A stretch of DNA of 59,778 bases from a virus: positions 1 through 59,778 of IMG/VR virus record IMGVR_UViG_3300021197_001267; one strand, given 5' to 3'. The translations under genes were made by a program, and so were the position numbers. Positions within the stretch are counted from its first letter, which is position 1. Each line of letters opens with the position of its first letter. The notes under the pieces were generated by a model, which was given only the letters and a program-made list of their open reading frames with translations, searched no databases and was not told the origin of the DNA. Positions 1-59,778 of this stretch are shown piece after piece.

Positions 1-140
1 TCGCAGATGACTTCATGGAAATCATGAAGGACTACATGGCGCGTCAGGACGACGACAGCTTTGACGTAGCCGTCGAGATAGACGACCTGTATACAGACCT
101 TTCAAACCTTTACTACAACAACATCAAAGACAATGACTAA
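1..140 (+). CDS. 3' part of a 51-residue hypothetical protein that starts at 59763
   Basis: The reading frame is open from base 3 to the TAA at 138-140. When the last 16 bases of the window (ATG at 59763) are placed before base 1, the frame is continuous and gives a 51-residue acidic protein ending in KDND. The stop codon overlaps the ATG at 133 of the next gene. I do not recognise a family. The composition (many D/E, aromatic YYNN near the end) resembles other small early phage proteins. Confidence 0.75.
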   Translation, partial: ADDFMEIMKDYMARQDDDSFDVAVEIDDLYTDLSNLYYNNIKDND

Positions 141-357
141 AAGAAAGCAAACCAAGGGTGACCTCGTCACCACCATCATCGCCTTTGAATCAGGCCAACT
201 CGACAGCGCGGACACCATCGTGTTCTTCTCTGAACTCATCAAGAGCGGCTTGGCTTGGCAACTACAAGGAAGCTATGGCCGAGCGTCCAGAAATCTCATC
301 CTCCAAGGATACCTCAACAACAAGGGTGACATCACCTGCAATCTCGAACAACTATGA
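133..357 (+). CDS. small hypothetical early protein (74 aa)
   Basis: ATG at 133 overlaps the stop of the preceding gene, and the TGA overlaps the ATG of the next gene (ATGA at 354-357), so it sits inside a tightly coupled operon. The middle of the protein (FFSELIKSGLAWQLQGSYGR) fits a short conserved domain common in phage early genes, in which a helix is followed by LQGxYGR. I assign no function. Confidence 0.7.
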   Translation: MTKRKQTKGDLVTTIIAFESGQLDSADTIVFFSELIKSGLAWQLQGSYGRASRNLILQGYLNNKGDITCNLEQL

Positions 358-524
358 AGCCCTACGACCACACCGAAAACCCATTCATCGAGCTTGACCT
401 GTGCAAGGATGAGCTTGTGGAAGCATACGCCCTCTTTGCTGACGCTGACCCTGAAGCACAGCACCTCATCGTCGAGGCCTTGGACAGGAAGTACAGCGTC
501 GAAGAACTATGGGCTACGTTTTAA
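354..524 (+). CDS. small acidic hypothetical protein (56 aa)
   Basis: Too short for usual ORF thresholds. It is supported by the ATGA overlap with the upstream gene and by its compact acidic reading frame (MKPYDHTENPFIELDLCKD at the N-terminus). The TAA stop is the first three bases of the TAACATTCG regulatory motif. Function unknown. Confidence 0.65.
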   Translation: MKPYDHTENPFIELDLCKDELVEAYALFADADPEAQHLIVEALDRKYSVEELWATF

Positions 525-592
525 CATTCGTTCACACAATAAACTGACACCTCCCACGTTGAATAAGTAGAAACCCCTAAACCCAATACACA
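522..592 (+). promoter_or_regulatory. early regulatory module A (TAACATTCG box plus CGTT..TA box)
   Basis: Box 1 TAACATTCGTTCACACAATA starts at 522. Box 2 CGTTGAATAAGTAGAAACC starts at 557, exactly 35 bp later, and is followed by an A/C-rich leader ending CAATACACAATG at the next start codon. The same two-box arrangement recurs at 1230 and 53818 with the same 35-bp spacing, and at 59113 with an insertion. It precedes plus-strand genes only, so I read it as an early promoter or operator. Confidence 0.6.
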
Positions 593-769
593 ATGCCTCG
601 ACCCAAGTACATCAGCACGTTAGAGTTGGTTACGCATGTACACCACGACAACAAGTCCGATATCCCAACAGATGAGGTCATCCGCACCCTTCAAACAGCC
701 ATCAGTGACATCAGAGATGCAGGTTCGTACAAAGCATGGATGGAAGTCATCTACACCGAAGAAAGATAA
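593..769 (+). CDS. small hypothetical early protein (58 aa)
   Basis: ATG at 593 directly follows module A and its CAATACACAATG leader. The 58-residue product is soluble and has no obvious motif. Its stop codon begins the diverged module B. Function unknown. Confidence 0.65.
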   Translation: MPRPKYISTLELVTHVHHDNKSDIPTDEVIRTLQTAISDIRDAGSYKAWMEVIYTEER

Positions 770-835
770 ACCCAACACACAATAAACCAAGAACACACAC
801 GTTCTAATACTAGAAACCCTTAAACACAATACACA
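767..835 (+). promoter_or_regulatory. early regulatory module B (diverged copy)
   Basis: CGTTCTAATACTAGAAACCC at 800-819 and the leader to the ATG at 836 match module D (59159 onward) almost base for base. The upstream box is degenerate (TAAACCCAACACACAATAAAC instead of TAACATTCGTTCACACAATA), but ACACAATAAAC is retained as in module A. TTCTA/TAGAA at 802-815 is an inverted repeat. Confidence 0.5.
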
Positions 836-1081
836 ATGAGCACTATCAAGAAAACAACAGAAGACGGATGGGACTGCGCTCCATCTCTCGGAATGACAGC
901 CCGTGTTGTCGATGACTTCGGCCACCTGTTCTACGAGATTCGCAACTGCGTCCGCGCAATGTCCACCGAGGATATGGTAACCGAGCTACGATACTTCGTA
1001 GAGTCTCTCGATGAAGCTGTGGCGATGGCCGAGATGCAACTCGATGGCGTTGAATTTGAAACTGTGAGCGATGAAGACTGA
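836..1081 (+). CDS. acidic hypothetical early protein (81 aa)
   Basis: Starts at the ATG after the CAATACACAATG leader of module B. The 81-residue protein is acidic, especially at the C-terminus (EFETVSDED), and has a predicted long helix (STEDMVTELRYFVESLDEAV). Its TGA overlaps the next gene's region (ATG at 1071, 11-bp overlap), indicating translational coupling. No family recognised. Confidence 0.7.
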   Translation: MSTIKKTTEDGWDCAPSLGMTARVVDDFGHLFYEIRNCVRAMSTEDMVTELRYFVESLDEAVAMAEMQLDGVEFETVSDED

Positions 1082-1232
1082 CAACTACTGGACTGTCTAC
1101 AACGAGGTAGATGACCGAATCTACGATGGGACGCCCCTGTTCATCTACTACGGAGCTGCACAGGATTGGATGCGAAGCAACGATGGCAGACCATCGAGCA
1201 AGGTCATCCAAGTTAAAGTGATAGAGGATTAA
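1071..1232 (+). CDS. small hypothetical protein (53 aa)
   Basis: Starts inside the end of the preceding gene and ends with TAA at 1230-1232, which forms the start of regulatory module C. Aromatic-rich N-terminus (DNYWTVYNEVDDRIYDGTP) and a basic C-terminus. Function unknown. Confidence 0.6.
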   Translation: MKTDNYWTVYNEVDDRIYDGTPLFIYYGAAQDWMRSNDGRPSSKVIQVKVIED

Positions 1233-1296
1233 CATTCGTTAACACAATATCCCACACACTAATCCGTTCTAATAACAGAACACAATACAATACACA
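1230..1296 (+). promoter_or_regulatory. early regulatory module C
   Basis: TAACATTCG at 1230-1238 lies in the dyad TTAAC-ATTC-GTTAA. CGTTCTAATAAC begins at 1265, 35 bp after box 1. The leader ends CAATACACAATG at 1297-1299, the start of a 349-codon gene. Confidence 0.6.
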
Positions 1297-2346
1297 ATGG
1301 ATACTTACATCATGAAAGAACAAACCCAAGTCGACTCCCTGCTGTTGAGCATCGAGAAGACTATCCTCAGCGGGCCTGTCGGTGCGAGGTTTCTTAAGGA
1401 CTACAAAAGCATCAACTCATGGGAGGTTCAAAGAGAGGTTGCGGAGTTGTTGAAGAAGAACACACCAGACGACAACCTTAAGACAAGCTCGTATGACTGG
1501 CCAGACAAGGTGAAGATTGCATACAGGACGACGTCCGACAATATCCTCCGAGAGATTGACAGCAGGGTCAAGGACTACAGCCTGTCGCAGACCACAGAGA
1601 AGCCCGTCACGTTGGCTGGTGGTCAGATTGCCCGTAAGCTAATCAGTTCACCTGTGCCAAACGCATACGTTGTGAAGATTGGGACCAACTACTTCACCCT
1701 TGCTGTACTGGAGGCTGAATCTGCTCACGAGCTGTCTGACTTCCGACGTGTGGGAAGCTACGAGACTTGGAAGGAAGCTATCCTTTCGGTCAAGTACACC
1801 TACTTCTTGGCACAATCTCAATGCGATGCCAAGATGCAGTGGGATATCGAGCACGGGAATGACAACCTCCCACGAGTGGTTCGTAACGAGTACTTCCTGA
1901 CCGACGAAGAGGTCTCTCTTCGCTTACGACAAGCACGAGAAACTACGAACGAACAATCCTATTCTGTTGTAGCGGTACGCATCAAGGGCCAAGGGTTCAG
2001 TTCGTGCAAGGTTGTTACAGACGAGGAGTCAGCGAATGGCAAATCGTACAGGCCTAAATACCAAGAGGATGTCAAGATAGTAGCGGGGTTGTCTTACAAC
2101 AAGGCCAAGGCTATTGCGACCGACGTAAACAACATGAAGCGGGCCATCTACCTTGAGCAACGTCAACTCAAAAAGATAGCAGACCTCCAAGAATCTCTGA
2201 ACGATGCGATTGAAGCAAAGAGTAGATACCTGAAGGAGCGGATGGAAGCGGACCAAGAACTCGAAGACACCCTTCAGAATCTTGCCAACGACACCGAGGT
2301 CATAGAGATAGTAAAAGAAGTAATCCAAAACACAACACTACAATGA
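1297..2346 (+). CDS. hypothetical protein with C-terminal coiled coil (349 aa)
   Basis: ATG at 1297 follows the module C leader; a second in-frame ATG at 1312 is possible. The first two thirds are globular with no motif I recognise. From about residue 270 to 345 the sequence is heptad-rich and charged (KAIATDVNNMKRAIYLEQ, then repeated K/E/Q with leucines), which predicts a long coiled coil. The TGA overlaps the ATG of the next gene (ATGA). Its place in the early arm, upstream of the recombination genes, suggests a DNA-metabolism or host-takeover role, but that is inference. Confidence 0.75.
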   Translation: MDTYIMKEQTQVDSLLLSIEKTILSGPVGARFLKDYKSINSWEVQREVAELLKKNTPDDNLKTSSYDWPDKVKIAYRTTSDNILREIDSRVKDYSLSQTTEKPVTLAGGQIARKLISSPVPNAYVVKIGTNYFTLAVLEAESAHELSDFRRVGSYETWKEAILSVKYTYFLAQSQCDAKMQWDIEHGNDNLPRVVRNEYFLTDEEVSLRLRQARETTNEQSYSVVAVRIKGQGFSSCKVVTDEESANGKSYRPKYQEDVKIVAGLSYNKAKAIATDVNNMKRAIYLEQRQLKKIADLQESLNDAIEAKSRYLKERMEADQELEDTLQNLANDTEVIEIVKEVIQNTTLQ

Positions 2347-2579
2347 ATAGCCAACTACCACACGAAGTCCTGATGACTCTTGAAGACAAAGCAAAGATGT
2401 TCGACAAGGTCTTGCGAGCACATAGCAGAAAAATTGCTGTCATGAAAGACCCTATGTCTATGAGTCGCAACGCTGTCTACAATTTCAACCACGAGATTAA
2501 CAAAATCATGAGGGATGCCGAGCGCTTCGGCTTCCTCCCACTCCACCCCTCAACAAACAACCAACAGAATGTGCATTAA
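2343..2579 (+). CDS. hypothetical protein (78 aa)
   Basis: Start overlaps the upstream stop (ATGA at 2343-2346). Basic, helical, 78 residues, with MRDAERFGFLPLHPSTNN near the end. This arrangement of a helix ending in RFGFLP resembles the C-terminal part of small terminase or P27-like proteins, but the similarity is too short to assign. Followed by a 66-bp gap without a clear promoter. Confidence 0.65.
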   Translation: MNSQLPHEVLMTLEDKAKMFDKVLRAHSRKIAVMKDPMSMSRNAVYNFNHEINKIMRDAERFGFLPLHPSTNNQQNVH

Positions 2580-2645
2580 AATTAACATCACATCCCTTGG
2601 ATATTCCAGAAATAGTTCCGAACTTTGTAAAACAATTAGAGACCT

Positions 2646-2810
2646 ATGAGGATACTCCACTGGGTTGTTATGGTGACAGCCTTAATAACCTCCACAATTT
2701 TGTGGCTCCCCATGTATGTCATCAGGAAGTTGTTCCTGCACAGCGTAATCACTGCCTCAAGAGCGCTTGAGAAGTGTACGGGAATCACAATCGAACCACC
2801 AATAAATTAA
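2646..2810 (+). CDS. single-pass small membrane protein (54 aa)
   Basis: ATG at 2646. One strongly hydrophobic segment spans residues 6-28 (VVMVTALITSTILWLPMYVI), followed by a basic then amphipathic tail (residues 29-54). Short early-phase membrane proteins of this kind often inhibit host functions or anchor replication complexes; neither is shown here. It ends 17 bp before the ERF start. Confidence 0.6.
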   Translation: MRILHWVVMVTALITSTILWLPMYVIRKLFLHSVITASRALEKCTGITIEPPIN

Positions 2811-2827
2811 ATTCAAACCCCTATAAG

Positions 2828-3445
2828 ATGTCAGAAGACACAACAACCCCCTCAGCTATCGTCAAGGCGATGGCAACAATCCAATCCTCCCTCAAGGCTC
2901 CCAAGGGACAGACAAACAAGTTTGGAGGATACAAGTATCGCTCATGCGAAGACATCCTTGAGTCGGTCAAACCTCATTTGAATACCCACAATCTTATCCT
3001 CACAGTTAGTGACGAGATGGTTGAGGTAGGAGGTAGAGTCTATGTAAAAGCCACGGCCATCGTACACAACATGGAGGGTCAGGCAGTACAGACCAACGGC
3101 TATGCCCGTGAAGAAGAGAACAAGAAAGGTATGGATGCTTCCCAGATTACTGGGTCCACATCAAGCTATGCCCGCAAGTATGCTCTCAATGGATTGTTCT
3201 GCATCGACGACACCAAAGACAGCGATGCAACCAACAGCCATGGTCGCAACACACCTGCATCTAAGGCGGCTCCCAAGAAAGCAGCCAAGACCAGTGGCTC
3301 GATGTCAGATGAAGAGCTGGACCAGCTTGAGAACTACATCAGGAGCAGCAAGAATTCCTTGGCGGCATACCAAGCTGTCGATGATAAGCACGGAAAGCGA
3401 TTGTCTCCTGCACAGGCAGACCGCTTGAAGTCTGCTTGCGGATGA
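2828..3445 (+). CDS. erf: ERF-family single-strand annealing recombinase (205 aa)
   Basis: Matches the phage ERF family, which anneals complementary single strands in recombination and genome circularisation. Visible hallmarks are IVKAMATIQSSLKAPKGQT at residues 10-28, NKFGGYKYRSCEDILESVKP, and the family signature STSSYARKYALNGLFCIDD (residues 113-131). The C-terminal 70 residues are Ala/Lys/Ser-rich and then helical, as usual for the variable tail. I chose ATG 2828 over an upstream GTG at 2774 because the ERF domain begins right after it and a TATAAG-rich leader precedes it. The stop overlaps the exonuclease start (ATGA), pairing recombinase and nuclease as in lambda Red-type operons. Confidence 0.92.
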   Translation: MSEDTTTPSAIVKAMATIQSSLKAPKGQTNKFGGYKYRSCEDILESVKPHLNTHNLILTVSDEMVEVGGRVYVKATAIVHNMEGQAVQTNGYAREEENKKGMDASQITGSTSSYARKYALNGLFCIDDTKDSDATNSHGRNTPASKAAPKKAAKTSGSMSDEELDQLENYIRSSKNSLAAYQAVDDKHGKRLSPAQADRLKSACG

Positions 3446-4227
3446 TGCAGTTTGCTAACCAACTTGCGGAGCGAGTAGGCAAGGGTTACTTGTCTTACTC
3501 CTCCTGCAAGGAGGCACTCAAGGACATCAAACTTTGGGAGCTGTATATGCAGGGACGATTGAGGAAGCACTCTGATGCGCTTCACTTCGGTTCGATATAC
3601 GACAAGCTTTTGTTTGAGCCACAATCTTTTGATAAGGAGTTCGTTGTTGTCAATGACGACAAGATTACCGCAGAGATTGGAGGCAAGTCACCGAGGGCTA
3701 CGAAGAAGTACAAGGACTGGCTAAAGGAAATGACCCTTGATGCCACCAAGTCCAAGTTGGGCGTAGTCAACGCCAACGATTACAAGCAAGCCATCGAGAT
3801 GATTGAGCGACTGGACAAGACTCCAGTTCGTGAAGAGTTTCTGAAGGGCGACTATCAAGTGGAGTTCAACAGCTTCATTGAAGGAACCGAGGGGGATGAC
3901 ATCCCTGTTAGAGGATTCCTAGACTGCAAGGGGGATGGTTACATCTCCGACAGCAAGACAACTCAGCGCATGAGTGGGTTCAAGTACGATGTCAACAAGT
4001 TTAGCTACGACATTCAGGCTTACATCTACTGCGAGGTCTTCGGAGTTGAAGACTACTACTGGGTTGTCCAAGAGAAGGCTTACCCCTATGCTGTCGGTGT
4101 ATACAAGGCATCTCCAAGAACATTAGAAGGTGGAGAAAGGAAGTTCCATGCAGCGGTAGCAAAAATCAAAGCCTACCTCGATGGTCACCTCATCCCCGAA
4201 GCTTACTACAATTACCAAGAGATATGA
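3442..4227 (+). CDS. PDDEXK exonuclease, RecE/RecB-like (261 aa)
   Basis: A probable 5'-3' exonuclease partner of the ERF annealase. The catalytic region is visible as RGFLDCKGDGYISDSKTT (residues 157-174), giving the D...D-x-K acid-acid-lysine pattern, followed by YDIQAYIYCEVFG (about 188-200), the Q-x3-Y helix typical of RecB-like nucleases. The N-terminus contains LHFGSIYDKLLFEPQSFDKE, the G-x-x-x-D/H-x-L motif of phage exonucleases. ATG 3442 overlaps the ERF stop; an ATG at 3445 is an alternative start. The TGA overlaps the following ATG at 4224. Confidence 0.88.
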   Translation: MMQFANQLAERVGKGYLSYSSCKEALKDIKLWELYMQGRLRKHSDALHFGSIYDKLLFEPQSFDKEFVVVNDDKITAEIGGKSPRATKKYKDWLKEMTLDATKSKLGVVNANDYKQAIEMIERLDKTPVREEFLKGDYQVEFNSFIEGTEGDDIPVRGFLDCKGDGYISDSKTTQRMSGFKYDVNKFSYDIQAYIYCEVFGVEDYYWVVQEKAYPYAVGVYKASPRTLEGGERKFHAAVAKIKAYLDGHLIPEAYYNYQEI

Positions 4228-4496
4228 ACACAGGACACATCATCAGTCAAGCAAACGAGTTCTTCGGAACTGACGTTACTCAAACCACGAAATTCAAGGC
4301 CCCCTTGTGGGATGCCAAGTGTAGCGTGGTAAGGTATCTGGTTGCCGACATGCAGATTCCTTACAAGGATTTGAAGAATGTCTTCAACTGCACGAGCAAT
4401 GAGCTATGGTTCTTGCGTGTGCACGGAGACAATAAGATGATGGTCCCTGCGTTTAGAAGTAAGTACACAGAGTTTGTTAGTTCATTAACCCCTTAA
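4224..4496 (+). CDS. small helical protein, possible HTH (90 aa)
   Basis: Starts in an ATGA overlap with the exonuclease. The middle (AKCSVVRYLVADMQIPYKD LKNVFNCTSNELWFLRVH) has the helix-turn-helix spacing of a DnaA domain IV-like or sigma-region-4-like fold: a helix carrying R/Y-L, a short turn, L..VF..., then a recognition-like helix. The DnaA signature itself is not present. The protein at 5210 shows that signature better, so the two may be divergent relatives. DNA binding is an inference. Confidence 0.6.
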   Translation: MNTGHIISQANEFFGTDVTQTTKFKAPLWDAKCSVVRYLVADMQIPYKDLKNVFNCTSNELWFLRVHGDNKMMVPAFRSKYTEFVSSLTP

Positions 4497-4506
4497 TTCC
4501 ATAATC

Positions 4507-4761
4507 ATGTCGAAAGACAACAACAACAACTACGTAGGTTACGTAGAACCCCACGTCTCTTTCAAAGTCAAGTTCACCTTGGCCGAGTTGGAGCAGATGA
4601 AGCAGTTTGCCACAGAGAAAGGCAACGTCTACATCAAAGTAAACTGCACCAAGAACAAGGAGCAGAACAACAAAGGCAACGCATGGGCGGTCGTAGAAGA
4701 CCCGAAGTCATGGGCCTCACAGAAGCCAGCTGAAACGTCAGCGGACTCTATGCCGTTCTGA
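4507..4761 (+). CDS. small SSB-like protein with acidic MPF tail (84 aa)
   Basis: An 84-residue protein with a short beta-rich region (HVSFKVKFTLAEL, NVYIKVNCTKNKEQ) and a polar linker ending in ADSMPF. The C-terminal acidic-hydrophobic tip resembles the DDIPF tail by which bacterial SSB proteins recruit partners. Its place straight after an ERF/exonuclease pair suits a single-strand-binding or SSB-mimic role. It is much shorter than a full OB-fold SSB (over 110 residues), so the core fold is uncertain. The start at 4507 follows an ATTCCATAATC leader. Confidence 0.65.
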   Translation: MSKDNNNNYVGYVEPHVSFKVKFTLAELEQMKQFATEKGNVYIKVNCTKNKEQNNKGNAWAVVEDPKSWASQKPAETSADSMPF

Positions 4762-4767
4762 ACCAGA

Positions 4768-4841
4768 GGGGTGGCGCATGGTGTGCAGGGAGAGCCTGCA
4801 ACAAGGCTTATGTATTGAGCCTTAGGAAACAAAGCCACCCC
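4768..4841 (+). ncRNA. candidate three-way-junction structured RNA
   Basis: Three perfect nested helices are visible. P1 pairs GGGGTGGC (4768-4775) with GCCACCCC (4834-4841), 8 bp. P2 pairs TGCAGG (4784-4789) with CCTGCA (4795-4800) around a GAGAG loop. P3 pairs AAGGCT (4803-4808) with AGCCTT (4818-4823) around a 9-nt loop. The junction strand 4824-4833 is purine-rich (AGGAAACAAA). It begins 6 bp after a stop codon and ends 6 bp before the tRNA. No T-arm or anticodon arm fits, so it is not a tRNA. I do not recognise a class. Confidence 0.6.
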
Positions 4842-4847
4842 GTATCT

Positions 4848-4921
4848 GCCCTTGTAGCTCAGTTGGATAGAGCACCCGCCTTCTAAGCGGGCGGTCACAG
4901 GTTCGAATCCTGTCGGGGGTA
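4848..4921 (+). tRNA. tRNA-Arg (anticodon TCT)
   Basis: Full cloverleaf: acceptor 4848-4854 with 4914-4920 (three G-U pairs, the rest Watson-Crick), D arm GCTC/GAGC, anticodon stem CCCGC/GCGGG with loop CTTCTAA (anticodon TCT at 4882-4884), variable loop CGGTC, and T arm ACAGG-TTCGAAT-CCTGT. The discriminator is A4921. CCA is not encoded (CTT follows). It reads AGA codons, which are common in this phage's genes, so it probably supplements the host pool. Confidence 0.95.
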
Positions 4922-5209
4922 CTTCCCATATCTTCTAGCCCTTGCGGGTAAAAGACTCTACCTTGTCGGGTGAGGTGGGATATCCAGTCATGTCTTGTTC
5001 GCTGTCGAAGCTATGTCGGAAGATTTGTTTAAGCGACAACAGACAAATGATTAAATGGGGGCCGCAAGGTTGACGACTCATTACCCTTTATGGATATCAA
5101 AGACTGACAGCTGGAAAGACAGCATCGCTTTTAAGGTAGCATGGTGGCCGCATCTGTGCGTGCGCGTGAGGTGTTCGATTCCCCTCCTCCCTTCCAAAAT
5201 TTAATTCAA
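4922..5209 (+). other. non-coding stretch downstream of the tRNA with several weak secondary structures
   Basis: No convincing gene lies between the tRNA and the ATG at 5210. Visible elements are TCCCA (4924-4928) pairing with TGGGA (4976-4980) around a GCCC-TTGC-GGGT hairpin, and the inverted repeat ATTTGT/ACAAAT around 5023-5047. There is also a T-arm-like GTTCGATTCCCC near 5171-5182 followed by an encoded CCA at 5194-5196. I could not fold this last part into a tRNA. The stretch may be an RNA-processing region or decayed tRNA genes. Confidence 0.4.
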
Positions 5210-5707
5210 ATGAAAAAGAAACCTACTAACCCCTTTCTTCTTGAGGCTAGGAACAGATACTTCGAAGCCATTGGACTAGCCGACAAGAGCAGGACGTCCA
5301 AGCAAAGATGGATGAAGAACAGGAAGCGACACATCGTGGAGCAGAGAGCGGCTCTGTTCAATGCAGTGTCTCCCTTCTGCGGCAGGGCTGACTGCGCATC
5401 CATGTTCAACAAGGACCACGCCACGGTGCTTCACGCTATCAAGAGTCATGAGATGTACTTGAAATACAGCGCAAACTATGGGCAGGTTTATGAGCAAGCA
5501 ACTAAGATTGTTGCCGACCTTGCAAAGGAAATGAGAGTCTACCCCATGGGCCAGTACAGACATTACGTTAGTAGTGAGTCAGAACTAGAGTCCCTACAAA
5601 GAACCCTTGATAATCTTCAAACAACATTAGACCATGTCAAAGACCGCGTCAGAAAAAATACGAACCCAGTGCGAGAGTATCGCGGAGTTCTTAGTGGAGA
5701 AGAATAA
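5210..5707 (+). CDS. DnaA domain IV-like DNA-binding protein (165 aa)
   Basis: Residues 68-81 (NKDHATVLHAIKSHE) match the DnaA domain IV signature, in which DH-T/A-TV-x-HA binds the DnaA box, and are preceded by the expected helices (EQRAALFNAV, CASMF). There is no AAA+ domain, so this is a stand-alone origin-binding-type module. It may mark a phage origin or compete with host DnaA; both are inferences. A helical tail follows (ELESLQRTLDNLQTTLDHVK). I chose ATG 5210, after an AATTTAATTCAA leader, over an upstream GTG at 5141 that would lie in the structured RNA region. It overlaps the next gene by 74 bp. Confidence 0.72.
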   Translation: MKKKPTNPFLLEARNRYFEAIGLADKSRTSKQRWMKNRKRHIVEQRAALFNAVSPFCGRADCASMFNKDHATVLHAIKSHEMYLKYSANYGQVYEQATKIVADLAKEMRVYPMGQYRHYVSSESELESLQRTLDNLQTTLDHVKDRVRKNTNPVREYRGVLSGEE

Positions 5708-6008
5708 TAAGTACGGAAGCTCTGCGTTATCACCATCGAGAATCTTTAGCAAGGCTGACTCAGTAGAGCAGTTGAAGGTTCGGATAGACGACAAGCTCAA
5801 CAGAATCTTAAACTACAACGACAGCACAGAAGACGAGGACGTTATTCAAGACCTAATCGGGTATCTAATTCTTTTACAAATAAAATTAAATGAGCAACCA
5901 AGTGGTAACCATATTCCCTTCCATACATCAAGTACAAGAACCAACGTACATCTCTCTGGGTACAGCACTGGAGAGAATCAAGAAGGGGAAACACACAACG
6001 AGGATTGA
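5634..6008 (+). CDS. DUF1599-family protein (124 aa)
   Basis: Residues 24-80 carry the family pattern: NNKYGSS, then SPSRIFSKADS, LKVRIDDKLNRILN and EDVIQDLIGYLILL. This matches DUF1599, which, as I recall, is also described as a nucleotide-modification-associated domain and is common in phages of Bacteroidota. The domain ends at about residue 85, exactly where the next gene begins in another frame. The remaining 39 residues (NEQPSGNHIPFHTSSTRTN and on) look like an out-of-frame tail. It overlaps both neighbours (74 bp and 119 bp). Confidence 0.8.
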   Translation: MSKTASEKIRTQCESIAEFLVEKNNKYGSSALSPSRIFSKADSVEQLKVRIDDKLNRILNYNDSTEDEDVIQDLIGYLILLQIKLNEQPSGNHIPFHTSSTRTNVHLSGYSTGENQEGETHNED

Positions 6009-7695
6009 GAAAATCAGGGAGGGAGATAAGTCTGAGAAGACAAAGCTTCCTATCGTGTTGTTTTCTGGGGAGTTTAGTGGCAGGAAAGACGACATGCTTA
6101 AGAGGCACAGCGGTCTCATTGTCCTCGACTTCGACCACATTGACATAGACAGGGGCAAGTCTGTCATAGGCTCGGACAAGTATGTTCGAAGCTGTTGGGT
6201 TAGCCCCAGTGGAAACGGCATCAAGGCATTGGTCGAGGTGCTTGAACCATCGCGTCACCGCGACCACTTCCGCAGCCTTCAGCAATACTTCGATAGCCAG
6301 TACGGGTTAGAGGTGGATGGCACAGGCATCAACGAGTCGAGGGCTTGCTTTGAATCATGCGACCCTGACATCGTCATCAAGAACGAGTCGGATGTATTCG
6401 TTGGCATGGTGGCAGAGCAGAGGAACACTGACTACGTACAGGACATCCAGTCTAAGACTGACTACGAGAAGCTGAACATCGCTGCTCGCATGATTAACAA
6501 GGCCAGCGAGGGAGAGAAGCACAGCACATTGATACGCGCATCACATCTCATCGGTGGGTATGTGGCCGCAGGAAGGATTGAAGAAGACGTTGCATTCTTT
6601 GTGCTTGAAAGAGAGATAGAGAAGCATGACGTAGATGACCTTGCCTTGGCAAGAAAGACAATCAAGGATGGCATTGCTCACGGCAAGACCATGCCCATCA
6701 AGGAAATCATTGAGGACGAGGAGAAGATTAAGAGAGACATTCTCTTGCAAGACGGAGACATGTCATTCGTCTCGTCTGACGACTCAGACTTTCAGTGGAT
6801 TGATGACTACAGGGAGGGACGGATTGAGGTTGGCTTGTCGACGGGCAACACAAGGGTAGACAACAACTTCAGATTCAAGAAGGAGTTCGTAATGATAAAC
6901 GGACACAGCAACATCGGCAAGACAACCTTCACGTTGTTCATGATGGTGAGTGCCAGCATCAACCACGGATGGAGGTGGGTTATCTACAGCGCAGAGAATA
7001 GTACAGCGGCTATCAAGATGAAGCTAATGCAGTTCTGTCTGAACAAGCACATCCAGTCTATGGGCTATCAAGAACAGAAGAGAGCTTACGAGTGGGTGAA
7101 AGAACACTTCATCATCCTGAAGAACGATGAGGTCCTGAGTTACACCGACGTGTTGTTGTATGCTGAGAAGCTTCACAGACACAAGGCTATCGACGGCCTG
7201 TTCATCGACCCGTACAACAGCCTTCGCATTGATGGCATGAAGGGCAAGCACCTCAACTCTCACGAGTACCACTATGAGGCAGCCTCTGACTTCTTGACAT
7301 TCAGCAACAGGCTAGGCGTGGCGGTGTGGGTAAACGCTCACAGTGTTACGGAGTCACAACGACAGAAGGATGCTGATGGATACCCAAGAGCTCCATACGC
7401 GGAAGACACAGAGGGTGGGGGTAAGTGGGTGAACAGGGCAGACTGCTTCATCACTCTTCACAGAAAGGTCCAGCACGTAGACCCCAACGTTCGCTTCACA
7501 ACAGAGATGCACGTGCGAAAGGTTAGAGAGACAGATACAGGAGGTCAGCCAACCCCATTCGCAGAACCGTTGTACTTCAGCTTCAACAAAACACACAGCG
7601 CATTCAATCTGGAGGGCCCAGTGCAGACTTTCTTTTCTCCACTAGGTGAACAAGTAGTTGGCAAACAGGCGTCTATTCCCCCTCATCTATTGTAA
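5890..7695 (+). CDS. primase-helicase: VirE_N/BT4734-like domain plus DnaB-like helicase (601 aa)
   Basis: Replicative protein. The N-terminal domain (residues 1-170) begins VTIFPSIHQVQEPTYISLG and contains LPIVLFSGEFSGRKDDMLKR and HSGLIVLDFDHID, matching the VirE_N/BT4734-like domain found fused to primase-helicases in Bacteroidota elements; the D-x-D of LDFDHID is likely catalytic. The C-terminal RecA-like domain has Walker A GHSNIGKTT (338-346), Walker B IDGLFIDPYNSL (about 434-445) and VAVWVNAHSVTES downstream. Start 5890 is favoured because the domain begins there despite a 119-bp overlap with the upstream gene. No DNA polymerase is encoded, so the host enzyme is presumably recruited. 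Confidence 0.87.
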   Translation: MSNQVVTIFPSIHQVQEPTYISLGTALERIKKGKHTTRIEKIREGDKSEKTKLPIVLFSGEFSGRKDDMLKRHSGLIVLDFDHIDIDRGKSVIGSDKYVRSCWVSPSGNGIKALVEVLEPSRHRDHFRSLQQYFDSQYGLEVDGTGINESRACFESCDPDIVIKNESDVFVGMVAEQRNTDYVQDIQSKTDYEKLNIAARMINKASEGEKHSTLIRASHLIGGYVAAGRIEEDVAFFVLEREIEKHDVDDLALARKTIKDGIAHGKTMPIKEIIEDEEKIKRDILLQDGDMSFVSSDDSDFQWIDDYREGRIEVGLSTGNTRVDNNFRFKKEFVMINGHSNIGKTTFTLFMMVSASINHGWRWVIYSAENSTAAIKMKLMQFCLNKHIQSMGYQEQKRAYEWVKEHFIILKNDEVLSYTDVLLYAEKLHRHKAIDGLFIDPYNSLRIDGMKGKHLNSHEYHYEAASDFLTFSNRLGVAVWVNAHSVTESQRQKDADGYPRAPYAEDTEGGGKWVNRADCFITLHRKVQHVDPNVRFTTEMHVRKVRETDTGGQPTPFAEPLYFSFNKTHSAFNLEGPVQTFFSPLGEQVVGKQASIPPHLL

Positions 7696-7704
7696 ACTGA
7701 CAGC

Positions 7705-8187
7705 ATGCAGAGGAAGCCACGCAAGAACCTCACTAGACCGAAGAAGAAAAGTGCCAAGTCACGTAACCTTCGGAGGCACGGCATGCAACTTAAGTCCAAC
7801 CTTGAGACGTACTGTTACGACCAGCTCAAGGAAGTCGACGTTGACTTTGTCTACGAGGGAGAGACGTTTGTTATTCAGGACGGGTTTAGATATGCAGGTA
7901 TCTACTACAAGTCCACGAAAGCGAAGGACTACATGAGGAATGCTACTGGTAACGCAGTGCTAGAGGTCAAGTACACCCCAGACTTCGTGTCTCATAAGCA
8001 CAAGTTCATCATTGAGACCAAGGGTTACGTCCCATCACAACACACCTTCCCTCTTAGGTGGAAGATGTTCCTCAGGTATTTAGTGGAGAATGGAATGGAC
8101 GACTACATGTTGTTCATCCCTAAGAACAAGAAGCAAGTAGACGAAACCATCCAAACAATCTGTCGTGAAATTAAAAACTCTGAGTGA
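7705..8187 (+). CDS. endonuclease, PDDEXK/T7 endonuclease I-like (160 aa)
   Basis: The basic N-terminus (KPRKNLTRPKKKSAKSR) is followed by a nuclease core with EVKYTPDFVSHKHKFIIETKG at about residues 88-108: the P-D...E-x-K catalytic pattern of phage T7 endonuclease I-like resolvases. It is followed by FPLRWKMFLRYLVENG, a helix typical of this group. Likely role: debranching recombination intermediates, in keeping with the ERF/exonuclease genes upstream. Its end overlaps the next gene by 23 bp. Confidence 0.82.
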   Translation: MQRKPRKNLTRPKKKSAKSRNLRRHGMQLKSNLETYCYDQLKEVDVDFVYEGETFVIQDGFRYAGIYYKSTKAKDYMRNATGNAVLEVKYTPDFVSHKHKFIIETKGYVPSQHTFPLRWKMFLRYLVENGMDDYMLFIPKNKKQVDETIQTICREIKNSE

Positions 8188-8380
8188 GATATACTTCTCC
8201 TCCACCTCCGCCATTCAAAGAGATGCCACCGAGCTGTACGAAGAGCTACACACTGAGCTAGGAGAGCCTCATACAAATTGGATTAGAGTTCTTGAGCTAG
8301 TCAAGGAATTCAAAACACGCATGGCTGTCGAACTCGACACCGTGACCACAGCGTGTGACGAATACAACGATACGCCATAA
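8165..8380 (+). CDS. small helical hypothetical protein, GTG start (71 aa)
   Basis: The only start that gives a sensible protein is GTG at 8165, within the end of the endonuclease gene; the next in-frame ATG would leave about 20 residues. Product is helical and acidic (ELYEELHTELGEPHTNW, ELVKEFKTRMAVELDT). Its TAA overlaps the next ATG (TAATG at 8378-8382). No family recognised. Confidence 0.6.
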   Translation: MKLKTLSEIYFSSTSAIQRDATELYEELHTELGEPHTNWIRVLELVKEFKTRMAVELDTVTTACDEYNDTP

Positions 8381-8922
8381 TGAGTAGCTTTCATAAGGCC
8401 AACAGAGCGGGCAAGGAAGGCGAGCTTATGTGGGAGGACCACCTCAAGAAGGAGGGGCACAAGGTGCTCCGCTCAGATGACGTTAGGGGTGATGTCAACC
8501 TATACTGGGACCTTGAGACAGACTCAGGCATTAGGTACGAAGTCAAGTATGATTTGAGTGCTTACGATTACTACCACAAAAGACCCGACCAAACCTGCCC
8601 CAATCTTTTTATTGAGTGCTGGAGCACGGTAAGGAATGAACCATCAGGGTTGTACTCAAGCCTCGGAGAGGCAGACATCTTCGTGTATATCATGAAGCGT
8701 ACCGACAAAGAGGGAAGACATCTTGGGAACTACGCATATTCTTTTTGGTTGGAGCCATTCCTTGTTTGGGTCGAGACTCAGGATAAGATGAAGGGGTTAA
8801 GAAAAGTCTCTTGTTCCAACAAGGGAGACAATAATGCAAAGGGGTGGCTCGTTGGAGAAGAACTGGTTAACGAAAACAAAATCCACAATGGATACATCAA
8901 CAAAATTGAACTCGGTAAGTGA
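8380..8922 (+). CDS. PDDEXK-type nuclease (180 aa)
   Basis: The N-terminal part has GKEGELMWEDHLKKEGHKVL (residues 11-30), then GDVNLYWDLETDSGIRYEVK (37-56): E16, D38 and the E54-V-K56 pair give the catalytic pattern of restriction-endonuclease-fold nucleases, with RPDQTCPNLFIECWS following. It has the compact size of phage Vsr/Hjc-like nucleases. Substrate unknown; adjacent to another nuclease and the primase-helicase, so recombination, repair or host-DNA breakdown are the likely roles. Confidence 0.75.
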   Translation: MSSFHKANRAGKEGELMWEDHLKKEGHKVLRSDDVRGDVNLYWDLETDSGIRYEVKYDLSAYDYYHKRPDQTCPNLFIECWSTVRNEPSGLYSSLGEADIFVYIMKRTDKEGRHLGNYAYSFWLEPFLVWVETQDKMKGLRKVSCSNKGDNNAKGWLVGEELVNENKIHNGYINKIELGK

Positions 8923-9196
8923 CGTCTTCTTTGAGGCTATGAAGGCTGACCGTCAAGATAGAATCATGGAGAGTCTTGTGGCGGAAGAAGCTTTGCTTGC
9001 TGACGGATTCGAGGACGCACTGGTTGGGCACACGCAGGGTCCAAACCTAGTTGCCGTCTATGACTATGACATCTGCATTCAAGTTCTTATGGACAGAGAT
9101 GAGATGAGTTGCATGGACGCAGTTGAGTTCATGGACTTCAATGTCCTTGGTGCATACGTCGGAGAGAAAACACCAGTCTTCGTGTCATGCAGATAA
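8888..9196 (+). CDS. conserved phage protein (102 aa)
   Basis: I chose ATG 8888, preceded by AAATCCACA, over an upstream start inside the previous gene; the overlap with that gene is 35 bp. The second half (AVYDYDICIQVLMDRDEMS, then AVEFMDFNVLGAYVGEKTPV) matches a short family found across many tailed phages, in which the ending GAYVGE.TP.F is the hallmark. No function is known for it. Confidence 0.75.
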   Translation: MDTSTKLNSVSDVFFEAMKADRQDRIMESLVAEEALLADGFEDALVGHTQGPNLVAVYDYDICIQVLMDRDEMSCMDAVEFMDFNVLGAYVGEKTPVFVSCR

Positions 9197-9390
9197 GAGA
9201 CATCCCGTCCCCAGAAAAGAGAGCTCAAGTGCACGAGCTTCTCAGGTTGAATGCTGAATATCAGGCAGCCAATGTATGCGTCACTAATTCAGCAGCTCGG
9301 CAAAAAGAAATCAATGACCATTGTTACAGAGAGTTCATTGCCCCAATGAAGGACATCTGCACGGGGTTCTTCAAATCTATTTCAACGTAA
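9187..9390 (+). CDS. small hypothetical protein (67 aa)
   Basis: ATG 9187 overlaps the previous gene by 10 bp. Helical, 67 residues, with two cysteines and no recognised domain. It is the last gene before a promoter-like box and terminator. Confidence 0.65.
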   Translation: MQIRDIPSPEKRAQVHELLRLNAEYQAANVCVTNSAARQKEINDHCYREFIAPMKDICTGFFKSIST

Positions 9391-9395
9391 TGGAT

Positions 9396-9403
9396 TATAT
9401 TTG
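9396..9403 (+). promoter_or_regulatory. -7 promoter box TATATTTG
   Basis: TATATTTG fits the Bacteroidota TAnnTTTG -7 element. I see no good -33 TTTG at the usual 19-21 bp spacing. Transcription would start near 9410, ahead of a hairpin and a terminator. Confidence 0.5.
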
Positions 9404-9409
9404 AATCGT

Positions 9410-9476
9410 TACACAGGGATGGCGCTGTGGAACTTCGCTACTAGAGGGGGTTGAGCAATAGGCTCGCCCCCTTTTT
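9410..9476 (+). ncRNA. candidate short transcript of about 65 nt (hairpin plus terminator)
   Basis: Between the TATATTTG box and the terminator lies a perfect hairpin: CACAG (9412-9416) pairs with CTGTG (9425-9429). No start codon or usable ORF lies in this interval. The unit could be a small RNA, or simply an upstream-operon terminator that happens to follow a promoter-like word. Confidence 0.35.
9446..9476 (+). terminator. rho-independent terminator
   Basis: GGGGG (9446-9450) pairs with CCCCC (9467-9471) and GAGC (9453-9456) with GCTC (9462-9465), with a small internal loop, followed by TTTTT and a T-rich tail. It separates the replication genes from the secreted-protein pair. Confidence 0.88.
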
Positions 9477-9511
9477 GTTTTTGTAACTTGCCATACTAAC
9501 CTAATCAACCA

Positions 9512-11398
9512 ATGAGACACTTCTTTCTGATGCTTTCCCTTGTGAGTCAGGTAGTTACGGCGCAAGAGTGCCTGGTACTGACCCCAGATGTTTTGCCCAT
9601 GGGCTACTCCAGGTTCGCTGTTGACCTAGAGTCGACGCCTGTCGAGACACTACCCGTGGTGTTCCATGTTGTGCACACTGGTCTTGGAGATGCGAACAAC
9701 ATCTCCGATGAGCAAATAGAATCGCAGGTGGATGTTCTTAATGAGACATTCCTTGATAGCAAGATTCAGTTCTGCATGGCGAGCCGCACCCCTGGGGGAG
9801 TGCCTACAAATGGCATCACAAGATTTGATGGGGGCGTATGGAGCAGCTACCTCGAAGATGGCGTAGCCCAGGGGAGCCCAAACGGTATTGAAGATGCAAC
9901 GCTGAAAGCTTCGGTCGGCTGTTGGAACCCTGATGAATACATCAACATATACGTGGTGTCTGAAATCAACGGTAACAACGGGGGTAGTGGTACTCAGGGG
10001 TACGCATACCTCGGCCCCACTGGTGACTGTAGGGACGGCATCGTGGCCCTGTACAATACAGTAGGCAACGTTGGAGAGCTTAAGCAAGGAAGGGACTTGG
10101 GATACACGGTTGTCCATGAGGTTGGCCACTACCTCAGTCTTTACCACACCTTCTACAACAGCAACGACTGCGAGGAGTCTAACTGTGAGACTCAGGGAGA
10201 CAGGGTGTGCGACACGCCACCTGGATTGGCTTCTAACGGGTGCTCCAATACCTGCCCTGATATCAACGGAAGCAACTACATGGACTACTCGTCACAGAAC
10301 TGCAAGATTGAGTTCACTGAGGGGCAGGCTTGTAGGATGCACGAGTCTTTACAGGGGCCAAGGTCTGCTCTGGTGGTGTCTCCTGCGTGCTTGCCTGTGG
10401 TTGCTTACGACATGACGCCATCCACAGCATACTATCAAGAGCAATGGTGCACTCCTTATCAAGACATCTGGGTGGAGGTGATTAACCAAGGGGTCCAGAC
10501 CATTCCCTTTGTCGACGTGACTCTGTATTGCAACGGTCTCGAATATCTGGAGACGCTCTTTGATGTGGCACCAGGAGGCTACTCGGTCTTCTTTGAGCAG
10601 GTTTACATCGAAGATGCACAGATGTTTGAAGTTCAAACGGCAAGCATTGATGACTACCCAGACAATGATTACGCATCGTGGCCGTTAGAGACTGTAGTGG
10701 GCGACCTATTCAAACTATACGCAGACATCGACACGTGGTCTAATGAGCACAGCTGGATGCTGTTGGATAGCAATGGTGATATCGTAATGGATGACGACTA
10801 TGGTTTCAACGAAGATGGTTTGTACTACTATGAGGCTTGTGTCTTTGACGATTGCTACACATTTGTTGCAGAGGACTACGCTGGCGATGGGTTCTGTACA
10901 GCGGACTTCGGGGAGGAGGGGTGCGACATTGGTAGTGATGGATACCTCGCCATGATAAATCAGGAAACCATTATCTCTATGCCATTTGGATTTGAGTTTG
11001 AGGAGTTCTCTCAAGACTTCTGTAACACCCTGCCAGCCTGTGAGTTAGACTACGACGGCAATGGTTCCATTGGAAACGGAGACATCTTGGTTATGCTCAG
11101 CGAGTGGGCTTGTGACTTTGCTTGTCAGACAGACCCTAACAACGACGGCATCGTAAACGTCCGAGACCTTTTGTACATGCTGTTTAACGTAGGTGAATGT
11201 GACATCGAGATAGAGGATGACTTCTCTGTTGGTACATACATCGACCTTGTGGCAGATGAGGGCATCAATCTGGGAGGTAGAAAGCCAAGAGTATTTGACA
11301 TTCTTGGCAGGGAAATTGATACTCCTTTTGAGCAGCTTGCAACGGGAGTGTATATTTTGAAGTGGAAGAACAAGACAAAGAAAGTATTCGTGCAATGA
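9512..11398 (+). CDS. secreted M43-type metalloprotease with dockerin-like repeats and T9SS type-A sorting domain (628 aa)
   Basis: Signal peptide at residues 1-18 (hydrophobic FFLMLSLVSQVVTA, cleaved before Q). The catalytic domain has VVHEVGHYLSLYHTF: zinc-binding HEVGH at 202-206 plus H212, a Met-turn-like NYMDYS near 255, and the Cys-rich CDTPPG segment, all typical of pappalysin/cytophagalysin-type M43 peptidases. The usual Gly of HExxHxxGxxH is Ser here. Residues 511-560 hold two calcium-loop repeats (DYDGNGSIGNGDIL, DPNNDGIVNVRDLL). The last 45 residues (VFDILGREIDTPFEQLATGV, YILKW) look like a T9SS type-A C-terminal sorting domain. Secretion would need the host T9SS. It lies at the junction of the two arms, a typical moron site, with its own terminator upstream. 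Confidence 0.85.
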   Translation: MRHFFLMLSLVSQVVTAQECLVLTPDVLPMGYSRFAVDLESTPVETLPVVFHVVHTGLGDANNISDEQIESQVDVLNETFLDSKIQFCMASRTPGGVPTNGITRFDGGVWSSYLEDGVAQGSPNGIEDATLKASVGCWNPDEYINIYVVSEINGNNGGSGTQGYAYLGPTGDCRDGIVALYNTVGNVGELKQGRDLGYTVVHEVGHYLSLYHTFYNSNDCEESNCETQGDRVCDTPPGLASNGCSNTCPDINGSNYMDYSSQNCKIEFTEGQACRMHESLQGPRSALVVSPACLPVVAYDMTPSTAYYQEQWCTPYQDIWVEVINQGVQTIPFVDVTLYCNGLEYLETLFDVAPGGYSVFFEQVYIEDAQMFEVQTASIDDYPDNDYASWPLETVVGDLFKLYADIDTWSNEHSWMLLDSNGDIVMDDDYGFNEDGLYYYEACVFDDCYTFVAEDYAGDGFCTADFGEEGCDIGSDGYLAMINQETIISMPFGFEFEEFSQDFCNTLPACELDYDGNGSIGNGDILVMLSEWACDFACQTDPNNDGIVNVRDLLYMLFNVGECDIEIEDDFSVGTYIDLVADEGINLGGRKPRVFDILGREIDTPFEQLATGVYILKWKNKTKKVFVQ

Positions 11399-12396
11399 GA
11401 AAGCTAATTCCTTTTCTGATTCCACTGCTCAGCTTTGGGCAGTGTGACATGGAGATTGTTGGGTTCAACCCCATCTCTACTGACTTAACTATCGCAGTCA
11501 ACGGTGCGCAGTGTGGTGCACCAGCAGACAGCATCGGTGAATTTATCTTGGCCCTTACGTTCAACCCACCCCTAGACGATAATCCTTTCCCTTGTTTCTA
11601 CGATAACGGTTGGGCACTACTCAACTTCCCCTTGGACTTCCCTGGGTTTGAGATAGGTCAAGGTCCTGACAACATCTTACAGGCAGGTGATACCATCACC
11701 TTTAACCTACTTGATACACCATGGGCTGGCAGTGGGGCTGCTCCTTGTTGGATTGACATCTTTCAGAGCGGTTCCTACTACGAGGAATGCTTGGTCATGA
11801 ACGTGTTTCAAATAAATGACAGCGACAACATAACTGGAGAGCCAGGACTTGGAGGATTCCCGTACCCCGACGAAGACATCTTCAACAGCTGGATACAGTG
11901 GTCTCTGAATGGGGCCTGTGACCCACCACCCCCGCCCATTGTGTACGGATGCACTGACATGTTTGCATACAACTACAATGAGTTTGCAACACAGAGTGAT
12001 GGTGGATGTATCTATCAAGGATGCTTAGACCCAGACGCCTTGAACTACTGTGAAGAGTGCACGGTAGAGGGGGAGTGCCTGTACCTTCCTGAAGAAGGTG
12101 AGGACTGCAGCGACCCTCGTGTCTACACCCCAAATACCTTTACTCCTAACGGAGACACTCTTAACGACTACTGGAAGCCAGTGACTCGCAGTGAGTGCTG
12201 GTGGCGGTGGGAGTGCAGGGTCTACAACAGATGGGGTACGCTAGTGTGGGTTAGCTATGACCCTCAGGACAAGTGGCTTGGCAACAGGCTGGGTGCATTT
12301 GTACCTGATGGGGTGTACACCTGGACTATTAAAGCATCTACTTGGGAAAGCCAGAAGGTTATAGAGATGGCTGGAAACGTAACGGTCTTCCGTTAA
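11395..12396 (+). CDS. secreted protein with CHU_C / T9SS type-B sorting domain (333 aa)
   Basis: Start ATG 11395 overlaps the protease stop (ATGA), so the two are translated together. Signal peptide at residues 1-17 (LIPFLIPLLSFGQ). The middle has GCTDMFAYNYNEFATQSDGG, then GCLDPDALNY: the Cys-bearing repeats common in secreted Flavobacteriales proteins. From residue 243 it reads YTPNTFTPNGDTLNDYW, CRVYNRWGTLVW, W.G, PDGVYTWTI: a gliding-motility-associated (CHU_C) type-B sorting domain. It is probably attached to the cell surface or released beside the protease. Its stop overlaps the stop of the convergent minus-strand gene in TTAA. Confidence 0.85.
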   Translation: MRKLIPFLIPLLSFGQCDMEIVGFNPISTDLTIAVNGAQCGAPADSIGEFILALTFNPPLDDNPFPCFYDNGWALLNFPLDFPGFEIGQGPDNILQAGDTITFNLLDTPWAGSGAAPCWIDIFQSGSYYEECLVMNVFQINDSDNITGEPGLGGFPYPDEDIFNSWIQWSLNGACDPPPPPIVYGCTDMFAYNYNEFATQSDGGCIYQGCLDPDALNYCEECTVEGECLYLPEEGEDCSDPRVYTPNTFTPNGDTLNDYWKPVTRSECWWRWECRVYNRWGTLVWVSYDPQDKWLGNRLGAFVPDGVYTWTIKASTWESQKVIEMAGNVTVFR

Positions 12397-12701
12397 TCAC
12401 AGTCCTTTTGACGCAACTCGTCTACTAGAACCTTTAGCTGTTCCACATCCCTCTCTACGTGATTTAGTCTTAGGTTCTGCTCTGCATCGTCAGGCAAGCT
12501 GCCCATCTCCCCACGAGGCCACTTAATTCTAAACTCAGAGTTAAGGTCAATCTCTTGGTTGTGACGCATCGTGTCAATCTCTAGCTTGTTTAGAGCAGAC
12601 ATGATTGTGAAGTAAAGAGTAACAGCGGCCCCTACACCCACAACGATTTGCACCATCCACTTAATGTTGATGCCGAGGTTGGTGTTGTCGTCTATATTCA
12701 C
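12393..12701 (-). CDS. membrane-anchored coiled-coil protein, lysis cassette (102 aa)
   Basis: GTG start at 12701 in a GTGA overlap with the upstream gene. One transmembrane segment spans residues 15-36 (MVQIVVGVGAAVTLYFTIMS); the rest is polar and helical (EQNLRLNHVERDVEQLKVL). It follows another TM/coiled-coil protein and a holin, so it may be a spanin-like or holin accessory protein. This is inferred from topology only. Confidence 0.65.
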   Translation of the reverse strand: MNIDDNTNLGINIKWMVQIVVGVGAAVTLYFTIMSALNKLEIDTMRHNQEIDLNSEFRIKWPRGEMGSLPDDAEQNLRLNHVERDVEQLKVLVDELRQKDCD

Positions 12702-12907
12702 TCCACCTTATTCTTAGCCAGAAGTAACTTGATTTCTTGAATGTCCTTGAGCAACTGCTTAACGTCAGCCTTGAACTCTGCGTTGTCCGCTTCGAGGGCG
12801 TGCACACGAGAGCTCAGTTTCGCATAGTCGTTTTGAAACTTTACCCAGCCCACAACTAGGGCACTAGCTACGGTGAGGAATTCAAAGTGGCTCAAGTTTT
12901 CTAACAT
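12698..12907 (-). CDS. small TM plus coiled-coil protein (69 aa)
   Basis: N-terminal hydrophobic helix (FEFLTVASALVVGWVKF, about residues 8-24), then a heptad-rich helix (LEADNAEFKADVKQLLKDI). The topology resembles XhlA-like haemolysin/holin accessory proteins, with the orientation of membrane and coil segments reversed. Lies in the lysis cluster and is overlapped by its downstream neighbour. Confidence 0.65.
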   Translation of the reverse strand: MLENLSHFEFLTVASALVVGWVKFQNDYAKLSSRVHALEADNAEFKADVKQLLKDIQEIKLLLAKNKVE

Positions 12908-12912
12908 ATCTC

Positions 12913-13044
12913 TTATCCGCTACAAGATTCACAGTCCTCTGGGCTGTCGACATTGCACGTGATAGTACCATCCTTGAGCTTCTGCTCCTGCTCTTGCAAC
13001 TTATCCTGGTCAAGGAAGTCACACCCAAATTCTTCTTCTCTCAT
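12913..13044 (-). CDS. 43-residue Cys-containing peptide
   Basis: Short gene recovered between the holin and the coiled-coil protein. ATG at 13044 overlaps the holin stop (ATGA), and the TAA is at 12913-12915. The product is acidic and contains four cysteines (GCDF, TCN, DCESCSG). It could bind a metal or form disulfides. Function unknown. Confidence 0.6.
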   Translation of the reverse strand: MREEEFGCDFLDQDKLQEQEQKLKDGTITCNVDSPEDCESCSG

Positions 13045-13481
13045 TTTCTAGATTTCTCTATGGTTCTACCAGCAAAATATGCACCGAAAGAGGTTAGCAT
13101 AAGTATCTCTAACAAAGATACATAACTCGCTTTTACATTAAAGGGCAGATAATCAAGTGAGTCCGCTACCATAGTGCCCATAAACATCACCATCAAAGCA
13201 ATCAAAGTAACTGGCCTGATATACTTGGCCAGCTTTATGTCGCTACCCATGTCCGCCTTCCACCTCTCGGTTACGTTGTTTTGAAACTCTACCTCCGCAT
13301 CAATCTGTGCTTTGATTTCTTCTGCGCTCAGGTCAGGCTCTCTGTCAAGTAGGTTCTTAACTACCCCGAGTCCTCCGCTGTCGGGCAGCAGGTCTCCTAC
13401 TGTGTCAAGAACTCCTGGTGCGGCGGTCCTTAGCCACTGGCCTAGCCTTGTGTCCCTTATCTTTTTTTTCTTCTTCTCCAT
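13041..13481 (-). CDS. holin, 3-TM GTA-holin-like (146 aa)
   Basis: Basic start MEKKKKKIRDTRLGQWL, then a soluble amphipathic region. The C-terminal half reads TERWKADMGSDIKLAKYIRP followed by hydrophobic segments (VTLIALMVMFMGTMVA and LEILMLTSFGAYFAG) and ends GRTIEKSRK. The order E..RW..D....RP-TM-TM-G.R..EK matches the 3TM holin family of gene-transfer-agent type. I took ATG 13481 rather than an upstream TTG at 13490. Its start lies inside the end of the DUF5675 gene (77-bp overlap). Confidence 0.8.
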   Translation of the reverse strand: MEKKKKKIRDTRLGQWLRTAAPGVLDTVGDLLPDSGGLGVVKNLLDREPDLSAEEIKAQIDAEVEFQNNVTERWKADMGSDIKLAKYIRPVTLIALMVMFMGTMVADSLDYLPFNVKASYVSLLEILMLTSFGAYFAGRTIEKSRK

Positions 13482-13941
13482 CGTAATCAATGTATGTGAT
13501 AGTTACTTCCTCACCTTTGTCCAGAGCCTCTGCAATCCTTGGGTACACATCGAAGTAAGCTTGCGTGCTCCTGCCAATAAAGCCATTGCTGCTCTTGACA
13601 TTGGACTCCTGAGTTTCCCCAATGAGAAGGCAACCAGCAGTGTGCTCATCAGTATTCCCACAATGAATAAGTATGTACTCAAAAGAAGGTACGTCAAGAA
13701 CCCAGAGCATGCCTTTGTGAATATCCTGAAAACGATGGGCATACCTGCTGTGAAAGCCGCCCACTGTTCGTAGGCCAACTCGATACGTTCCAGAGGGGAC
13801 ACGAGTTTCGCCATCCACCTTTTCATTTCTTTCCTCATCTTCTAGTGTGTAACACAGGAACTTCCTGCCGTTTGTTGTGTCAAATAAAATGCCTGAGGTC
13901 GAGTCCTCTTGGCTACTGATTCTTAAAACTTCTAGTTTCAT
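13405..13941 (-). CDS. DUF5675-family protein, probable lysis-associated (178 aa)
   Basis: The domain spans residues 1-140: MKLEVLRISSQEDSTSGILF, FLCYTLEDEERN, RVPSGTYRVGLRT, LDVPSFEYILIHCGN and TAGCLLIGE. The H-x-G-N....GC pairing resembles L,D-transpeptidase/carboxypeptidase-like sites, and this family often sits in phage lysis cassettes as a presumed peptidoglycan-active protein. The catalytic role is inferred. The last 35 residues are charged and overlap the holin gene. ATG 13941 overlaps the stop of the giant gene upstream. Confidence 0.72.
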   Translation of the reverse strand: MKLEVLRISSQEDSTSGILFDTTNGRKFLCYTLEDEERNEKVDGETRVPSGTYRVGLRTVGGFHSRYAHRFQDIHKGMLWVLDVPSFEYILIHCGNTDEHTAGCLLIGETQESNVKSSNGFIGRSTQAYFDVYPRIAEALDKGEEVTITYIDYDGEEEKKDKGHKARPVAKDRRTRSS

Positions 13942-16900
13942 TCTGTTAGATTGTAGTACATGCTCTCTTCAAGGGTGCCGCTACGCATGCCTGCCATGTA
14001 GATGTCCGCAAGGTTTTTGAACTCCTTGAACTCATCAGCAGACATAGCATTCTTTCTCTTGTTGATGATAGAGAAGTAATCCTTTGCGTCGCCAGCATTC
14101 ATAAAGATACTTCTGATATCTCTAATATGAGTCGAGTATCCATCCATCTTCCTCAAGCTAATTTCAATAGCCGCATCCTTAGCCCCCTTCTTAAATTTAG
14201 AAGCAGCCTTTTCTGCATCGTATGGTGAGTAGTTAAGTTGCTCTTGAAGGATGCGTTGGAATCCCTCTACCCCTGTATCCTCACCTAGAACTTGCATGAG
14301 TTCTTGGTTGTTGGATAGCATAGCCTTGGAAATCATTTCGTAACCAGCAAGCTCTTCTTCTGAGCGCAATGACCGCTCCCTCGGTAGGTCATCCATGCGG
14401 CGAGCGAGGATGTCAATCTCTTTGGATGAGAACCCAGACATCTGCCCCATCGCAAGCATGAACTTCATGGCAAAGAACATATCCATTTGCTCCTTATCCT
14501 CTGGCCTCACAAAGTATTCTCTGCCTGTAGAAGAGTAGACCTTGTTGCCATCTTCCATTAGGTTCTTCAGGGTGTTCCCTGCGTCGGTGACAAACTCCCC
14601 ATATGGCCCCATGCCCACCTTAAGCAAACCACTTGCAGACAACTCGGGGTTGCTGTTGTATGTGGGTATTGTTGCCGAGGTGTTCTTCCAGCGCTCATAC
14701 CTTTCATCATAACTCTCACCCTCCAAGAATCCTGGCACACCATCCATTCCTTCTGAAAGGGGGAATAGCATGTACTTGTTAGTCATCTCTTTTACCACGT
14801 CCTCCAAATAACCAATAGGAGGGAGTGGATTCATGTCTGCTAACACACTGCCAACGATATCCAACAGCTTACTGTCCTTGTACTTTGACTCCTCTTCATC
14901 GTCCTCTACAAATAGGGATGCGATAGCTGGGATTAAGACCTTACCGATAGCGTGGAATGCAGACAGCTCTGCAAGGTGTCCAGCCATAGCAATCGCACCC
15001 TCCCGTCTTGTCTTAGAGTCATCCCGCCTTCCTCGAAGGTCAAGCTTATTGAAGTCAGAGTAGATGCTTCGCTTCTTGTTTACAGCAAATCTTGCAAAAG
15101 GAAGGACAATGTTTCTGACGAAGTCGACTAAAGGCCCCATGGCCCCAGAGGTATCCTTGTAAATATCTGCTGCTTGGCGTGGCGTAGATGCCGCCTGGTC
15201 CTTAGTTACCATAGAGTCTGCATAGCTAAGCGCATCAAGGTCTGGTCGAGCTGCTTGCTCATCCCAGTTAATGTCGTCAAAGCTATCAGCCAGTCCCTCC
15301 GAGAGGAGGTAGTCTCCATAGAATGTAAACCACGACGCTACGGCAGCCACTTTGTCAGTAGACTTTAGGTTCTGTAGTGATAGGTCTTGAAGTTTGTCTC
15401 TTGTCCTAACAAACCAGCTAGTCTCTGTATCAATAGAACCAGTGTATGGGTCAATGTTTCCCGCTTCATAATCTCTAGAAAAAACTGGGGAGTTCTGAAG
15501 TAGCTTGTACCTTCCGTTTGCTTCAAGGGCAAGCTTAGAGTCAGTGAGCAATCCGTTCCTTAAAGCAAATGCGAAGAGCTCACCTACAGTTTGAATCATA
15601 TACGGGATAGACTGAACGGGATTCTTCGTGTTGGCCATCGTACTGATGAGCACGGTACTTTGCTTGAGTGTCTGAGTAAGTACACCGCCAAAGGCCTTCA
15701 CGATTACGGCGTTCTTAATTGTTTTAATAGGGTTTCTAAAAGTCTTACCCCCATACGTAAACCTAGCCTGAAAAACAGGAGGCGCACTTGCAGAATCTTG
15801 CGTGATGTAGTTCATCAACTTTGTGTGCAGCTGATTCTTTGTGCCGTCATCAGGAATGAGCTTGGCTAACTCCTCGCTTGAGAATACAGATTGAAGAGAC
15901 ATCACCTCACCCACAGTGTTTGATAGAATAGTATTTTCTCTGAGCGTTCGCTCGTTAATACTAGTAAAGTTGAGACCAAGGATATTCCCCGTGCCAGTAA
16001 TGCTCTTTGGGTTTCTCTCAAATGAGGAGCCTGCTGTTTTCTTAGCATTAGAAAGCGAGCTACTACGCATGCTGTCCATAATGGCCTGCCTCATCTGCAA
16101 TCCCTCATCAACAGCTTCGTTCTTTACCTTCACCTTAACGCTGAATGGCGTGTAGTTATTCTCTCTCGTGAGGTTCTTCCCGAGGTATCGCTCAACATAG
16201 TTCGCAAACGAATCTTCAAGCGTAGAGTGTACCCCAGCCATGAAGTCAACCATCTGAACAAGGTCAGGTCTTTCTGTCTGCACCTTGGCCAGTAGGTCTG
16301 GCAGGTTCTTCTCTGAGAACAGATACTCAAACGCTGCCTCCATCTCAGCTAAATCTTTGTCTGAGTAAATTTCACGCTGCTCCCTGTAGTGGTCGATACT
16401 GCGCCGCGTTGCATCTCTTAATGCGAGATACCACTCTGCCTCGTTTTGACCAGGTGCTCCCTCTTCAAGGACGGGCATCTGCCTAGCCATGGAGAACAGC
16501 TGCATAATAGCGTTATCCAATACTGTCTTGACACTCCCGCCCTCACCCTCAATACGGTCTATCTCCTCTGTTATGGCTTCGGCGGTCATGGCGTGAATCA
16601 TATCAGCCTTCGCAAAGGCTCTCTCCATGTCAGCAAATCCAATCAACCTTCGGATTTTTGAAATCGTTTTGTTGTCCGTCTTAAAGACCAACCTCAGGAA
16701 GGAGTCAGCTGTATCGAGTAGGGAAAGGATAGGCCTGCTCCCCGCACTTACACCCTTGTTAGTAAGCTGTTCTTCAATGCCCTTGGCCAACTCGATTCGA
16801 CCTCGCACGCGAGCAGCTAGATAACCCAGCCCCATGACTGAGTCGTTCATCAAGTAATCGTCAAGCTTAAACTCTAGGTTCGCTAGGTGAATCTTGTCAA

Positions 16901-19900
16901 GCTTCATCAGCCTATTGATTAGGTCCGAAGCATTGAATTGGTCAAGGCTATACACACCAAGAATCTCAGCAATATGACTGTCTTCAAGAAGCTTCTCTAG
17001 GTTGAAGGCAATCTGCGGCAGCAAAGCATCTCTTATGATTGCATCCTTAGACTGCTCCTCCAGGAGCGCTTTGTTCTCAGCGAGTTGCTCCAGCACATAC
17101 TCTACGTCAGCAGGGTTAGCGGGGTCAAGAGACAGCTCAGGGTTGTCTTCGATGAAGCTAAGGATAGCTCTCCTGGTGGCGCTAACTTTGCGAAGCTTTG
17201 CCGCCTTAACAAGTGCTTCGTATTCGTTCTCAAAAGAAGTTCCGTTCTTCTCGGCAGCCGCCTTAGCCTTAGCCACCATCACCGCGTTACGTCCTATCTC
17301 TTCGAGGGCTATGAACTTATCGGCAAGAGACATGAGGGCTTCGACTGACCTCCTCGCAGGCACCTGAGCCACTACCCTCTCTTCCTCTTTACTGAATACT
17401 GTCTTCACCTTTGACACAGAACTCACGGCGGAGTTGAGTGTGTTGATGAAGTCCTGTATATCCGTGGGCGACAGCAGAGATGCGTTGATTCCAGACAGTC
17501 TCCTTAGTACCCTGTCGTAGGAAGCAACAGACTTAAGCGCCTCTCCCTTCTTGCGCTTCTTGGCTGCACCTCTTAGTCTCTTTTGGAGCTTGCGTGCCGC
17601 ACTAATAGAAGCCAAGTAGTTTCTCATGGCTTCTTTGGCATCCTGCTTATCGAAGATATCAATCAGCTTCTCAACAAACGTATCCATAACCTCGGCCTCC
17701 CCCTCCTTCTGAATCCTCTTGGCAGAAGACTTGTGTGCTTGCCTAACAATCTTAAGGAGTCTCTGAATGTCCTTGTTGCCAAAGGGCTGCTGACCCCTGC
17801 CCTTCATCCTTTCATCCACAAGCTTGATAGCAAAGGACAAGAACTCCTCTACGGTTTTAGACTTGTTCTTAAGCTGGTCGAGTTCTTTCTTAAGAGCCTT
17901 GGCCTCTGTGCTAAGCTCTCTGTTTCTTTTACCGAGGGTCTCCTGAGCCTCCCTGCTTGCCATCTTTTTTCCTGCAGTTCGCCCCTCCTTGTAAGCCTTG
18001 GCATTGGCATACATCGCCTCTGCGTTTTCTTTGCTCATGCCACTTGCAATAAGTAGCTCCATCACCTCCTTCTTTTTTCTGTTCCATAGCTCGCTTTTAG
18101 AGGGCGTAATAATAAGCTTTCCACGCTTAGTCACACGCGCTCCTGGAGTAGGAGTTGAAGGGTCAACCATGTCGGCTATGAGCTTCATCAAGTTACCCTG
18201 AGCCTTACCTCTATTGATAATTGACTCAGACTTGTCCATCGCCAAAACGTCTCTAGTGATAGTGTCAATAGGGACGGGTGTCTTAACAGTCATCCTACCC
18301 CACGTAGCCTGACCCATCCCCCCCATCATTTCAAAGGCGTTAGGAGTTATGAGTTTGCGCTCCCCCTTGCTGTTGGTGTACATGTCACCTATCTCTAGAC
18401 CACGGTTTACTGGGTTGGTACCCCTGGTAACAAGCGTGCCAGGAGCAGAGCGCATAGCCTTAAAGACAATAGTCTTTGGTGTCGGAGCGTTGGGGTCTAC
18501 ATTGACTAGCTTAAGTGGGTATGAGGCTGTTGGGTTGGGGTCTTTCTCAAGCCTAACCTCAGATGAAACCTCGATAGCACCATATATATTATTAACCTCC
18601 CCCCCCTGAAGAATCTTCTCTTGAAAGAAGTCATAGAAAAAGTTCTTAAGAGTAGAACCAAATTGACTTGCCTTAGGTCTAAACCCAAAGATTCTTTCGT
18701 AGGATTCTATGAGTCTTTTCTTTTCTGCAGCACTGTCCTTGGACTTTACAGCTACTGCCTTCCCCAGGTTTGTTGCAAACTTATCTACAAACTCACGTCT
18801 CTGCTCGAACGTAGACCTATATGGGGATGCGAACTCTACGAAGAAACGCTCGAACAAATCCTCCATTTTGCCAGCCATAGAGCTGAGCTTATTTGTCCCC
18901 TTCTTGAGTGGGTTTGGCTCCTTGCCATCCTTTACCCTAGCCTCGTTTCTTTTTATCTGAGTAGTAATAGACAGTCTCTCAGTCTCGGCGACAGTATCCT
19001 TGAGCACCTTCTTGAGCTCCGTCTTGGTCAGTACATTCTGATTGACAAGCTCAAAGCCAAGGGAAGCCATAGACATCACACCATTGGTGGAGCTTTTGTG
19101 CTTCTCCCTTCCCCCGCTGATGAGTAGGAGGTAGGCCTTGCCGTCGGGTGAAGTCTTGAGCAGTTCATTAAGTTCATTGGCCATGTTGTTACCAGCGCTC
19201 TCGCCAGCCACAGCCCACACGTCACCTGTATTGGCAGAATAGAACAGCCCGCCTCCATTATTCACCAGCACTCTGTCGTCAACAGACACCGAGCCAACCA
19301 TCATGTTGTCTGGTGAGTGCGAGAGGACAGGTCTTCCCTCCAATATAGACATATCTTCTTGACGGACCACCCCCGACTTGAGCCAGTCCTCCATCTGTGT
19401 GGTGCTTGCTGCGTAGTTCAGGTCAAAGATTCCAATCTTCTGTGGCTTAACCAAAGACACTGGGTCTCCAACAAGAGCGCCTGGGCGCTGGAACTTAATC
19501 TTCTGTCCACTCACCCTACTCTTAGCCTCAAAGCGAGGGTCAGACGCAGAGACTTTAACAGCATCCTTGGCGAGCACAAGCGCTCCCACTTGAATAATCT
19601 CAGAGGCCTCAGCTAGTGGTCGGCCATCACGCTTGTCATAGAACCAGCTGTGGCGGAACGGATTCATCCCCACCTGTACCCATCCCTCCATCTTGCCCAG
19701 CTCCTTGTAGTCAGAGTTGTACTCGCTACCCTTCATGATGTCGACAGCACGCTGTCTCACCTGCTCGGGTGACTCGTTCTTGAAGTCACCAAACATTCTC
19801 GCAATAGTCTGCTTGCCCTTACCCCTTGCAATGTTGAGGGCGGCCATTGGCGTGGAGTCAAAGGTCGCGTTCGTAATCACCGCTGTCTGTCCATACCCTA

Positions 19901-22900
19901 CAGCCTTGCCGCCAAGGAACGGTGCCCTTGCTTCAGCTCTCTTGCCTTGGTGCACTGAGACAACCCACGTGTCGTAGGTGTCGTATGCTGGGATGTCTAG
20001 TCTCAACCCAACGTAGTACCCGTCAGCAATCTCTTTGTTAACTCCAATGATACCCTTGGCTACCTTGTCAGAGGTTAGCGCCGATGCCACGTCCATTACT
20101 GTTGGGACCTCAGGCACTTCTTCAAAAGGCTTGATAGGCATGTTCTCCCGAACAGCTGACACATAATCCTCTTGAGTAATTTCTCCGAGCTCGTACTTAT
20201 TAAGGACATTGAGCACTACAGAGTTACGTGTTTGTCTTTGAGACTCGGGCAACTTCATCTCCGCTCTACGTTCCTCCATCTGCTGAGCATTGATACCTGC
20301 AGCCTGCTCAAAAGAAACCTCTGCGTTTTCTGATAGCGAGAGGTCGGGCAGGGCTTGAGCCTTAGGCTTTCTTGCTCTTGCTGCCGTGGCATCGTATGCC
20401 ACCATGTAGTCATCAAACCTTTGACCCTCTCCTTTGGCGCCTTCACCTTTGACAAAGAACACTACATCTGGCTCGTCGAGCAACGGTGAGTTCTCTGCAT
20501 CCCAACCATCTGGTGCAAACTCCCTGTTAAATGCTGTGCGTGCATAGGGTTTGTACCCCAACCCAATGTAGATATCCTCTAGCTTGGTGGCAAAAGCATC
20601 GAAGAAAATCTCAACACCGTTCTCTGCAGCCCATGCTTCCATGCGCTTGAACAAAGGTTTTGTAATCCGCTTAAATCTTGTGTCTGGATTCTTGAAGATG
20701 CCACCTACGTAACCGTCCTTGGTGATGTATCCACCAGCACCGTAGTCTGCTGTCATGAAGATTTCCCCTCCGTCGTCGATGATTTGTTGTACATCGGATT
20801 CTGAAAGCTGAGTCACTTGCAAACCAATGTTAATGCCACGCTCCTCCATCATCTTCATCGCTCGGTCCATAGACCTGGCAAAATAGTTTACCCCCTGAGG
20901 GTCAGAGGCCGTGATGATGTCTCTGTCTGCTGCGTCTGCTGTTGGTCTGATAGGCTCTGACTTCTGCCTTGTCGCCTCTCCGCTATACTCACCCTCGTGC
21001 ACGTAAGTTTCCTCATACGTCCACCCTCTCTCCCGCTCCATGAACTTGATGAAGTTGTTGAGGTGACGCTCGTTCTTGAATACCCTCTTCACTGGGTGCT
21101 TGGCCTTACCACTAAGGCTTACGCTGAACACGACGGTTGCAAATATCTCCCCGCCCTCTGCCTCCATAGCCTGCGCCTTGGCTTCGTCGAAGCCATCCTC
21201 TGCTTCGTCATCCATCATAACTCCAGCACGCATAGCAATGCCTGCATAGTTGGCTCGGATAACAGCTTCGTTCAGCTTTCTCTGTCCCTCAAGCCTACGA
21301 CCTTCAGAGAACTCTTGAGTCATCTGTTGGATGGCGGACACGACGTTGTCAATCTTTGCGTCAGGAATACCCTTGACTCCAATGCGTCCTAGGTGTGGGG
21401 CGAGGAACTCCATGAACTGCCTGACCACACTCTTCTGGATGTCGATAGATACGTTGCCTGCGGTGATGTCAGCAAGAAGTTCTGTAAGGAACTCGTCAGC
21501 AACCTGCACCTTGTCCTGTTCTGTCAGAGATTTGTCATCAAGTGAGGACGTGAGGTTGCCTCGGCCGTCTCCGTAACTTGTTAAGAACTGTGAATACCTC
21601 TTAGCCAGGTTGTCAGGCAGAGCCTGGAACAACTTCTTCGCCAACCCAACAGCAGCCTTGGTCCCGATGGTCTGCAGCACGAAGTCATGATACCCCTCGT
21701 GATATGCTGTTGTCTCAAGCAAGCCTGGCAAGAACATCTTAATCTGACCCGACCCAGTCCACATCCCACGTCCCGCAGCCTCGATAGCCTCCTCCCTCGT
21801 GAGGCCAGCATCCTGCATGAGGTCTTCGATGTAAGTATCGTAGTCTCGATACATGTCAACAGCCACGTCACCCAAAGAGGACAAGCCCTTGACTACGTTA
21901 ACAGCGTTTTGCATGCCCCTCACGATGCGTTCGCCAGTAGTTACTGCCTTGGTCTTACCCTCTCCATCCACAACGGTGTGGGGTGAGACATCGTACTTGG
22001 TCAATCCTTGAATGATTTGAGCAATAGGACCTAGGTTGTCTGCCGTTACAGTAACCTTGCCCCTTCCCTCTGCAAACAGTCCGCCATAGTTGCGTCTCTT
22101 CTTGCCAGCTTTCCGTCCCTCTCTAGCCAAGATGCGGGACTCAAGCTTACCGTCTGTCTGAAGCATAGAGTCCATCTCTCCCTCAATGTTACCGCGCTCG
22201 GCCATAAGCTCCCGAACCTCCTTGGTAATCTTTCGTCTTGTATCAGAGTCCGCACGCGTGTACTGTTCTGCAAGAACCTCCGCTCTATTGTGGATATCCA
22301 CGAGTCTTTGGTAAGTCTCTGGCTTAGTCTCTGCCAGATACTCCATAACCTGTTGTCTTCTATCCGACAGCTTGGTGTAGGCATCGACAGCGTCAATAAT
22401 CCTGCGGCCAATCGTGGCTCTTTCTCTTTTAGATTCTGCCTGAGAGAATTGACCCTTAAGCTCTTCAATCTTAGCCATGGTTCTGATTAACCCAAGACTT
22501 TTGCTCGCAACGGTCCTGGCCACTGTACCTGCAGGTGAAAGCGTCCCACCCATAGCAATACCTGCCAGCGCTCCTTCTTTTGTCTGAGCCCAGAAGTCAT
22601 CATACTTCCACTCTACCGCCTCGCCACCAGCACGCATGGCGTTAATTCTAGATGTGTACTGCCACCCTGCAGTAACCCCCTCAGTAATCCCCTCTTCAAC
22701 AGCGCCAAGGCCAGCGCCCATAAGAAGGCCTGTTGTCCAGCTCTTTAAGGTTTGCTCACCAGCATCGGTCATTAAAGACTTGATGATGGCACCTCCAACA
22801 CTTTTACCAGCAAAAATCTGTGCTCCCACTGCGGCAGGAAGACCTTCTGCGATACCGCTACTCGTTACAAACCCAAGCTTCTGTGCGTCATTTAAGTTTT

Positions 22901-24182
22901 GAAACCATTCGGTGTCTCTGTTCTCCGAGTAGACTGAAGCACCACCGAGTATAGATGTGACAGAACCTACGGCTCGGGGGTTGCCTCTTGATACAGCACC
23001 TGTAACCATAGCGGCGCCCATTAGGGGAAGGGATGCACCAAGCATGCCTAGGCCGTCACTCATGAATCCTGGAATGTCAAGGTCAAGGAGCTTTTCCTCA
23101 AGGCCTTTGCTGGAAACAGCCATATCCTTACCAATATCCCTGATGCTCTGCTGCCGTGCAGCCTGGTCTTCATCATTGCCGCCAAGAGCGTTCTCTACTG
23201 GAGTTGCAATACCATCCCACATCCTCAATGTTGCCTGCCTAAATCCAGGGGCGAAAACATCTGTTACTCCAAGCCATCCCTGACCCGACTCGTTGACGTA
23301 ACCCTCCCCCGTTAGGTCCGTAGAGATATCATAATTTCTGTATAGATTCTGCTCGATAGACCTACGCTCATCAAGAGAAAGGTCCCTACCCATTTGTGAT
23401 TTGAACTTAGCGCTTGCGGTAGGCTCAATCTGTTGGTTGATGTAGGAGAAAGCTTCGTTTCCAGCCCGCTCCTTTTCCATCCTTACAACCTCGTCTTTGA
23501 ATTGACGGGCTTGACCCTCATAATCTAGGCTCTCGTCTACCTCAAAGTTGGGCGCAAAAAATCCTCTGTCTCTTCCAGAATACAAACGACCAGCGTCAAA
23601 TCCCTTAAGTGATTCGTAATCGTTTTGAGGAGTATCATTAAATCCTTTTGATAGCTCAATGTAACCCTCGTTTACGTCGTCATTCATCAAAGAGCCAATA
23701 CCATCAATGACAGATTGGCGCTCTAACTCTAGCTGTTCTGAGGAAAGACTATCTAGTCTAGATGCGTCAGCCTGCATACCGCTAGACTGATAGTACTTAG
23801 ACAGGTCAAAGTTTTGATTGATGTAATCCATCCGTTCAGACTCGTAAGCCTGCCCGTAATTGTACACCAACTGCGCATCAGCCCCAGGGATTTGCTGTCC
23901 CCCGAAGTCATACGTCTGGTATGGGTCAAATGTTACTGGCGTAGAAGCCGAAGCTCCACTGTCGTCCTCGTCCTGCTGAGCTGGAGTCGCCAACCCTGAA
24001 GAAGAATCCGTAAAATCCACCTCCGAAACTGGCTCCAAGGCTGAAGTTTCGTCTTTTTTTTTTGGGTCCTCGACTGGCTGTGCCGCTTGGTACCCATCAA
24101 TCATTGCTTGCAGCTCGGCTTTTGAGGCGCCAGCCTCTGCAGCCGCGTAGTAGCGTGCAAGGAACTGCTCTTTTGTCTCCAT
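13938..24182 (-). CDS. giant polyvalent virion protein with zincin motif (3414 aa)
   Basis: One uninterrupted 10.2-kb gene. Residues 1-110 are Asp/Ser/Gln-rich; about 370-570 are hydrophobic, Ala/Gly-rich helices (GMLGASLPLMGAAMVTGAVS). At 828-832 a HEGYH motif follows TTAY, a zincin-type site. Residues about 1120-1230 contain GGYITKDGYVGGIF and IFFDAFATKLEDIYIGLGY, GNAT-like in outline. Near 1505-1540, NPFRHSWFYDKRDGRPLAEA and VGALVLAKDAV match large-polyvalent-protein-associated domains. Long coiled and basic helical stretches follow. Such proteins are packaged and probably ejected with the DNA to protect it or to help entry; that role is known for the class, not shown here. It accounts for about 17% of the genome. 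Confidence 0.85.
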   Translation of the reverse strand: METKEQFLARYYAAAEAGASKAELQAMIDGYQAAQPVEDPKKKDETSALEPVSEVDFTDSSSGLATPAQQDEDDSGASASTPVTFDPYQTYDFGGQQIPGADAQLVYNYGQAYESERMDYINQNFDLSKYYQSSGMQADASRLDSLSSEQLELERQSVIDGIGSLMNDDVNEGYIELSKGFNDTPQNDYESLKGFDAGRLYSGRDRGFFAPNFEVDESLDYEGQARQFKDEVVRMEKERAGNEAFSYINQQIEPTASAKFKSQMGRDLSLDERRSIEQNLYRNYDISTDLTGEGYVNESGQGWLGVTDVFAPGFRQATLRMWDGIATPVENALGGNDEDQAARQQSIRDIGKDMAVSSKGLEEKLLDLDIPGFMSDGLGMLGASLPLMGAAMVTGAVSRGNPRAVGSVTSILGGASVYSENRDTEWFQNLNDAQKLGFVTSSGIAEGLPAAVGAQIFAGKSVGGAIIKSLMTDAGEQTLKSWTTGLLMGAGLGAVEEGITEGVTAGWQYTSRINAMRAGGEAVEWKYDDFWAQTKEGALAGIAMGGTLSPAGTVARTVASKSLGLIRTMAKIEELKGQFSQAESKRERATIGRRIIDAVDAYTKLSDRRQQVMEYLAETKPETYQRLVDIHNRAEVLAEQYTRADSDTRRKITKEVRELMAERGNIEGEMDSMLQTDGKLESRILAREGRKAGKKRRNYGGLFAEGRGKVTVTADNLGPIAQIIQGLTKYDVSPHTVVDGEGKTKAVTTGERIVRGMQNAVNVVKGLSSLGDVAVDMYRDYDTYIEDLMQDAGLTREEAIEAAGRGMWTGSGQIKMFLPGLLETTAYHEGYHDFVLQTIGTKAAVGLAKKLFQALPDNLAKRYSQFLTSYGDGRGNLTSSLDDKSLTEQDKVQVADEFLTELLADITAGNVSIDIQKSVVRQFMEFLAPHLGRIGVKGIPDAKIDNVVSAIQQMTQEFSEGRRLEGQRKLNEAVIRANYAGIAMRAGVMMDDEAEDGFDEAKAQAMEAEGGEIFATVVFSVSLSGKAKHPVKRVFKNERHLNNFIKFMERERGWTYEETYVHEGEYSGEATRQKSEPIRPTADAADRDIITASDPQGVNYFARSMDRAMKMMEERGINIGLQVTQLSESDVQQIIDDGGEIFMTADYGAGGYITKDGYVGGIFKNPDTRFKRITKPLFKRMEAWAAENGVEIFFDAFATKLEDIYIGLGYKPYARTAFNREFAPDGWDAENSPLLDEPDVVFFVKGEGAKGEGQRFDDYMVAYDATAARARKPKAQALPDLSLSENAEVSFEQAAGINAQQMEERRAEMKLPESQRQTRNSVVLNVLNKYELGEITQEDYVSAVRENMPIKPFEEVPEVPTVMDVASALTSDKVAKGIIGVNKEIADGYYVGLRLDIPAYDTYDTWVVSVHQGKRAEARAPFLGGKAVGYGQTAVITNATFDSTPMAALNIARGKGKQTIARMFGDFKNESPEQVRQRAVDIMKGSEYNSDYKELGKMEGWVQVGMNPFRHSWFYDKRDGRPLAEASEIIQVGALVLAKDAVKVSASDPRFEAKSRVSGQKIKFQRPGALVGDPVSLVKPQKIGIFDLNYAASTTQMEDWLKSGVVRQEDMSILEGRPVLSHSPDNMMVGSVSVDDRVLVNNGGGLFYSANTGDVWAVAGESAGNNMANELNELLKTSPDGKAYLLLISGGREKHKSSTNGVMSMASLGFELVNQNVLTKTELKKVLKDTVAETERLSITTQIKRNEARVKDGKEPNPLKKGTNKLSSMAGKMEDLFERFFVEFASPYRSTFEQRREFVDKFATNLGKAVAVKSKDSAAEKKRLIESYERIFGFRPKASQFGSTLKNFFYDFFQEKILQGGEVNNIYGAIEVSSEVRLEKDPNPTASYPLKLVNVDPNAPTPKTIVFKAMRSAPGTLVTRGTNPVNRGLEIGDMYTNSKGERKLITPNAFEMMGGMGQATWGRMTVKTPVPIDTITRDVLAMDKSESIINRGKAQGNLMKLIADMVDPSTPTPGARVTKRGKLIITPSKSELWNRKKKEVMELLIASGMSKENAEAMYANAKAYKEGRTAGKKMASREAQETLGKRNRELSTEAKALKKELDQLKNKSKTVEEFLSFAIKLVDERMKGRGQQPFGNKDIQRLLKIVRQAHKSSAKRIQKEGEAEVMDTFVEKLIDIFDKQDAKEAMRNYLASISAARKLQKRLRGAAKKRKKGEALKSVASYDRVLRRLSGINASLLSPTDIQDFINTLNSAVSSVSKVKTVFSKEEERVVAQVPARRSVEALMSLADKFIALEEIGRNAVMVAKAKAAAEKNGTSFENEYEALVKAAKLRKVSATRRAILSFIEDNPELSLDPANPADVEYVLEQLAENKALLEEQSKDAIIRDALLPQIAFNLEKLLEDSHIAEILGVYSLDQFNASDLINRLMKLDKIHLANLEFKLDDYLMNDSVMGLGYLAARVRGRIELAKGIEEQLTNKGVSAGSRPILSLLDTADSFLRLVFKTDNKTISKIRRLIGFADMERAFAKADMIHAMTAEAITEEIDRIEGEGGSVKTVLDNAIMQLFSMARQMPVLEEGAPGQNEAEWYLALRDATRRSIDHYREQREIYSDKDLAEMEAAFEYLFSEKNLPDLLAKVQTERPDLVQMVDFMAGVHSTLEDSFANYVERYLGKNLTRENNYTPFSVKVKVKNEAVDEGLQMRQAIMDSMRSSSLSNAKKTAGSSFERNPKSITGTGNILGLNFTSINERTLRENTILSNTVGEVMSLQSVFSSEELAKLIPDDGTKNQLHTKLMNYITQDSASAPPVFQARFTYGGKTFRNPIKTIKNAVIVKAFGGVLTQTLKQSTVLISTMANTKNPVQSIPYMIQTVGELFAFALRNGLLTDSKLALEANGRYKLLQNSPVFSRDYEAGNIDPYTGSIDTETSWFVRTRDKLQDLSLQNLKSTDKVAAVASWFTFYGDYLLSEGLADSFDDINWDEQAARPDLDALSYADSMVTKDQAASTPRQAADIYKDTSGAMGPLVDFVRNIVLPFARFAVNKKRSIYSDFNKLDLRGRRDDSKTRREGAIAMAGHLAELSAFHAIGKVLIPAIASLFVEDDEEESKYKDSKLLDIVGSVLADMNPLPPIGYLEDVVKEMTNKYMLFPLSEGMDGVPGFLEGESYDERYERWKNTSATIPTYNSNPELSASGLLKVGMGPYGEFVTDAGNTLKNLMEDGNKVYSSTGREYFVRPEDKEQMDMFFAMKFMLAMGQMSGFSSKEIDILARRMDDLPRERSLRSEEELAGYEMISKAMLSNNQELMQVLGEDTGVEGFQRILQEQLNYSPYDAEKAASKFKKGAKDAAIEISLRKMDGYSTHIRDIRSIFMNAGDAKDYFSIINKRKNAMSADEFKEFKNLADIYMAGMRSGTLEESMYYNLTE

Positions 24183-24202
24183 AGAGACAAAGATAAGGAT
24201 TA

Positions 24203-25978
24203 TTACTGCAGGCCCTCTGGCAGCATCTCAGCTGCTTGCTGCCTTGCTTGGAGCTGAGTCAACACGTCCTGGTCTATGCCAGTTTGATTCAACCCAGCCT
24301 CGTACAATCCCTGACTGTGGCCAAGAATCTTAGCTGGTACAAATCGCAGCCTCTCTGCAATCTTGGCGTCGTTCACAACGGATTGACTAATTGACCTAAA
24401 CGCTGGGTCTTGCGCGGAAATTGTTTTGTCCCTAAATCTTGCAAAGAAGGCCCTTACTCTAGCCTCATCATCTTCTGTGTTTGCACTCTCAAGGGCCGCT
24501 GTAACCACGTCATTAGGAACCATAGTTCTGTATCCAACAACATCACCGCCAGCATCGTACAGGATGTCAGTCACATTGACTCTTCCCGAACCATCTGGGA
24601 TGTCAACCCTTACGTTTTCCCTCGGTGGCAAAGAGACGGAGTAACCCCCCTCTCTTTCACTTACAGCATACGTAGCTCCAAGAGCCTCGTTCACGGAAGC
24701 CTCCTGCTCAGCCTCAGCTTCGGCCTGTGCATTGGCCCTGTTCTGATTGAGTCTTGCAATAGTATCACGCTGGTCAACAGGCTCCATACGTCCCGCGATA
24801 CCCTGAGCCATCGACTCATAGTACCCCCCAACAGCTGTGCGCCACTGCTTCATGGCTCTCTTCTGCTCACTGTTCATTGTAGGGATGGCATCAATCTGAC
24901 CTTCCGAAACATTAAAAACAAACTCACCGTTTTCATTGAGTCTGCCTGAAGAGATTGACTCCCTGTTGATGGCTGTATTTACCAACCGCTGGTCGTAGGT
25001 TGAAAGCGCTGCCTGCTGGTCAGCCTCCGTCATGTAATCCTTGCCTGGATTGTCTCTCTTCCACTGCTCAAAAGCCATCTGACGATACATCTGAGGGTTG
25101 GTCCTAACCCTGTCTGAGATAGCGTCTGTAATGTCCCCGTATAGAGGCTCAGACTCCAGCTCTCCAAGCCCCAGTCCTTCGCTATTCAACTTTGTGTAAG
25201 CCTTTTTCTTGGCGTTAAACGTCTCGTCAAACAAAGTCTTACTGAAAGTGGGTGAAGAGAACGCTGTTTCCTCTGCCTTGATAGAGGGAACGTACACGTC
25301 ATCTAGGCTGCCCCATCTCGTACTTCTCCAGTCAGTGAGACCTGCAGGAGAAACCTCCATAGGCATACCGTTCTCATCTACCCCCTGTCTTGCGGGCGTA
25401 ACGACACTAAGCTTTCCGTCCTCACCCATAACCCACTCAGGAGCCTGGCTGTAATCATCCCACTGCTGCTCCGCAAGAGCCACACCACCTGCCAGATTCT
25501 TAATCTTGCCCCCTCTAACATTAGTAATTGTTTGAGAGTTCATGGCAAACTTAGCAGTAGAGATGTTCTTTAGCTGTTCGTACTGAGCCTTGGACTGCTG
25601 AAATGACTGCAGGTTTTCCGATGTAGGTTCAAGCTTGTGCTGAGTAGATGCACGTTGAAATTCGTCAAGAGCCATCTGTAGACCCTCTACGGCCCACCCC
25701 CCGACACCCGTGGGTGCAGCTTCAGAAGCGTTCTTGGTGTAGCCATACAGCTGTTCGTTGTACCTGTCCTCCGAACGCTGGTCCATTGAGGCTTGACGCT
25801 CGTCCTGCCTTGCCTGACGCTCTTCTGACCTAGCGTACCTAGCCTGCTGCTCGCTGTATCTCTGCTGCTCTCGGGCCCTATCTGCAGCCTGCCTTCTCTG
25901 CTGCACGATGCGGTCAACATCACCCTGGATTTGCTGTCCAATTTCTCTTGCGTAGTCTGACGCGAACTTATACTCCAT
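24203..25978 (-). CDS. putative internal virion protein (591 aa)
   Basis: The N-terminus is a highly charged Gln/Arg/Glu helix (QQRRQAADRAREQQRYSEQQ), followed by a globular middle region (residues 90-400) and a polar C-terminal half. The gene sits between the giant polyvalent protein and another internal-type protein and is 21 bp from each, as expected for ejection proteins of podovirus-like particles. I do not recognise a domain, so the role rests on synteny and composition. Confidence 0.65.
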   Translation of the reverse strand: MEYKFASDYAREIGQQIQGDVDRIVQQRRQAADRAREQQRYSEQQARYARSEERQARQDERQASMDQRSEDRYNEQLYGYTKNASEAAPTGVGGWAVEGLQMALDEFQRASTQHKLEPTSENLQSFQQSKAQYEQLKNISTAKFAMNSQTITNVRGGKIKNLAGGVALAEQQWDDYSQAPEWVMGEDGKLSVVTPARQGVDENGMPMEVSPAGLTDWRSTRWGSLDDVYVPSIKAEETAFSSPTFSKTLFDETFNAKKKAYTKLNSEGLGLGELESEPLYGDITDAISDRVRTNPQMYRQMAFEQWKRDNPGKDYMTEADQQAALSTYDQRLVNTAINRESISSGRLNENGEFVFNVSEGQIDAIPTMNSEQKRAMKQWRTAVGGYYESMAQGIAGRMEPVDQRDTIARLNQNRANAQAEAEAEQEASVNEALGATYAVSEREGGYSVSLPPRENVRVDIPDGSGRVNVTDILYDAGGDVVGYRTMVPNDVVTAALESANTEDDEARVRAFFARFRDKTISAQDPAFRSISQSVVNDAKIAERLRFVPAKILGHSQGLYEAGLNQTGIDQDVLTQLQARQQAAEMLPEGLQ

Positions 25979-25980
25979 GG

Positions 25981-27453
25981 TTATGCGAATTGTGGTTCAT
26001 CGAGAAGGCCATCCATGAATTTCATGAGGGCATCTTTATCGCCTGCTTCCACTAGTTTTTTAATAGATGATGCTTGGTCTGGGTTGAGTACATACTCACC
26101 TCCAGTAACTCTGACGCCAGTGTCTTCACCCTCTTCTGTGATGACAGCCATTTCGTTTTCGTCGTGAGAGAACTTACCTGGAGTCTTCTGTACTTTACCA
26201 CCCTTTTCCATAGGCACTGGAGCGGCGGAGACGGGATTCAAAACACCCATTCCAATCTTAGCTACGCCCCCGACAGTCGAAGCGATACCAGCCATCCTTT
26301 GTTGTCTTGCCATTGCCTCTGCCTGCTCTGCTTGGTCTAGCTGATTCTGAGCGTATGTAGTCTCTCTTGTGTTCCTAGCCTCCTTAAGACCAATACTTCT
26401 TTCCTGAGCTCCAGCCAAGTCACCAAGAGCTGCTGTCTGCAACTGCTGCTGCTGCAGAACCTCTTGCCTTTGAGCTCTGTTAGCCTGCTGTGTGGCACCT
26501 GCTAAAGCACCTAGCCCTCTAGAACCAAATGAAGTAGCTGCTGCTGTTGTATTCGCAAGGTTCTTGTTGATGTCTTCCGTTCTCATCTGCATGAGTCTAG
26601 CATCATAAGCACCCTTTACTCTCTCGTAGTACTCTGCGGGAGTAGACAGAGATGGTTGAGACGCCTTAAGCCTGTCAATCTCAGCTTGTTGCTTGCGCTG
26701 GTCTGACTGAGCAGACTTGATAGCTCTACCTCCTTGAACAATGTCTGTGATACCACCAGCCACACCCATGACTCCGCCTGCAATCATGCCTGCAGACTCT
26801 AGGTTTAGCTTACCTGCCGCTCCACCTGCACCTGCGCCTGCACCTGCGCCTGCGCCTCCACCTGCACCTGCGCCTGCACCCGCGCTTTTTGTAGATAAGC
26901 TGCTGGGGTCAAACGCAAGAGGAATGTCAGCTTCTTCAGCCATGTCAAAATCCTCAATGCCTGGCAAACTTCTAAACTCCTGAGGGAAATTAGAACTAGT
27001 TGGGCCATCTGGGAAGCTAAGAGGGATGTCTGCCTCTGGTGCATTACCAAAGGACTGCACATTGAACAGGGGATTCTCGCTAGTAAGTGAGATATCCGCC
27101 TCGGGAGCTGGGTCAAAGGGCTGCATACCCGCGAGACCTGGAACAAAGTTACCCGTTCCTGTCGTGTTAAATCCTCCCGTGTAATCTGTTGCCCCTCCTA
27201 GACCGTAAGCCTGCCCAGGAAGTCCCTGCATCTCAAAGTCGTTTTGATTCCCTGCAGAAATTCCCGTGATAGGAATTTGCATAGTAGGCATAAGGCCACG
27301 TGTGGTGGGCCCTCCAACCGCGATTGGTCCTGGCTGAATGCCTGGATACTGCCCAGTAAATGCTCCCGCAGCATTGCGCCTACCGTCCCCCATAGTTGAG
27401 GCAGTCGCTGTCCCTATACGGATAGGGTTTCCAAACTCGTCGTACTCAAACAT
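25981..27453 (-). CDS. putative internal virion protein, Gly-Ala repeat (490 aa)
   Basis: Contains an N-terminal Gly/Pro-rich region with four repeats of the form EADI(S/P)L-x (for example PEADISL, PEADIPL, EEADIPLAF), a Gly-Ala run near residues 190-212 encoded by hexamer repeats, and a hydrophobic helix (MIAGGVMGVAGGITDI). A Gln-rich coiled coil (QQANRAQRQEVLQQQQLQT) follows. The end reads GGKVQKTPGKFSHDENEMAV, then VTGGEYVLNPDQA, a closing motif I associate with Bacteroidota phage virion proteins. Resembles T7 gp14-like internal proteins in plan only. Confidence 0.65.
   Translation of the reverse strand: MFEYDEFGNPIRIGTATASTMGDGRRNAAGAFTGQYPGIQPGPIAVGGPTTRGLMPTMQIPITGISAGNQNDFEMQGLPGQAYGLGGATDYTGGFNTTGTGNFVPGLAGMQPFDPAPEADISLTSENPLFNVQSFGNAPEADIPLSFPDGPTSSNFPQEFRSLPGIEDFDMAEEADIPLAFDPSSLSTKSAGAGAGAGGGAGAGAGAGAGGAAGKLNLESAGMIAGGVMGVAGGITDIVQGGRAIKSAQSDQRKQQAEIDRLKASQPSLSTPAEYYERVKGAYDARLMQMRTEDINKNLANTTAAATSFGSRGLGALAGATQQANRAQRQEVLQQQQLQTAALGDLAGAQERSIGLKEARNTRETTYAQNQLDQAEQAEAMARQQRMAGIASTVGGVAKIGMGVLNPVSAAPVPMEKGGKVQKTPGKFSHDENEMAVITEEGEDTGVRVTGGEYVLNPDQASSIKKLVEAGDKDALMKFMDGLLDEPQFA
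26825..26884 (-). repeat. hexamer tandem repeat (CCTGCA/CCTGCG on the plus strand), 10 units
   Basis: Ten near-identical 6-bp units encode the alternating Gly-Ala run of the surrounding virion gene. Such tracts expand and contract readily, so the length may vary between isolates. Confidence 0.85.
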
Positions 27454-27462
27454 GCTGCTAAT

Positions 27463-30400
27463 TTACTGATTATTATCGTTGTGCAATGAAGAAGATTCAT
27501 ACACAAGATTTACTGCGTAAAGCTCCCTAGCCTCCGCGTCTGTATTCTCTAGTTTAACCTTTGTGTAATAACCTCTTAGGGTATCTCCATCGATACCCCC
27601 AAGACTGACGTTTGCTATGACGTCACCTACCTGTACAAGGGTGGGGCTTACATTGGTGTTAACTGTTGAGGTAGACCCCGAAGCAATACCTGTGATGTTG
27701 ACGCTCGTCGGAAGCCAGGCCGTGCCGCCTGAGGAATACCTAAGACAAATGGCTTGTGGGGCCGTATTGACAGGAGACTTGTTCACATTAGAATCAAACG
27801 TGATTGTATTATTTGAGGTGTCTACCGAAGCCACCGTGCCAACAACCCTAATTGCAGACGAGCCATAGTCAGTGGTGAGCTCATTGGTGATGTCCGAGTC
27901 CGTAACCCTGGGGATTGAGGCGTACTTCATGCCTTCTTTATCGCTCCAGAAGTTAGCATTTATTACTGCAGTACGCTGTAGTTCATTCGAAAGAGTGGCC
28001 TTCCAGGTTGCATTCCCCTCAAGACTCATTGCCTTATAGTACTTAATGCTACTGGGGTTGCCTTTTGAAATGAGCTCAAGCTCAGAGCGGTATGTAGTTC
28101 CGTAAAAGCTATTACGGGTAGATAGCTTATTGTGATACCACATCTGCCCATCCTTAAAGGAGAAGAACCTGTTCTGCACATTGGCATATAGGTCTGGAAT
28201 GAATGAGTAGAATGTCAGCCACTTTTGAGCGTTAGGCGACCAAGCTACTGTTGCTTGTTCGGGGTCTACTGCATCGGCAATACTCATGAGCTCAGTACCT
28301 CCATCAGCATCTGTCTCAATAAGAGTTAAGCAAAAGTCAACTGTGTGGTCTTGCATAGAAATCTGAGCACTCCCTCTGTACAGCTGTCCCTCTACAATAG
28401 TGTCAATTCTAAAGCTGTCTGTAAGAGACTCGCTATTGGGCTCGATGTACACTCCGCTTGTCTCATTTATTCTATCCAGATAAATAATCCCTCTGTGCAT
28501 ATCCTCCCACTTAGGAACGCAAGTCGTATTAGCCCATTCACTCTCATCCCAATCAAGGGGTTCTGTATCCCATGTAAGCAGAAGGTCTGTCTCAAACTTT
28601 GGTTGGACCTTTACGTCTGGGTAGTCGGCGCCCGTTGGTGCTGACGCAGCATAACCTACAGTCGATTGATTGATGACAAGCTTCTTGAAGTCAATGGGTT
28701 CAGTAGTAATTATATACTCACTGTTTTCTGGGTCAAATCCACTAGGGATTCGAGGCCTGGCAACAGCATTGTTTACACCACCAAACAATCCCTCAAAGTA
28801 AGACTCCATCTTCTCGGAGCTGATAGGCGTTATACCTCCCCCATCAATGCGACATACGACACCGCTCCTCACGTCAGAAAAATAAACTTGGCCAAACCTT
28901 GAGACAACTCCCTCTGGAGAATTTCCAGGGCCGTAAGTACCCGCCATAAAGCTTGGTGTGCCAATGACATTTGTAGACGCAACCATTGCGTTATCACTGC
29001 CTAGCTCTACGACATTTCTGTTAATGGGCAGAAGCGAAGCTTTGCTCTCTTGGAGAACCGTGAGAGATTCGTTTCCATCTATAAGCCTAACAACCTCTCC
29101 ATGCTTAGATGGCATGTCGTAGTAGGGGAACAGCGATGGGTTGAAAGAAGATAGATTGAGTACCGATGAATCAAAAGCAAATGGGTCGCTGTACGTGACT
29201 GATGTAGTCCTTCTAATCCTAGCTTGGTCAGGTGTTTCTGCGTGAGGCCTACCTATAGATATCTCCTTAGAATCAAAGAAGTCACTTGCGGAAGCATCTT
29301 CAATATCAAACCTTTTGTAGGTTTGCTTTCTGGGTACGATAGGAGAGAGGGGCAAGGTCGTAGACTGAGATGACGTAGGGGTGAACTCTTCGCTTGCGTT
29401 CACAAGCATTTCCCTGTCCCTCATGTACACATCTCCGTCATTCAGAGTTACTACTCCGTAGTGTGTTGAGTTGTAGCTAGTTGGACTTGAAGAGACATAC
29501 GCTCCTGTATATGAAAGACCTGTTGCTGCTTGTTTGAAGGGTTTGTCTCCAGACACGAAGTAAGAATAACCGCCTGAAACAGGCCTTACACCAGCAACAA
29601 ATACATATCCAACGGAGTTAATTGTAGTGTTACCGCCAGCAGGAACAGTAAGCTTGTCGCCAACATAAAGCCTTGTAGCAGAGAAAAATCTTTGACTGCT
29701 TGTAACCTCAATAGAAACGTTACCTTGCGTAGAGTTAGACCTTGAGCCGCCGTGAGTCCTCTCTCCACTTACCTCAACAATAGGGAAGGACTCCCCAATC
29801 TCGAAGTATACTGGCTCAGAAACATCCTTCTTTGGCCTAAGGATTTCTATGACACATGCCTGACTAAACAGGTCCTTAGCAAGAGCTACATCGCTGCGAG
29901 AGAACCCACCCCTTTCGTTATCCCTTACGCTTAAAAACCAGCCAGACCTTCTGTAGGTGTCATCCTCCTTGCTCTCGTCACCACTAGACGTTTGAGAAAC
30001 AACAAGTGGATTCTCTTCGTTGTCCACAAAATAGTTGTACCCCGTGATGGTAAACTCCACATCGGACGGATACTGTCTCTGACCCTGAGAATCAAGGTGA
30101 GACCTAACGCGCAAGATGTCTCCCTCTACGTATTGATAATCAATCTGCCCACCCTTAAACTCCTTGTATGAATTATTCTTTCCTTCGAGGGGGCGCATTG
30201 CTAGAAATATCGCTGACCTAATGTCATCACCAAGTGCAGTGGCAATAGCCCTACTGTTACTTAAGCTATCTTCTTCCGTCACCCCTACAGGAGAGAGGAT
30301 GTCCCTAAAAAGGGATAGGTTAGGAAGCAGAGCTTCGGAAACAGTGAACTGAAGAAAACTGTCGTAGGTCGTGTTCTTTGAGTACACGGGAGCCCAACGA

Positions 30401-32877
30401 TGTGCCCACTCAGGAGGGGTGTGCAAAAGCCTGAAGTCAATCTCTGTACGGCCTTGCTGACCGTTTCTTCTGGGGTCTCCTGTTGCTGCCACCTCAACTG
30501 AGGAGAGGCGCTGAACTCCACTAGCCCTATTTCTTTTGTCGAAATAGACGGCGCCAAACTCGTGTGTAGCACCAGACTTGAACGACTTGTTTTTATCTGC
30601 CGTACTACCAGAAGGAATCAACGCTCCCGAACCAGACACGCTCATATCCCTGATGGCTGTAGCGTAGGTGGTGTTGCTGAAGGAGCCATCTTTCAGAGGA
30701 TGAGAAGAGCCATTGCTTGATACTTCTCCTGTCTTAATGGTACATGAAATATCTTCACCTAAGTACGTATGCCCTGCGCCAGGGATGCCGTTATTAACGG
30801 CATCGTCGAACTTATCGTCTGGGTAGAAATTAGGAGATGCTGTAAAGGCTTTGTTGGCCGTAAGATTAACATCTTCGTTCATAAATCTAACAAGCACCCT
30901 ACCACTCTCCTGGTCAGCAAAGGCGTCAGGAACCATAGTAAAAGTACCTCCCCACTCAATGTTAATCCACCTTTTATACGCTAGGTTGTCGCCTGTTAGA
31001 GAGGGTGGCTGATAGACGTTTTCGGATATCCTAAGACCCCCAGGACCCAGTTCAGATGCTTGTGTTATTGAAAAAGGGGCACCTGAACTAAAGGTGTTTG
31101 TAATAGATTGAATGACACCGTCGCCCGATGTCTTTGATGCCACGCTTACAACAACACCATTGGCTCCGTTAATCTTGGTGGCTAGAAGATTAAGTATATC
31201 TACTCTGGGAGTTCCTGCGGGGACGTCTAGAGAAACAGAAAAATCAAACCCCCCAACAATCTGCATGTTGTTAAGGGTGCCCTCTCTGTTAAAATTTGTG
31301 TAAGAAATGTTCCCGTTAGTGCTTACAATCGTGGCCTTAGCTGGTTGAAGGATAGTGATTTCCGTATCAGCATGAGAGCCTACGGGACTTCCGTTTGGAT
31401 TCTTTAGGTCAATGTCAACAATAAAAGCTTCCTTGTCGTAGTCAGTATCAGAGCTGGTGCCAGTGTAACTTGTCTTCTGCCCCATACCAATGCCACTGCC
31501 GTCGATGGAGAATGAAATGTTTAATGTTGCATCCTCTTCTACTCCTCCTGCGGGAATTGAAGATAGGTCTACCTCAACCCCGATGGGCTTACCAGAAAGC
31601 GACTGCTGAACATTCTCAAAATTACCCGTAGGGAAATCGGCACCACCGTAGCTAGTGCCTGAATTGTTCTGGAAGTCCTCAAACCTACTTCCGATAGCCA
31701 TAGCCAGGCCGTGATATTCATCGTTAAAATTAGAGAAGGCTGGCCCCGCATTGAAACGAGTTCTTTCGTTTACAAATACATCATTGGCCTCTATCACGTT
31801 GTAGTAGACAGGGTAGCCTATCGCTTCAGTGTTGACGTTGTCAAACCCCTCTACATAGTTACCGTAAAACAAACGGTTGTTCGAAAAGGTTTGGGTGCCC
31901 GCAAGCTGAGGTACAGCGTCAAATGGTTTGTTTGCTGTACTCTCGTCAAGCTGATTGAACAGACCGTCGTTTCTGAATACCACCTTGACCGAGGATTGAG
32001 ACTGTGCGTTGTCAACCTCATCGACCTTTACGAAGTAACCTCCATTGCCGCGCCTAGCATATACCCTGATTTTTTTTACAGGCCCTACAGAACAGTCAAG
32101 AGAAATTTCAATCTCATTGTTTTCTGATTGATAGATATTCTTCTGTGCATTATTAAACGCAAGGTGCGTAGGACTTACAGCAATCTTAGAGTACGGAGAC
32201 AATGCGCTCTGCTCACCGTCATCATAAACATACTGATAGGCAAACTGAAACAGGGCGTCCGAGAGCTGATTTCTTCTAAGGTTCGGGTTGCTCTTAAACT
32301 CAAAGGAGGGTGCCTTAAGAGGTGGCTGCTTGCACACAGAAAGAAACAACTCCTTTTCTGCTGATGTACCAGAAGTGAAGGTGCTTGAGTACGAGCTGGA
32401 CAAGGCCTTGGTAGCGTTAATCTTCCTTGGCTCGTTTCTATTGTCCGTGAAGTAAAGAAGGTGCTCTCCTTTTTGATTGACGATAAGGTCTGAGTCTACA
32501 TAGCCCTGAAGGTTGAAGTTCAAAGAACTGGACTCGTACACCTTTTGATATACATCACTGTCTTCTGTACCTGGTGCGGCGGTGTACTTGTAAATGCCAT
32601 GGTTTCCATTAGCGTTGTACAAGAAGAAGTAGATGCACTTATGTGCCTCTGAACTTGTGGCACCAATAACTTTATTCAACCCTGTAGCGGGGATTGCATC
32701 TGCCGAGGACTTGGAAGCAACACTCTGATTGCCTTCAATGTTCTTGATAACTCCAGCATCCCCATCCTCTTCGTGAGAGATGCGGACATTCAAAGCATCA
32801 ATCATTTCAAACGACTTAAGAATTCTTTCGTCGTCGTCCCTGTTTAGATATTGAGGGATAAGCTTGTCAATCGCCAT
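27463..32877 (-). CDS. very large tail protein, tail-tubular B/nozzle-like (1804 aa)
   Basis: Starts MAIDKLIPQYLNRDDDERIL; the first 250 residues contain LLYFTDNRNEPRKINATKAL, a motif of Bacteroidota/crAss-like podovirus tail-tubular (gp12-like) proteins, and FQFAYQYVYDDGEQSALSPY. The rest is beta-rich, Ser/Thr/Gly-rich and probably forms the tail tube or spike body. The gene overlaps its upstream neighbour by one base (TGATG), and that neighbour has features of a ring/adaptor protein, in keeping with head-to-tail gene order. It is far larger than T7 gp12 (about 800 residues), so extra domains are likely. Confidence 0.68.
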   Translation of the reverse strand: MAIDKLIPQYLNRDDDERILKSFEMIDALNVRISHEEDGDAGVIKNIEGNQSVASKSSADAIPATGLNKVIGATSSEAHKCIYFFLYNANGNHGIYKYTAAPGTEDSDVYQKVYESSSLNFNLQGYVDSDLIVNQKGEHLLYFTDNRNEPRKINATKALSSSYSSTFTSGTSAEKELFLSVCKQPPLKAPSFEFKSNPNLRRNQLSDALFQFAYQYVYDDGEQSALSPYSKIAVSPTHLAFNNAQKNIYQSENNEIEISLDCSVGPVKKIRVYARRGNGGYFVKVDEVDNAQSQSSVKVVFRNDGLFNQLDESTANKPFDAVPQLAGTQTFSNNRLFYGNYVEGFDNVNTEAIGYPVYYNVIEANDVFVNERTRFNAGPAFSNFNDEYHGLAMAIGSRFEDFQNNSGTSYGGADFPTGNFENVQQSLSGKPIGVEVDLSSIPAGGVEEDATLNISFSIDGSGIGMGQKTSYTGTSSDTDYDKEAFIVDIDLKNPNGSPVGSHADTEITILQPAKATIVSTNGNISYTNFNREGTLNNMQIVGGFDFSVSLDVPAGTPRVDILNLLATKINGANGVVVSVASKTSGDGVIQSITNTFSSGAPFSITQASELGPGGLRISENVYQPPSLTGDNLAYKRWINIEWGGTFTMVPDAFADQESGRVLVRFMNEDVNLTANKAFTASPNFYPDDKFDDAVNNGIPGAGHTYLGEDISCTIKTGEVSSNGSSHPLKDGSFSNTTYATAIRDMSVSGSGALIPSGSTADKNKSFKSGATHEFGAVYFDKRNRASGVQRLSSVEVAATGDPRRNGQQGRTEIDFRLLHTPPEWAHRWAPVYSKNTTYDSFLQFTVSEALLPNLSLFRDILSPVGVTEEDSLSNSRAIATALGDDIRSAIFLAMRPLEGKNNSYKEFKGGQIDYQYVEGDILRVRSHLDSQGQRQYPSDVEFTITGYNYFVDNEENPLVVSQTSSGDESKEDDTYRRSGWFLSVRDNERGGFSRSDVALAKDLFSQACVIEILRPKKDVSEPVYFEIGESFPIVEVSGERTHGGSRSNSTQGNVSIEVTSSQRFFSATRLYVGDKLTVPAGGNTTINSVGYVFVAGVRPVSGGYSYFVSGDKPFKQAATGLSYTGAYVSSSPTSYNSTHYGVVTLNDGDVYMRDREMLVNASEEFTPTSSQSTTLPLSPIVPRKQTYKRFDIEDASASDFFDSKEISIGRPHAETPDQARIRRTTSVTYSDPFAFDSSVLNLSSFNPSLFPYYDMPSKHGEVVRLIDGNESLTVLQESKASLLPINRNVVELGSDNAMVASTNVIGTPSFMAGTYGPGNSPEGVVSRFGQVYFSDVRSGVVCRIDGGGITPISSEKMESYFEGLFGGVNNAVARPRIPSGFDPENSEYIITTEPIDFKKLVINQSTVGYAASAPTGADYPDVKVQPKFETDLLLTWDTEPLDWDESEWANTTCVPKWEDMHRGIIYLDRINETSGVYIEPNSESLTDSFRIDTIVEGQLYRGSAQISMQDHTVDFCLTLIETDADGGTELMSIADAVDPEQATVAWSPNAQKWLTFYSFIPDLYANVQNRFFSFKDGQMWYHNKLSTRNSFYGTTYRSELELISKGNPSSIKYYKAMSLEGNATWKATLSNELQRTAVINANFWSDKEGMKYASIPRVTDSDITNELTTDYGSSAIRVVGTVASVDTSNNTITFDSNVNKSPVNTAPQAICLRYSSGGTAWLPTSVNITGIASGSTSTVNTNVSPTLVQVGDVIANVSLGGIDGDTLRGYYTKVKLENTDAEARELYAVNLVYESSSLHNDNNQ

Positions 32878-33683
32878 CAGTACTTAGGGGATTGTTTGAA
32901 GTTCTTACGGATAACCTGAAGCGCGTCCTCTTTGCTAAAGGATTGCATTCTAGAGTTGGCTCTCCTCAACTCATTAAAGTATTCGGACCTCGCTCGCGCC
33001 TTCTCCCCTGCAGGAACGGTGCTTTTTCTCTGTACGATTTTGTAGTAGATGTAGGCTCTGAGGGCCTCCTCCGCCATAACATGAACGGTAGGGTTCTCGC
33101 TCCTCGCCTCATCCGCTACATACTCAATCACCACCTCACTCACATTGCTGTCGCCCGCAATCTCTATCCTGTTCTGGTCCAGGTTTAGCCTGTAGTCTCC
33201 TCTGTATTTACCGCCTCCAAAACCATACACCTGACCAACATTACTTTGGTAGATGTAGTTGCTGAATACGACATGGTCGTCTTGCCCAGGTAGTGCCGTT
33301 ACTGGCGAACCCTTGGCGTCCACTCTATCATAAACTCCGTCACCGTTGGAATCAATCAGCTGTCCGCCGCTAGTGGTAGCGTACTTCTGAGACGCATTGA
33401 TGTTTGGGTTTGGACCAAAAACATAGACCAGTCCGTCAGAGCCAACTACACCCACCTTAACCAAAGACACGAAGTCATCTGGCAAATCCACTGTATCGTT
33501 ACCGTTCTTAGTGAGCTTGATTGAACGAACTCGCTGGAGCATGTCAAAGCCCATCTCTCTAATACCCCTCAAAGCGTAATTGTGAACAAGGGTCTCAGAT
33601 ACATTTCTTGAGAAATCCTCCCCCTCAATAGACATGATGAAGTCGTTTACAACCTCTGATACCGTTACTAGATTGCGTGCCAT
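32877..33683 (-). CDS. head-tail adaptor/ring protein, tail-tubular A-like (268 aa)
   Basis: Helical start (VVNDFIMSIEGEDFSRNVSE), then a beta core with LPDDFVSLVKVGVVGSDGLV and RLNLDQNRIEIAGDSNVSEV. The end is basic and helical. This pattern (helices, PDDFV..VKV strand, late RIEI segment, ....RAYIYYKIVQRKS) fits the gp11/tail-tubular A-type ring proteins of short-tailed phages. One-base overlaps with both neighbours indicate coupled translation. Confidence 0.68.
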   Translation of the reverse strand: MARNLVTVSEVVNDFIMSIEGEDFSRNVSETLVHNYALRGIREMGFDMLQRVRSIKLTKNGNDTVDLPDDFVSLVKVGVVGSDGLVYVFGPNPNINASQKYATTSGGQLIDSNGDGVYDRVDAKGSPVTALPGQDDHVVFSNYIYQSNVGQVYGFGGGKYRGDYRLNLDQNRIEIAGDSNVSEVVIEYVADEARSENPTVHVMAEEALRAYIYYKIVQRKSTVPAGEKARARSEYFNELRRANSRMQSFSKEDALQVIRKNFKQSPKY

Positions 33684-34405
33684 TATGCTTGTTGTCTTCC
33701 GTAGTTAATCAGAGCAGCATCTCTAAGTGACGTCCCAATCATGCCCGCCAGCTCAACGACAAGCTGCTCTTCCCTGTCTTCTGGTAACTCAAAGTTTATG
33801 CTGCTAGATGAATCAAACACCTCACTGCCCAAGAGGAGCGAGAAACCGTACTGAGGTTGAGATGAGGTGGCGACCCCCGAAGTGGTCATCCCCTCTGGAG
33901 ATTTGTAATATCTGATGTCAATCTTCTTGATTGAGTTGGGGTGAACCTCTAGCTTGTCAGCAACAAGAACAACTGGCTTGCCGATAGACGGCCCTGAAAG
34001 CGTGCTCCTTAGCATGTAGTCCAACCTGTGGGGGTCGTACATGATTTCAATAGGAACAGACGTCACAACCCCCATTAAAACGCTACCGTAAGTCTTCGCC
34101 GATGACATCTTGTAGAAGTCGGCGGGGTATGTGTACTTCAAGTCTGCCTGCCTTTCCTGTGTAGCATTACGCAGATACATTGACAGCTCTTCTCTGACGT
34201 CATTAGTTTTTGACAAGTCGCGCTGCCCGTCTCTACCGCTTAGTCTAATTGATTCTGAAGCCAAGACCTCAGACCACATCTTATTAAACACTGCGGTTTG
34301 TGCGATAGGTGCCATGGTGTTAAACTCTGACGGGCTGATAAAGCCACGCTGCTCCTTGTTGGCAAGGTCCTTTAACACTTCGTATACTCTTTTAACACTT
34401 ATCAT
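33683..34405 (-). CDS. virion structural protein near the portal ring (240 aa)
   Basis: I took ATG 34405, where the conserved sequence MISVKRVYEVLKDLANKEQR begins; an upstream in-frame start would run back through a terminator and promoter. The segment GFISPSEFNTMAPIAQ is typical of a structural protein shared by many Bacteroidota podoviruses. The rest is beta-rich. Exact role (stopper, ring or fibre anchor) is not known to me. Confidence 0.7.
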   Translation of the reverse strand: MISVKRVYEVLKDLANKEQRGFISPSEFNTMAPIAQTAVFNKMWSEVLASESIRLSGRDGQRDLSKTNDVREELSMYLRNATQERQADLKYTYPADFYKMSSAKTYGSVLMGVVTSVPIEIMYDPHRLDYMLRSTLSGPSIGKPVVLVADKLEVHPNSIKKIDIRYYKSPEGMTTSGVATSSQPQYGFSLLLGSEVFDSSSSINFELPEDREEQLVVELAGMIGTSLRDAALINYGRQQA

Positions 34406-34425
34406 TTTTAGACTTTTGGGCTTAG

Positions 34426-34433
34426 CAAATATA
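34426..34433 (-). promoter_or_regulatory. late -7 promoter box TATATTTG
   Basis: TATATTTG on the minus strand lies 20 bp upstream of the ATG at 34405 and directly after the T-run of the preceding terminator. This terminator-then-promoter arrangement restarts transcription for the tail genes. No -33 element is evident. Confidence 0.6.
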
Positions 34434-34436
34434 ACG

Positions 34437-34466
34437 AAAAAGGGGAGGGCCTCCTGGCCACTCCCC
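34437..34466 (-). terminator. rho-independent terminator, minus strand
   Basis: On the minus strand GGGGAG then GGCC pairs with GGCC then CTCCCC around an AGGA loop, with a one-base T bulge and a following run of five T. It ends the transcription unit of the gene at 34490-35335. Confidence 0.85.
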
Positions 34467-34489
34467 CTCGCTCGCCTCACACGCTAATG

Positions 34490-35335
34490 TTAGGCTATCT
34501 CTGCAAGCTGCCTCTCAATATCAGTCAAAACAGAATTGCCGTTATCTGTCATGCAGAATCTAGCAAGAACTTCTACGCCTGACTGCCCCGCAGGGATTGT
34601 AACAATGAGCTTGTTCGTGTCATACCAGACAACAGCACCACCGTTCTCTCTTACAATATCAAAGTCAAAAGCTTGTTTCACCTGCCCTCTTACATTCACC
34701 AATGGATTGGACACCATGTCAAGGAACTTCTGAGGAGTAGAGCGAGCTAGTCGCACAAGGTTACGCTTAACCTCGATGTTCGGCTTATCAATATCAACAT
34801 GCAATGCCATCGCTACTGGAGCTAGGTCGTCGATAGAGGAGCTTTTGATGATACTGATTGCATCATGAATCAAGAACTCCGAAACCACCTCGGACTCAAA
34901 ATCTTTCTTAGCGTTCTCCTTCCTAAACACAGTACCTCCGTTGGCTTGGTTTTGAGGGTGAGCATCCAAGAACGCGATTAGGTTTGGCTTGGAGGGCGGC
35001 ACAATAAGAGACTTCTCATAAAAGAACACTTGCTCTACGGTAGCGTTATCCGATTGCTCGTCGACGAAAATAGACCTCTCCATGGGACAGTATCTAATTT
35101 GTCTTGGGTATCCTTTCTCCTCGTCGTAAACCTGGATGGAGGCTCCCTTGAGCTTCAAGACAATCCCCCCACCTTTATTGACGACAACGTATGATGAGGG
35201 GAGGCTGTCCTGTTTTTGGATTTCTCGCTTAATCTTTTTGGTTCTAGCTACTGGCTGTGTGTCGACAGACTCTACAGTAGGCTTGTTGGCCGCTTTAGGC
35301 GGACGGCCTTTCCGCACGGGTTTCTTACTATCCAT
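34490..35335 (-). CDS. structural/accessory protein after the major capsid gene (281 aa)
   Basis: The N-terminus has KPVRKGRPPKAANKPT, an AT-hook-like GRPPK and basic stretch. The body includes VVNKGGGIVLKLKGASIQVY and a C-terminal VRGQVKQAFDFDIVRENGG. Flanked by terminators on both sides, so it is its own transcription unit between capsid and tail genes. Similar proteins follow the major capsid gene in Bacteroidota phages; function unknown to me. Confidence 0.65.
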   Translation of the reverse strand: MDSKKPVRKGRPPKAANKPTVESVDTQPVARTKKIKREIQKQDSLPSSYVVVNKGGGIVLKLKGASIQVYDEEKGYPRQIRYCPMERSIFVDEQSDNATVEQVFFYEKSLIVPPSKPNLIAFLDAHPQNQANGGTVFRKENAKKDFESEVVSEFLIHDAISIIKSSSIDDLAPVAMALHVDIDKPNIEVKRNLVRLARSTPQKFLDMVSNPLVNVRGQVKQAFDFDIVRENGGAVVWYDTNKLIVTIPAGQSGVEVLARFCMTDNGNSVLTDIERQLAEIA

Positions 35336-35366
35336 GATATTAAATTTATTGTATTACTCAAGAAGT

Positions 35367-35393
35367 AAAAGGGGGAGAGCGATTCCCTCCCCC
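35367..35393 (-). terminator. rho-independent terminator after the major capsid gene
   Basis: GGGGGAG (35371-35377) and CTCCCCC (35387-35393) form a 7-bp stem with a 9-nt loop; on the minus strand it is followed by TTTT. It lies 19 bp after the capsid stop codon. Confidence 0.85.
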
Positions 35394-35411
35394 AGTTACT
35401 ATTCAGTCAAA

Positions 35412-36836
35412 TTACTGCTTAATCAAAACGTGCTGGTTTGCAGCGCGAGTAATCAAGTTGCACTCAGAGCGGTAGTTGAACTGAGCAGCGTCCTTAGAGT
35501 CCGTGTTGAACCCGAGAACACCACCACCAGTTACCCAGTGCTCCATCTCACGGCTGTAGCCGTTAGCTGCCTTGTAGTTCATCTCCAGGGCAGGAGCTCT
35601 GTTACCAGTCTTAGCATCGACCACATTGGCCAAAGGAATCATTGCTCCCGCAAAGCCCTGACCATCCAACAAGGTTGGGTCGTTCAACAACTTCCAGTTG
35701 TGCTTGTGGAAGGTGTAGCCTCCACGAGAGAACGACTTGAAGCCGAGGTTGACGGCCATGTCCTTATCGTTGTTGAATGCACCGTAGCTAACGCTCAGTC
35801 CAGCTGCTGTGGAAGAAGTCCCGCCAGAAGCAATCATATCGTCCAACTTGAGCATCTGAGCCGTGTTGCAGTACATAGCGTACTCAGCAGGGGCTCCTTG
35901 CTTATCAAGAAGGGTGACGATATCATCCAAGTCACTGAACGAGTTTGCGTTGGTACCGATGAGGTCAGTAGTAACGATACCTCTGTCTTCGACAGCAGCA
36001 AAGTATCCTTCTGTTCCGTCGACGCCAGCAGAGGCGTTGGTAGCCTTCTGACCCAACAACAAAGTCATCTCACGCTTATCCATAAAGCGCTGACGAGTGT
36101 CTTGCTCGCCCTTGATGTACCATCTGTAGTCTCCTCCTCCGAGGTCAATGTAGCCAATGTTTGTGGCTTGAGAACCAGTAACCTTAAAGGTTTCCTTTAC
36201 GATTGCGTAAGGGTTAGTTCTCTTGACAACGTTAGATTCGAGGTAGCGGTCGGGCTGGTCTGTTCCCTGAGCAAACATGTTGCCGATGATAGGGAGAGAG
36301 ATACCAGTATCCGAAGCCGCTGTTCTAGCTGCGGCTGCACCGCCACTAGCCAAGCACTCGATAGACAAAGATGCCGCGCCAGTCGTGGCGTCAATGGTTG
36401 GGTCTGCGTCAACAATCCAGCGAGCGCCATCGAGGAGAAGGATGTCTCCCTTTCTAGCAATCAGCTGTTGGTTGCCGCTACCGTCCTCATCGTATCCACT
36501 GCCACCAATGGCGTGCATAGCGTCCAAAGAAGCAGACGTGTCACCAACGGCAATGTCTGCTGCGACGTCGCATAGCTGTCTCTGGTGGAGGCGAGCCTCT
36601 TCCCAGTATGTTACCTCATCCGCTGTTCCAGCGTTGTTTACAGCACCAGTAAGGCTAAGGAAGCCTGTGATGCCTTGGTCGCCAAAAGTCTTGACGAGGC
36701 TTGCGCGAATGTCAGGTGCGTTGACCTGCTTAATAAAATCCTCAAGTGCTGTGTACTTTGAGGGGTCGAGCTGGTTGTAAGCGGAGTTAAAAATCCCCTT
36801 AGGTCCAGCATCTTGAGTTGGAGTAGTCCAAGCCAT
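35412..36836 (-). CDS. major capsid protein (474 aa)
   Basis: Assigned from position (straight after a scaffold-like gene, ending in a strong terminator) and sequence. A helical N-terminus (ALEDFIKQVNAPDIRASLVK) is followed by a Gly/Ala/Ser-rich middle. The end has GYSREMEHWVTGGGVLGFNT, then DAAQFNYRSECNLITRAANQ and HVLIKQ, which resembles capsid proteins of Bacteroidota phages with the HK97 fold. An open antisense frame of 479 codons (35136-36575, plus strand) overlies it and is a codon-bias shadow. Starts at ATG 36836 after a T-rich leader. Confidence 0.82.
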   Translation of the reverse strand: MAWTTPTQDAGPKGIFNSAYNQLDPSKYTALEDFIKQVNAPDIRASLVKTFGDQGITGFLSLTGAVNNAGTADEVTYWEEARLHQRQLCDVAADIAVGDTSASLDAMHAIGGSGYDEDGSGNQQLIARKGDILLLDGARWIVDADPTIDATTGAASLSIECLASGGAAAARTAASDTGISLPIIGNMFAQGTDQPDRYLESNVVKRTNPYAIVKETFKVTGSQATNIGYIDLGGGDYRWYIKGEQDTRQRFMDKREMTLLLGQKATNASAGVDGTEGYFAAVEDRGIVTTDLIGTNANSFSDLDDIVTLLDKQGAPAEYAMYCNTAQMLKLDDMIASGGTSSTAAGLSVSYGAFNNDKDMAVNLGFKSFSRGGYTFHKHNWKLLNDPTLLDGQGFAGAMIPLANVVDAKTGNRAPALEMNYKAANGYSREMEHWVTGGGVLGFNTDSKDAAQFNYRSECNLITRAANQHVLIKQ

Positions 36837-36854
36837 AATTTTTGTTTTTTGTTT

Positions 36855-37979
36855 TTAGAACTTAAAAGTCATTCCCGCACCTCCTCCAAGAGCGTCTCTT
36901 AATTGTTCAGCAATCTTTGATGATTGATTCTGTTCTGTTGGTGTCTGGGGTTGTGTATTGTTGGAGACGTTTCCAGCGCTGGTTACAACCTTTCGTTGCC
37001 CATCGCTCATACCCTGTCGGTAGACAGATGATACAATCTCATCAATGTTATCAATAAGAGCTCGGTGAGAGCTTAACTTATCGAAGTCCCATGAACCTTC
37101 TGAACTGATGTAATCATCAAAGTATTGGTCGAGCTTAACGTTCTTCTCAATAAGCTTTCCCTTGTAACTCTCGTTCAAACCAAAGGTGAACTGGTTACCA
37201 TTAGGAAGCCCAAAGACTAGACCATCGAGCTCATCCACTTCGCTTTTCATTGTGGAGACCCACTCGTCGTTGATGAAGGATTCTGGCATTTCGTTGTTTA
37301 CCTCGGGTGCCTCGTACTTGGTACGGACATCTTCGATAGAACGACGTGCCTGCTCCGCATCCATCTTGAGCTGGAGCTGCGACATCTTAACGTCTTGTTC
37401 AGTATTGGTATCAGGGTCCAGTCGATACTTGTTGGAGATGAGCATATCAATTTCCTCAGAGTTGAGGTTGCTATGCTGCATCTTCATGTTGTTACGAACA
37501 GCAGACATATCATCCATTTCAGATGTGTTCAGCCGCTGGTACGTATACCAATCTTCTGGACTCCGACCCGTCTCTCGAACGAAGTCGTTAATCGCAGCTA
37601 CCCGCTCGTCAATTTCAGTCGGGGCTGTGGTGAACCTCTCTTTCACAGAATCGAAACTGTCGAACTCAGACCCAAGCTTTTCGCTCATGTATCTAAGGAC
37701 TTCAGAATCTAGCTCTTCTTGAGAGAATTCATTATCTTGAGTTACCTGTTCTTGCGGAGGAGATACCTCCTGAGTCTGTTGGACTGGCGGAGCATCCACC
37801 AGCTTAGGCTCGTTAACAGGTTCACTTTCAGGTTGAGAAACAGGTTCCTCAACAGGAGGAGCAGCTTGTTCAACTGGAGCTTCAGTTTGCTGAACATCTT
37901 GTTGGGGTGTTTCTTGTGTAGGAGGGGTGTCCGACAGTGCGAACCCAGCGTCCTGCATCGCTGTGCTTAAATCTTTCAT
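36855..37979 (-). CDS. scaffolding-like protein (374 aa)
   Basis: The N-terminal 100 residues are extremely Pro/Gln/Glu/Val-rich and disordered (PPVEEPVSQPESEPVNEPKL). The middle is helical with YMSEKLGSEFDSFDSVKERF. The end is Gly-rich and basic (LRDALGGGAGMTFKF). Disordered acidic N-terminus, coiled helices and position just upstream of the major capsid gene are the usual features of phage scaffolding proteins. Confidence 0.75.
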   Translation of the reverse strand: MKDLSTAMQDAGFALSDTPPTQETPQQDVQQTEAPVEQAAPPVEEPVSQPESEPVNEPKLVDAPPVQQTQEVSPPQEQVTQDNEFSQEELDSEVLRYMSEKLGSEFDSFDSVKERFTTAPTEIDERVAAINDFVRETGRSPEDWYTYQRLNTSEMDDMSAVRNNMKMQHSNLNSEEIDMLISNKYRLDPDTNTEQDVKMSQLQLKMDAEQARRSIEDVRTKYEAPEVNNEMPESFINDEWVSTMKSEVDELDGLVFGLPNGNQFTFGLNESYKGKLIEKNVKLDQYFDDYISSEGSWDFDKLSSHRALIDNIDEIVSSVYRQGMSDGQRKVVTSAGNVSNNTQPQTPTEQNQSSKIAEQLRDALGGGAGMTFKF

Positions 37980-37993
37980 GCTCTTTTATTGAA

Positions 37994-38254
37994 TTACCAT
38001 TTTACTTTGTTTGCCCACCATGCCGCACTCATCTTGCCTTTGGCAATGTTCTTTGCGTGACGGGACTTAAAGGCCTTCCGTTGTTTGGGGTTTTGATTTG
38101 TCTTGGCTCCTTGCTCTCCAAAACGAATTAGTCGAACCTTATCACCAACCTTAGCCAAAACCACATGAGACTTCTTGGGGTGCTTGGGAGTTCTCTTGGC
38201 TTTGTTCACGCCAGAGAGACCATGCTTCTTAAGAAGATTTTTGATGCGGCTCAT
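37994..38254 (-). CDS. conserved small basic phage protein (86 aa)
   Basis: Highly basic: KKHGLSGVNKAKRTPKHPKK, then SHVVLAKVGDKVRLIRFGEQ and FKSRHAKNIAKGKMSAAWWA. These blocks belong to a family widely conserved in marine tailed phages, with HAKNI.KGKMSAA.WA as its hallmark. Function not known; its place beside the scaffold suggests a virion or assembly role. Confidence 0.75.
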   Translation of the reverse strand: MSRIKNLLKKHGLSGVNKAKRTPKHPKKSHVVLAKVGDKVRLIRFGEQGAKTNQNPKQRKAFKSRHAKNIAKGKMSAAWWANKVKW

Positions 38255-38258
38255 GCTG

Positions 38259-38266
38259 CGAATATA
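38259..38266 (-). promoter_or_regulatory. late promoter-like box TATATTCG
   Basis: Variant of the late TATATTTG box, only 4 bp upstream of ATG 38254, so any transcript from it would be nearly leaderless. Confidence 0.4.
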
Positions 38267-38279
38267 ATCATATCCATCA

Positions 38280-40052
38280 TTATGGATTTGTCTCGTGCTC
38301 TGTGCTGGTGGTGCCTAGGTTGTTGGAAGTGTCGAACTCGACGATAGTAGTAACGTGCCAATAACCATTCCCAGAAATATCTGCAGACGCTTGTATGCTT
38401 GCGGTACACAAGTCTCCCGCTTCAAAATGCTGAGCATTGTCAAATACAAAATGAAAGGTGTGATTGTCATCTGTTGATGTCACAGGTAAAACCTCTGACT
38501 CTTCAATGGTCCAGCCCGCACCGTTAAACACACTGCTTCCAGTGCCAATAGTGTTTACCCTAAGAGTTAGGTCTCCATTTCCTGTAAGGCTCGTAGACTT
38601 AAGGGAGATTGATTTAATCCTACCACTAAAGGGCATGAGCATGGCCGCCTCTTCTTGATAAAGCTGACCCTGCTCATTGATATCCTTAAAAGGAAGGTAG
38701 TGAGGTATGGTTGAAATGTCGTCGAAGAAGCTCTGACTGTATACCTGCGTTAATGTCGTACTAGCTCCTGCCGAGGCGAATGAAAGGTTTCCACTGCCGT
38801 CAGTCTTAAGCACCTGTCCGTCTGTCCCGTCCTCTCCTGGTAGGACAAATGTCGTATTCGACGACATTGAATCTGGTGGCTTTAGTGTAAGGATGTTACT
38901 GTCATCGGCGTCTTTCATCCTGAGCTGACCGCCAGAAACGCCATTGCCATTTACAGTAAACCTACTTGTAGCGACGGCTGTGCCCGTAGAGAAAATCTTA
39001 AACTTAGACGTACTCCCGCTTTGAAAATCCAGGTGGTTACTACCCATCTCAACAGTCCTCGACGCCGAGAGGGTCATGTCTGTATTGCCAAGATTCGTGT
39101 CTGTCCCGCCAGAGATGGTAGTAAAGGATAGGTTACCACTTCCGTCAGTAACCATAGCTTGACCGCTTGTCCCATCCGCGCCTGGAAGTATAAAGGATGC
39201 GCTGGCCGTAAGAGTTTGAGGAGCTTTTAGACTAACGAAGTTTGACTCGTCTCCATCATATAGAGCAATCGTAGCCTCCGCAGCTCCAACTTTCTTGAAT
39301 GACGTAATTCCTTCAAACGTGTCGTTTACACCGTTCGAAACTTTACCCCAGGATAGAACACCATTCCCGTCGGTCTTTAATGCTTCTCCAGTAGAACCAG
39401 CTCCATCGGGTAAGGTGAGCGTGGTGTCTGACGTGACCAGGAGAGGAGCTTGTATGGAGATAAAGTTTGAGCCCGCTAAGTCTGATTCGTACAACTTAAT
39501 CTTGCCGCTGAAAGCCCCGCCACCATCAAACTGAATATCGTCAGACTTGAATACGATTGCTCCAGTACCGTCAGGGTCCAGCGTAATGTCACCGTTGGAT
39601 GCCGACGTAATCTTGTTTCCATTTACATCAAGGTCCCCACCTAGCTGCGGCGTCGTGTCCGTGGAAAGTTCGTCAATATCTTCCACATTTTGAACGTGCA
39701 AGGTATTTCCTCCGACATTAACAATCTTAAGAACCTGTCCTTCGACTATGTTTTGGAATGTTACATTATCGTTTTCCTGAATCTTTGTTGTCCTGTCGAA
39801 AATGACATTCAGTGCCGCTACCGTTGATGGGCCGTCAGAAGCAATCTGCGTTCCTGATTGGTCAATGTAATTTTGATAATCTAAATCTTTTGAAATAACA
39901 AAATTATCTATCGTCCTTTTGATGTTCACCATAGTGGTAATCCCGCCCTGCTCTGCAATGAAATCTCCATCGGGGTCGCCCAAAAAGGTTCTTCCGTTAG
40001 GCAGGACAATGGCTACGCCATTTTGCTTTCCAAAGACTTTAATTAAACTCAT
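38280..40052 (-). CDS. virion fibre/appendage protein with LPG-x-DG repeats (590 aa)
   Basis: Beta-rich, Ser/Thr/Gly-rich protein. Three copies of a repeat are visible: TLPDGAGSTGEALKTDGNGV, ILPGADGTSGQAMVTDGSGN and VLPGEDGTDGQVLKTDGSGN, each followed by LSF or LSW and preceded by a KAP/KPP strand. Such repeats are common in trimeric phage fibres. The C-terminal 150 residues differ and may form the receptor-binding head. Fourth member of the fibre block 38280-45181. Confidence 0.72.
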   Translation of the reverse strand: MSLIKVFGKQNGVAIVLPNGRTFLGDPDGDFIAEQGGITTMVNIKRTIDNFVISKDLDYQNYIDQSGTQIASDGPSTVAALNVIFDRTTKIQENDNVTFQNIVEGQVLKIVNVGGNTLHVQNVEDIDELSTDTTPQLGGDLDVNGNKITSASNGDITLDPDGTGAIVFKSDDIQFDGGGAFSGKIKLYESDLAGSNFISIQAPLLVTSDTTLTLPDGAGSTGEALKTDGNGVLSWGKVSNGVNDTFEGITSFKKVGAAEATIALYDGDESNFVSLKAPQTLTASASFILPGADGTSGQAMVTDGSGNLSFTTISGGTDTNLGNTDMTLSASRTVEMGSNHLDFQSGSTSKFKIFSTGTAVATSRFTVNGNGVSGGQLRMKDADDSNILTLKPPDSMSSNTTFVLPGEDGTDGQVLKTDGSGNLSFASAGASTTLTQVYSQSFFDDISTIPHYLPFKDINEQGQLYQEEAAMLMPFSGRIKSISLKSTSLTGNGDLTLRVNTIGTGSSVFNGAGWTIEESEVLPVTSTDDNHTFHFVFDNAQHFEAGDLCTASIQASADISGNGYWHVTTIVEFDTSNNLGTTSTEHETNP

Positions 40053-40061
40053 GTCGACAAT

Positions 40062-41414
40062 TTAACTTTCTTCTACTTTAATCTGAACATCTTGTATTTG
40101 AACAAAGGCAGCACTACCCATTTGAGAAGCAGCATGAAAGCTAACCTCTAAGCTACTTATGCTGGTGTTTGCAAGACCGTTGGTTATGAAGGTTCCTAGG
40201 CTACTACCGTTAGATGTAGGCCCCCCACCAGGACCACCAATAACAAATAAACTTTGAGAAAGAGGCACAGAAATGGCTCCAGGCTCGCTCGTCTGCACAT
40301 CCGCAATGTTATGATAAAAGTCCTCACCTATTTGCGTGCCGCCCCCCGAGAAGGCCCTGACCTTTACAAAGACAAAAACTCTTTCATCAGCAATCCCTGT
40401 AGTGAAGGTGAAGGCTGATTGAGTATCATCTGTTTCTCTGATTAGGATTTTTTTGTTGGGTGCACCACTCATATTGTAGTTACCCAACGCTGGGTCTGTA
40501 AAGGTTACTGTATCACTTCCCGAGTCGATAGTGACGTCAAGAGTACCTGTAGCGCTGACAATACTTCCAGCGGTAGTTATGTCTATTTTTTTTAAGTTTC
40601 CTCCAGCAATAATTGAGCTGTAGTCTGACGTGCCAGTGCCAGAGATAGAGAGGAGGGCCGTGTTTTGACCTGTGTCGAAATACACCGTTCGGGTGGTGTA
40701 ATTCGCAAACGTGGGTGGCGCACCAAAGAGAGTCAAGAATTCGAGCAAGTCAGCTGTAGAAACGGAACCGTCTCCGTTCAAATCTCCGAGGACACCTGTC
40801 GTATCGTTTGTATACGTGGCGGTATTACCAATGCCTGCGTCAACGTTGGCGTTAACAAGGTCTAAAACAAGTGCGCCTATGAGGTCGTTAAAGTCAACCC
40901 TTACATGCTTTTCCCCCTCGGTGTCGTTGGCAATAAAGTAGAAGTCTCCGTCTGATGCCGCAGAAAGGATGGCGCGTGGAAGGTCTGAATCAAGGTTACT
41001 AATGTCAGGCAACTCTTCGATTGAAGCAATCTTCATATCTCCGACAGGGTCGTCGTCGGGACGATTGTACAAACAAAGTTGATTGCCCGCACTCACCGTG
41101 GTAGGTTGAGCGGGTAGCCTAAACCCGAAGGTTGTAATTCCCTCCTGCCTATTAAGAAAAGAAGTTCCTGGCACGCTAGGGTCAGCGTCGGGAGATAAGT
41201 TAAGACGTGCGTCAAAGTCGTCGCTATCCACGACGGTCACCTCGACTCCGTCCAGAACAAACCTTGAAGACGTGCCGCCACCGACAATAGTAAGAGTTTG
41301 GTTGGATAGTGAATGTGTTCTATCACCATCTAGAGTAAGGTCGGCGCTAGAGAAATCAGTGTTCGTGATATTCTCAAGGTCGCTCGTTGTAAGTACTCTA
41401 CTCCATGTTGCCAT
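40062..41414 (-). CDS. virion fibre protein with dockerin-like calcium loop (450 aa)
   Basis: N-terminus MATWSRVLTTSDLENITNTD parallels the start of the fibre gene at 41780. Near residues 210-230 it carries LGDLNGDGSVSTADLLEFLT, a dockerin type-I/EF-hand calcium-loop sequence, followed by beta-rich sequence (TRTVYFDTGQNTALLSISG). The end resembles a carbohydrate-binding domain in composition. Dockerin-like loops may bind calcium or a surface partner. Confidence 0.7.
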   Translation of the reverse strand: MATWSRVLTTSDLENITNTDFSSADLTLDGDRTHSLSNQTLTIVGGGTSSRFVLDGVEVTVVDSDDFDARLNLSPDADPSVPGTSFLNRQEGITTFGFRLPAQPTTVSAGNQLCLYNRPDDDPVGDMKIASIEELPDISNLDSDLPRAILSAASDGDFYFIANDTEGEKHVRVDFNDLIGALVLDLVNANVDAGIGNTATYTNDTTGVLGDLNGDGSVSTADLLEFLTLFGAPPTFANYTTRTVYFDTGQNTALLSISGTGTSDYSSIIAGGNLKKIDITTAGSIVSATGTLDVTIDSGSDTVTFTDPALGNYNMSGAPNKKILIRETDDTQSAFTFTTGIADERVFVFVKVRAFSGGGTQIGEDFYHNIADVQTSEPGAISVPLSQSLFVIGGPGGGPTSNGSSLGTFITNGLANTSISSLEVSFHAASQMGSAAFVQIQDVQIKVEES

Positions 41415-41608
41415 TATTTCTTAGTCTTAGGTCGCGCCGTGCTTGCTTCAATTTTTTCGGACTCGGAGGCTGCCAAAGAAAGCTTCTTGTGTTCTGCCTC
41501 GAATTTATTTACTAGCTCCAGAAGAGCCCTGGCCTCCCGAAGTTTACACTCTTTTTCTAGCAGCGTGTTGTGGATGAACGCTACCTCTTGAATTTCCAGC
41601 TTCAACAT
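41414..41608 (-). CDS. small coiled-coil protein (64 aa)
   Basis: I took ATG 41608 (MLKLEIQEVAFIHNTLLEKE); the frame upstream is open but looks non-coding. The product is heptad-rich and ends in a basic tail (ARPKTKK). It overlaps the end of the preceding small gene by 65 bp in another frame. Likely a fibre chaperone or assembly protein; function unknown. Confidence 0.65.
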   Translation of the reverse strand: MLKLEIQEVAFIHNTLLEKECKLREARALLELVNKFEAEHKKLSLAASESEKIEASTARPKTKK

Positions 41609-41771
41609 CTTTAATTTTATTTTGAAGTTTATTGACGATAGATGCAAGCACCAGTACGTCGACACCTTGAAAGTTTAATTCTGCGATAGTACCCAAGAGA
41701 TATTTCATCTCGTCTGGATTAAGGTCACTAGCCTCCTCTATAGGGGTGGCGGCATATTTTCTGTTACTCAT
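41544..41771 (-). CDS. small helical protein (75 aa)
   Basis: Starts MSNRKYAATPIEEASDLNPD and contains a helical segment LGTIAELNFQGVDVLVLASI to residue 50. The last 20 residues (GNSRGSVHPQHAARKRV) are basic and overlap the coiled-coil gene downstream. Likely a fibre assembly factor; no family recognised. Confidence 0.65.
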   Translation of the reverse strand: MSNRKYAATPIEEASDLNPDEMKYLLGTIAELNFQGVDVLVLASIVNKLQNKIKDVEAGNSRGSVHPQHAARKRV

Positions 41772-41779
41772 GGGAGGTC

Positions 41780-42922
41780 TTAGTCTACTCTAATGTACAC
41801 TTCACCGACGGCGCCACCCGACCTTTGGACAAACACCATTTGACCCAGTCCTCTGACGTCATCGCCTGGAATAGGAACGTCATCAGTGTTGGCATAATCC
41901 ATAGTCATGACCGCAGAGTTATGAATAGCATTGCTGCCATTGTATTGGATTATTTGGCTAGACGCCGCCTTAGTAGCTCTCCATCCCGTTTGATAGATGT
42001 TGGCCCCTGTGCCGAGGTTGTGGTCATAGTCAAAATGTGCATCTAAGCTGGTGTTTACACCCACCTCAATACCTCCCTTGCCTGAAAGGGGGGTGCCATC
42101 CGTGGCGTTGTCATTGATTCTAACGACTTGGTCATCAACAGTAAGCGTCTCTGTGTTGAGGATGGTTTGAGTTCCCTCAACGGTTAGGTTACCGTATACG
42201 GTCAGATTTTTGGGTTGGCCATTCTGCCCGACAGATACGTTGTCCAAGAAGGAGGAGGGACCATCAACCCGCAAAGCATTCCCCGTCGCCCCCGTTTCGT
42301 AATCTACAACAAGAGTCTTTGCAATCTTAAGGTCGTCCTTCAGAGAAAAAGAAATAGACTCACCCTCGCCCCCATGATTAACCTCGCCAATAATAATCTG
42401 ATTGTCGAAAGACTCCAGGTATATTACGGTGTCGGTGCTTGGGCCGTCGAGAACAATTTGAGAATCGGCCCAACCGTAGGGGGTGGTACTGTCCGAGCTT
42501 AGGGTGTATGTCCCCACTGTTGCGGCAATTTGGCTCGTGAAATCACCCACCGACACCTTACTCGCTCCGCCCGCGCTGCCGTCGTGGAACGCAATGAAAT
42601 CCACACCACCTTGGGTGTTTGGTGTCGCGGTGGTGAGGTCATTAATGAAACCAAGATTAAGCTTAGCGGCTGTAATACCGCCGTCTTTAACCTCAAGCTT
42701 AGTGCCAGTGCCGCCGTCGCCAGTAAGTGCAAGAGTTTGCAAGTCTGGAGCCGCAGTAACCTTATCTCCTACAATTTGAATGCCACCCCCAGGGTTGACA
42801 TCTAGCGCTCCATCAACGGCATCGTAACTTACGCCCTCTCCGTTCCCAAGTGCAGACAGGTTCGAGGTGGTGATTACATCACTCAAGTCATCTTCCGTCA
42901 ATAATTTTTTCCAAGTTGCCAT
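41780..42922 (-). CDS. tail fibre protein (380 aa)
   Basis: N-terminus MATWKKLLTEDDLSDVITTS is paralogous to that of the gene at 40062. The centre has NLTVYGNLTVEGTQTILNTE followed by TLTVDDQVVRIN, the beta-helix-like fibre motif frequent in marine phages. Late promoter box TATATTTG lies upstream at 42940-42947. Confidence 0.78.
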   Translation of the reverse strand: MATWKKLLTEDDLSDVITTSNLSALGNGEGVSYDAVDGALDVNPGGGIQIVGDKVTAAPDLQTLALTGDGGTGTKLEVKDGGITAAKLNLGFINDLTTATPNTQGGVDFIAFHDGSAGGASKVSVGDFTSQIAATVGTYTLSSDSTTPYGWADSQIVLDGPSTDTVIYLESFDNQIIIGEVNHGGEGESISFSLKDDLKIAKTLVVDYETGATGNALRVDGPSSFLDNVSVGQNGQPKNLTVYGNLTVEGTQTILNTETLTVDDQVVRINDNATDGTPLSGKGGIEVGVNTSLDAHFDYDHNLGTGANIYQTGWRATKAASSQIIQYNGSNAIHNSAVMTMDYANTDDVPIPGDDVRGLGQMVFVQRSGGAVGEVYIRVD

Positions 42923-42939
42923 AGTACGTATTTGTGTTG

Positions 42940-42947
42940 CAAATATA
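42940..42947 (-). promoter_or_regulatory. late -7 promoter box TATATTTG
   Basis: On the minus strand TATATTTG lies 17 bp upstream of ATG 42922, in the short intergenic gap after the stop at 42954. Absence of a -33 TTTG is shared with the other late boxes. Confidence 0.6.
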
Positions 42948-42953
42948 ACTCAA

Positions 42954-43655
42954 TCAAGAGATTCCGAAATACACGTTGTCATTTGTGTCTGCATAAAACC
43001 CTCCAGCTACCGCAGAAGGAGCTGAGACCTGCCTGCTTACGGATAAAACCTTTTCCTCGTTTACGGTGACGGCCACCTCCTGACCGCTCGATGTGCCAAC
43101 GCTTAGCTCCATCTTAGAGCTGACAGTAGCTGCCGCTGCACCCACCTGAGTGTATCTGATAAATCCAGCTTCAGCGATGGCGTCAGAACTATTGTGACCT
43201 CTGAACTTTATGAGACCTAGCGACTGCCCGCTGGTGGTTGCTTGAGCAACGCCACTGTCGTCAGAGGTTCTTGTGAATATAAGGTCAGGCGAAGCGGTCG
43301 CTGTACTGTTGAATACATCGACAGCGCTTACTCTCGGTGTTGTATCGAAAACGGCGGCATTGCTACTGTCACGAACTAACACCGAAAAGTTTGAACCTGA
43401 AGGAAGGGCATCGCCTCCAATCTCCGTCCAGTTGTCTGTCTGCCCCCATGTGTCCCCCGTGAAAACAAAGGCTTTGTACGAGCCTCCATCATTAGTCAAG
43501 GCCAAGAAACCATCCGTCTGTACTGTGGAGTCTAGAGCGTTCCTATCCGACACAGAAGAAAAAATACCGAGTCCCTTTACTTGATTGTTTCCAATGTCAA
43601 GTACAGGCCTGTTCGCGTTGTTGTGCTTTAAGTTATCTGGAAAAAATACTGGCAT
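42954..43655 (-). CDS. fibre/appendage protein (233 aa)
   Basis: Beta-rich, starts MPVFFPDNLKHNNANRPVLD, with GFLALTNDGGSYKAFVFTGD and repeated Ser/Thr/Val-rich strands; ends YADTNDNVYFGIS. Overlaps the upstream gene by one base (TGATG). Typical of a short virion decoration or fibre protein. Confidence 0.65.
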   Translation of the reverse strand: MPVFFPDNLKHNNANRPVLDIGNNQVKGLGIFSSVSDRNALDSTVQTDGFLALTNDGGSYKAFVFTGDTWGQTDNWTEIGGDALPSGSNFSVLVRDSSNAAVFDTTPRVSAVDVFNSTATASPDLIFTRTSDDSGVAQATTSGQSLGLIKFRGHNSSDAIAEAGFIRYTQVGAAAATVSSKMELSVGTSSGQEVAVTVNEEKVLSVSRQVSAPSAVAGGFYADTNDNVYFGIS

Positions 43656-45181
43656 CAGAAGGAGACTTCAAGTGTTACCCCATTGGCAAAAGCTCCTGGG
43701 TCATTGCTCCTGTAAAAATAGTAATCCTCGGATATTCCGTATTGGTTTGTAATTGTTCTAGTTACTTTTTGGAAGGCTGACAATACAGGGATGGAACCGT
43801 TTTGGGCAATGCCTGTAATCTCAGTCCAGCTGACAGGAAATACAATCCAAGTGAAGTTGGTTCCTACATTGTTGTCAGCGGTGCACACTAAAGTCTTAGT
43901 GCTATTAGTGCCTAGAGCTTCCTGAATACTTGAGGAGTCGTAGAGCGTCTGTGCAGCGGCATTGTCCGAAACAGCAGAAGTAGAACTTGCGATAAGCTTA
44001 TATCTCCACTGATGTTTTATTGTCTTATTACCAGATGTGCGTGGGATGTCACTTCCGCTCCCGTTGTCTGTAACGACAAGGCTAAAGCTAGTACTGCTTT
44101 GGTTCGCAAACGTAGAGGGGGACAGATTCTGTATGTTGCCCACCTGTAAGTCTGGGGAAAAAGCGCTGTCAGACAAACCTGACTCTACAGTGGTAGAGCC
44201 TCTCTTAAACACCACGGATGTATCCGCCGTCTGTGAGTTGTCACCGATAGAAAAATTAAAACCCAACACCTTAACTCCCTGCCCAGCCTCATAAGCGGAC
44301 TGAAGAGATGTTGTCGTCGAGCCGTAAGAACCACCCGTATCCTGAACCTGAAGCTTTAAGCTTGACAGCGTGATTGTTGTAGGGTAATAGTTGGTTAGGA
44401 TGTCTGTTAGAATAGTTCGAATGTCTGTTCCTGCAGAATATGTTTGTCCTACGGCACTACCTAAAGCAGAGTCGGTATTGCTCACCACAATATCAGAATC
44501 AATCTTCGGGTTGGCATTAACCCAGTTAGAACCGTTGTACATCAAGTAGTCATACTGACCCTTTCCTGCCACACTCACGTTGGCGATGTCTCCAAGGGCG
44601 TCTATAGAGCTGCCTCCGCCACTGCCCTGCGCGTCATCTGCTGGCTTAAATTTCTGAGAAGCATAGTCAAACTTAAGAATCTGCCCGTCTGTTGGGAGCG
44701 CGGTAGAAAGGTCTACGTCACTTAAGTCATCTAACTCAGAAGGTATAGACGGTGTGTTTGAAAGACTTGAGTATTCACCATCAAACAAAGCTGGCTGGTT
44801 TGTCAGGTCGTTGTAGTCGCCGCTAAAACCACTTGATGAGGGAATATCCGTAAGGTCATTATAGCTTCCAGAGGTTGCTATAGCTGCAAGACTTGGTGTT
44901 CCTGAGATGTCTGAGTAACCTCCCTTGCGCCACTCACCAGCATTAACGTCATAGAAAAGTATCTGACCCTGAGAAGCCGCCGAACCTGCGTTAACATCTG
45001 TCAGGTCATTCAAAACCTGTGCGCCTCCTCCGCCCTGAAAAACGTTCGTAACCGAACCCCCCGTTACTACATCAATCTCGGGAACTACAGGAACCTGATA
45101 TGATGTTACAGAGTCGCTGGCTGGAGCAATGGACAGAGAGATATTCTCCTGTTCCGATATGGTGATTTGAATATCGCTCAT
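43655..45181 (-). CDS. fibre/baseplate-like protein with YNDLT repeats (508 aa)
   Basis: Starts MSDIQITISEQENISLSIAP. Repeats of the kind SYNDLTDIPSSS, DYNDLTNQPALF and EYSSLSNTPSIP resemble the knob/shaft repeats of phage fibres, followed by a helical linker and a beta-rich C-terminus (TIKHQWRYKLIASSTSA). Start overlaps the stop of the adaptor gene (ATGA). Confidence 0.7.
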   Translation of the reverse strand: MSDIQITISEQENISLSIAPASDSVTSYQVPVVPEIDVVTGGSVTNVFQGGGGAQVLNDLTDVNAGSAASQGQILFYDVNAGEWRKGGYSDISGTPSLAAIATSGSYNDLTDIPSSSGFSGDYNDLTNQPALFDGEYSSLSNTPSIPSELDDLSDVDLSTALPTDGQILKFDYASQKFKPADDAQGSGGGSSIDALGDIANVSVAGKGQYDYLMYNGSNWVNANPKIDSDIVVSNTDSALGSAVGQTYSAGTDIRTILTDILTNYYPTTITLSSLKLQVQDTGGSYGSTTTSLQSAYEAGQGVKVLGFNFSIGDNSQTADTSVVFKRGSTTVESGLSDSAFSPDLQVGNIQNLSPSTFANQSSTSFSLVVTDNGSGSDIPRTSGNKTIKHQWRYKLIASSTSAVSDNAAAQTLYDSSSIQEALGTNSTKTLVCTADNNVGTNFTWIVFPVSWTEITGIAQNGSIPVLSAFQKVTRTITNQYGISEDYYFYRSNDPGAFANGVTLEVSF

Positions 45182-45537
45182 ACCGTGACATCTTCATTTA
45201 CCTTAAACAAGCCGTGAATCCATGTGCTAACTACGCTATCCCCATCGGTGGCTTGAAGGTCGTAAACGTATAACCCGCCATCCATTGTCATGTCAGTGTC
45301 AGGAATTTTAACCTCAAGAGTACCCGCCACACTTTGAACGTAGACTACATTCCCACTAGGAACTACTGTCGTTGCGGCTGTGTCAGAGTCCCTGACTTCC
45401 ATCTTGAATGTATATCCACTGACATCCAAAGACCCTCCTTGAGAATTCTTTACTGTTAGGACTAGCCTGAAGTCGTCACCCTTCCTGCAAGTGATGTCCA
45501 GTCTCCTTGATGTGTCTAGATTTACTGAGTTAGCCAT
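45178..45537 (-). CDS. small beta-rich fibre adaptor, BppU-N-like (119 aa)
   Basis: Immunoglobulin-like pattern: DITCRKGDDFRLVLTVKNSQ, YTFKMEVRDSD, GTLEVKIPDTDMTMDGGLYV, YDLQATDGDS. This fits the N-terminal domains of baseplate upper proteins that attach fibres. It overlaps both portal and fibre genes, and likely links the fibre to the connector. The assignment rests on pattern rather than a clear signature. Confidence 0.6.
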   Translation of the reverse strand: MANSVNLDTSRRLDITCRKGDDFRLVLTVKNSQGGSLDVSGYTFKMEVRDSDTAATTVVPSGNVVYVQSVAGTLEVKIPDTDMTMDGGLYVYDLQATDGDSVVSTWIHGLFKVNEDVTV

Positions 45538-47974
45538 TATTCAAAATTTGTGATACGATATCGTCCTGTGCGTCAGGGGCATCTTCCATTACTGGGCGCT
45601 CACCTTTTCTTTGAGCAATAAGCTTAGACTGTACAGCAGCTTGCTTGTCAACTCTTGAGTCCTTCCTGTCTTCTTTAAGTACATCAATCTTTTCTCTGAA
45701 CTCTTGCTCTGTAGACTTAAACCCTAGGGTAGCCTGAGCCCTAATCATCTCAATCTCCCTGCGAAGCTGATGCAGCGCTTGGCCGACCTGAATCTCGCTT
45801 TGTCCTTTGAGCTGAATCTTCTGCGCTTCTAGCTGAGCTTCCATTTGCATCTGCTGAGACTTCATCTGCATCGCCATCTGCTGACTCTGTGCATTCATCT
45901 GCTGCTGCATCTGCATGTTTTGCTGCTGAGCCTTTTGTGCTTCAGACATACGGCGCTTGCGACGAACTACGAGAAGCCTTTGAGCCTGGTCCACATCTTT
46001 AATCTGACGGACAGCAAGAGCGTCCTCTAGGTCGATTTGCTTTTGGGCAAGAGACTGCTGAATATTCTGCTCCAAGAAGATTCTATCCTCGTCACTCATC
46101 TCCTTTACAACACGAACTCCGAAGTTGTACATGGGTAATTCAGAGAAAGAACTAAGGATATCCATATTGTACTTTCCAATAGCCTTCTCGTAGACTCGGT
46201 AAAGCACAGATTCAGTTGGGATTATTTGAAGACACTTAACGACATCCTTACACACTTTCTTGTACAAAACAAGAGAGGCATTTGTAATGTCGTACAGCGC
46301 GTTGTTTCCAGCAGCCATAGCTTGCTGCCTTACCCCCACAAGGGCGTCTCCCTTAGGAGTGCTTGCATCCATCACCTCGTTGACACCACTAGCATCCCTA
46401 ATCATTGTAAGGTAGTGGTTGTACAGCTGTACGTACTGCTGAATGTTTCTTATCGTGTTGTCGATTGGGCGAATAGGCGGGTTCTGAAAACTACCGTCTG
46501 GGTTCTTGCTTCTGTAGTAGAAGACACCCGTCTGCTCGTAGATGTCTTGAATCTGTAGCGGTTGAAGCTCACCTCCTCTACCTAGCTGGACATTCTCTAA
46601 GCCTTCGATATCAACAATGACTCCATCAGGCTTAGCCTTGGCAATCGCTTGTTGAATCTTAAGATGAGTCAACTGCATCTGGTCTGCAAAACCCGTGATG
46701 CTTCCGACCATAGACTTAGGGCGCATGCGTCTAAGGTTAGAGCACGCCACACTGTACGAAAGTGATGCCTTGGTTAAGTCGTGGACATTCTTGGGGATGT
46801 TCTTCTTCTGACCATAATTAAACAACTTACCCATGCCGAGCATGTAGCTGCCTCCATACAGTGTCTCAACCTCCATCTTGTAAGGCTCTCTATTATATAC
46901 AGACTCAGCAGGTGGCTTGTACTCAGAGCCCTTGTAGTAGAAACCCTCATTGCCAAATCTAGACTCCTTGCTCTCGTAGTAAACGCAGTCTACTGAAACG
47001 AATTCAAAGTCCAATACCTCAACTAGATAATCGTCATACCCATGACGCATAGAGCCAGACATCTTATCGTAATTCTTAGACGAGAACTTAGATGTGTCGT
47101 TAAAGGATTTAACCTGTGCCTTTCGAGCAATCTCTTCGTATTCTTTTTCGGTGAACTCATCACCAGCCAAGCGCTTGAGCTCAGCGACACTGATGTGCTT
47201 AATGTGACCTCCGTAAACCACATCTGACATATTAGGGTCTTCTGTGTAACTGTGGACGAACATCGCGGGGTCAACATAATCTACCGTGATTCCGTAGTTA
47301 GGGTCGTTACTTCTCTTGGCTACTCCCATCCCACAAACAACTAGGTCCTCTACGCATCTGCGATATACAGCATCGTCAAAATCATTCCAATCAAGGGTCA
47401 ACGATGTGCCCACCTGAGCAGCAATCTCCGCATTGGTCTTGATGTTCTGGTCCATAAAAACCTCAGCCTCCTCTGTTGAATCAGGCAGGTCTGCGGGGTT
47501 GATTTCTGTTTGCAGACCAATGGAACGCGCCTCAGACAACATGGCCTTATTCTCAATAGAGGACTCTATCAAAGCTCTCTTCTCGTCTTTCTCTCCTTTG
47601 GAGACTGGGTCGACAGCCTCTACCGAGGGGTATGGCTTTCTTGAAAGAACTTTGTTTACGACAACACGAACGAACTTAGGGATGATTGGAACAGGCGACC
47701 AGTCGAGGTTAAGCAATGTTCCGTCTCCGTTGTTTGGGTCTAATGAAGACAGAATCTGCTTGTAAATAGATGTGTCTTGAGTACCGTTAGCATAGTCCCT
47801 GTTTCTTTCGAACTCGCGTTGGCGTCCTCCGACAACAGAGCTTGCATCATCCATACTCCCCCACTGACCCTCAATAGCCTTCGCATATTTGGTCCCGTAT
47901 TCTCTCGAAAGCTTCTCTTCTTGAGAAGCCAAGGGGCTTGGAAACTTCCCGTAATTTTTGTTGCCTGTGGTCAT
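45530..47974 (-). CDS. portal protein (814 aa)
   Basis: The dodecameric head-tail connector. The order terminase, portal, then head/tail genes supports it, together with VPIIPKFVRVVVNKVLSRKP, DYVDPAMFVHSYTEDPNMSD and the segment around IQDIYEQTGVFYYRSKNPDG. The C-terminal 150 residues are a Gln/Met-rich coiled coil (QQNMQMQQQMNAQSQQMAMQ) typical of portals of Bacteroidota podoviruses, which probably forms the barrel. ATG 47974 follows a TATATTTG late promoter 21 bp upstream. Confidence 0.86.
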   Translation of the reverse strand: MTTGNKNYGKFPSPLASQEEKLSREYGTKYAKAIEGQWGSMDDASSVVGGRQREFERNRDYANGTQDTSIYKQILSSLDPNNGDGTLLNLDWSPVPIIPKFVRVVVNKVLSRKPYPSVEAVDPVSKGEKDEKRALIESSIENKAMLSEARSIGLQTEINPADLPDSTEEAEVFMDQNIKTNAEIAAQVGTSLTLDWNDFDDAVYRRCVEDLVVCGMGVAKRSNDPNYGITVDYVDPAMFVHSYTEDPNMSDVVYGGHIKHISVAELKRLAGDEFTEKEYEEIARKAQVKSFNDTSKFSSKNYDKMSGSMRHGYDDYLVEVLDFEFVSVDCVYYESKESRFGNEGFYYKGSEYKPPAESVYNREPYKMEVETLYGGSYMLGMGKLFNYGQKKNIPKNVHDLTKASLSYSVACSNLRRMRPKSMVGSITGFADQMQLTHLKIQQAIAKAKPDGVIVDIEGLENVQLGRGGELQPLQIQDIYEQTGVFYYRSKNPDGSFQNPPIRPIDNTIRNIQQYVQLYNHYLTMIRDASGVNEVMDASTPKGDALVGVRQQAMAAGNNALYDITNASLVLYKKVCKDVVKCLQIIPTESVLYRVYEKAIGKYNMDILSSFSELPMYNFGVRVVKEMSDEDRIFLEQNIQQSLAQKQIDLEDALAVRQIKDVDQAQRLLVVRRKRRMSEAQKAQQQNMQMQQQMNAQSQQMAMQMKSQQMQMEAQLEAQKIQLKGQSEIQVGQALHQLRREIEMIRAQATLGFKSTEQEFREKIDVLKEDRKDSRVDKQAAVQSKLIAQRKGERPVMEDAPDAQDDIVSQILNNG

Positions 47975-47995
47975 CCGTTGCTATTTGGGCTCTCG

Positions 47996-48003
47996 CAAAT
48001 ATA
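47996..48003 (-). promoter_or_regulatory. late -7 promoter box TATATTTG
   Basis: On the minus strand TATATTTG lies 21 bp upstream of the portal ATG at 47974. Flanks TATTGC-TATATTTG-CGAGAG match the other late boxes at the core only. Confidence 0.6.
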
Positions 48004-48023
48004 GCAATACTCTAGGTGACCAA

Positions 48024-50135
48024 TTATTTCATATTGAAGGTCCTGAAAAACACCTTATCCTCAAAATTAGAAGGCTTCTTTTTGGGCTTTACTTTTTGAG
48101 CAGCGAGCAGGGCAAGCCCCGCGCTTATCGTCAAGTCAAACTTTGTTCTATTGTCAATCTTAAATCCCACCCAGTCTTCTAACGTTCTGTTGAAATACAT
48201 ATTGCCCATGACTCCATCTTCACTAAGTCCAACATGATTGTGAATGTAAGCCTCGATAGCTTGAGCATGAGCATGTATGACGTCTTGAGAATTAGACGGT
48301 ATTCCTTTTGTCTTTACGCTTGGAGAAGAACTTCCGTTTCTCAAGTGCTCAGGCCTATCCATGACATATCCGTCATAACCCCTTGACTCAAAGTATCTTA
48401 CGATTCCGTACTTGTTGTTCTCAATAAGCAAGGGATAGCCATAGAAAACCGCAGCCATCAACACATCCTCATAGAATATCTTAGCGAGGGGAGGACGGCT
48501 GGCGTACTCGGCAACAAACATGTTGCTGGCACCATTTAGATTGAACTTGTTGTATATGTGACAAGCTCCCTTTGAGCCGCGACTTACATCAACGGTGGCG
48601 TCGATGTCGTAAGAGTCAACACCCCCACAACCCTTGTCTGGATTTGGAGGAACCTTCTTGCCCTTCTTTTCTAAAACCACACTTCTGTCGGACATGTCTG
48701 GCATCCAAGAAATGTACCAACGGCCCTGAGGCGTGGGTTGAAATACAACCTTGCTGTCCTTTACGCCCCCAGCCCATGTAAAGTTTCCTCTAACCACAGG
48801 GTCTGGAAACATCATCTCGTTGTGTTCTACCTGCTCATAAATTTTACCGATGTTAAACAGGCTACCTTCTACGGAGTCCCTGAAGGCTTCGTCCGTTGTA
48901 AATGGAAATTGCCTTATGAACTCATTCAGCTCTCTGGCGTCGTGTTTAAGAGCATCCCTCTCGTTCTTCAAAAACCTCCTTGCGCCAAAGGTCATCACCT
49001 CCCCGTCCATTGCGGTGACGGGCTCTTTGATATCAACGATGGGATTTCCGTACTTATCAAAGAAACCTTCTAGTGCATCGTGAGCGGGGATGAAGATTCG
49101 ATACAACCCAGATACCGTTCTTCCGTTAGCGTTTCTATTTGTGGCATCGGAGTCATTCCATAATTGCTTGAACTGATTGCCTCCCTTATCCATAGGGTTA
49201 ACGGTACTTCCCACCAAGGCTTTTCCAATAATCTTTCTACCTACGATAAGGCAGGTTCTTTGAATCCTCCAAGCCTCTCTTATGTCTGTAGGTTTCTCCC
49301 ACTTGCCTGCCTCGTCGAGATACATCATGTGAAGCTTCTCACCATCGTATGCGTTGTTGGTGGTGTTCTTCCAGTTCACTACGGTGTTAAGAGCCTCGCC
49401 CTTTTGAGCGGTCTTATTGTTTTTGGTGATACGCTTTGAAGGCTCACGAAAGGCCAGCTCCATCCTGGGGTTTGTGGTTCCGTCTTGAATAGGCTTGAAG
49501 AAGAAAGGGTAGTAGCGAAACATGTTCACCACCTTCTTCATGAAGATATTCTCTTGAGCGTCCTTGCCCGTCTTAGACTGTATGCCTAGCAGCTTATCCT
49601 TTACCTGTGTTGCCTCGTCGAGGAGTACAGCAGAGCAGATGTTTGTATAACCACTACGCCGACACTTCGTGTACAGCTGTCCCATACATCGCGGGTCGGC
49701 TTCGCACGCGGCCATGTGCAAGAAGATGTCTCTTTGGAACGAGAGGTAGTCGGGATATCCGACATCCATCTTCGTCCACTGAAGCATCATATAGTGCCTG
49801 CCCGTAATATATGTAGGTACACCCTCATTGAAAAACCAAAAGCCCTCACGCCTACGGCGAAACTCCTCTTCGATATATGGACGAAACTTTTCTCTAAACT
49901 CCCTTGGCATCTCTGCCCACTCATCCATAGACTTAATCCTAGACAGCTCCTTTGGCATAGCCCCCCTCTCCCACAGCTGCATGTCGTCTGGTTCTCCATA
50001 TCCGACAATCTCCTTTTCGGGAGGCTGAGCGGGAAGAAGAATGCGTAGCCCTGCAAGTTCGACAGTTTCTCCCTGCGTACCGTTGGGGCAAATTGAGATA
50101 AGAGCCTCTTCATCTTCTATAAGGACTAATGACAT
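48024..50135 (-). CDS. terL: terminase large subunit (703 aa)
   Basis: ATP-driven DNA packaging motor. A Walker A-like segment YTKCRRSGYTN sits at about residues 153-163, and Walker B KLHMMYLDEAGKW at about 266-278. The RNase H-fold nuclease has GVDSYDIDATVDVSRG (502-517), in which D502/D505 region aspartates are expected to bind metal, followed by LLIENNKYGIVRYFESRGY (568-587). Length and order match large terminases of short-tailed Bacteroidota phages. It is preceded by a putative small terminase and followed by the portal. Confidence 0.9.
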   Translation of the reverse strand: MSLVLIEDEEALISICPNGTQGETVELAGLRILLPAQPPEKEIVGYGEPDDMQLWERGAMPKELSRIKSMDEWAEMPREFREKFRPYIEEEFRRRREGFWFFNEGVPTYITGRHYMMLQWTKMDVGYPDYLSFQRDIFLHMAACEADPRCMGQLYTKCRRSGYTNICSAVLLDEATQVKDKLLGIQSKTGKDAQENIFMKKVVNMFRYYPFFFKPIQDGTTNPRMELAFREPSKRITKNNKTAQKGEALNTVVNWKNTTNNAYDGEKLHMMYLDEAGKWEKPTDIREAWRIQRTCLIVGRKIIGKALVGSTVNPMDKGGNQFKQLWNDSDATNRNANGRTVSGLYRIFIPAHDALEGFFDKYGNPIVDIKEPVTAMDGEVMTFGARRFLKNERDALKHDARELNEFIRQFPFTTDEAFRDSVEGSLFNIGKIYEQVEHNEMMFPDPVVRGNFTWAGGVKDSKVVFQPTPQGRWYISWMPDMSDRSVVLEKKGKKVPPNPDKGCGGVDSYDIDATVDVSRGSKGACHIYNKFNLNGASNMFVAEYASRPPLAKIFYEDVLMAAVFYGYPLLIENNKYGIVRYFESRGYDGYVMDRPEHLRNGSSSPSVKTKGIPSNSQDVIHAHAQAIEAYIHNHVGLSEDGVMGNMYFNRTLEDWVGFKIDNRTKFDLTISAGLALLAAQKVKPKKKPSNFEDKVFFRTFNMK

Positions 50136-50425
50136 TACTTACTAAACCTTTCGGCAAAACCTCCAGAGTAGTCTTTGTCTGATTTAATTTCACCGTTCTG
50201 CTTAAGGTCCTTAACCATCTGCTCTAGTCTCTGGCGCTCTACGATGAGTTCCTTACAGTCAACCGCTGTTTGCTTTATCGACTGAAGCTCTGCCTTTCGA
50301 GCACTGCCGTTAACCTCTGGGTCTACAGGCTTTTTTATTTCCTCTATCATGTTGTCAATGGCGATAGCCATGCTATCCATAAGCCTTGTTGAGGCAGCCA
50401 TTGTTGTGAACTTAGTCTTTGACAT
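50135..50425 (-). CDS. putative terminase small subunit (96 aa)
   Basis: Short, helical, coiled-coil-rich protein (ELIVERQRLEQMVKDLKQNG) with a basic/acidic mix, directly upstream of terL with one-base coupling. No helix-turn-helix is obvious. The label small terminase is from position only. Confidence 0.5.
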   Translation of the reverse strand: MSKTKFTTMAASTRLMDSMAIAIDNMIEEIKKPVDPEVNGSARKAELQSIKQTAVDCKELIVERQRLEQMVKDLKQNGEIKSDKDYSGGFAERFSK

Positions 50426-50987
50426 AGTTCAAGTTGTCTTCAGTCATTCTAAAAACAACGCTACCATCATCGAGAGTCATCTTGTAGTCTGCATCTTTAG
50501 TGAAGCATACAATAGACCCCTCTGTTACTCCCTGTTGGGATAAGTAATCCGAGGGCTTAAACATCTTTGCGAGGTTCTCGTTTTTGTTGTGTATAGCAAG
50601 GCGAGAAACTAACCCCGACTCTGTCACTACATCTTGAGATTCTTCTGTGGGAACTACAAAAATCCAATGACCTAGCATTGAAATCTCACCTGTGTCCTTA
50701 CATCGGTAAGCGATAGCATCTCCCCGTCCTGTGCTATACCTAGCTATGTACGTGTCATCTCCTATAGAGAGGTCTTTCGTTGTTGTCACATGGTGATGAA
50801 AAAACAGAGTGTCTCCTTCTTTGGCGCCTGTAGCGTGACGAAGGGGTGCGGAAACTATCTCTCCAAAACAAATCCTGTTCTCAAACTCATCGAACTTGGA
50901 TTCGAGGTAAATGTCTTTGCCCGCGACATTAAGCGTATCGTTAAAGCGCTTTTCTACTTTAACGAAGAAGTGGTTTAATGACTTCAT
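50412..50987 (-). CDS. GroES-like co-chaperonin (191 aa)
   Basis: The last 60 residues (GVTEGSIVCFTKDADYKMTL, then DDGSVVFRMTEDNLNYV) follow the GroES order G..V.F.K.A......DG.....R.EDI. The N-terminal half (ICFGEIVSAPLRHATGAKEG, DTLFFHHHVTT) shows the same strand pattern, as if two degenerate GroES folds were joined. T4 gp31 shows that phages encode such proteins to fold the capsid protein with host GroEL. Located beside terminase and portal. Confidence 0.6.
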   Translation of the reverse strand: MKSLNHFFVKVEKRFNDTLNVAGKDIYLESKFDEFENRICFGEIVSAPLRHATGAKEGDTLFFHHHVTTTKDLSIGDDTYIARYSTGRGDAIAYRCKDTGEISMLGHWIFVVPTEESQDVVTESGLVSRLAIHNKNENLAKMFKPSDYLSQQGVTEGSIVCFTKDADYKMTLDDGSVVFRMTEDNLNYVKD

Positions 50988-51220
50988 TCAAAATTACAAT
51001 CGTATTCAACTAAGACTGGCTGGTTCTCAACCGTCTTCCAAATATAGGAAGAATCCTCGTCCTCAATGAATACGTTGTATCTGCGAATGCTGTGCTTGAA
51101 CATAGCCCTCTCGTCTTCGACGATGGCGGACACCTTTCCTTTGCCAGCTCTCATGCCGACGTAGTAAGCCATGGCGTCCTTGGGATTAGGACCCACAACA
51201 ATTTTTCTAATTAGATTCAT
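50984..51220 (-). CDS. conserved phage hypothetical (78 aa)
   Basis: Begins MNLIRKIVVGPNPKDAMAYY and ends WKTVENQPVLVEYDCNFE. This small family sits next to the terminase genes in several Bacteroidota phages. Overlaps the GroES-like gene in ATGA. Function unknown. Confidence 0.72.
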   Translation of the reverse strand: MNLIRKIVVGPNPKDAMAYYVGMRAGKGKVSAIVEDERAMFKHSIRRYNVFIEDEDSSYIWKTVENQPVLVEYDCNFE

Positions 51221-51221
51221 G

Positions 51222-51506
51222 TCAATTCATAAAGAGGAAGTCGAGGGGGTCGTCAGGTTCTTCGTGAGACTTCATGAAAGCCTCTACTTGAAGTTGAACC
51301 ACCTCCTCTAACTCGTCAGTGTCTTTTACATTCCATGTGTACTTGAGCTGCCACTCGTGTGTATCCTCCTCCTCTTCTTCCATAGCCCCCACGCACGCCA
51401 TGTACACTACGTTTCCGCTCGTGTTGTACTTGGCAACGATAGCTTCTATCTGCTCAAAGCACTCATCGAGTTCTTCAAACATGGTCTTCTTTAAGATGTC
51501 GTCCAT
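51222..51506 (-). CDS. acidic hypothetical protein (94 aa)
   Basis: Strongly acidic (AMEEEEEDTHEWQLKYTWNV) with helical ends. Forms an operon with the next genes (1-bp gap). No family recognised. Confidence 0.65.
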   Translation of the reverse strand: MDDILKKTMFEELDECFEQIEAIVAKYNTSGNVVYMACVGAMEEEEEDTHEWQLKYTWNVKDTDELEEVVQLQVEAFMKSHEEPDDPLDFLFMN

Positions 51507-51519
51507 AGCCTTAAGATAC

Positions 51520-52704
51520 TTAATCTCTGGTTCCGTCTGAGGTAGCCGCTGTCCAGTTTTGGAAAGGCGTCAAAGCAATGTAGTCCTCAAATGTTCCATC
51601 AGGGGACTCCTGGTCACCTTCGATATTCGTGTTAAACGTATTCGTTGAATGAACGTCACCGTATATGAACCAGTTGTTGTCGGCCACGGCCATGACGGTA
51701 ATCTTACTTCCCGAGATACCACCAACAAGTTGTTCGGTGGATTGAGTATTGTAACTGTTTTTGAAGTTGACTTTATTAGGACGTCCCGTAGTGTTTGAAA
51801 GATTCTTAAAACACGTAAGCGTGCTGTAGGCATGATTCATAGCGTAACTAGTACCTGACTTGACCATGATGTCCGATACTGTAGTTCCATTACTGATGGC
51901 ACTACTGTGAATTGTCAATGAACCAAAGATACCGTCTGTTTCTAGTTTTGTCTCTAGAGACCACCCGCCGCCAGTGGTGGCAAATACGATATCGTAAAAA
52001 AGACCTTCTTGCCAGGTTGGTAGTACTAATCCATCACCATTATTCATTGCTGAATAAACAACAAGAGTGCTTCCTGATTGGCCCGCCGTAAGGTTTCTAT
52101 CGGCAGTCAGGGATATAAATTCCTTCTTCGTTACGTTTCTCTCAAGGGAGCTGATGGTAGCCGTCAGGGTATTGGCAGCCTCAACCGAGGTGACTGTCGT
52201 AGCCCCCGCGCCAACAAGCTCGATGGCCTTGGTCACACCTGCCGTATCCGTGACAGAGTATTTACTATTGGTAGCATCAAGAGCAACAGTAGCTCCAACG
52301 GTTGCGGAGTTTGTAAGCGTAATCGTAGTTCCGCTAACGGCGAGGGTGAGACCCGTGCCTGCTGCTACCGTAAATGAATTAGATGCGTTATTACCTGTAG
52401 AAACCGTAGCCGTGCCCGTTGAAGTAGCCACACTGACAACAGGGTCTGACTGAGTGAAGTCGTAAAAACCAACAGTCTTAGCTGTGTCGTCCCAAGTCAA
52501 AAACCTAGTAAGGGTGCTGGTCTCGGACACGTTCTCCACAAGAAGAGCATCAACCTTTACTTGGCTAGATGAAAGCTGCAGAGCTGAGTCTGCCCCTGCT
52601 CCATCTGTAATTCTTTTGAGTCCCGTTGTCACCGCACTGTTGTCAGTGGTCTTCAACAGCCCAGTGTAAGAGTTTTTAATCTGCGTTCCAGCGAGTGAGG
52701 CCAT
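51520..52704 (-). CDS. virion fibre-like protein (394 aa)
   Basis: I took ATG 52704, right after the TATATTTG box; the open frame upstream lies in the divergent gene's territory. Starts MASLAGTQIKNSYTGLLKTT, then beta-rich Ser/Thr/Ala/Val repeats (TATVSTGNNASNSFTVAAGT) and a C-terminal globular region (ITVMAVADNNWFIYGDVHST). Typical of fibre or decoration proteins. Located before the terminase genes, separate from the main fibre block. Confidence 0.7.
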   Translation of the reverse strand: MASLAGTQIKNSYTGLLKTTDNSAVTTGLKRITDGAGADSALQLSSSQVKVDALLVENVSETSTLTRFLTWDDTAKTVGFYDFTQSDPVVSVATSTGTATVSTGNNASNSFTVAAGTGLTLAVSGTTITLTNSATVGATVALDATNSKYSVTDTAGVTKAIELVGAGATTVTSVEAANTLTATISSLERNVTKKEFISLTADRNLTAGQSGSTLVVYSAMNNGDGLVLPTWQEGLFYDIVFATTGGGWSLETKLETDGIFGSLTIHSSAISNGTTVSDIMVKSGTSYAMNHAYSTLTCFKNLSNTTGRPNKVNFKNSYNTQSTEQLVGGISGSKITVMAVADNNWFIYGDVHSTNTFNTNIEGDQESPDGTFEDYIALTPFQNWTAATSDGTRD

Positions 52705-52722
52705 GTTCTTAATTTTACACCA

Positions 52723-52730
52723 CAAATATA
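52723..52730 (-). promoter_or_regulatory. late -7 promoter box TATATTTG
   Basis: On the minus strand TATATTTG lies 18 bp upstream of ATG 52704. It occupies the narrow gap between two divergent genes, 5 bp from the ATG of the plus-strand regulator at 52736. Confidence 0.6.
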
Positions 52731-52735
52731 CTTCA

Positions 52736-53209
52736 ATGAGCAGAACCCATAAAGGAAGAAAGTTCCGAGAGTTCTCTATGCTGAACGAGAGGTACGTCAA
52801 TAACAACTACCTCAAGTACTACAAGCTTGCAAAGAGAGACATATCCAGTAACTACGATGTCACAGAGAATGAGCTTGAGTGCCTGCTCTTTATGTACGAC
52901 TACGAGTTTTTTACCAGAGCCCACATAGCCGAGGCACTGCACCAGAACAAGACTAAGTTCTACGAGAGGGTCTTGCGCCCCCTAAAGAACAAGGGGTTGG
53001 TGGAACGCATATACTACAAGAAGGACCTAGCGAATGCTACCATGGAACAGATGGCATTCCTTAAATACAATAAGGGCAACTACAGAGCTCGCTATCAGAT
53101 AACGCAGAAGGCTAGACTTCTAGTCCAACGGTTCTATCGCAAGCTACACGGAGAGGAGGTGATAAAGATTACTCCCCGTAAATCTTCTGACGACGGGCCT
53201 CAAACGTAG
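52736..53209 (+). CDS. winged-helix (MarR-like) transcription regulator (157 aa)
   Basis: The helix-turn-helix core is ELECLLFMYDYEFFTRAHIA, EALHQNKTKFYERVLRPLKN, with KGLVERIYYKK forming the wing and YRARYQITQKARLLVQRFYR the C-terminal helix. This matches MarR-type/PadR-like winged helices; similar proteins are conserved in Bacteroidota phages. A plus-strand island in the late arm, divergent from the fibre gene at 52704 and convergent with the SLT gene (41-bp overlap of 3' ends). It could regulate late promoters. I chose ATG 52736 over the in-frame upstream start. Confidence 0.75.
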   Translation: MSRTHKGRKFREFSMLNERYVNNNYLKYYKLAKRDISSNYDVTENELECLLFMYDYEFFTRAHIAEALHQNKTKFYERVLRPLKNKGLVERIYYKKDLANATMEQMAFLKYNKGNYRARYQITQKARLLVQRFYRKLHGEEVIKITPRKSSDDGPQT

Positions 53210-53816
53210 GCCAGTTCTCTTCAAACTGTCGCCCCTTCTCGGTATCCATCCCTGCAATCTGCTCGATGTACTCTCTACTCTCCTTGTTGATTTCTTTAAT
53301 CCAATCAAGGCTGTTGTAGATATCGTACTTGTCTTTAAGTCTGGTGAGCTCACTGCGTGCTGTACCCTCCCCCGCATTGTATGCAAAGGCAGCCTTAGCG
53401 TATGCGACGATGGGGTCGCTTTTCTCTGCATGCACCCACTCCCTGTCGTACAGGTTCTCCATGTAACCAGACATAGCCTCTCTCGCTTGCACGGGGTCGT
53501 TGGGGTCCCACCCTTCGTTCATGATACCCAGGCGTACCACTTCTTTCTGAGCGATAGGTCTAAACTGCCCGAGGCCTGTGGCCCCTGCGCTAGAGCTACG
53601 ACCAGGAAGGTAGGAGGACTCTACACCCATCTGTCTGTTGACCATACTATTCATATCAAGGGACGGGCTCTCCTCGTGGAACTCCTGCCAGTCCTCTGGG
53701 ACCATGTCTCCTTGGTTATACCTAAACCCTTCGGGGGCTACGGGCTGCTCTGGGTATGAACCAAAGAAGTAATAATTACCGTCGGTGGCAGGCTTGCCTT
53801 TCTTCTTGGGTACCAT
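53169..53816 (-). CDS. SLT-type lytic transglycosylase (215 aa)
   Basis: Lysozyme-like fold: catalytic glutamate in QMGVESSYLPGR, then SAGATGLGQFRPIAQKEV and AKAAFAYNAGEGTARSEL, the ordered ES, GLGQF/GLMQ and AYNAG motifs of Slt70-like enzymes. It has no signal peptide, so it is probably a virion-associated enzyme for DNA entry or the endolysin used with the holin at 13041. The stop region overlaps the convergent regulator gene. ATG 53816 abuts the plus-strand module E. Confidence 0.85.
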   Translation of the reverse strand: MVPKKKGKPATDGNYYFFGSYPEQPVAPEGFRYNQGDMVPEDWQEFHEESPSLDMNSMVNRQMGVESSYLPGRSSSAGATGLGQFRPIAQKEVVRLGIMNEGWDPNDPVQAREAMSGYMENLYDREWVHAEKSDPIVAYAKAAFAYNAGEGTARSELTRLKDKYDIYNSLDWIKEINKESREYIEQIAGMDTEKGRQFEENWPTFEARRQKIYGE

Positions 53817-53817
53817 T

Positions 53818-53897
53818 TAACATTCGTTTACACAATATCTAGAATCCACCTCCGTTATAGAAGCAGAGCAACACACAAATTTAATAAATTCAAACTC
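53818..53897 (+). promoter_or_regulatory. early regulatory module E, upstream of the 66-residue peptide gene
   Basis: TAACATTCG at 53818-53826, CACAATA at 53831-53837, and CGTTATAGAAGC at 53853-53864, 35 bp after box 1. The spacing matches modules A and C. It stands next to the only other plus-strand unit in the late arm and ends at ATG 53898 after a CAAACTC leader. Confidence 0.6.
53876..53883 (-). promoter_or_regulatory. minus-strand -7 box TAAATTTG
   Basis: Read on the minus strand this is TAAATTTG, a TAnnTTTG match, 59 bp upstream of the SLT gene's ATG at 53816. It lies inside the leader of the plus-strand gene, so two opposite transcripts would overlap here. Confidence 0.4.
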
Positions 53898-54098
53898 ATG
53901 AAAAAGTTCCTCCTACGCCTCGCGGTAATCGTCGCCATCGGTATCCCCTTTATGGACACACCCGAAAGAGAAGCCAACCGTCTTATCCTCCGCAGCGGTG
54001 ACGGATGTTCCGCACTGGTTAACCGACCACTGCCGTGGAACCTTCCAGGTAACCCATACAACCTGAAGCAGCCGACAGGCAATCAGATTCTTAAGTGA
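53898..54098 (+). CDS. 66-residue peptide with an N-terminal signal/anchor
   Basis: MKKFLLRLAVIVAIGIPFMD is a signal peptide or signal anchor. The remainder is polar with a single Cys (SGDGCSALVNRP) and Pro/Asn-rich (NLPGNPYNLKQPTGNQ). It is followed within 8 bp by a strong terminator, so it forms its own transcription unit with module E. Opposite to its neighbours; possible moron or superinfection-exclusion peptide. Confidence 0.7.
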   Translation: MKKFLLRLAVIVAIGIPFMDTPEREANRLILRSGDGCSALVNRPLPWNLPGNPYNLKQPTGNQILK

Positions 54099-54105
54099 TA
54101 AAAGG

Positions 54106-54131
54106 GAGGGGGCTTAGCCCCTTCTTTTTTT
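54106..54131. terminator. bidirectional rho-independent terminator
   Basis: GAGGGGGC (54106-54113) pairs with GCCCCTTC (54117-54124) around TTA, followed on the plus strand by a T-run (54125-54131). On the minus strand the same hairpin is followed by CCCTTTT. The TAA stop of the minus-strand gene (54114-54116) is the hairpin loop. Confidence 0.85.
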
Positions 54132-55004
54132 GCTTACTCCGAAGGACATCTTGCCGCCGTATCCGAAAGATGCAGACGCTCTGTTCTGTCTCTCCTTATA
54201 GGCTTCGAGGGTGATGCGTCCGCTCATGATGTCAGCCAAGTCCTTTGCAGCCTGGCCACCCGTATCAGAGAATCTACCTGACTCTCTGCCGATGTCCTGC
54301 TGATACTTCGTTCTGTTGGCTTCAGCAACGAGGTTCTTAAAGGTTGGGTCTTCTGTCATGTAAGCAGGCAGGTCAGACAAGTCTGTCACCTCACCTCTTT
54401 CTTTTAGCATGCCGTCCTGCACCAAGTCGGAGCGGACACCTCTGAACCCACCAGTGGTTCCCTCACCACGAGCACCACTCTGCGCGATACCTCTATTGAA
54501 TACCGCACTGGACTCAAGGTCGTCACCCATGCTGTAGTCTACAGACTTCTTTACTGGGTCGGGAGTCTGCTCTGGAGGTGCTGGTGGAATAATCCTGTCC
54601 ATCTGCTCTCTCTTCATGCCCATCTTCATCTCGGGCTTACCTCTCTCGGCCAGGAACATCTTTGCTATCCGAGGAGGAACACCACCCACCTGGTTCGTTG
54701 TTTCGGAAGCCATCTGAAGTCTCTCGATGTCGATGGCGTCGTCGGGGCCCTCCACAATGAAGTCGCCTTCTTTGCGAAGAGGCTTATCGTCTGAATTAAG
54801 AGACGCGATGGTTCGTCCTTTTTTCTTTGCTTCGTTAGCTCTATCCATAGCAGCCAACAACTCCTCCTCTTCGCCTACGGCACCGCCTGTGACGTAGTAC
54901 ATCTTGCCACCCTCTCCCATCTCTTTTTTACGCTTCTTGAATTTCTTCAACAACCATTCTGGCATCCTTCCTCCAGCGGCGTAGTCTTTCTTTTTGTACA
55001 TCAT
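54114..55004 (-). CDS. Met/Lys-rich hypothetical, probably virion-associated (296 aa)
   Basis: N-terminus MMYKKKDYAAGGRMPEWLLK, KKFKKRKKEMGEGGKMYYVT: basic with Gly-Gly-x-Met turns. The middle has AMDRANEAKKKGRTIASLNS; the end is YGGKMSFGVSKKRRG. The pattern is shared by a group of small Bacteroidota phage proteins with AAGG..M and GGKM motifs that I associate with virions. Stop codon lies in the terminator loop. Confidence 0.65.
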   Translation of the reverse strand: MMYKKKDYAAGGRMPEWLLKKFKKRKKEMGEGGKMYYVTGGAVGEEEELLAAMDRANEAKKKGRTIASLNSDDKPLRKEGDFIVEGPDDAIDIERLQMASETTNQVGGVPPRIAKMFLAERGKPEMKMGMKREQMDRIIPPAPPEQTPDPVKKSVDYSMGDDLESSAVFNRGIAQSGARGEGTTGGFRGVRSDLVQDGMLKERGEVTDLSDLPAYMTEDPTFKNLVAEANRTKYQQDIGRESGRFSDTGGQAAKDLADIMSGRITLEAYKERQNRASASFGYGGKMSFGVSKKRRG

Positions 55005-55019
55005 GGTTTCAAAGATAAG

Positions 55020-55229
55020 TTACTTCTTCTTTTTCTTTTTTGCTGCAATCTTCCTGGCCTCAGCCTTGCCAAATGCGGACTTCACACGGGCCGCAGCCCA
55101 CGCATGTTGGGACGTCTTCGGTCTATTTCCTGAGGACATATACGCGGCGAGACCTCGACGATACACTTCTTTCTGCGCAGCAGAAAGCTTCGAAAGGAAC
55201 GAACCCTTGGTGCTCTTCTTCTTACTCAT
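55020..55229 (-). CDS. small basic conserved phage protein (69 aa)
   Basis: Lys/Ala-rich: SAAQKEVYRRGLAAYMSSGN, RPKTSQHAWAAARVKSAFGK. The AWA.ARV.S pattern matches a small family (DUF5824/DUF5872-like by recall) found in many phages. Probably nucleic-acid-binding. Overlaps the neighbour at 55226 in ATGA. Confidence 0.65.
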   Translation of the reverse strand: MSKKKSTKGSFLSKLSAAQKEVYRRGLAAYMSSGNRPKTSQHAWAAARVKSAFGKAEARKIAAKKKKKK

Positions 55230-55417
55230 AGTTTGTCACGTTGTGCCATAAGCTTCTTCAGTCGGGAAGCTACGGCTGGTGGGAATCCTTTCTTCTGTCG
55301 CTTTGCTTTCGTGCCACGGTACTTGGCGTAGATGGCTGATATCTGCTTCATAAGCGCTTTGCGCTTCGCAGAATTTTTCGAGCCCGCCGTATACTTCTTG
55401 TTGAAGGACTTAGCCAT
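55226..55417 (-). CDS. small basic conserved phage protein (63 aa)
   Basis: Very basic (FNKKYTAGSKNSAKRKALMK, QISAIYAKYRGTKAKRQKKG), with a pattern like the neighbouring protein, in particular the I..IY.KY block seen in related phage proteins. Overlaps the previous gene. Confidence 0.65.
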   Translation of the reverse strand: MAKSFNKKYTAGSKNSAKRKALMKQISAIYAKYRGTKAKRQKKGFPPAVASRLKKLMAQRDKL

Positions 55418-55595
55418 GAGAGGCCACCTTAAAGGGTGCTTCTTTCACGGCGCCAGGGTGTGGCTTGTAGTCCCCCTTCATAAGGTAGAACCGCCCCTGC
55501 TCCTCCATCCAGTGGTAACCAGATGGGGGTGGGACGGATACCTTCTTGCTGCTGACCTTAAGCTTGCCTCTCTCTGACTTCTTTGTGGTCTTCAT
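55410..55595 (-). CDS. small conserved phage protein (61 aa)
   Basis: Centre PPPSGYHWMEEQGRFYLMKG, then DYKPHPGAVKEAPFKVASHG. The GYHWM...G..YLM.GDY.PH.GA pattern is a short family in tailed phages that I remember without a function. Overlaps both neighbours. Confidence 0.65.
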   Translation of the reverse strand: MKTTKKSERGKLKVSSKKVSVPPPSGYHWMEEQGRFYLMKGDYKPHPGAVKEAPFKVASHG

Positions 55596-55822
55596 TGCTT
55601 CTGGAGTTTTTTCACTGCAGCAGCTAGGACGGAGGGATTCTTTCTAGACAAACCATAAGTGGATGCAACTTTAACGAGGAAGTCCTCATCGAGCTGAGCA
55701 TCAGGGACAGCATCCATAAGATACTTACGCACACTTTCTACTTCTCTCTGGGCACTCTCACTAACAGCTGAGCTGCGGCGAGTCCCTGCAGAAGGCTTTT
55801 TCTTTTTCTTTGAAACGAGCAT
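55592..55822 (-). CDS. small basic hypothetical protein (76 aa)
   Basis: I took ATG 55822 rather than the TTG at 55828. Basic N-terminus (SKKKKKPSAGTRRSS), then helical and ends in SVLAAAVKKLQKQ. No family recognised; a TATATTTG box lies immediately upstream. Confidence 0.6.
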   Translation of the reverse strand: MLVSKKKKKPSAGTRRSSAVSESAQREVESVRKYLMDAVPDAQLDEDFLVKVASTYGLSRKNPSVLAAAVKKLQKQ

Positions 55823-55825
55823 GCA

Positions 55826-55833
55826 CAAATATA
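55826..55833 (-). promoter_or_regulatory. late -7 promoter box TATATTTG
   Basis: On the minus strand TATATTTG ends 3 bp before ATG 55822. Transcripts from it would be leaderless or start inside the coding region, so it may serve downstream genes instead. Upstream sequence GATTATATTTG is close to the other late boxes. Confidence 0.45.
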
Positions 55834-55834
55834 A

Positions 55835-56104
55835 TCATTTGGTGCAACCCCATTTCGCATTAGAGTAGCTGATGAACTTCTTAAACGTTATGCTGCTACA
55901 CGTAAGGTGAAGGTTGTTCTGTTGCTTGTTGATACGAGCCTTGCTCTTGAAGATATCCTTTATGAGCTTCTCCCTGAAATACTCGTTCCGCCATATAAGG
56001 TTCTTGTCATTGCCAACAAGGATAGCATCGTACAGCTTGTACTCCTTCTTCGACTTGCTGTCAAACAAGACGACGTCACACATGTGGATGGGTTCTTTAG
56101 TCAT
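55835..56104 (-). CDS. hypothetical protein (89 aa)
   Basis: Starts MTKEPIHMCDVVLFDSKSKK and has EYKLYDAILVGNDKNLIWRN, FREKLIKDIFKSKARINKQQ: basic and helical. Overlaps the upstream stop (TAA 56097-56099). No family recognised. Confidence 0.62.
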   Translation of the reverse strand: MTKEPIHMCDVVLFDSKSKKEYKLYDAILVGNDKNLIWRNEYFREKLIKDIFKSKARINKQQNNLHLTCSSITFKKFISYSNAKWGCTK

Positions 56105-56258
56105 ACTCCTCTAACGAAGGAGGTGGCAGCTTATTGCTCAGCTTATCTAGAGCCCTGGCCATAGCCCTCCTCCTTCCACGCGCTGTGTGCTGCCCCCTAG
56201 TGTTATTAGTGGCTTCTTGCAACAGCTGAATCATCTCGTCTGTTAATTGCATGTGCAT
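56097..56258 (-). CDS. first gene of the late operon, basic hypothetical (53 aa)
   Basis: Starts MHMQLTDEMIQLLQEATNNT; the centre is RGQHTARGRRRAMARALDKL, a strongly basic helix. ATG 56258 was chosen; a second in-frame ATG at 56252 is possible. First gene behind the late promoter and leader RNA. Could be nucleic-acid-binding; function unknown. Confidence 0.65.
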   Translation of the reverse strand: MHMQLTDEMIQLLQEATNNTRGQHTARGRRRAMARALDKLSNKLPPPSLEEYD

Positions 56259-56282
56259 AGCTGTCCCTTGATACTTTTTTAA

Positions 56283-56367
56283 GAGAGGACCCTAAGCTGC
56301 CTGTATCTCACAAACAGTCTGACCGAGGTGAGGACCCATCAGGTCCGTAACCTCAAGACGTCCTCTC
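56283..56367 (-). ncRNA. candidate structured leader RNA of the late operon
   Basis: Read on the minus strand: an 8-bp closing stem GAGAGGAC (56367-56360) with GTCCTCTC (56290-56283). Inside is a two-part hairpin, GAGGT/ACCTC plus GGACC/GGTCC (56354-56325), and a smaller CTGT/ACAG hairpin (56317-56301) with a 9-nt loop. It lies between the late promoter and the first late ATG at 56258. Three-way-junction layout, like the RNA near the tRNA but without sequence homology except a shared CTTAGG. Confidence 0.6.
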
Positions 56368-56371
56368 AAGG

Positions 56372-56408
56372 ATGTAGCGAAGGTACTACATTTTTTTTTC
56401 AAAGTCAA
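56372..56408 (-). promoter_or_regulatory. late-arm promoter with operator-like dyad
   Basis: On the minus strand TTG (56408-56406) then 20 bp then TACCTTCG (56385-56378), a good match to the Bacteroidota TTTG-N19-21-TAnnTTTG promoter with one T to C change in the -7 box. The -7 box is exactly the 8-bp spacer of a perfect dyad, ATGTAG/CTACAT (56391-56386 and 56377-56372). A repressor bound there would block the promoter. Confidence 0.65.
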
Positions 56409-56917
56409 GTAGGGTGGGTAACACCATAACCCAGCGCGGAATTATCTTTCGAGATACATATAGTGTAATACCATAGATAGAAAGGTGACAGATAGAAGAG
56501 CATAACACATATCGAGGCTGATAATAATTATGCGAAGGTATGTGAAAATAGGCCAGACATACGCACCTAGGGGATTATACATATACAGCAGTAGCACCGA
56601 TGTCAATCGGAAACGGAATCCTGAACCCCAGCCCCTCGACGTTTTCCCCTTTGGGAATCCAGTTTTGGCATTTGACTTTTGGCTCTCCCCAGTCCAAGCA
56701 AGACAGACCAAGATGGACCACAGGAGATGAGACACACAGACCACAGGCACAATCCCTTCCCCAATCGTTCATGCTCCATGGGGGAACCCACACATGGGAC
56801 ATTGTGGTGCGTTAACTTTTGTTTGCATATAGGTCCATACTAAATCGAAGACGAGACTCGTATAGGTATCAGAAGGCGGGAGCTGATTCCTAGCCACAAA
56901 CCCTTAACTCACTGATA
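56409..56917. other. non-coding divergent control region
   Basis: No convincing gene lies here. Short open frames on both strands (such as 56600-56815 plus and 56603-56791 minus) overlap one another and have no leader. I see inverted repeats TGGGT/ACCCA (56415/56433), TATCT-TTCG-AGATA (56443-56456) and CCGAT-GTCA-ATCGG (56597-56610), and a direct repeat GACCACAGG (56716 and 56739). There is also a second TACCTTCG word on the minus strand (56540-56533) without a -33 box. This region could contain the replication origin. Confidence 0.5.
56818..56848 (+). promoter_or_regulatory. weak candidate promoter for the plus-strand arm
   Basis: TTTG (56818-56821) then 19 bp then TAAATCGA (56841-56848). 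The -33 box and spacing fit, but the -7 box matches TAnnTTTG poorly. It lies 69 bp upstream of the first early ATG at 56918. Confidence 0.3.
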
Positions 56918-57271
56918 ATGAACAACATGAAAAGATACGCTTGTGATTGCATCAAGCAAGCAGACGATTCAGCGGAACGTTTGCGCAACATGGCCGACGT
57001 GATTGGCAACGAACAACGCTACGAGGATGGCGTTTGCACCACCGCTGACGTTCAACGAATGATGAAGAACGGCATCAAGAAAACGGCAACCGACATGCAG
57101 AACTTGATTCGCACAATGGCCGACCAGTTGGATGCCGAGAGAGCCGAGGTTGAGCGCATGAAGCGTCTGTACGGGATGGCTCGCAAGGACATCCAAGACT
57201 TGAAGAACCTGCCATCTCCTTCGGGCTATGACCGAAACATCCATCGTATGCAGTCTGACGGCTCATACTAA
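56918..57271 (+). CDS. first gene of the early arm, coiled-coil hypothetical (117 aa)
   Basis: Starts MNNMKRYACDCIKQADDSAE; long heptad region (QNLIRTMADQLDAERAEVER) suggests a coiled coil, and the end is disordered (PSPSGYDRNIHRMQ). CAAACCC-type leader precedes it. Being the first early gene it may act on the host at once; no family is recognised. Confidence 0.7.
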   Translation: MNNMKRYACDCIKQADDSAERLRNMADVIGNEQRYEDGVCTTADVQRMMKNGIKKTATDMQNLIRTMADQLDAERAEVERMKRLYGMARKDIQDLKNLPSPSGYDRNIHRMQSDGSY

Positions 57272-57311
57272 AACGATGACGACAACGTTATACTATCAAA
57301 CCCCAAGCACA

Positions 57312-57461
57312 ATGACAAGTTTCAAAATTCACAGGCAGATGCGCGTAGACCTTGACCGAGGGGTGCGCACAGAGGTAGCCGCAAGACGTTGCGTGATTCA
57401 GTTGTTCAAGCATGGACACCTCCTCCCCATGAGCTACCAAGGCCCAACCAAGGCACACTGA
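57312..57461 (+). CDS. small basic hypothetical (49 aa)
   Basis: I chose ATG 57312 because it follows the CAAACCCCAAGCACA leader found also before the gene at 57524; in-frame starts further up lie in the previous gene. Basic (MRVDLDRGVRTEVAARRCVI). Function unknown. Confidence 0.6.
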   Translation: MTSFKIHRQMRVDLDRGVRTEVAARRCVIQLFKHGHLLPMSYQGPTKAH

Positions 57462-57480
57462 AGAGTCCTAATTGGACGAA

Positions 57481-57494
57481 ACGCCGTGAGGCGT
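57481..57494 (+). other. intercistronic hairpin ACGCC-GTGA-GGCGT
   Basis: Five-bp stem with a GTGA tetraloop between the genes at 57312 and 57524. No T-run follows, so it is more likely an RNA stability or pausing element than a terminator. Confidence 0.45.
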
Positions 57495-57523
57495 CTGTGT
57501 CAAACTCTTAAACCCCAAGCACA

Positions 57524-57718
57524 ATGAGCATGCTCCCGAAAATCAGCACCGAGTTCAGCGGCACGAACGCGGACTACAACATCCAAACGATGGGCGACAC
57601 CACCCACGTTGAAGTCAATGGATTCTGTTACCACATCAATCAAATCAAAACGCCCGAGTTGAAGTCTGCCTGCGAGACGTTGCTCCAAGCATCAAGGGTC
57701 CTCGGCCAAACCATCTGA
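57524..57718 (+). CDS. small hypothetical protein (64 aa)
   Basis: ATG after the AAACCCCAAGCACA leader. A second Met lies at residue 3. Mixed alpha/beta composition (THVEVNGFCYHINQIKTPEL). No family recognised. Confidence 0.65.
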   Translation: MSMLPKISTEFSGTNADYNIQTMGDTTHVEVNGFCYHINQIKTPELKSACETLLQASRVLGQTI

Positions 57719-57721
57719 ACC

Positions 57722-57931
57722 ATGAAGTACACAATGCAAGCCCAACTACTGCAACGCAAGAACCTCGCCTACATTCGGATGAAGGACCTTCGTGAGCAAG
57801 CCCGCATCGCACGAATCGAGTTTGACTTGGCCGCCAAGGATTTGGAGGAGCACAAGATTCAGTTGACCATCAAACGCATGGCGGAGAGGGAGACTCACTT
57901 CGGCATCCACATCGACACCTCAAACCTCTGA
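57722..57931 (+). CDS. small coiled-coil protein (69 aa)
   Basis: Almost entirely helical and charged (LQRKNLAYIRMKDLREQARI, ARIEFDLAAKDLEEHKIQLT). Starts 3 bp after the previous stop. Function unknown. Confidence 0.65.
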   Translation: MKYTMQAQLLQRKNLAYIRMKDLREQARIARIEFDLAAKDLEEHKIQLTIKRMAERETHFGIHIDTSNL

Positions 57932-57935
57932 AGCG

Positions 57936-58058
57936 ATGACAAGCATGGACATCTTCGCCCACCTGTTGGGTATGTACGCGGGATGGAGTTTGGTGCTCTC
58001 CTGCATACGAATTGGACTGAACATGACGTTAGATTACCTAGAAACACAATACACATGA
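57936..58058 (+). CDS. 40-residue membrane peptide
   Basis: MTSMDIFAHLLGMYAGWSLV followed by LSCIRIGLNM: one hydrophobic segment with a short tail. The stop overlaps the next ATG at 58055 (ATGA), which supports translation. Function unknown. Confidence 0.55.
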   Translation: MTSMDIFAHLLGMYAGWSLVLSCIRIGLNMTLDYLETQYT

Positions 58059-58222
58059 ACGTATACCGAATGACTTACATCCGTGGTCGAGACCGAGATG
58101 ATTGGAGAGAGATTGACTTCATCGAAAACAGCATGGAAGGAGCGCGTCAAATGGCTCGTGCTCTCGTGCCCCACGACCACAGAGTTCGCAAGGTTGAATT
58201 TGTCAAAACAATAGAGCAATGA
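58055..58222 (+). CDS. small hypothetical protein (55 aa)
   Basis: I took ATG 58055; an upstream start at 57983 would read across the previous gene. Starts MNVYRMTYIRGRDRDDWREI, then a helix SMEGARQMARALV. Ends in an ATGA overlap with the ArdC-like gene, so the two are coupled. Confidence 0.65.
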   Translation: MNVYRMTYIRGRDRDDWREIDFIENSMEGARQMARALVPHDHRVRKVEFVKTIEQ

Positions 58223-59115
58223 AGAAGAAGAGAAACGTCTACGAGGAAGTCACGGCACGGGTTGTCGATGGCATCAAGGCAAAGGGTATGCAATGGTTCC
58301 GACCATGGGAAGGTGGTGGTGGGTTGCACCCCATCAACCGAGCCACAGGCAAGGGATACAAGGGGATGAACGTCCTGTTCCTGTTCGCTGAAGCGGAAGC
58401 CAAGGGATATGAGCACAACGAATGGTTGACCTACAAGCAAGCTGTTGGCCTGAAGGGTCAGGTGCGCAAAGGTGAGAAGTCTACCAACGTGGTATTCTGG
58501 AGCATCAGCATTCAGGACGAGGACAAGAAGTGGTACAGGAAGGCGTCAGAAGTACCTAGCGGCAAGAAGTACGAGAAGTTCTTCTCTCTGCGGACGTACA
58601 ACGTCTTCAATGTGGCGCAATGCGATGGCATCGAACCTCGAAGAGAGGTTGTGGAGGCCAAGGGTGATACAACCCCCATCGAGAGCGCAGAAGCGGTTTA
58701 TGGTGGTTTTGTGGGCAAGCCTACTCTGAAGCAGGGAGGTTCACGAGCCTACTACAAACCTGCGGCCCACCATGTCCAAATGCCCAAGATGGAGACCTTC
58801 GTCTCTCCTGACGACTACTACAAGGTCCTGTTCCACGAGTTGACGCACAGCACAGGCCACAAGAGCCTACTCAATCGTGACACCTTGGTGCAGATGAACT
58901 CGTTTGGCGACGAGGAGTACTCCAAGGAGGAATTGGTGGCGGAGATTGGTGCGCAGTTCCTCTCGGGCATCGTGGGCATCAAGCCCAAGTCTGACTCCAT
59001 GAACTCACAGGCCTACATCAATGGGTGGTTGAGCAAGATTGGCAAGGAACCGAAGTTGGTCGTGAGCGCGGCAACGCAAGCAATGAAAGCTGTCGATTGC
59101 ATCCTCGGAGATTAA
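58219..59115 (+). CDS. ardC: ArdC-like antirestriction protein: ssDNA-binding plus zincin domain (298 aa)
   Basis: The N-terminal domain (residues 1-130: VYEEVTARVVDGIKAKGMQW, NVLFLFAEAEAKGYEHNEWL, GLKGQVRKGEKSTNVVFWS) is the ArdC/TraC-type single-strand DNA-binding module. The C-terminal domain carries HELTHSTGH at 206-214 and YSKEELVAEIGAQFLSGIVG, the zincin-like peptidase core. ArdC homologues protect incoming DNA from host restriction. It stands early in the plus-strand arm next to the control region, so it would be made soon after entry. The stop is the TAA of module D. Confidence 0.9.
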   Translation: MKKKRNVYEEVTARVVDGIKAKGMQWFRPWEGGGGLHPINRATGKGYKGMNVLFLFAEAEAKGYEHNEWLTYKQAVGLKGQVRKGEKSTNVVFWSISIQDEDKKWYRKASEVPSGKKYEKFFSLRTYNVFNVAQCDGIEPRREVVEAKGDTTPIESAEAVYGGFVGKPTLKQGGSRAYYKPAAHHVQMPKMETFVSPDDYYKVLFHELTHSTGHKSLLNRDTLVQMNSFGDEEYSKEELVAEIGAQFLSGIVGIKPKSDSMNSQAYINGWLSKIGKEPKLVVSAATQAMKAVDCILGD

Positions 59116-59193
59116 CATTCGTTAACAACGGGGAGGACAATAAGGTCTTCCCCACCAACGTTCTAATACTAGAAACCCTTAAACACAATACAC
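59113..59193 (+). promoter_or_regulatory. early regulatory module D with inserted hairpin
   Basis: TAACATTCG at 59113-59121 in the dyad TTAAC-ATTC-GTTAA, then a 9-bp hairpin GGGGAGGAC/GTCTTCCCC (59130-59153, one G-U pair), then CGTTCTAATACTAGAAACCC at 59159. Box spacing is 46 bp, 11 more than in modules A, C and E. The second part is nearly identical to module B. Confidence 0.6.
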
Positions 59194-59445
59194 ATGATTG
59201 TCGAAAACCTAAACTTCTGCTTCCGACCAAACGTAGGAGACAGAGGGCAAGTCATCATCCCGCTCTCTCCAACCCTTGGAGTCTCCATGGTTGCGATGGA
59301 GGATGGACCTTCAGAAATTGCCGCTGTCGTTCTAGACGGGAAGGGCAAGGTCAACTGCGTCCTCTCTGACAGCAAGCCATTCTTCACCATCGGGTGCATC
59401 TTGGACTTCATCAAGCAAGCAAACAATGAATACAACACATTATGA
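59194..59445 (+). CDS. small hypothetical protein (83 aa)
   Basis: Follows module D. Beta-rich pattern (VIIPLSPTLGVSMVAMEDGP, IAAVVLDGKGKVNCVLSD) with a helical C-terminus (CILDFIKQANNE). No family recognised. Stop overlaps the next ATG. Confidence 0.65.
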   Translation: MIVENLNFCFRPNVGDRGQVIIPLSPTLGVSMVAMEDGPSEIAAVVLDGKGKVNCVLSDSKPFFTIGCILDFIKQANNEYNTL

Positions 59446-59588
59446 CACAAGGCCAAAGACTTGACAATCGCATGAAGAACTGCGGTAGCTTCGAACTTGC
59501 GCTCATCAGGGCGTGGTTCAAGGCAGACAAAAGCAACAAGGACCGCTTACAAGAGGCCTTCAAGAATACACAATTTGATTTGACATGA
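59442..59588 (+). CDS. small hypothetical protein (48 aa)
   Basis: ATG 59442 overlaps the preceding stop and the TGA overlaps the next ATG (59585): ATGA on both sides, good support for translation of a 48-residue protein. Basic/helical (FELALIRAWFKADKSNKDRL). Resembles small N-terminal helices of regulators but is too short to assign. Confidence 0.6.
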   Translation: MTQGQRLDNRMKNCGSFELALIRAWFKADKSNKDRLQEAFKNTQFDLT

Positions 59589-59770
59589 CGAAGAAACAAC
59601 TGCTTATCGAACGTATCAGCCATGTGCTGAACGACACAGGAGCGTACAAGGAGTTAACCAAGCTCCTCGTTGACCGCGAAGAGGTGCTACTGGACACCGA
59701 CATGGATAGCCTTGCCGATGAGCTTGAAGAATTTATTTTCAACTGGACACAAATCGAAGACAATGACTAA
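59585..59770 (+). CDS. small acidic hypothetical protein (61 aa)
   Basis: Starts MTKKQLLIERISHVLNDTGA, then a strongly acidic stretch (DREEVLLDTDMDSLADELEE). ATGA overlap at its start; its stop overlaps the next ATG at 59763. Its last codons GAC AAT GAC TAA repeat those of the gene ending at 140, so the two genes share an ending. Function unknown. Confidence 0.65.
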   Translation: MTKKQLLIERISHVLNDTGAYKELTKLLVDREEVLLDTDMDSLADELEEFIFNWTQIEDND

Positions 59771-59778
59771 AACAGAAA
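59763..59778 (+). CDS. 5' end of the 51-residue gene completed at 1-140
   Basis: ATG ACT AAA ACA GAA A: the last codon needs bases 1-2 (TC) to become ATC. Joined with 1-140 it is an uninterrupted 51-codon frame. This supports a circular or circularly permuted genome. Confidence 0.75.

Follow-up and report, generated by a model that had tools for sequence, protein, structure and literature searches.

The locus and the fold of E1

The virus record that makes up the window, i.e. the whole stretch of DNA analysed, is 59,778 bases long and encodes Erf, a PDDEXK-like nuclease, a DnaB-like primase-helicase and a terminase. A 74 nt three-way junction with stems of 8, 6 and 6–8 bp, termed E1 here, lies on the plus strand at 4768–4841, in a gap bounded by the stop codon of an 84-aa gene and by a tRNA-Arg(UCU) gene. 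On its 3′ side, E1 is followed by about 370 nt in which no protein gene is encoded. The features are as follows.

4507–4761, plus strand: 84-aa gene, 5′ neighbour of E1; stop codon TGA at 4759–4761; 83–89 % identity in the related loci L001–L007
4768–4841, plus strand: E1, three-way-junction RNA (folding, covariance model, covariation)
4768–4775, plus strand: 5′ strand of P1, 8 bp with 4834–4841; covaries
4778–4782, plus strand: core AUGGU, junction strand 1/2 (sequence)
4784–4800, plus strand: P2 hairpin, 6 bp (4784–4789/4795–4800), pentaloop GAGAG at 4790–4794
4803–4823, plus strand: P3 hairpin, 4803–4810/4816–4823, 8 bp in the centroid; length and sequence vary among relatives
4826–4831, plus strand: core GAAACA, junction strand 3/1 (sequence; family matches)
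4834–4841, plus strand: 3′ strand of P1, pairs with 4768–4775
4848–4922, plus strand: tRNA-Arg(UCU), neighbour of E1 (ARAGORN, Rfam)

The minimum free energy of E1 is −35.9 kcal/mol, compared with −22.06 (sd 2.61) for 200 dinucleotide shuffles (z −5.30), none of which was as good. The helix lengths of 8, 6 and 6 bp proposed in the initial annotation hold for P1 and P2; P3, however, has 8 bp in the centroid rather than 6. The 84-aa protein had been labelled SSB-like, a label that Pfam and PHROG searches did not support, as neither gave a match. No terminator-like site was called at P1 of the window copy, no promoter-like site was called within 4500–5300, and the covariance model found no second E1 copy in the window.

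In agreement with the view that E1 is neither a tRNA nor a hammerhead, ARAGORN and the Rfam model RF00005 call only 4848–4922, and there is no hammerhead match in Rfam even at an E value of 10. With Rfam 15 only the tRNA reaches the cut-off, both in the window and seven related loci at the gathering score and in window positions 4600–5300 and two relatives at E values up to 10. The hammerhead covariance model does not match E1, nor does any Rfam ribozyme family. E1 is therefore still unclassified, as first described, and searches of the open-licence PMC literature listed no description of it. To the extent that Rfam 15 was searched, the family is not represented there.

Relatives and extent of the family

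The 84-aa gene retrieves seven viral loci, and an eighth, L028, came from a pattern search. E1 is retained in all eight of these near relatives, 5′ of a tRNA-Arg-like gene. Stems change in step among them (P1 in its outer pairs, P3 entirely), and the junction strands are nearly constant. P2 carries a compensatory change in L006, from GCAGG/CCUGC to GUAGG/CCUAC.

The wider family was collected by two pattern scans of viral contigs, the first using the P2 core and the second with fewer fixed letters, followed by a covariance model. Its architecture is P1, AUGGU, P2 with a GAGAN loop, C, a variable P3, GAAACA and the closing strand of P1. At least 57 distinct sequences with P2 and GAAACA were in hand after the first scan and at least 120 over all loci after the second, at least 101 of them with a P1 of 4 bp or more; the figure of 120 is a lower bound on family size. 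A decoy version of the pattern, in which AGAG replaced GAGA, returned 5 stretches, as against at least 120 for the real pattern. P2 was formed in none of the 4 distinct decoys, compared with 85 of the 87 distinct real matches listed, and P2 together with a P1 of 4 bp or more in 69 of the same 87. E1 is almost certainly one copy of a real RNA family that is widespread among uncultured phages.

Searches in other collections gave little. Model R1, run on 29 sources, matched in the window only. A loose scan of genome contigs with the window's own AGGAAACAAAG returned 89 stretches and was set aside; among the matches listed, the P2 core with a GAGA loop was seen by eye only in the window group. BLAST with the window E1 and a 32 nt consensus gave weak matches only in cultured phages, and BLAST against plasmids likewise, including three intergenic matches of 26 nt. 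No E1-bearing cultured phage was reached through three neighbour proteins, the four stretches fetched being without a match. E1 was found in none of 295 genomes from the class around a Pustulibacterium genome and in none of 398 from the phylum around an Alteromonas genome, both under strict filters that weak copies could escape. Among 395 genomes from the phylum around a Bacteroidales genome, 22 held the bare pattern, and none of the 20 fetched had both stems.

Covariation and variation of the core

When 103 matches were aligned to the model, 88.8 % of cells paired, and 513 cells were changed on both sides, compared with 151.4 in shuffled alignments (0 of 500). The covariation score of this alignment, which is fitted to the covariance model, was 0.699, as against 0.197 when shuffled and at most 0.172 when slid. 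Both sides change in 17 of 18 pairs, a count that taken alone lies within the shuffles (177 of 500). A MAFFT alignment of 20 sequences made before the model existed scored 0.512 (0.225 shuffled, at most 0.222 slid), with both sides changing in 14 of 16 pairs. P3 is the weakest helix, with 64.2 % of cells paired, in part because its length varies. The outermost P2 pair occurs as U-A, C-G, G-C and A-U; since these nucleotides flanking P2 covary, P2 has 6 bp. A check for covarying pairs in related genomes, as initially suggested, is thus positive, and because relatives show covariation a chance fold is excluded, in line with the initial judgement that chance formation was unlikely.

Conservation of the core letters is partly imposed, because the search patterns fixed AUGGU(GU), GAGA, C/AAC and GAAACA; real variation of the core is visible only in copies found by the model alone and in the coding family described below. 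Five copies retrieved by the covariance model alone have GUGGU with GAAUCA. The C of junction strand 2/3 is the pairing partner of the second G in AUGGU, and this G-C pair is A-U in 2 of 25 coding-family members.

Placement among genes

Placement was taken from a crude ORF call on the 103 matches, at loci mostly chosen because a pattern had found E1 there. Sixty-four matches lie outside ORFs and 39 within (27 antisense, 12 sense); the 27 antisense placements probably reflect spurious ORFs. Of those outside, 48 are between two same-strand ORFs, and AUGGU lies 11–20 nt past the stop codon in 33 of the 56 matches with a same-strand left ORF. Typically, then, E1 immediately follows the stop codon of its 5′ neighbour and shares that gene's strand. 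Readthrough was ruled out, as was a reading frame common to the copies: the distance between stop codon and core is not constant in frame, and P3 differs in length.

Positions 3′ of P1 were counted in 83 sequences, leaving out the 18 of 101 whose P1 is shorter than 5 bp. U is enriched over roughly the first six nt (0.52–0.55 at positions 3–5, compared with 0.23 further on). TTTT occurs within 10 nt after P1 in 19 of 83 (compared with 2 of 83) and is missing in the other 64. Tandem pairs of E1 are present in seven loci (L190, L348, L351, L352, L410, L411 and L422). Whole virus records, chosen for having a copy, hold one in 35 of 39 cases and two in 4. Neighbouring genes, for 22 of which the protein was compared with PHROG (including proteins that enclose a copy), include helicases, Erf, DnaA-like genes (named for their likeness to the window's own weak DnaA_C match), structural genes and genes of unknown function.

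The tRNA is an uncommon neighbour. ARAGORN found a tRNA in 4 of 50 related loci, adjoining E1 in three (L180, L284 and L297), and none in the remaining 46. Ten more distant relatives, related through the helicase or through E2 (see below), keep the tRNA and lack E1, with a different, G+C-rich hairpin in the gap; this hairpin is followed by a U-run in L172, L176, L177 and L298. E1 thus occupies a site at which relatives hold terminator-like hairpins, and its link to the tRNA is mostly incidental. Neither set of loci supports the tie to the tRNA, or the role as a processing element, raised in the initial annotation. That annotation had also named relatives that keep the tRNA without conserved or covarying helices as evidence against the structure; on a strict reading the ten relatives answer in part to this description, and only as regards a part in tRNA processing.

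Copies within reading frames

One protein, apparently glycosyltransferase-like on a reading of its sequence and without a PHROG match, carries E1 translated as NGVQGDPATG...PHETK. Of its homologues 36 were found and 29 searched; E1 is at the same place in 25, two of them weakly (E 0.05–0.07). Mobile insertion was considered and rejected, as E1 is stable at this one place; the search turned up no empty site. Two terminases with an overall identity of 74 % hold E1 in a poorly conserved linker and in a frame different from that of the glycosyltransferase-like protein. As E1 is read in different frames by two protein families, the constraint acts on the RNA. One terminase gene (L269, 6506–9298) also has an intein-like insert relative to L207.

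Other RNAs around the locus

A second conserved RNA, E2, is located downstream of the tRNA at window positions 4956–5123 and has no Rfam match in the window. It consists of a 5′ hairpin with a UUGUCG loop, a helix GAUAUCC/GGAUAUC and a 3′ hairpin with a GAAAGA loop; the helix covaries, with 2 pairs changed on both sides among 11 sequences. E2 is also present in L001, L002, L004, L028, L155, L159, L162, L167, L298 and L302 and, in more divergent form, in L300, L305, L309 and L311, and Flavobacterium phage FL-1 has an E2-similar stretch between genes. On the minus strand of L297, copies of the 3′ hairpin are found just 5′ of tRNA-Glu and tRNA-Asp, and one copy in L297 directly follows an E1 copy. 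In L300 and L311 the 3′ hairpin is followed by TTTTTT.

A tRNA-like element at window positions 5133–5195, also found in L001, L002, L006 and L007, has a T-arm-like hairpin and no D-stem. It has GCAUGGUG in common with E1 and was not called by ARAGORN. In L001, L002, L006 and L028 a different tRNA-like element (TCGGAAG...CTTCCGA) is located downstream of the tRNA; the part before its T-arm is unusually arranged, and the element is absent from the window. Downstream of E2, L162 has a further one with an 8 bp acceptor-like stem, CGGTCATC...GATGACCG.

Comparison with known RNAs and alternative explanations

Riboswitch aptamers with three-way junctions have a closing P1 under a conserved junction, tandem copies and cis placement, all of which E1 shares. 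Unlike them, E1 has no evident common downstream gene set and no Rfam match, and some copies are within ORFs. Three stems around a purine-rich core recall the hammerhead, whose core strands differ from those of E1. Like an intrinsic terminator, E1 has a G+C-rich stem that is located 3′ of a stop codon and is often followed by U-rich sequence; the E1 stem, in contrast, encloses a conserved two-hairpin junction, and the window copy lacks a U-run. An unregulated 3′-end element, in which P1 would be a terminator or an exonuclease barrier protecting the upstream mRNA, would account for the position directly after stop codons, the U-rich flank and the terminator-like hairpins at the same site in relatives. 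The conserved junction would be superfluous for a plain terminator, however, TTTT is missing in 64 of 83 copies and coding copies exist, so that this explanation is considered unlikely. A small RNA or decoy that arises by processing of mRNAs and binds a host or phage factor in trans would suit the compact fold and a core constant across unrelated contexts, coding regions included; the want of a promoter-like site around the window copy, the tandem copies and the steady placement at gene junctions make it distinctly unlikely.

A put/nut-like antitermination RNA rides on RNA polymerase. Such a role would be compatible with coding as well as non-coding positions, with one or two copies per record and with the approximately 370 nt free of protein genes after the window copy, yet it appears very unlikely, as E1 is not found particularly at operon starts and is often between two same-strand genes. 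That E1 is a self-cleaving ribozyme or a tRNA 5′-leader processing element is more improbable still: a three-way junction does adjoin a tRNA in the window and in three other loci, but 46 of 50 loci have none, copies occur inside ORFs and no Rfam ribozyme family matches. There is precedent for phages using tRNA-linked ribozymes in the HDV-like theta ribozymes of gut phages, whose tRNA-associated matches are reported to be within 5 nt of a tRNA (PMC10879173). E1 resembles the theta ribozyme as a small structured phage RNA that may adjoin a tRNA. It differs in that its family is mostly without a nearby tRNA and, on comparison by eye with the nested double pseudoknot of the theta ribozyme, in having outer strands that do no more than close a three-way junction. 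A protein-coding motif or a chance fold has a negligible probability. The core is translated as NGVQGDPATG in one protein family; a second family uses a different frame, P3 lengths break any common frame, and stems that change in step refute both.

Proposed role

E1 may, as a tentative preference, be a cis-acting conditional element at gene junctions, with a presumed switch. Of the three roles initially suggested (processing element, small RNA, cis regulator), the last thus fares best, as a proposal rather than an observed activity. This reading is suggested by covariation of P1, P2 and P3, by placement after stop codons and between same-strand ORFs, by the U-rich flank after P1 and the G+C-rich hairpin at the site in ten E1-less relatives, and by the tandem pairs in seven loci and one or two copies per record. 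A regulated junction is preferred to a plain hairpin because a plain hairpin would not require the conserved core, and a ribozyme or terminator is disfavoured because either would damage the genes that carry E1 in frame. Several observations count against a cis-acting element: the downstream genes are diverse, which is unusual for riboswitches; TTTT is missing after P1 in 64 of 83 copies and the window P1 has no terminator-like site; a terminator would do harm in the copies within ORFs; and short gaps in compact genomes could by themselves put any element beside a stop codon.

As a cis-acting element, the nascent RNA would fold into E1 after the ribosome clears the stop codon, and the conserved core would bind a factor or ligand. 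The extent to which transcription or translation continues beyond E1 would then depend on whether P1 holds; in the window, the part controlled would be the tRNA together with the downstream RNAs and the genes for replication.

A broader and rather doubtful possibility is that E1 is a general device of tailed phages, recognising a factor common to many hosts, for which RNA polymerase, the ribosome or a common metabolite would be candidates, and controlling passage into the next gene. If so, it would work between genes, in tandem and inside ORFs, and would represent a class without a described counterpart. Once its function is known, the family may instead prove to be a case of a known mechanism, for example attenuation. 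Tests of binding to ligands, polymerase and ribosomes have a defined target in E1. A constant core with compensatory changes in unrelated phages, even in coding sequence, must serve a need of many phages.

Follow-up and report, generated by a model that had tools for sequence, protein, structure and literature searches.

The EAR element of Bacillus eps operons is a cis-acting RNA positioned early in a long operon; it is conserved by covariation and acts on elongation. The putL element of phage HK022 is an RNA of about 70 nt whose two stem-loops, close behind a phage promoter, bring about protein-independent antitermination; a sigma-dependent pause has been proposed to help put RNA fold (PMC9378689). 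A pause sequence in the leader before a long operon also characterizes ops/JUMPstart with RfaH and the systems of other NusG paralogs, such as the LoaP-dfn leader, and in the lambda N-nut system a leader hairpin with a 5-nt loop is followed by the gene for a small arginine-rich protein. To our knowledge, late-transcription control in Bacteroidota phages is hardly known, and we know of no antitermination RNA from such phages.

We analyzed the leader at the head of the late operon in a 59.8-kb virus record (the window, here the whole stretch of 59,778 nt). Judged by its gene content, the phage most likely infects Bacteroidota, because its TerL and portal correspond to phrog_6681 and phrog_6547, it encodes a crAss-type muzzle C-terminal domain together with a type IX secretion domain (CHU_C), and Flavobacterium, Cellulophaga, Maribacter, and Tenacibaculum are hosts of isolates whose TerL is related. 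A single late block of minus-strand genes runs from ~56.26 kb down to ~13.4 kb; the late operon is roughly 42 kb long. It includes a gene for a 3414-aa protein (13938-24182, minus strand) without Pfam or PHROG match; with zero such matches, a role as virion RNA polymerase was rejected for it. A search for a phage-encoded T7-type RNA polymerase gave no match and was uninformative, since the control also matched nowhere.

The late promoter (56378-56408, minus strand) comprises TTGACTTTG at 56408-56400, an A-rich 14-bp spacer, and the -7 box TACCTTCG at 56385-56378. It fits the Bacteroidota sigma-A consensus TTTG/TAnnTTTG (PMC7366714, PMC9723704), and in relatives TTGACTTT and TAnCTTYGC also precede the leaders. 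Because the sigma-A -7 box of Flavobacterium psychrophilum spans -12 to -5 (PMC9723704), transcription is predicted to start at an A at about 56373 on the minus strand; most leaders have a purine after a pyrimidine at the corresponding position. Farther upstream, at a distance of ~155 bp from this promoter, a conserved block (56486-56640, minus strand) carries a second -7-like box, again TACCTTCG (56533-56540, minus strand), with the counterparts TAGCTTTGC and TAACTTTGC in relatives. This block may act as a second late promoter or as a site for an activator.

The original prediction placed a structured RNA between this promoter and the first late gene, with an 8-bp closing helix around a two-part hairpin and a second hairpin. 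All these elements are present in the sequence and coincide with the minimum free energy fold of the 85-nt stretch at 56283-56367 (minus strand). The closing helix P1 pairs GAGAGGAC (56367-56360) with GUCCUCUC (56290-56283), and most of its pairs have a probability of ~1 in the window. The distances given for it are also right, as P1 starts ~10 nt downstream of the -7 box and its 3′ arm ends 24 nt before ATG 56258. Within P1 lies the P2 hairpin (56359-56317), built from P2a (56359-56356/56320-56317), P2b (GAGGU/ACCUC, 56354-56350/56329-56325), and P2c (GGACC/GGUCC, 56346-56342/56336-56332) with the 5-nt loop UGAUG. P2a is weakly predicted in the window (pair probability ~0.08) but is kept in relatives. 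The P3 hairpin (56317-56297) is strong in the single-sequence fold and is found in the window only. The 85-nt stretch folds at -37.2 kcal/mol (z -2.9), and 1 of 200 dinucleotide shuffles folds equally well. In longer contexts the z-score weakens to -1.4 and -2.16, so fold energy alone is not decisive, and several leaders have fold energies no better than those of shuffles. The covariation described below is the stronger evidence for structure.

TerL relatives were fetched from IMG/VR and further ones added by pattern scans, yielding five distinct homologous leaders: those of the window, L007 (to which L087 is near-identical), L003, L008, and L088. With helix arms set by hand, helix-wise alignment of the five gives paired positions in 30/30 cells for the inner part of an outer helix (P0b), 24/25 for P1, 22/25 for P2a, 24/25 for P2b, and 24/24 for P2c. 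Compensatory changes occur at 9 of 26 base-pair positions across P1 and the three P2 helices. Those in P1 are A-U/C-G and A-U/U-A, and within P2 there is one in P2a, four in P2b, and two in P2c. RNAalifold on a MAFFT alignment of the close relatives detects 10 double-changed pairs. The P2c loop reads UUGGG in three of the five, on different stems, and the same loop is kept on differing stems in L003, L008, L088, L124, and L127. No conserved counterpart of P3 or of the 3′ part of the junction is found in relatives. The outer helix, P0, pairs CCUUGA (56371-56366) with UCAAGG (56271-56266); its pair probability is ~0.5 in the window, and it is present in all five of these leaders, one of its pairs varying between C-G and U-G. 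Related phages thus retain P1 and P2 with compensatory changes, so the outcome that would have refuted the prediction, relatives devoid of conserved helices, did not materialize. The leader is a real, evolutionarily conserved structured RNA that separates the late promoter from the first late gene, as had been proposed. The conserved element is longer than first described, reaching from ~56373 to 56255 and adding both P0 and the 3′ motif GGGACAGCTATGC.

This 3′ motif (56255-56267, minus strand; consensus GGGnnAGCTGTGC) recurs well beyond the close relatives. In a promoter scan of all fetched loci, other groups show TTGACTTT...TAnCTTYGC followed by a leader of 85-165 nt; in the L016 group, two hairpins covary at the same place (21 pairs, 10 with double changes). 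At least 22 distinct forms of the leader occur within a single large family of uncultivated phages, and the leader is apparently undescribed. A GGnnnnnnnT[G/A]Y[G/A]-like end, of which the window copy is GGGACAGCTATG at 56267-56256, closes 22 of 22 leaders.

The elemental-pause consensus reads G-11G-10...T-3G-2Y-1G+1. When the leaders are aligned in this register, G-10 is present in 21/22. All 22 have T-3, Y-1, and a purine at +1, three features demanded by the search pattern, which no leader failed; position -2 is T in two leaders and +1 is G in only 14/22. The pause consensus is short and degenerate. The end-element pattern occurs in 20-21 of 22 leaders versus 11-16% of random 130-nt pieces from the same contigs. 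The inner GC of the L016 group is shifted by one base toward GG, but an additional pyrimidine after it leaves the spacing from GG to the pause position unchanged. At the level of sequence, the element fits the elemental-pause consensus, with its spacing kept across groups, and pauses of the consensus type affect diverse RNA polymerases (PMC6336406).

By the strict pattern, the promoter-leader-end arrangement is found at 9 of the 10 TerL loci that hold the full 10 kb upstream and at 16 of 35 when 5 kb or more of upstream sequence is accepted; truncation or divergence may explain the remaining loci. In Elemo phages (39% TerL identity) there is no leader, the promoter running almost straight into an ATG, and the matches of genome contigs to a promoter-plus-TTGAG pattern were rejected, as they do not show the leader. 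Named isolates gave no DNA match to the leader, with phage blastn returning only 26-base chance matches, and Rfam searches stayed below the gathering score for every family, the weak matches at E 2-5 being meaningless. A promoter followed by 85-165 nt and GGGnnAGCTGTGC can serve as a search signature for late operons in metagenomic phages.

The two ends of the leader region also match each other. The GCNNN just after the -7 box is complementary to NNNGC in the end element in a group-specific manner (GCTAT/ATAGC, GCATC/GATGC, GCTTT/AAAGC, GCTGT/ACAGC, and GCAAT/ATTGC). Variable arm pairs are formed in 53 of 66 cases versus 31.6 expected (permutation p < 1/20000) and, among the 15 interior-distinct leaders only, in 37 of 45 versus 22.1 expected, neither figure being corrected for phylogeny. 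In the window itself (56378-56374 and 56264-56260, minus strand) the match is weak, with only T-A next to GC. For the inner complementarity, P0b, which is surely transcribed, the permutation p is < 1/3000 over the 15 interior-distinct leaders, likewise uncorrected for phylogeny.

The first late gene (56097-56258, minus strand; ATG 56258 or 56252) encodes an arginine-rich basic protein of 51-53 aa with the core GQHTARGRRRAMARALDKL. The core GQHTARGRRRAM.RALDKL is kept in five close relatives; the protein has no Pfam or PHROG match above cut-off, and no relative of it was found outside the close group. The phage collection contains no relative of gene 55835-56104. Between groups the first gene is unrelated and the promoter, leader, and end element persist: elsewhere the first position is taken by a 43-aa acidic protein (L016), by genes with signal-peptide-like starts, or by a further promoter, and unrelated small basic proteins head the operon in L042 and L066. 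The operon is thus more likely the selected target than gene 1. Some 21 kb downstream, a strong terminator-like hairpin (35371-35393, minus strand) lies inside the late operon directly after a virion structural gene. This gene (35412-36836) matches phrog_13704 (head and packaging) and is probably the capsid gene. Equivalent hairpins with changed but still paired stems occupy the same place in L156 (7578) and L158 (8436). Rather than an obstacle that the polymerase has to overcome, the hairpin may be meant to stop part of the transcription after the capsid gene.

These observations can be set against the known systems. Like put, which comprises putL and putR, the leader is a structured phage RNA directly behind a promoter and is associated with a promoter-proximal pause signal, in the leader a putative one (PMC9378689). 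Unlike put, it heads a late rather than an early operon behind a Bacteroidota-type promoter, measures ~110-150 nt with an enclosing terminal helix, and carries its pause-like element at the 3′ end instead of a -10-like element. Two stem-loops are clearest in the L016 group, whereas the window's group conserves only P2 and the enclosing P1. No sequence kinship with put was detected at the Rfam gathering score, at E up to 5, or by phage blastn.

The conserved elemental-pause-like sequence, in register in all the leaders, is a feature expected of an ops/RfaH-type loading site. The ops sequence GGCGGTAGCGTG resembles GGGATAGCTGTG of the leader, a likeness useful as a lead only. In contrast to ops, the leader element has one extra base and a different context, P0 encloses the structure, and no NusG paralog (PF02357) is encoded in the 13 family records searched, including the window; the host may encode one. 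Compared with N-nut, the arginine-rich protein is limited to one group, the leader hairpin is a bent three-part stem, and boxA is not conserved; a boxA in the leader 5′ arm was rejected, as boxA-like letters occur in two of the five relatives only (L003 and L008). The EAR element differs in host phylum, size, and architecture, and the leader has no Rfam match. No known antiterminator was found. We describe the leader as one that may work like put, ops, or nut without being one of them, since each fails at least one of the features tested.

The original prediction offered antitermination, attenuation, or translation control as functions. No hairpin plus U-tract or other terminator-like site is present on the minus strand at 56250-56380, so attenuation by a leader terminator is not supported. 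Translation control of the first gene is disfavored, and an operon-level function such as antitermination is the best supported of the three, because that gene changes between groups while the leader stays. A folded RNA with a pause-like end, indifferent to gene 1 and followed by a terminator downstream, suggests processive antitermination. We put at roughly 0.42 the probability that the leader acts in cis on transcription elongation throughout the late operon, in a manner comparable to put or ops. In such a mechanism, a host-type RNA polymerase would start at ~56373, the nascent RNA would fold into the P0/P1-P2 domain, and the polymerase would pause at GGGACAGCTATG. The folded RNA could then modify the polymerase, either by itself like the put RNA of HK022 or together with a host or phage factor loaded during the pause, as at ops/JUMPstart. 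The modified polymerase would read through terminators in the ~42-kb operon, such as that at 35393-35371. Points against this reading are the degenerate pause consensus, the unremarkable fold energies of several leaders, the negative searches for a NusG paralog and a known antiterminator, and the chance that the mid-operon hairpin is a partial terminator in its own right. Pausing in vitro and read-through of the mid-operon hairpin offer a direct handle and a simple assay. A doubtful extension is that the leaders form an undescribed, widespread class of RNA antiterminators in Bacteroidota phages, in which a clade-specific fold is combined with one universal programmed-pause end and the promoter discriminator co-evolves by complementarity with the pause site, making the start and the leader end a single switch.

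The main rival to antitermination, in our view rather unlikely, is that P0/P1 sequesters the late mRNA's 5′ end, blocks 5′-end-dependent decay, and so yields a longer-lived transcript. In many leaders P0 does join nucleotides near the predicted 5′ terminus to those at the leader end, with the inner complementarity given above, and a stabilizer would accommodate both a leader interior that varies freely between groups and the independence from the first gene. It leaves unexplained why the end element is conserved in sequence beyond the helix and at constant spacing; P0 is only about half-formed in the window ensemble, and P2, conserved in detail with its mostly fixed UUGGG loop, would be superfluous. 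The complementarity of the GCNNN arm raises a separate difficulty. This arm (-5 to -1) should be untranscribed if +1 lies at 56373, and the antitermination model does not explain it. A role of the inverted arms at the DNA level, as half-sites of an operator or as a signal for recombination or packaging, with RNA structure secondary, would account for the excess of arm pairs in supposedly untranscribed sequence. This reading is nonetheless very improbable, as the hairpins between the arms covary as RNA, only 3-5 bp extend beyond the fixed GC, and the spacing of 84-154 bp shows no obvious phasing to the turns of the DNA helix.

Two further alternatives tie the leader to its first gene. The end element might be a Shine-Dalgarno sequence and start (AAGGGACAGCT-ATG) sequestered by P0, possibly for ribosomes lacking bS21. 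About half of the leaders have AAGGG/GAGGA 5-7 nt before ATG or GTG, a small basic ORF begins exactly there in L042 and L066, and the window's ATG 56258 shares its reading frame with ATG 56252. In many leaders the would-be start is ATA, TTA, or GTA, in others an immediate stop follows it, and the first gene can sit well downstream besides varying between groups. Bacteroidia ribosomes generally ignore Shine-Dalgarno sequences, although initiation that depends on them and senses bS21 exists in Flavobacterium (PMC9976891), and we regard this explanation as unlikely. Autogenous or N-like control, in which the arginine-rich 51-aa product of gene 1 would bind P2 and either repress its own translation or load onto RNA polymerase in the manner of lambda N at boxB, also appears quite unlikely. 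It draws on the conserved arginine-rich core of the small protein in the five close relatives, on P2c as a 4-5-bp stem with a 5-nt loop, and on the boxA-resembling starts of L003 and L008 (TGCTCTTGAG/CGCTCTTGAG). Such letters are missing in the window, L007, and L088, no relative of the protein was found outside the close group even though the leader and end element persist there, and basicity is unspecific, given the unrelated basic proteins of L042 and L066.

The leader had also been likened to an RNA at 4768 on account of a shared CTTAGG and P3 geometry. At the CTTAGG site of the leader (56296-56291), relatives read CCTCAAG, ACAAAAC, AACTAAAG, and TACCAAG. As neither CTTAGG nor P3 is conserved among them, the likeness is, on comparison of the sequences, most likely due to chance; kinship was rejected also because the 4768 RNA has conserved joining strands of its own (GCATGGTG and GGAAACAAAGCC). 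That RNA (4768-4845, plus strand) lies between the ORF at 4507-4761 and tRNA-Arg(TCT) at 4848-4922 and has zero Rfam matches up to E 5. Three relatives conserve it, their hairpins showing changes on both strands of a stem (GCAGG/CCTGC to GTAGG/CCTAC), and it looks like a separate, real structured RNA.
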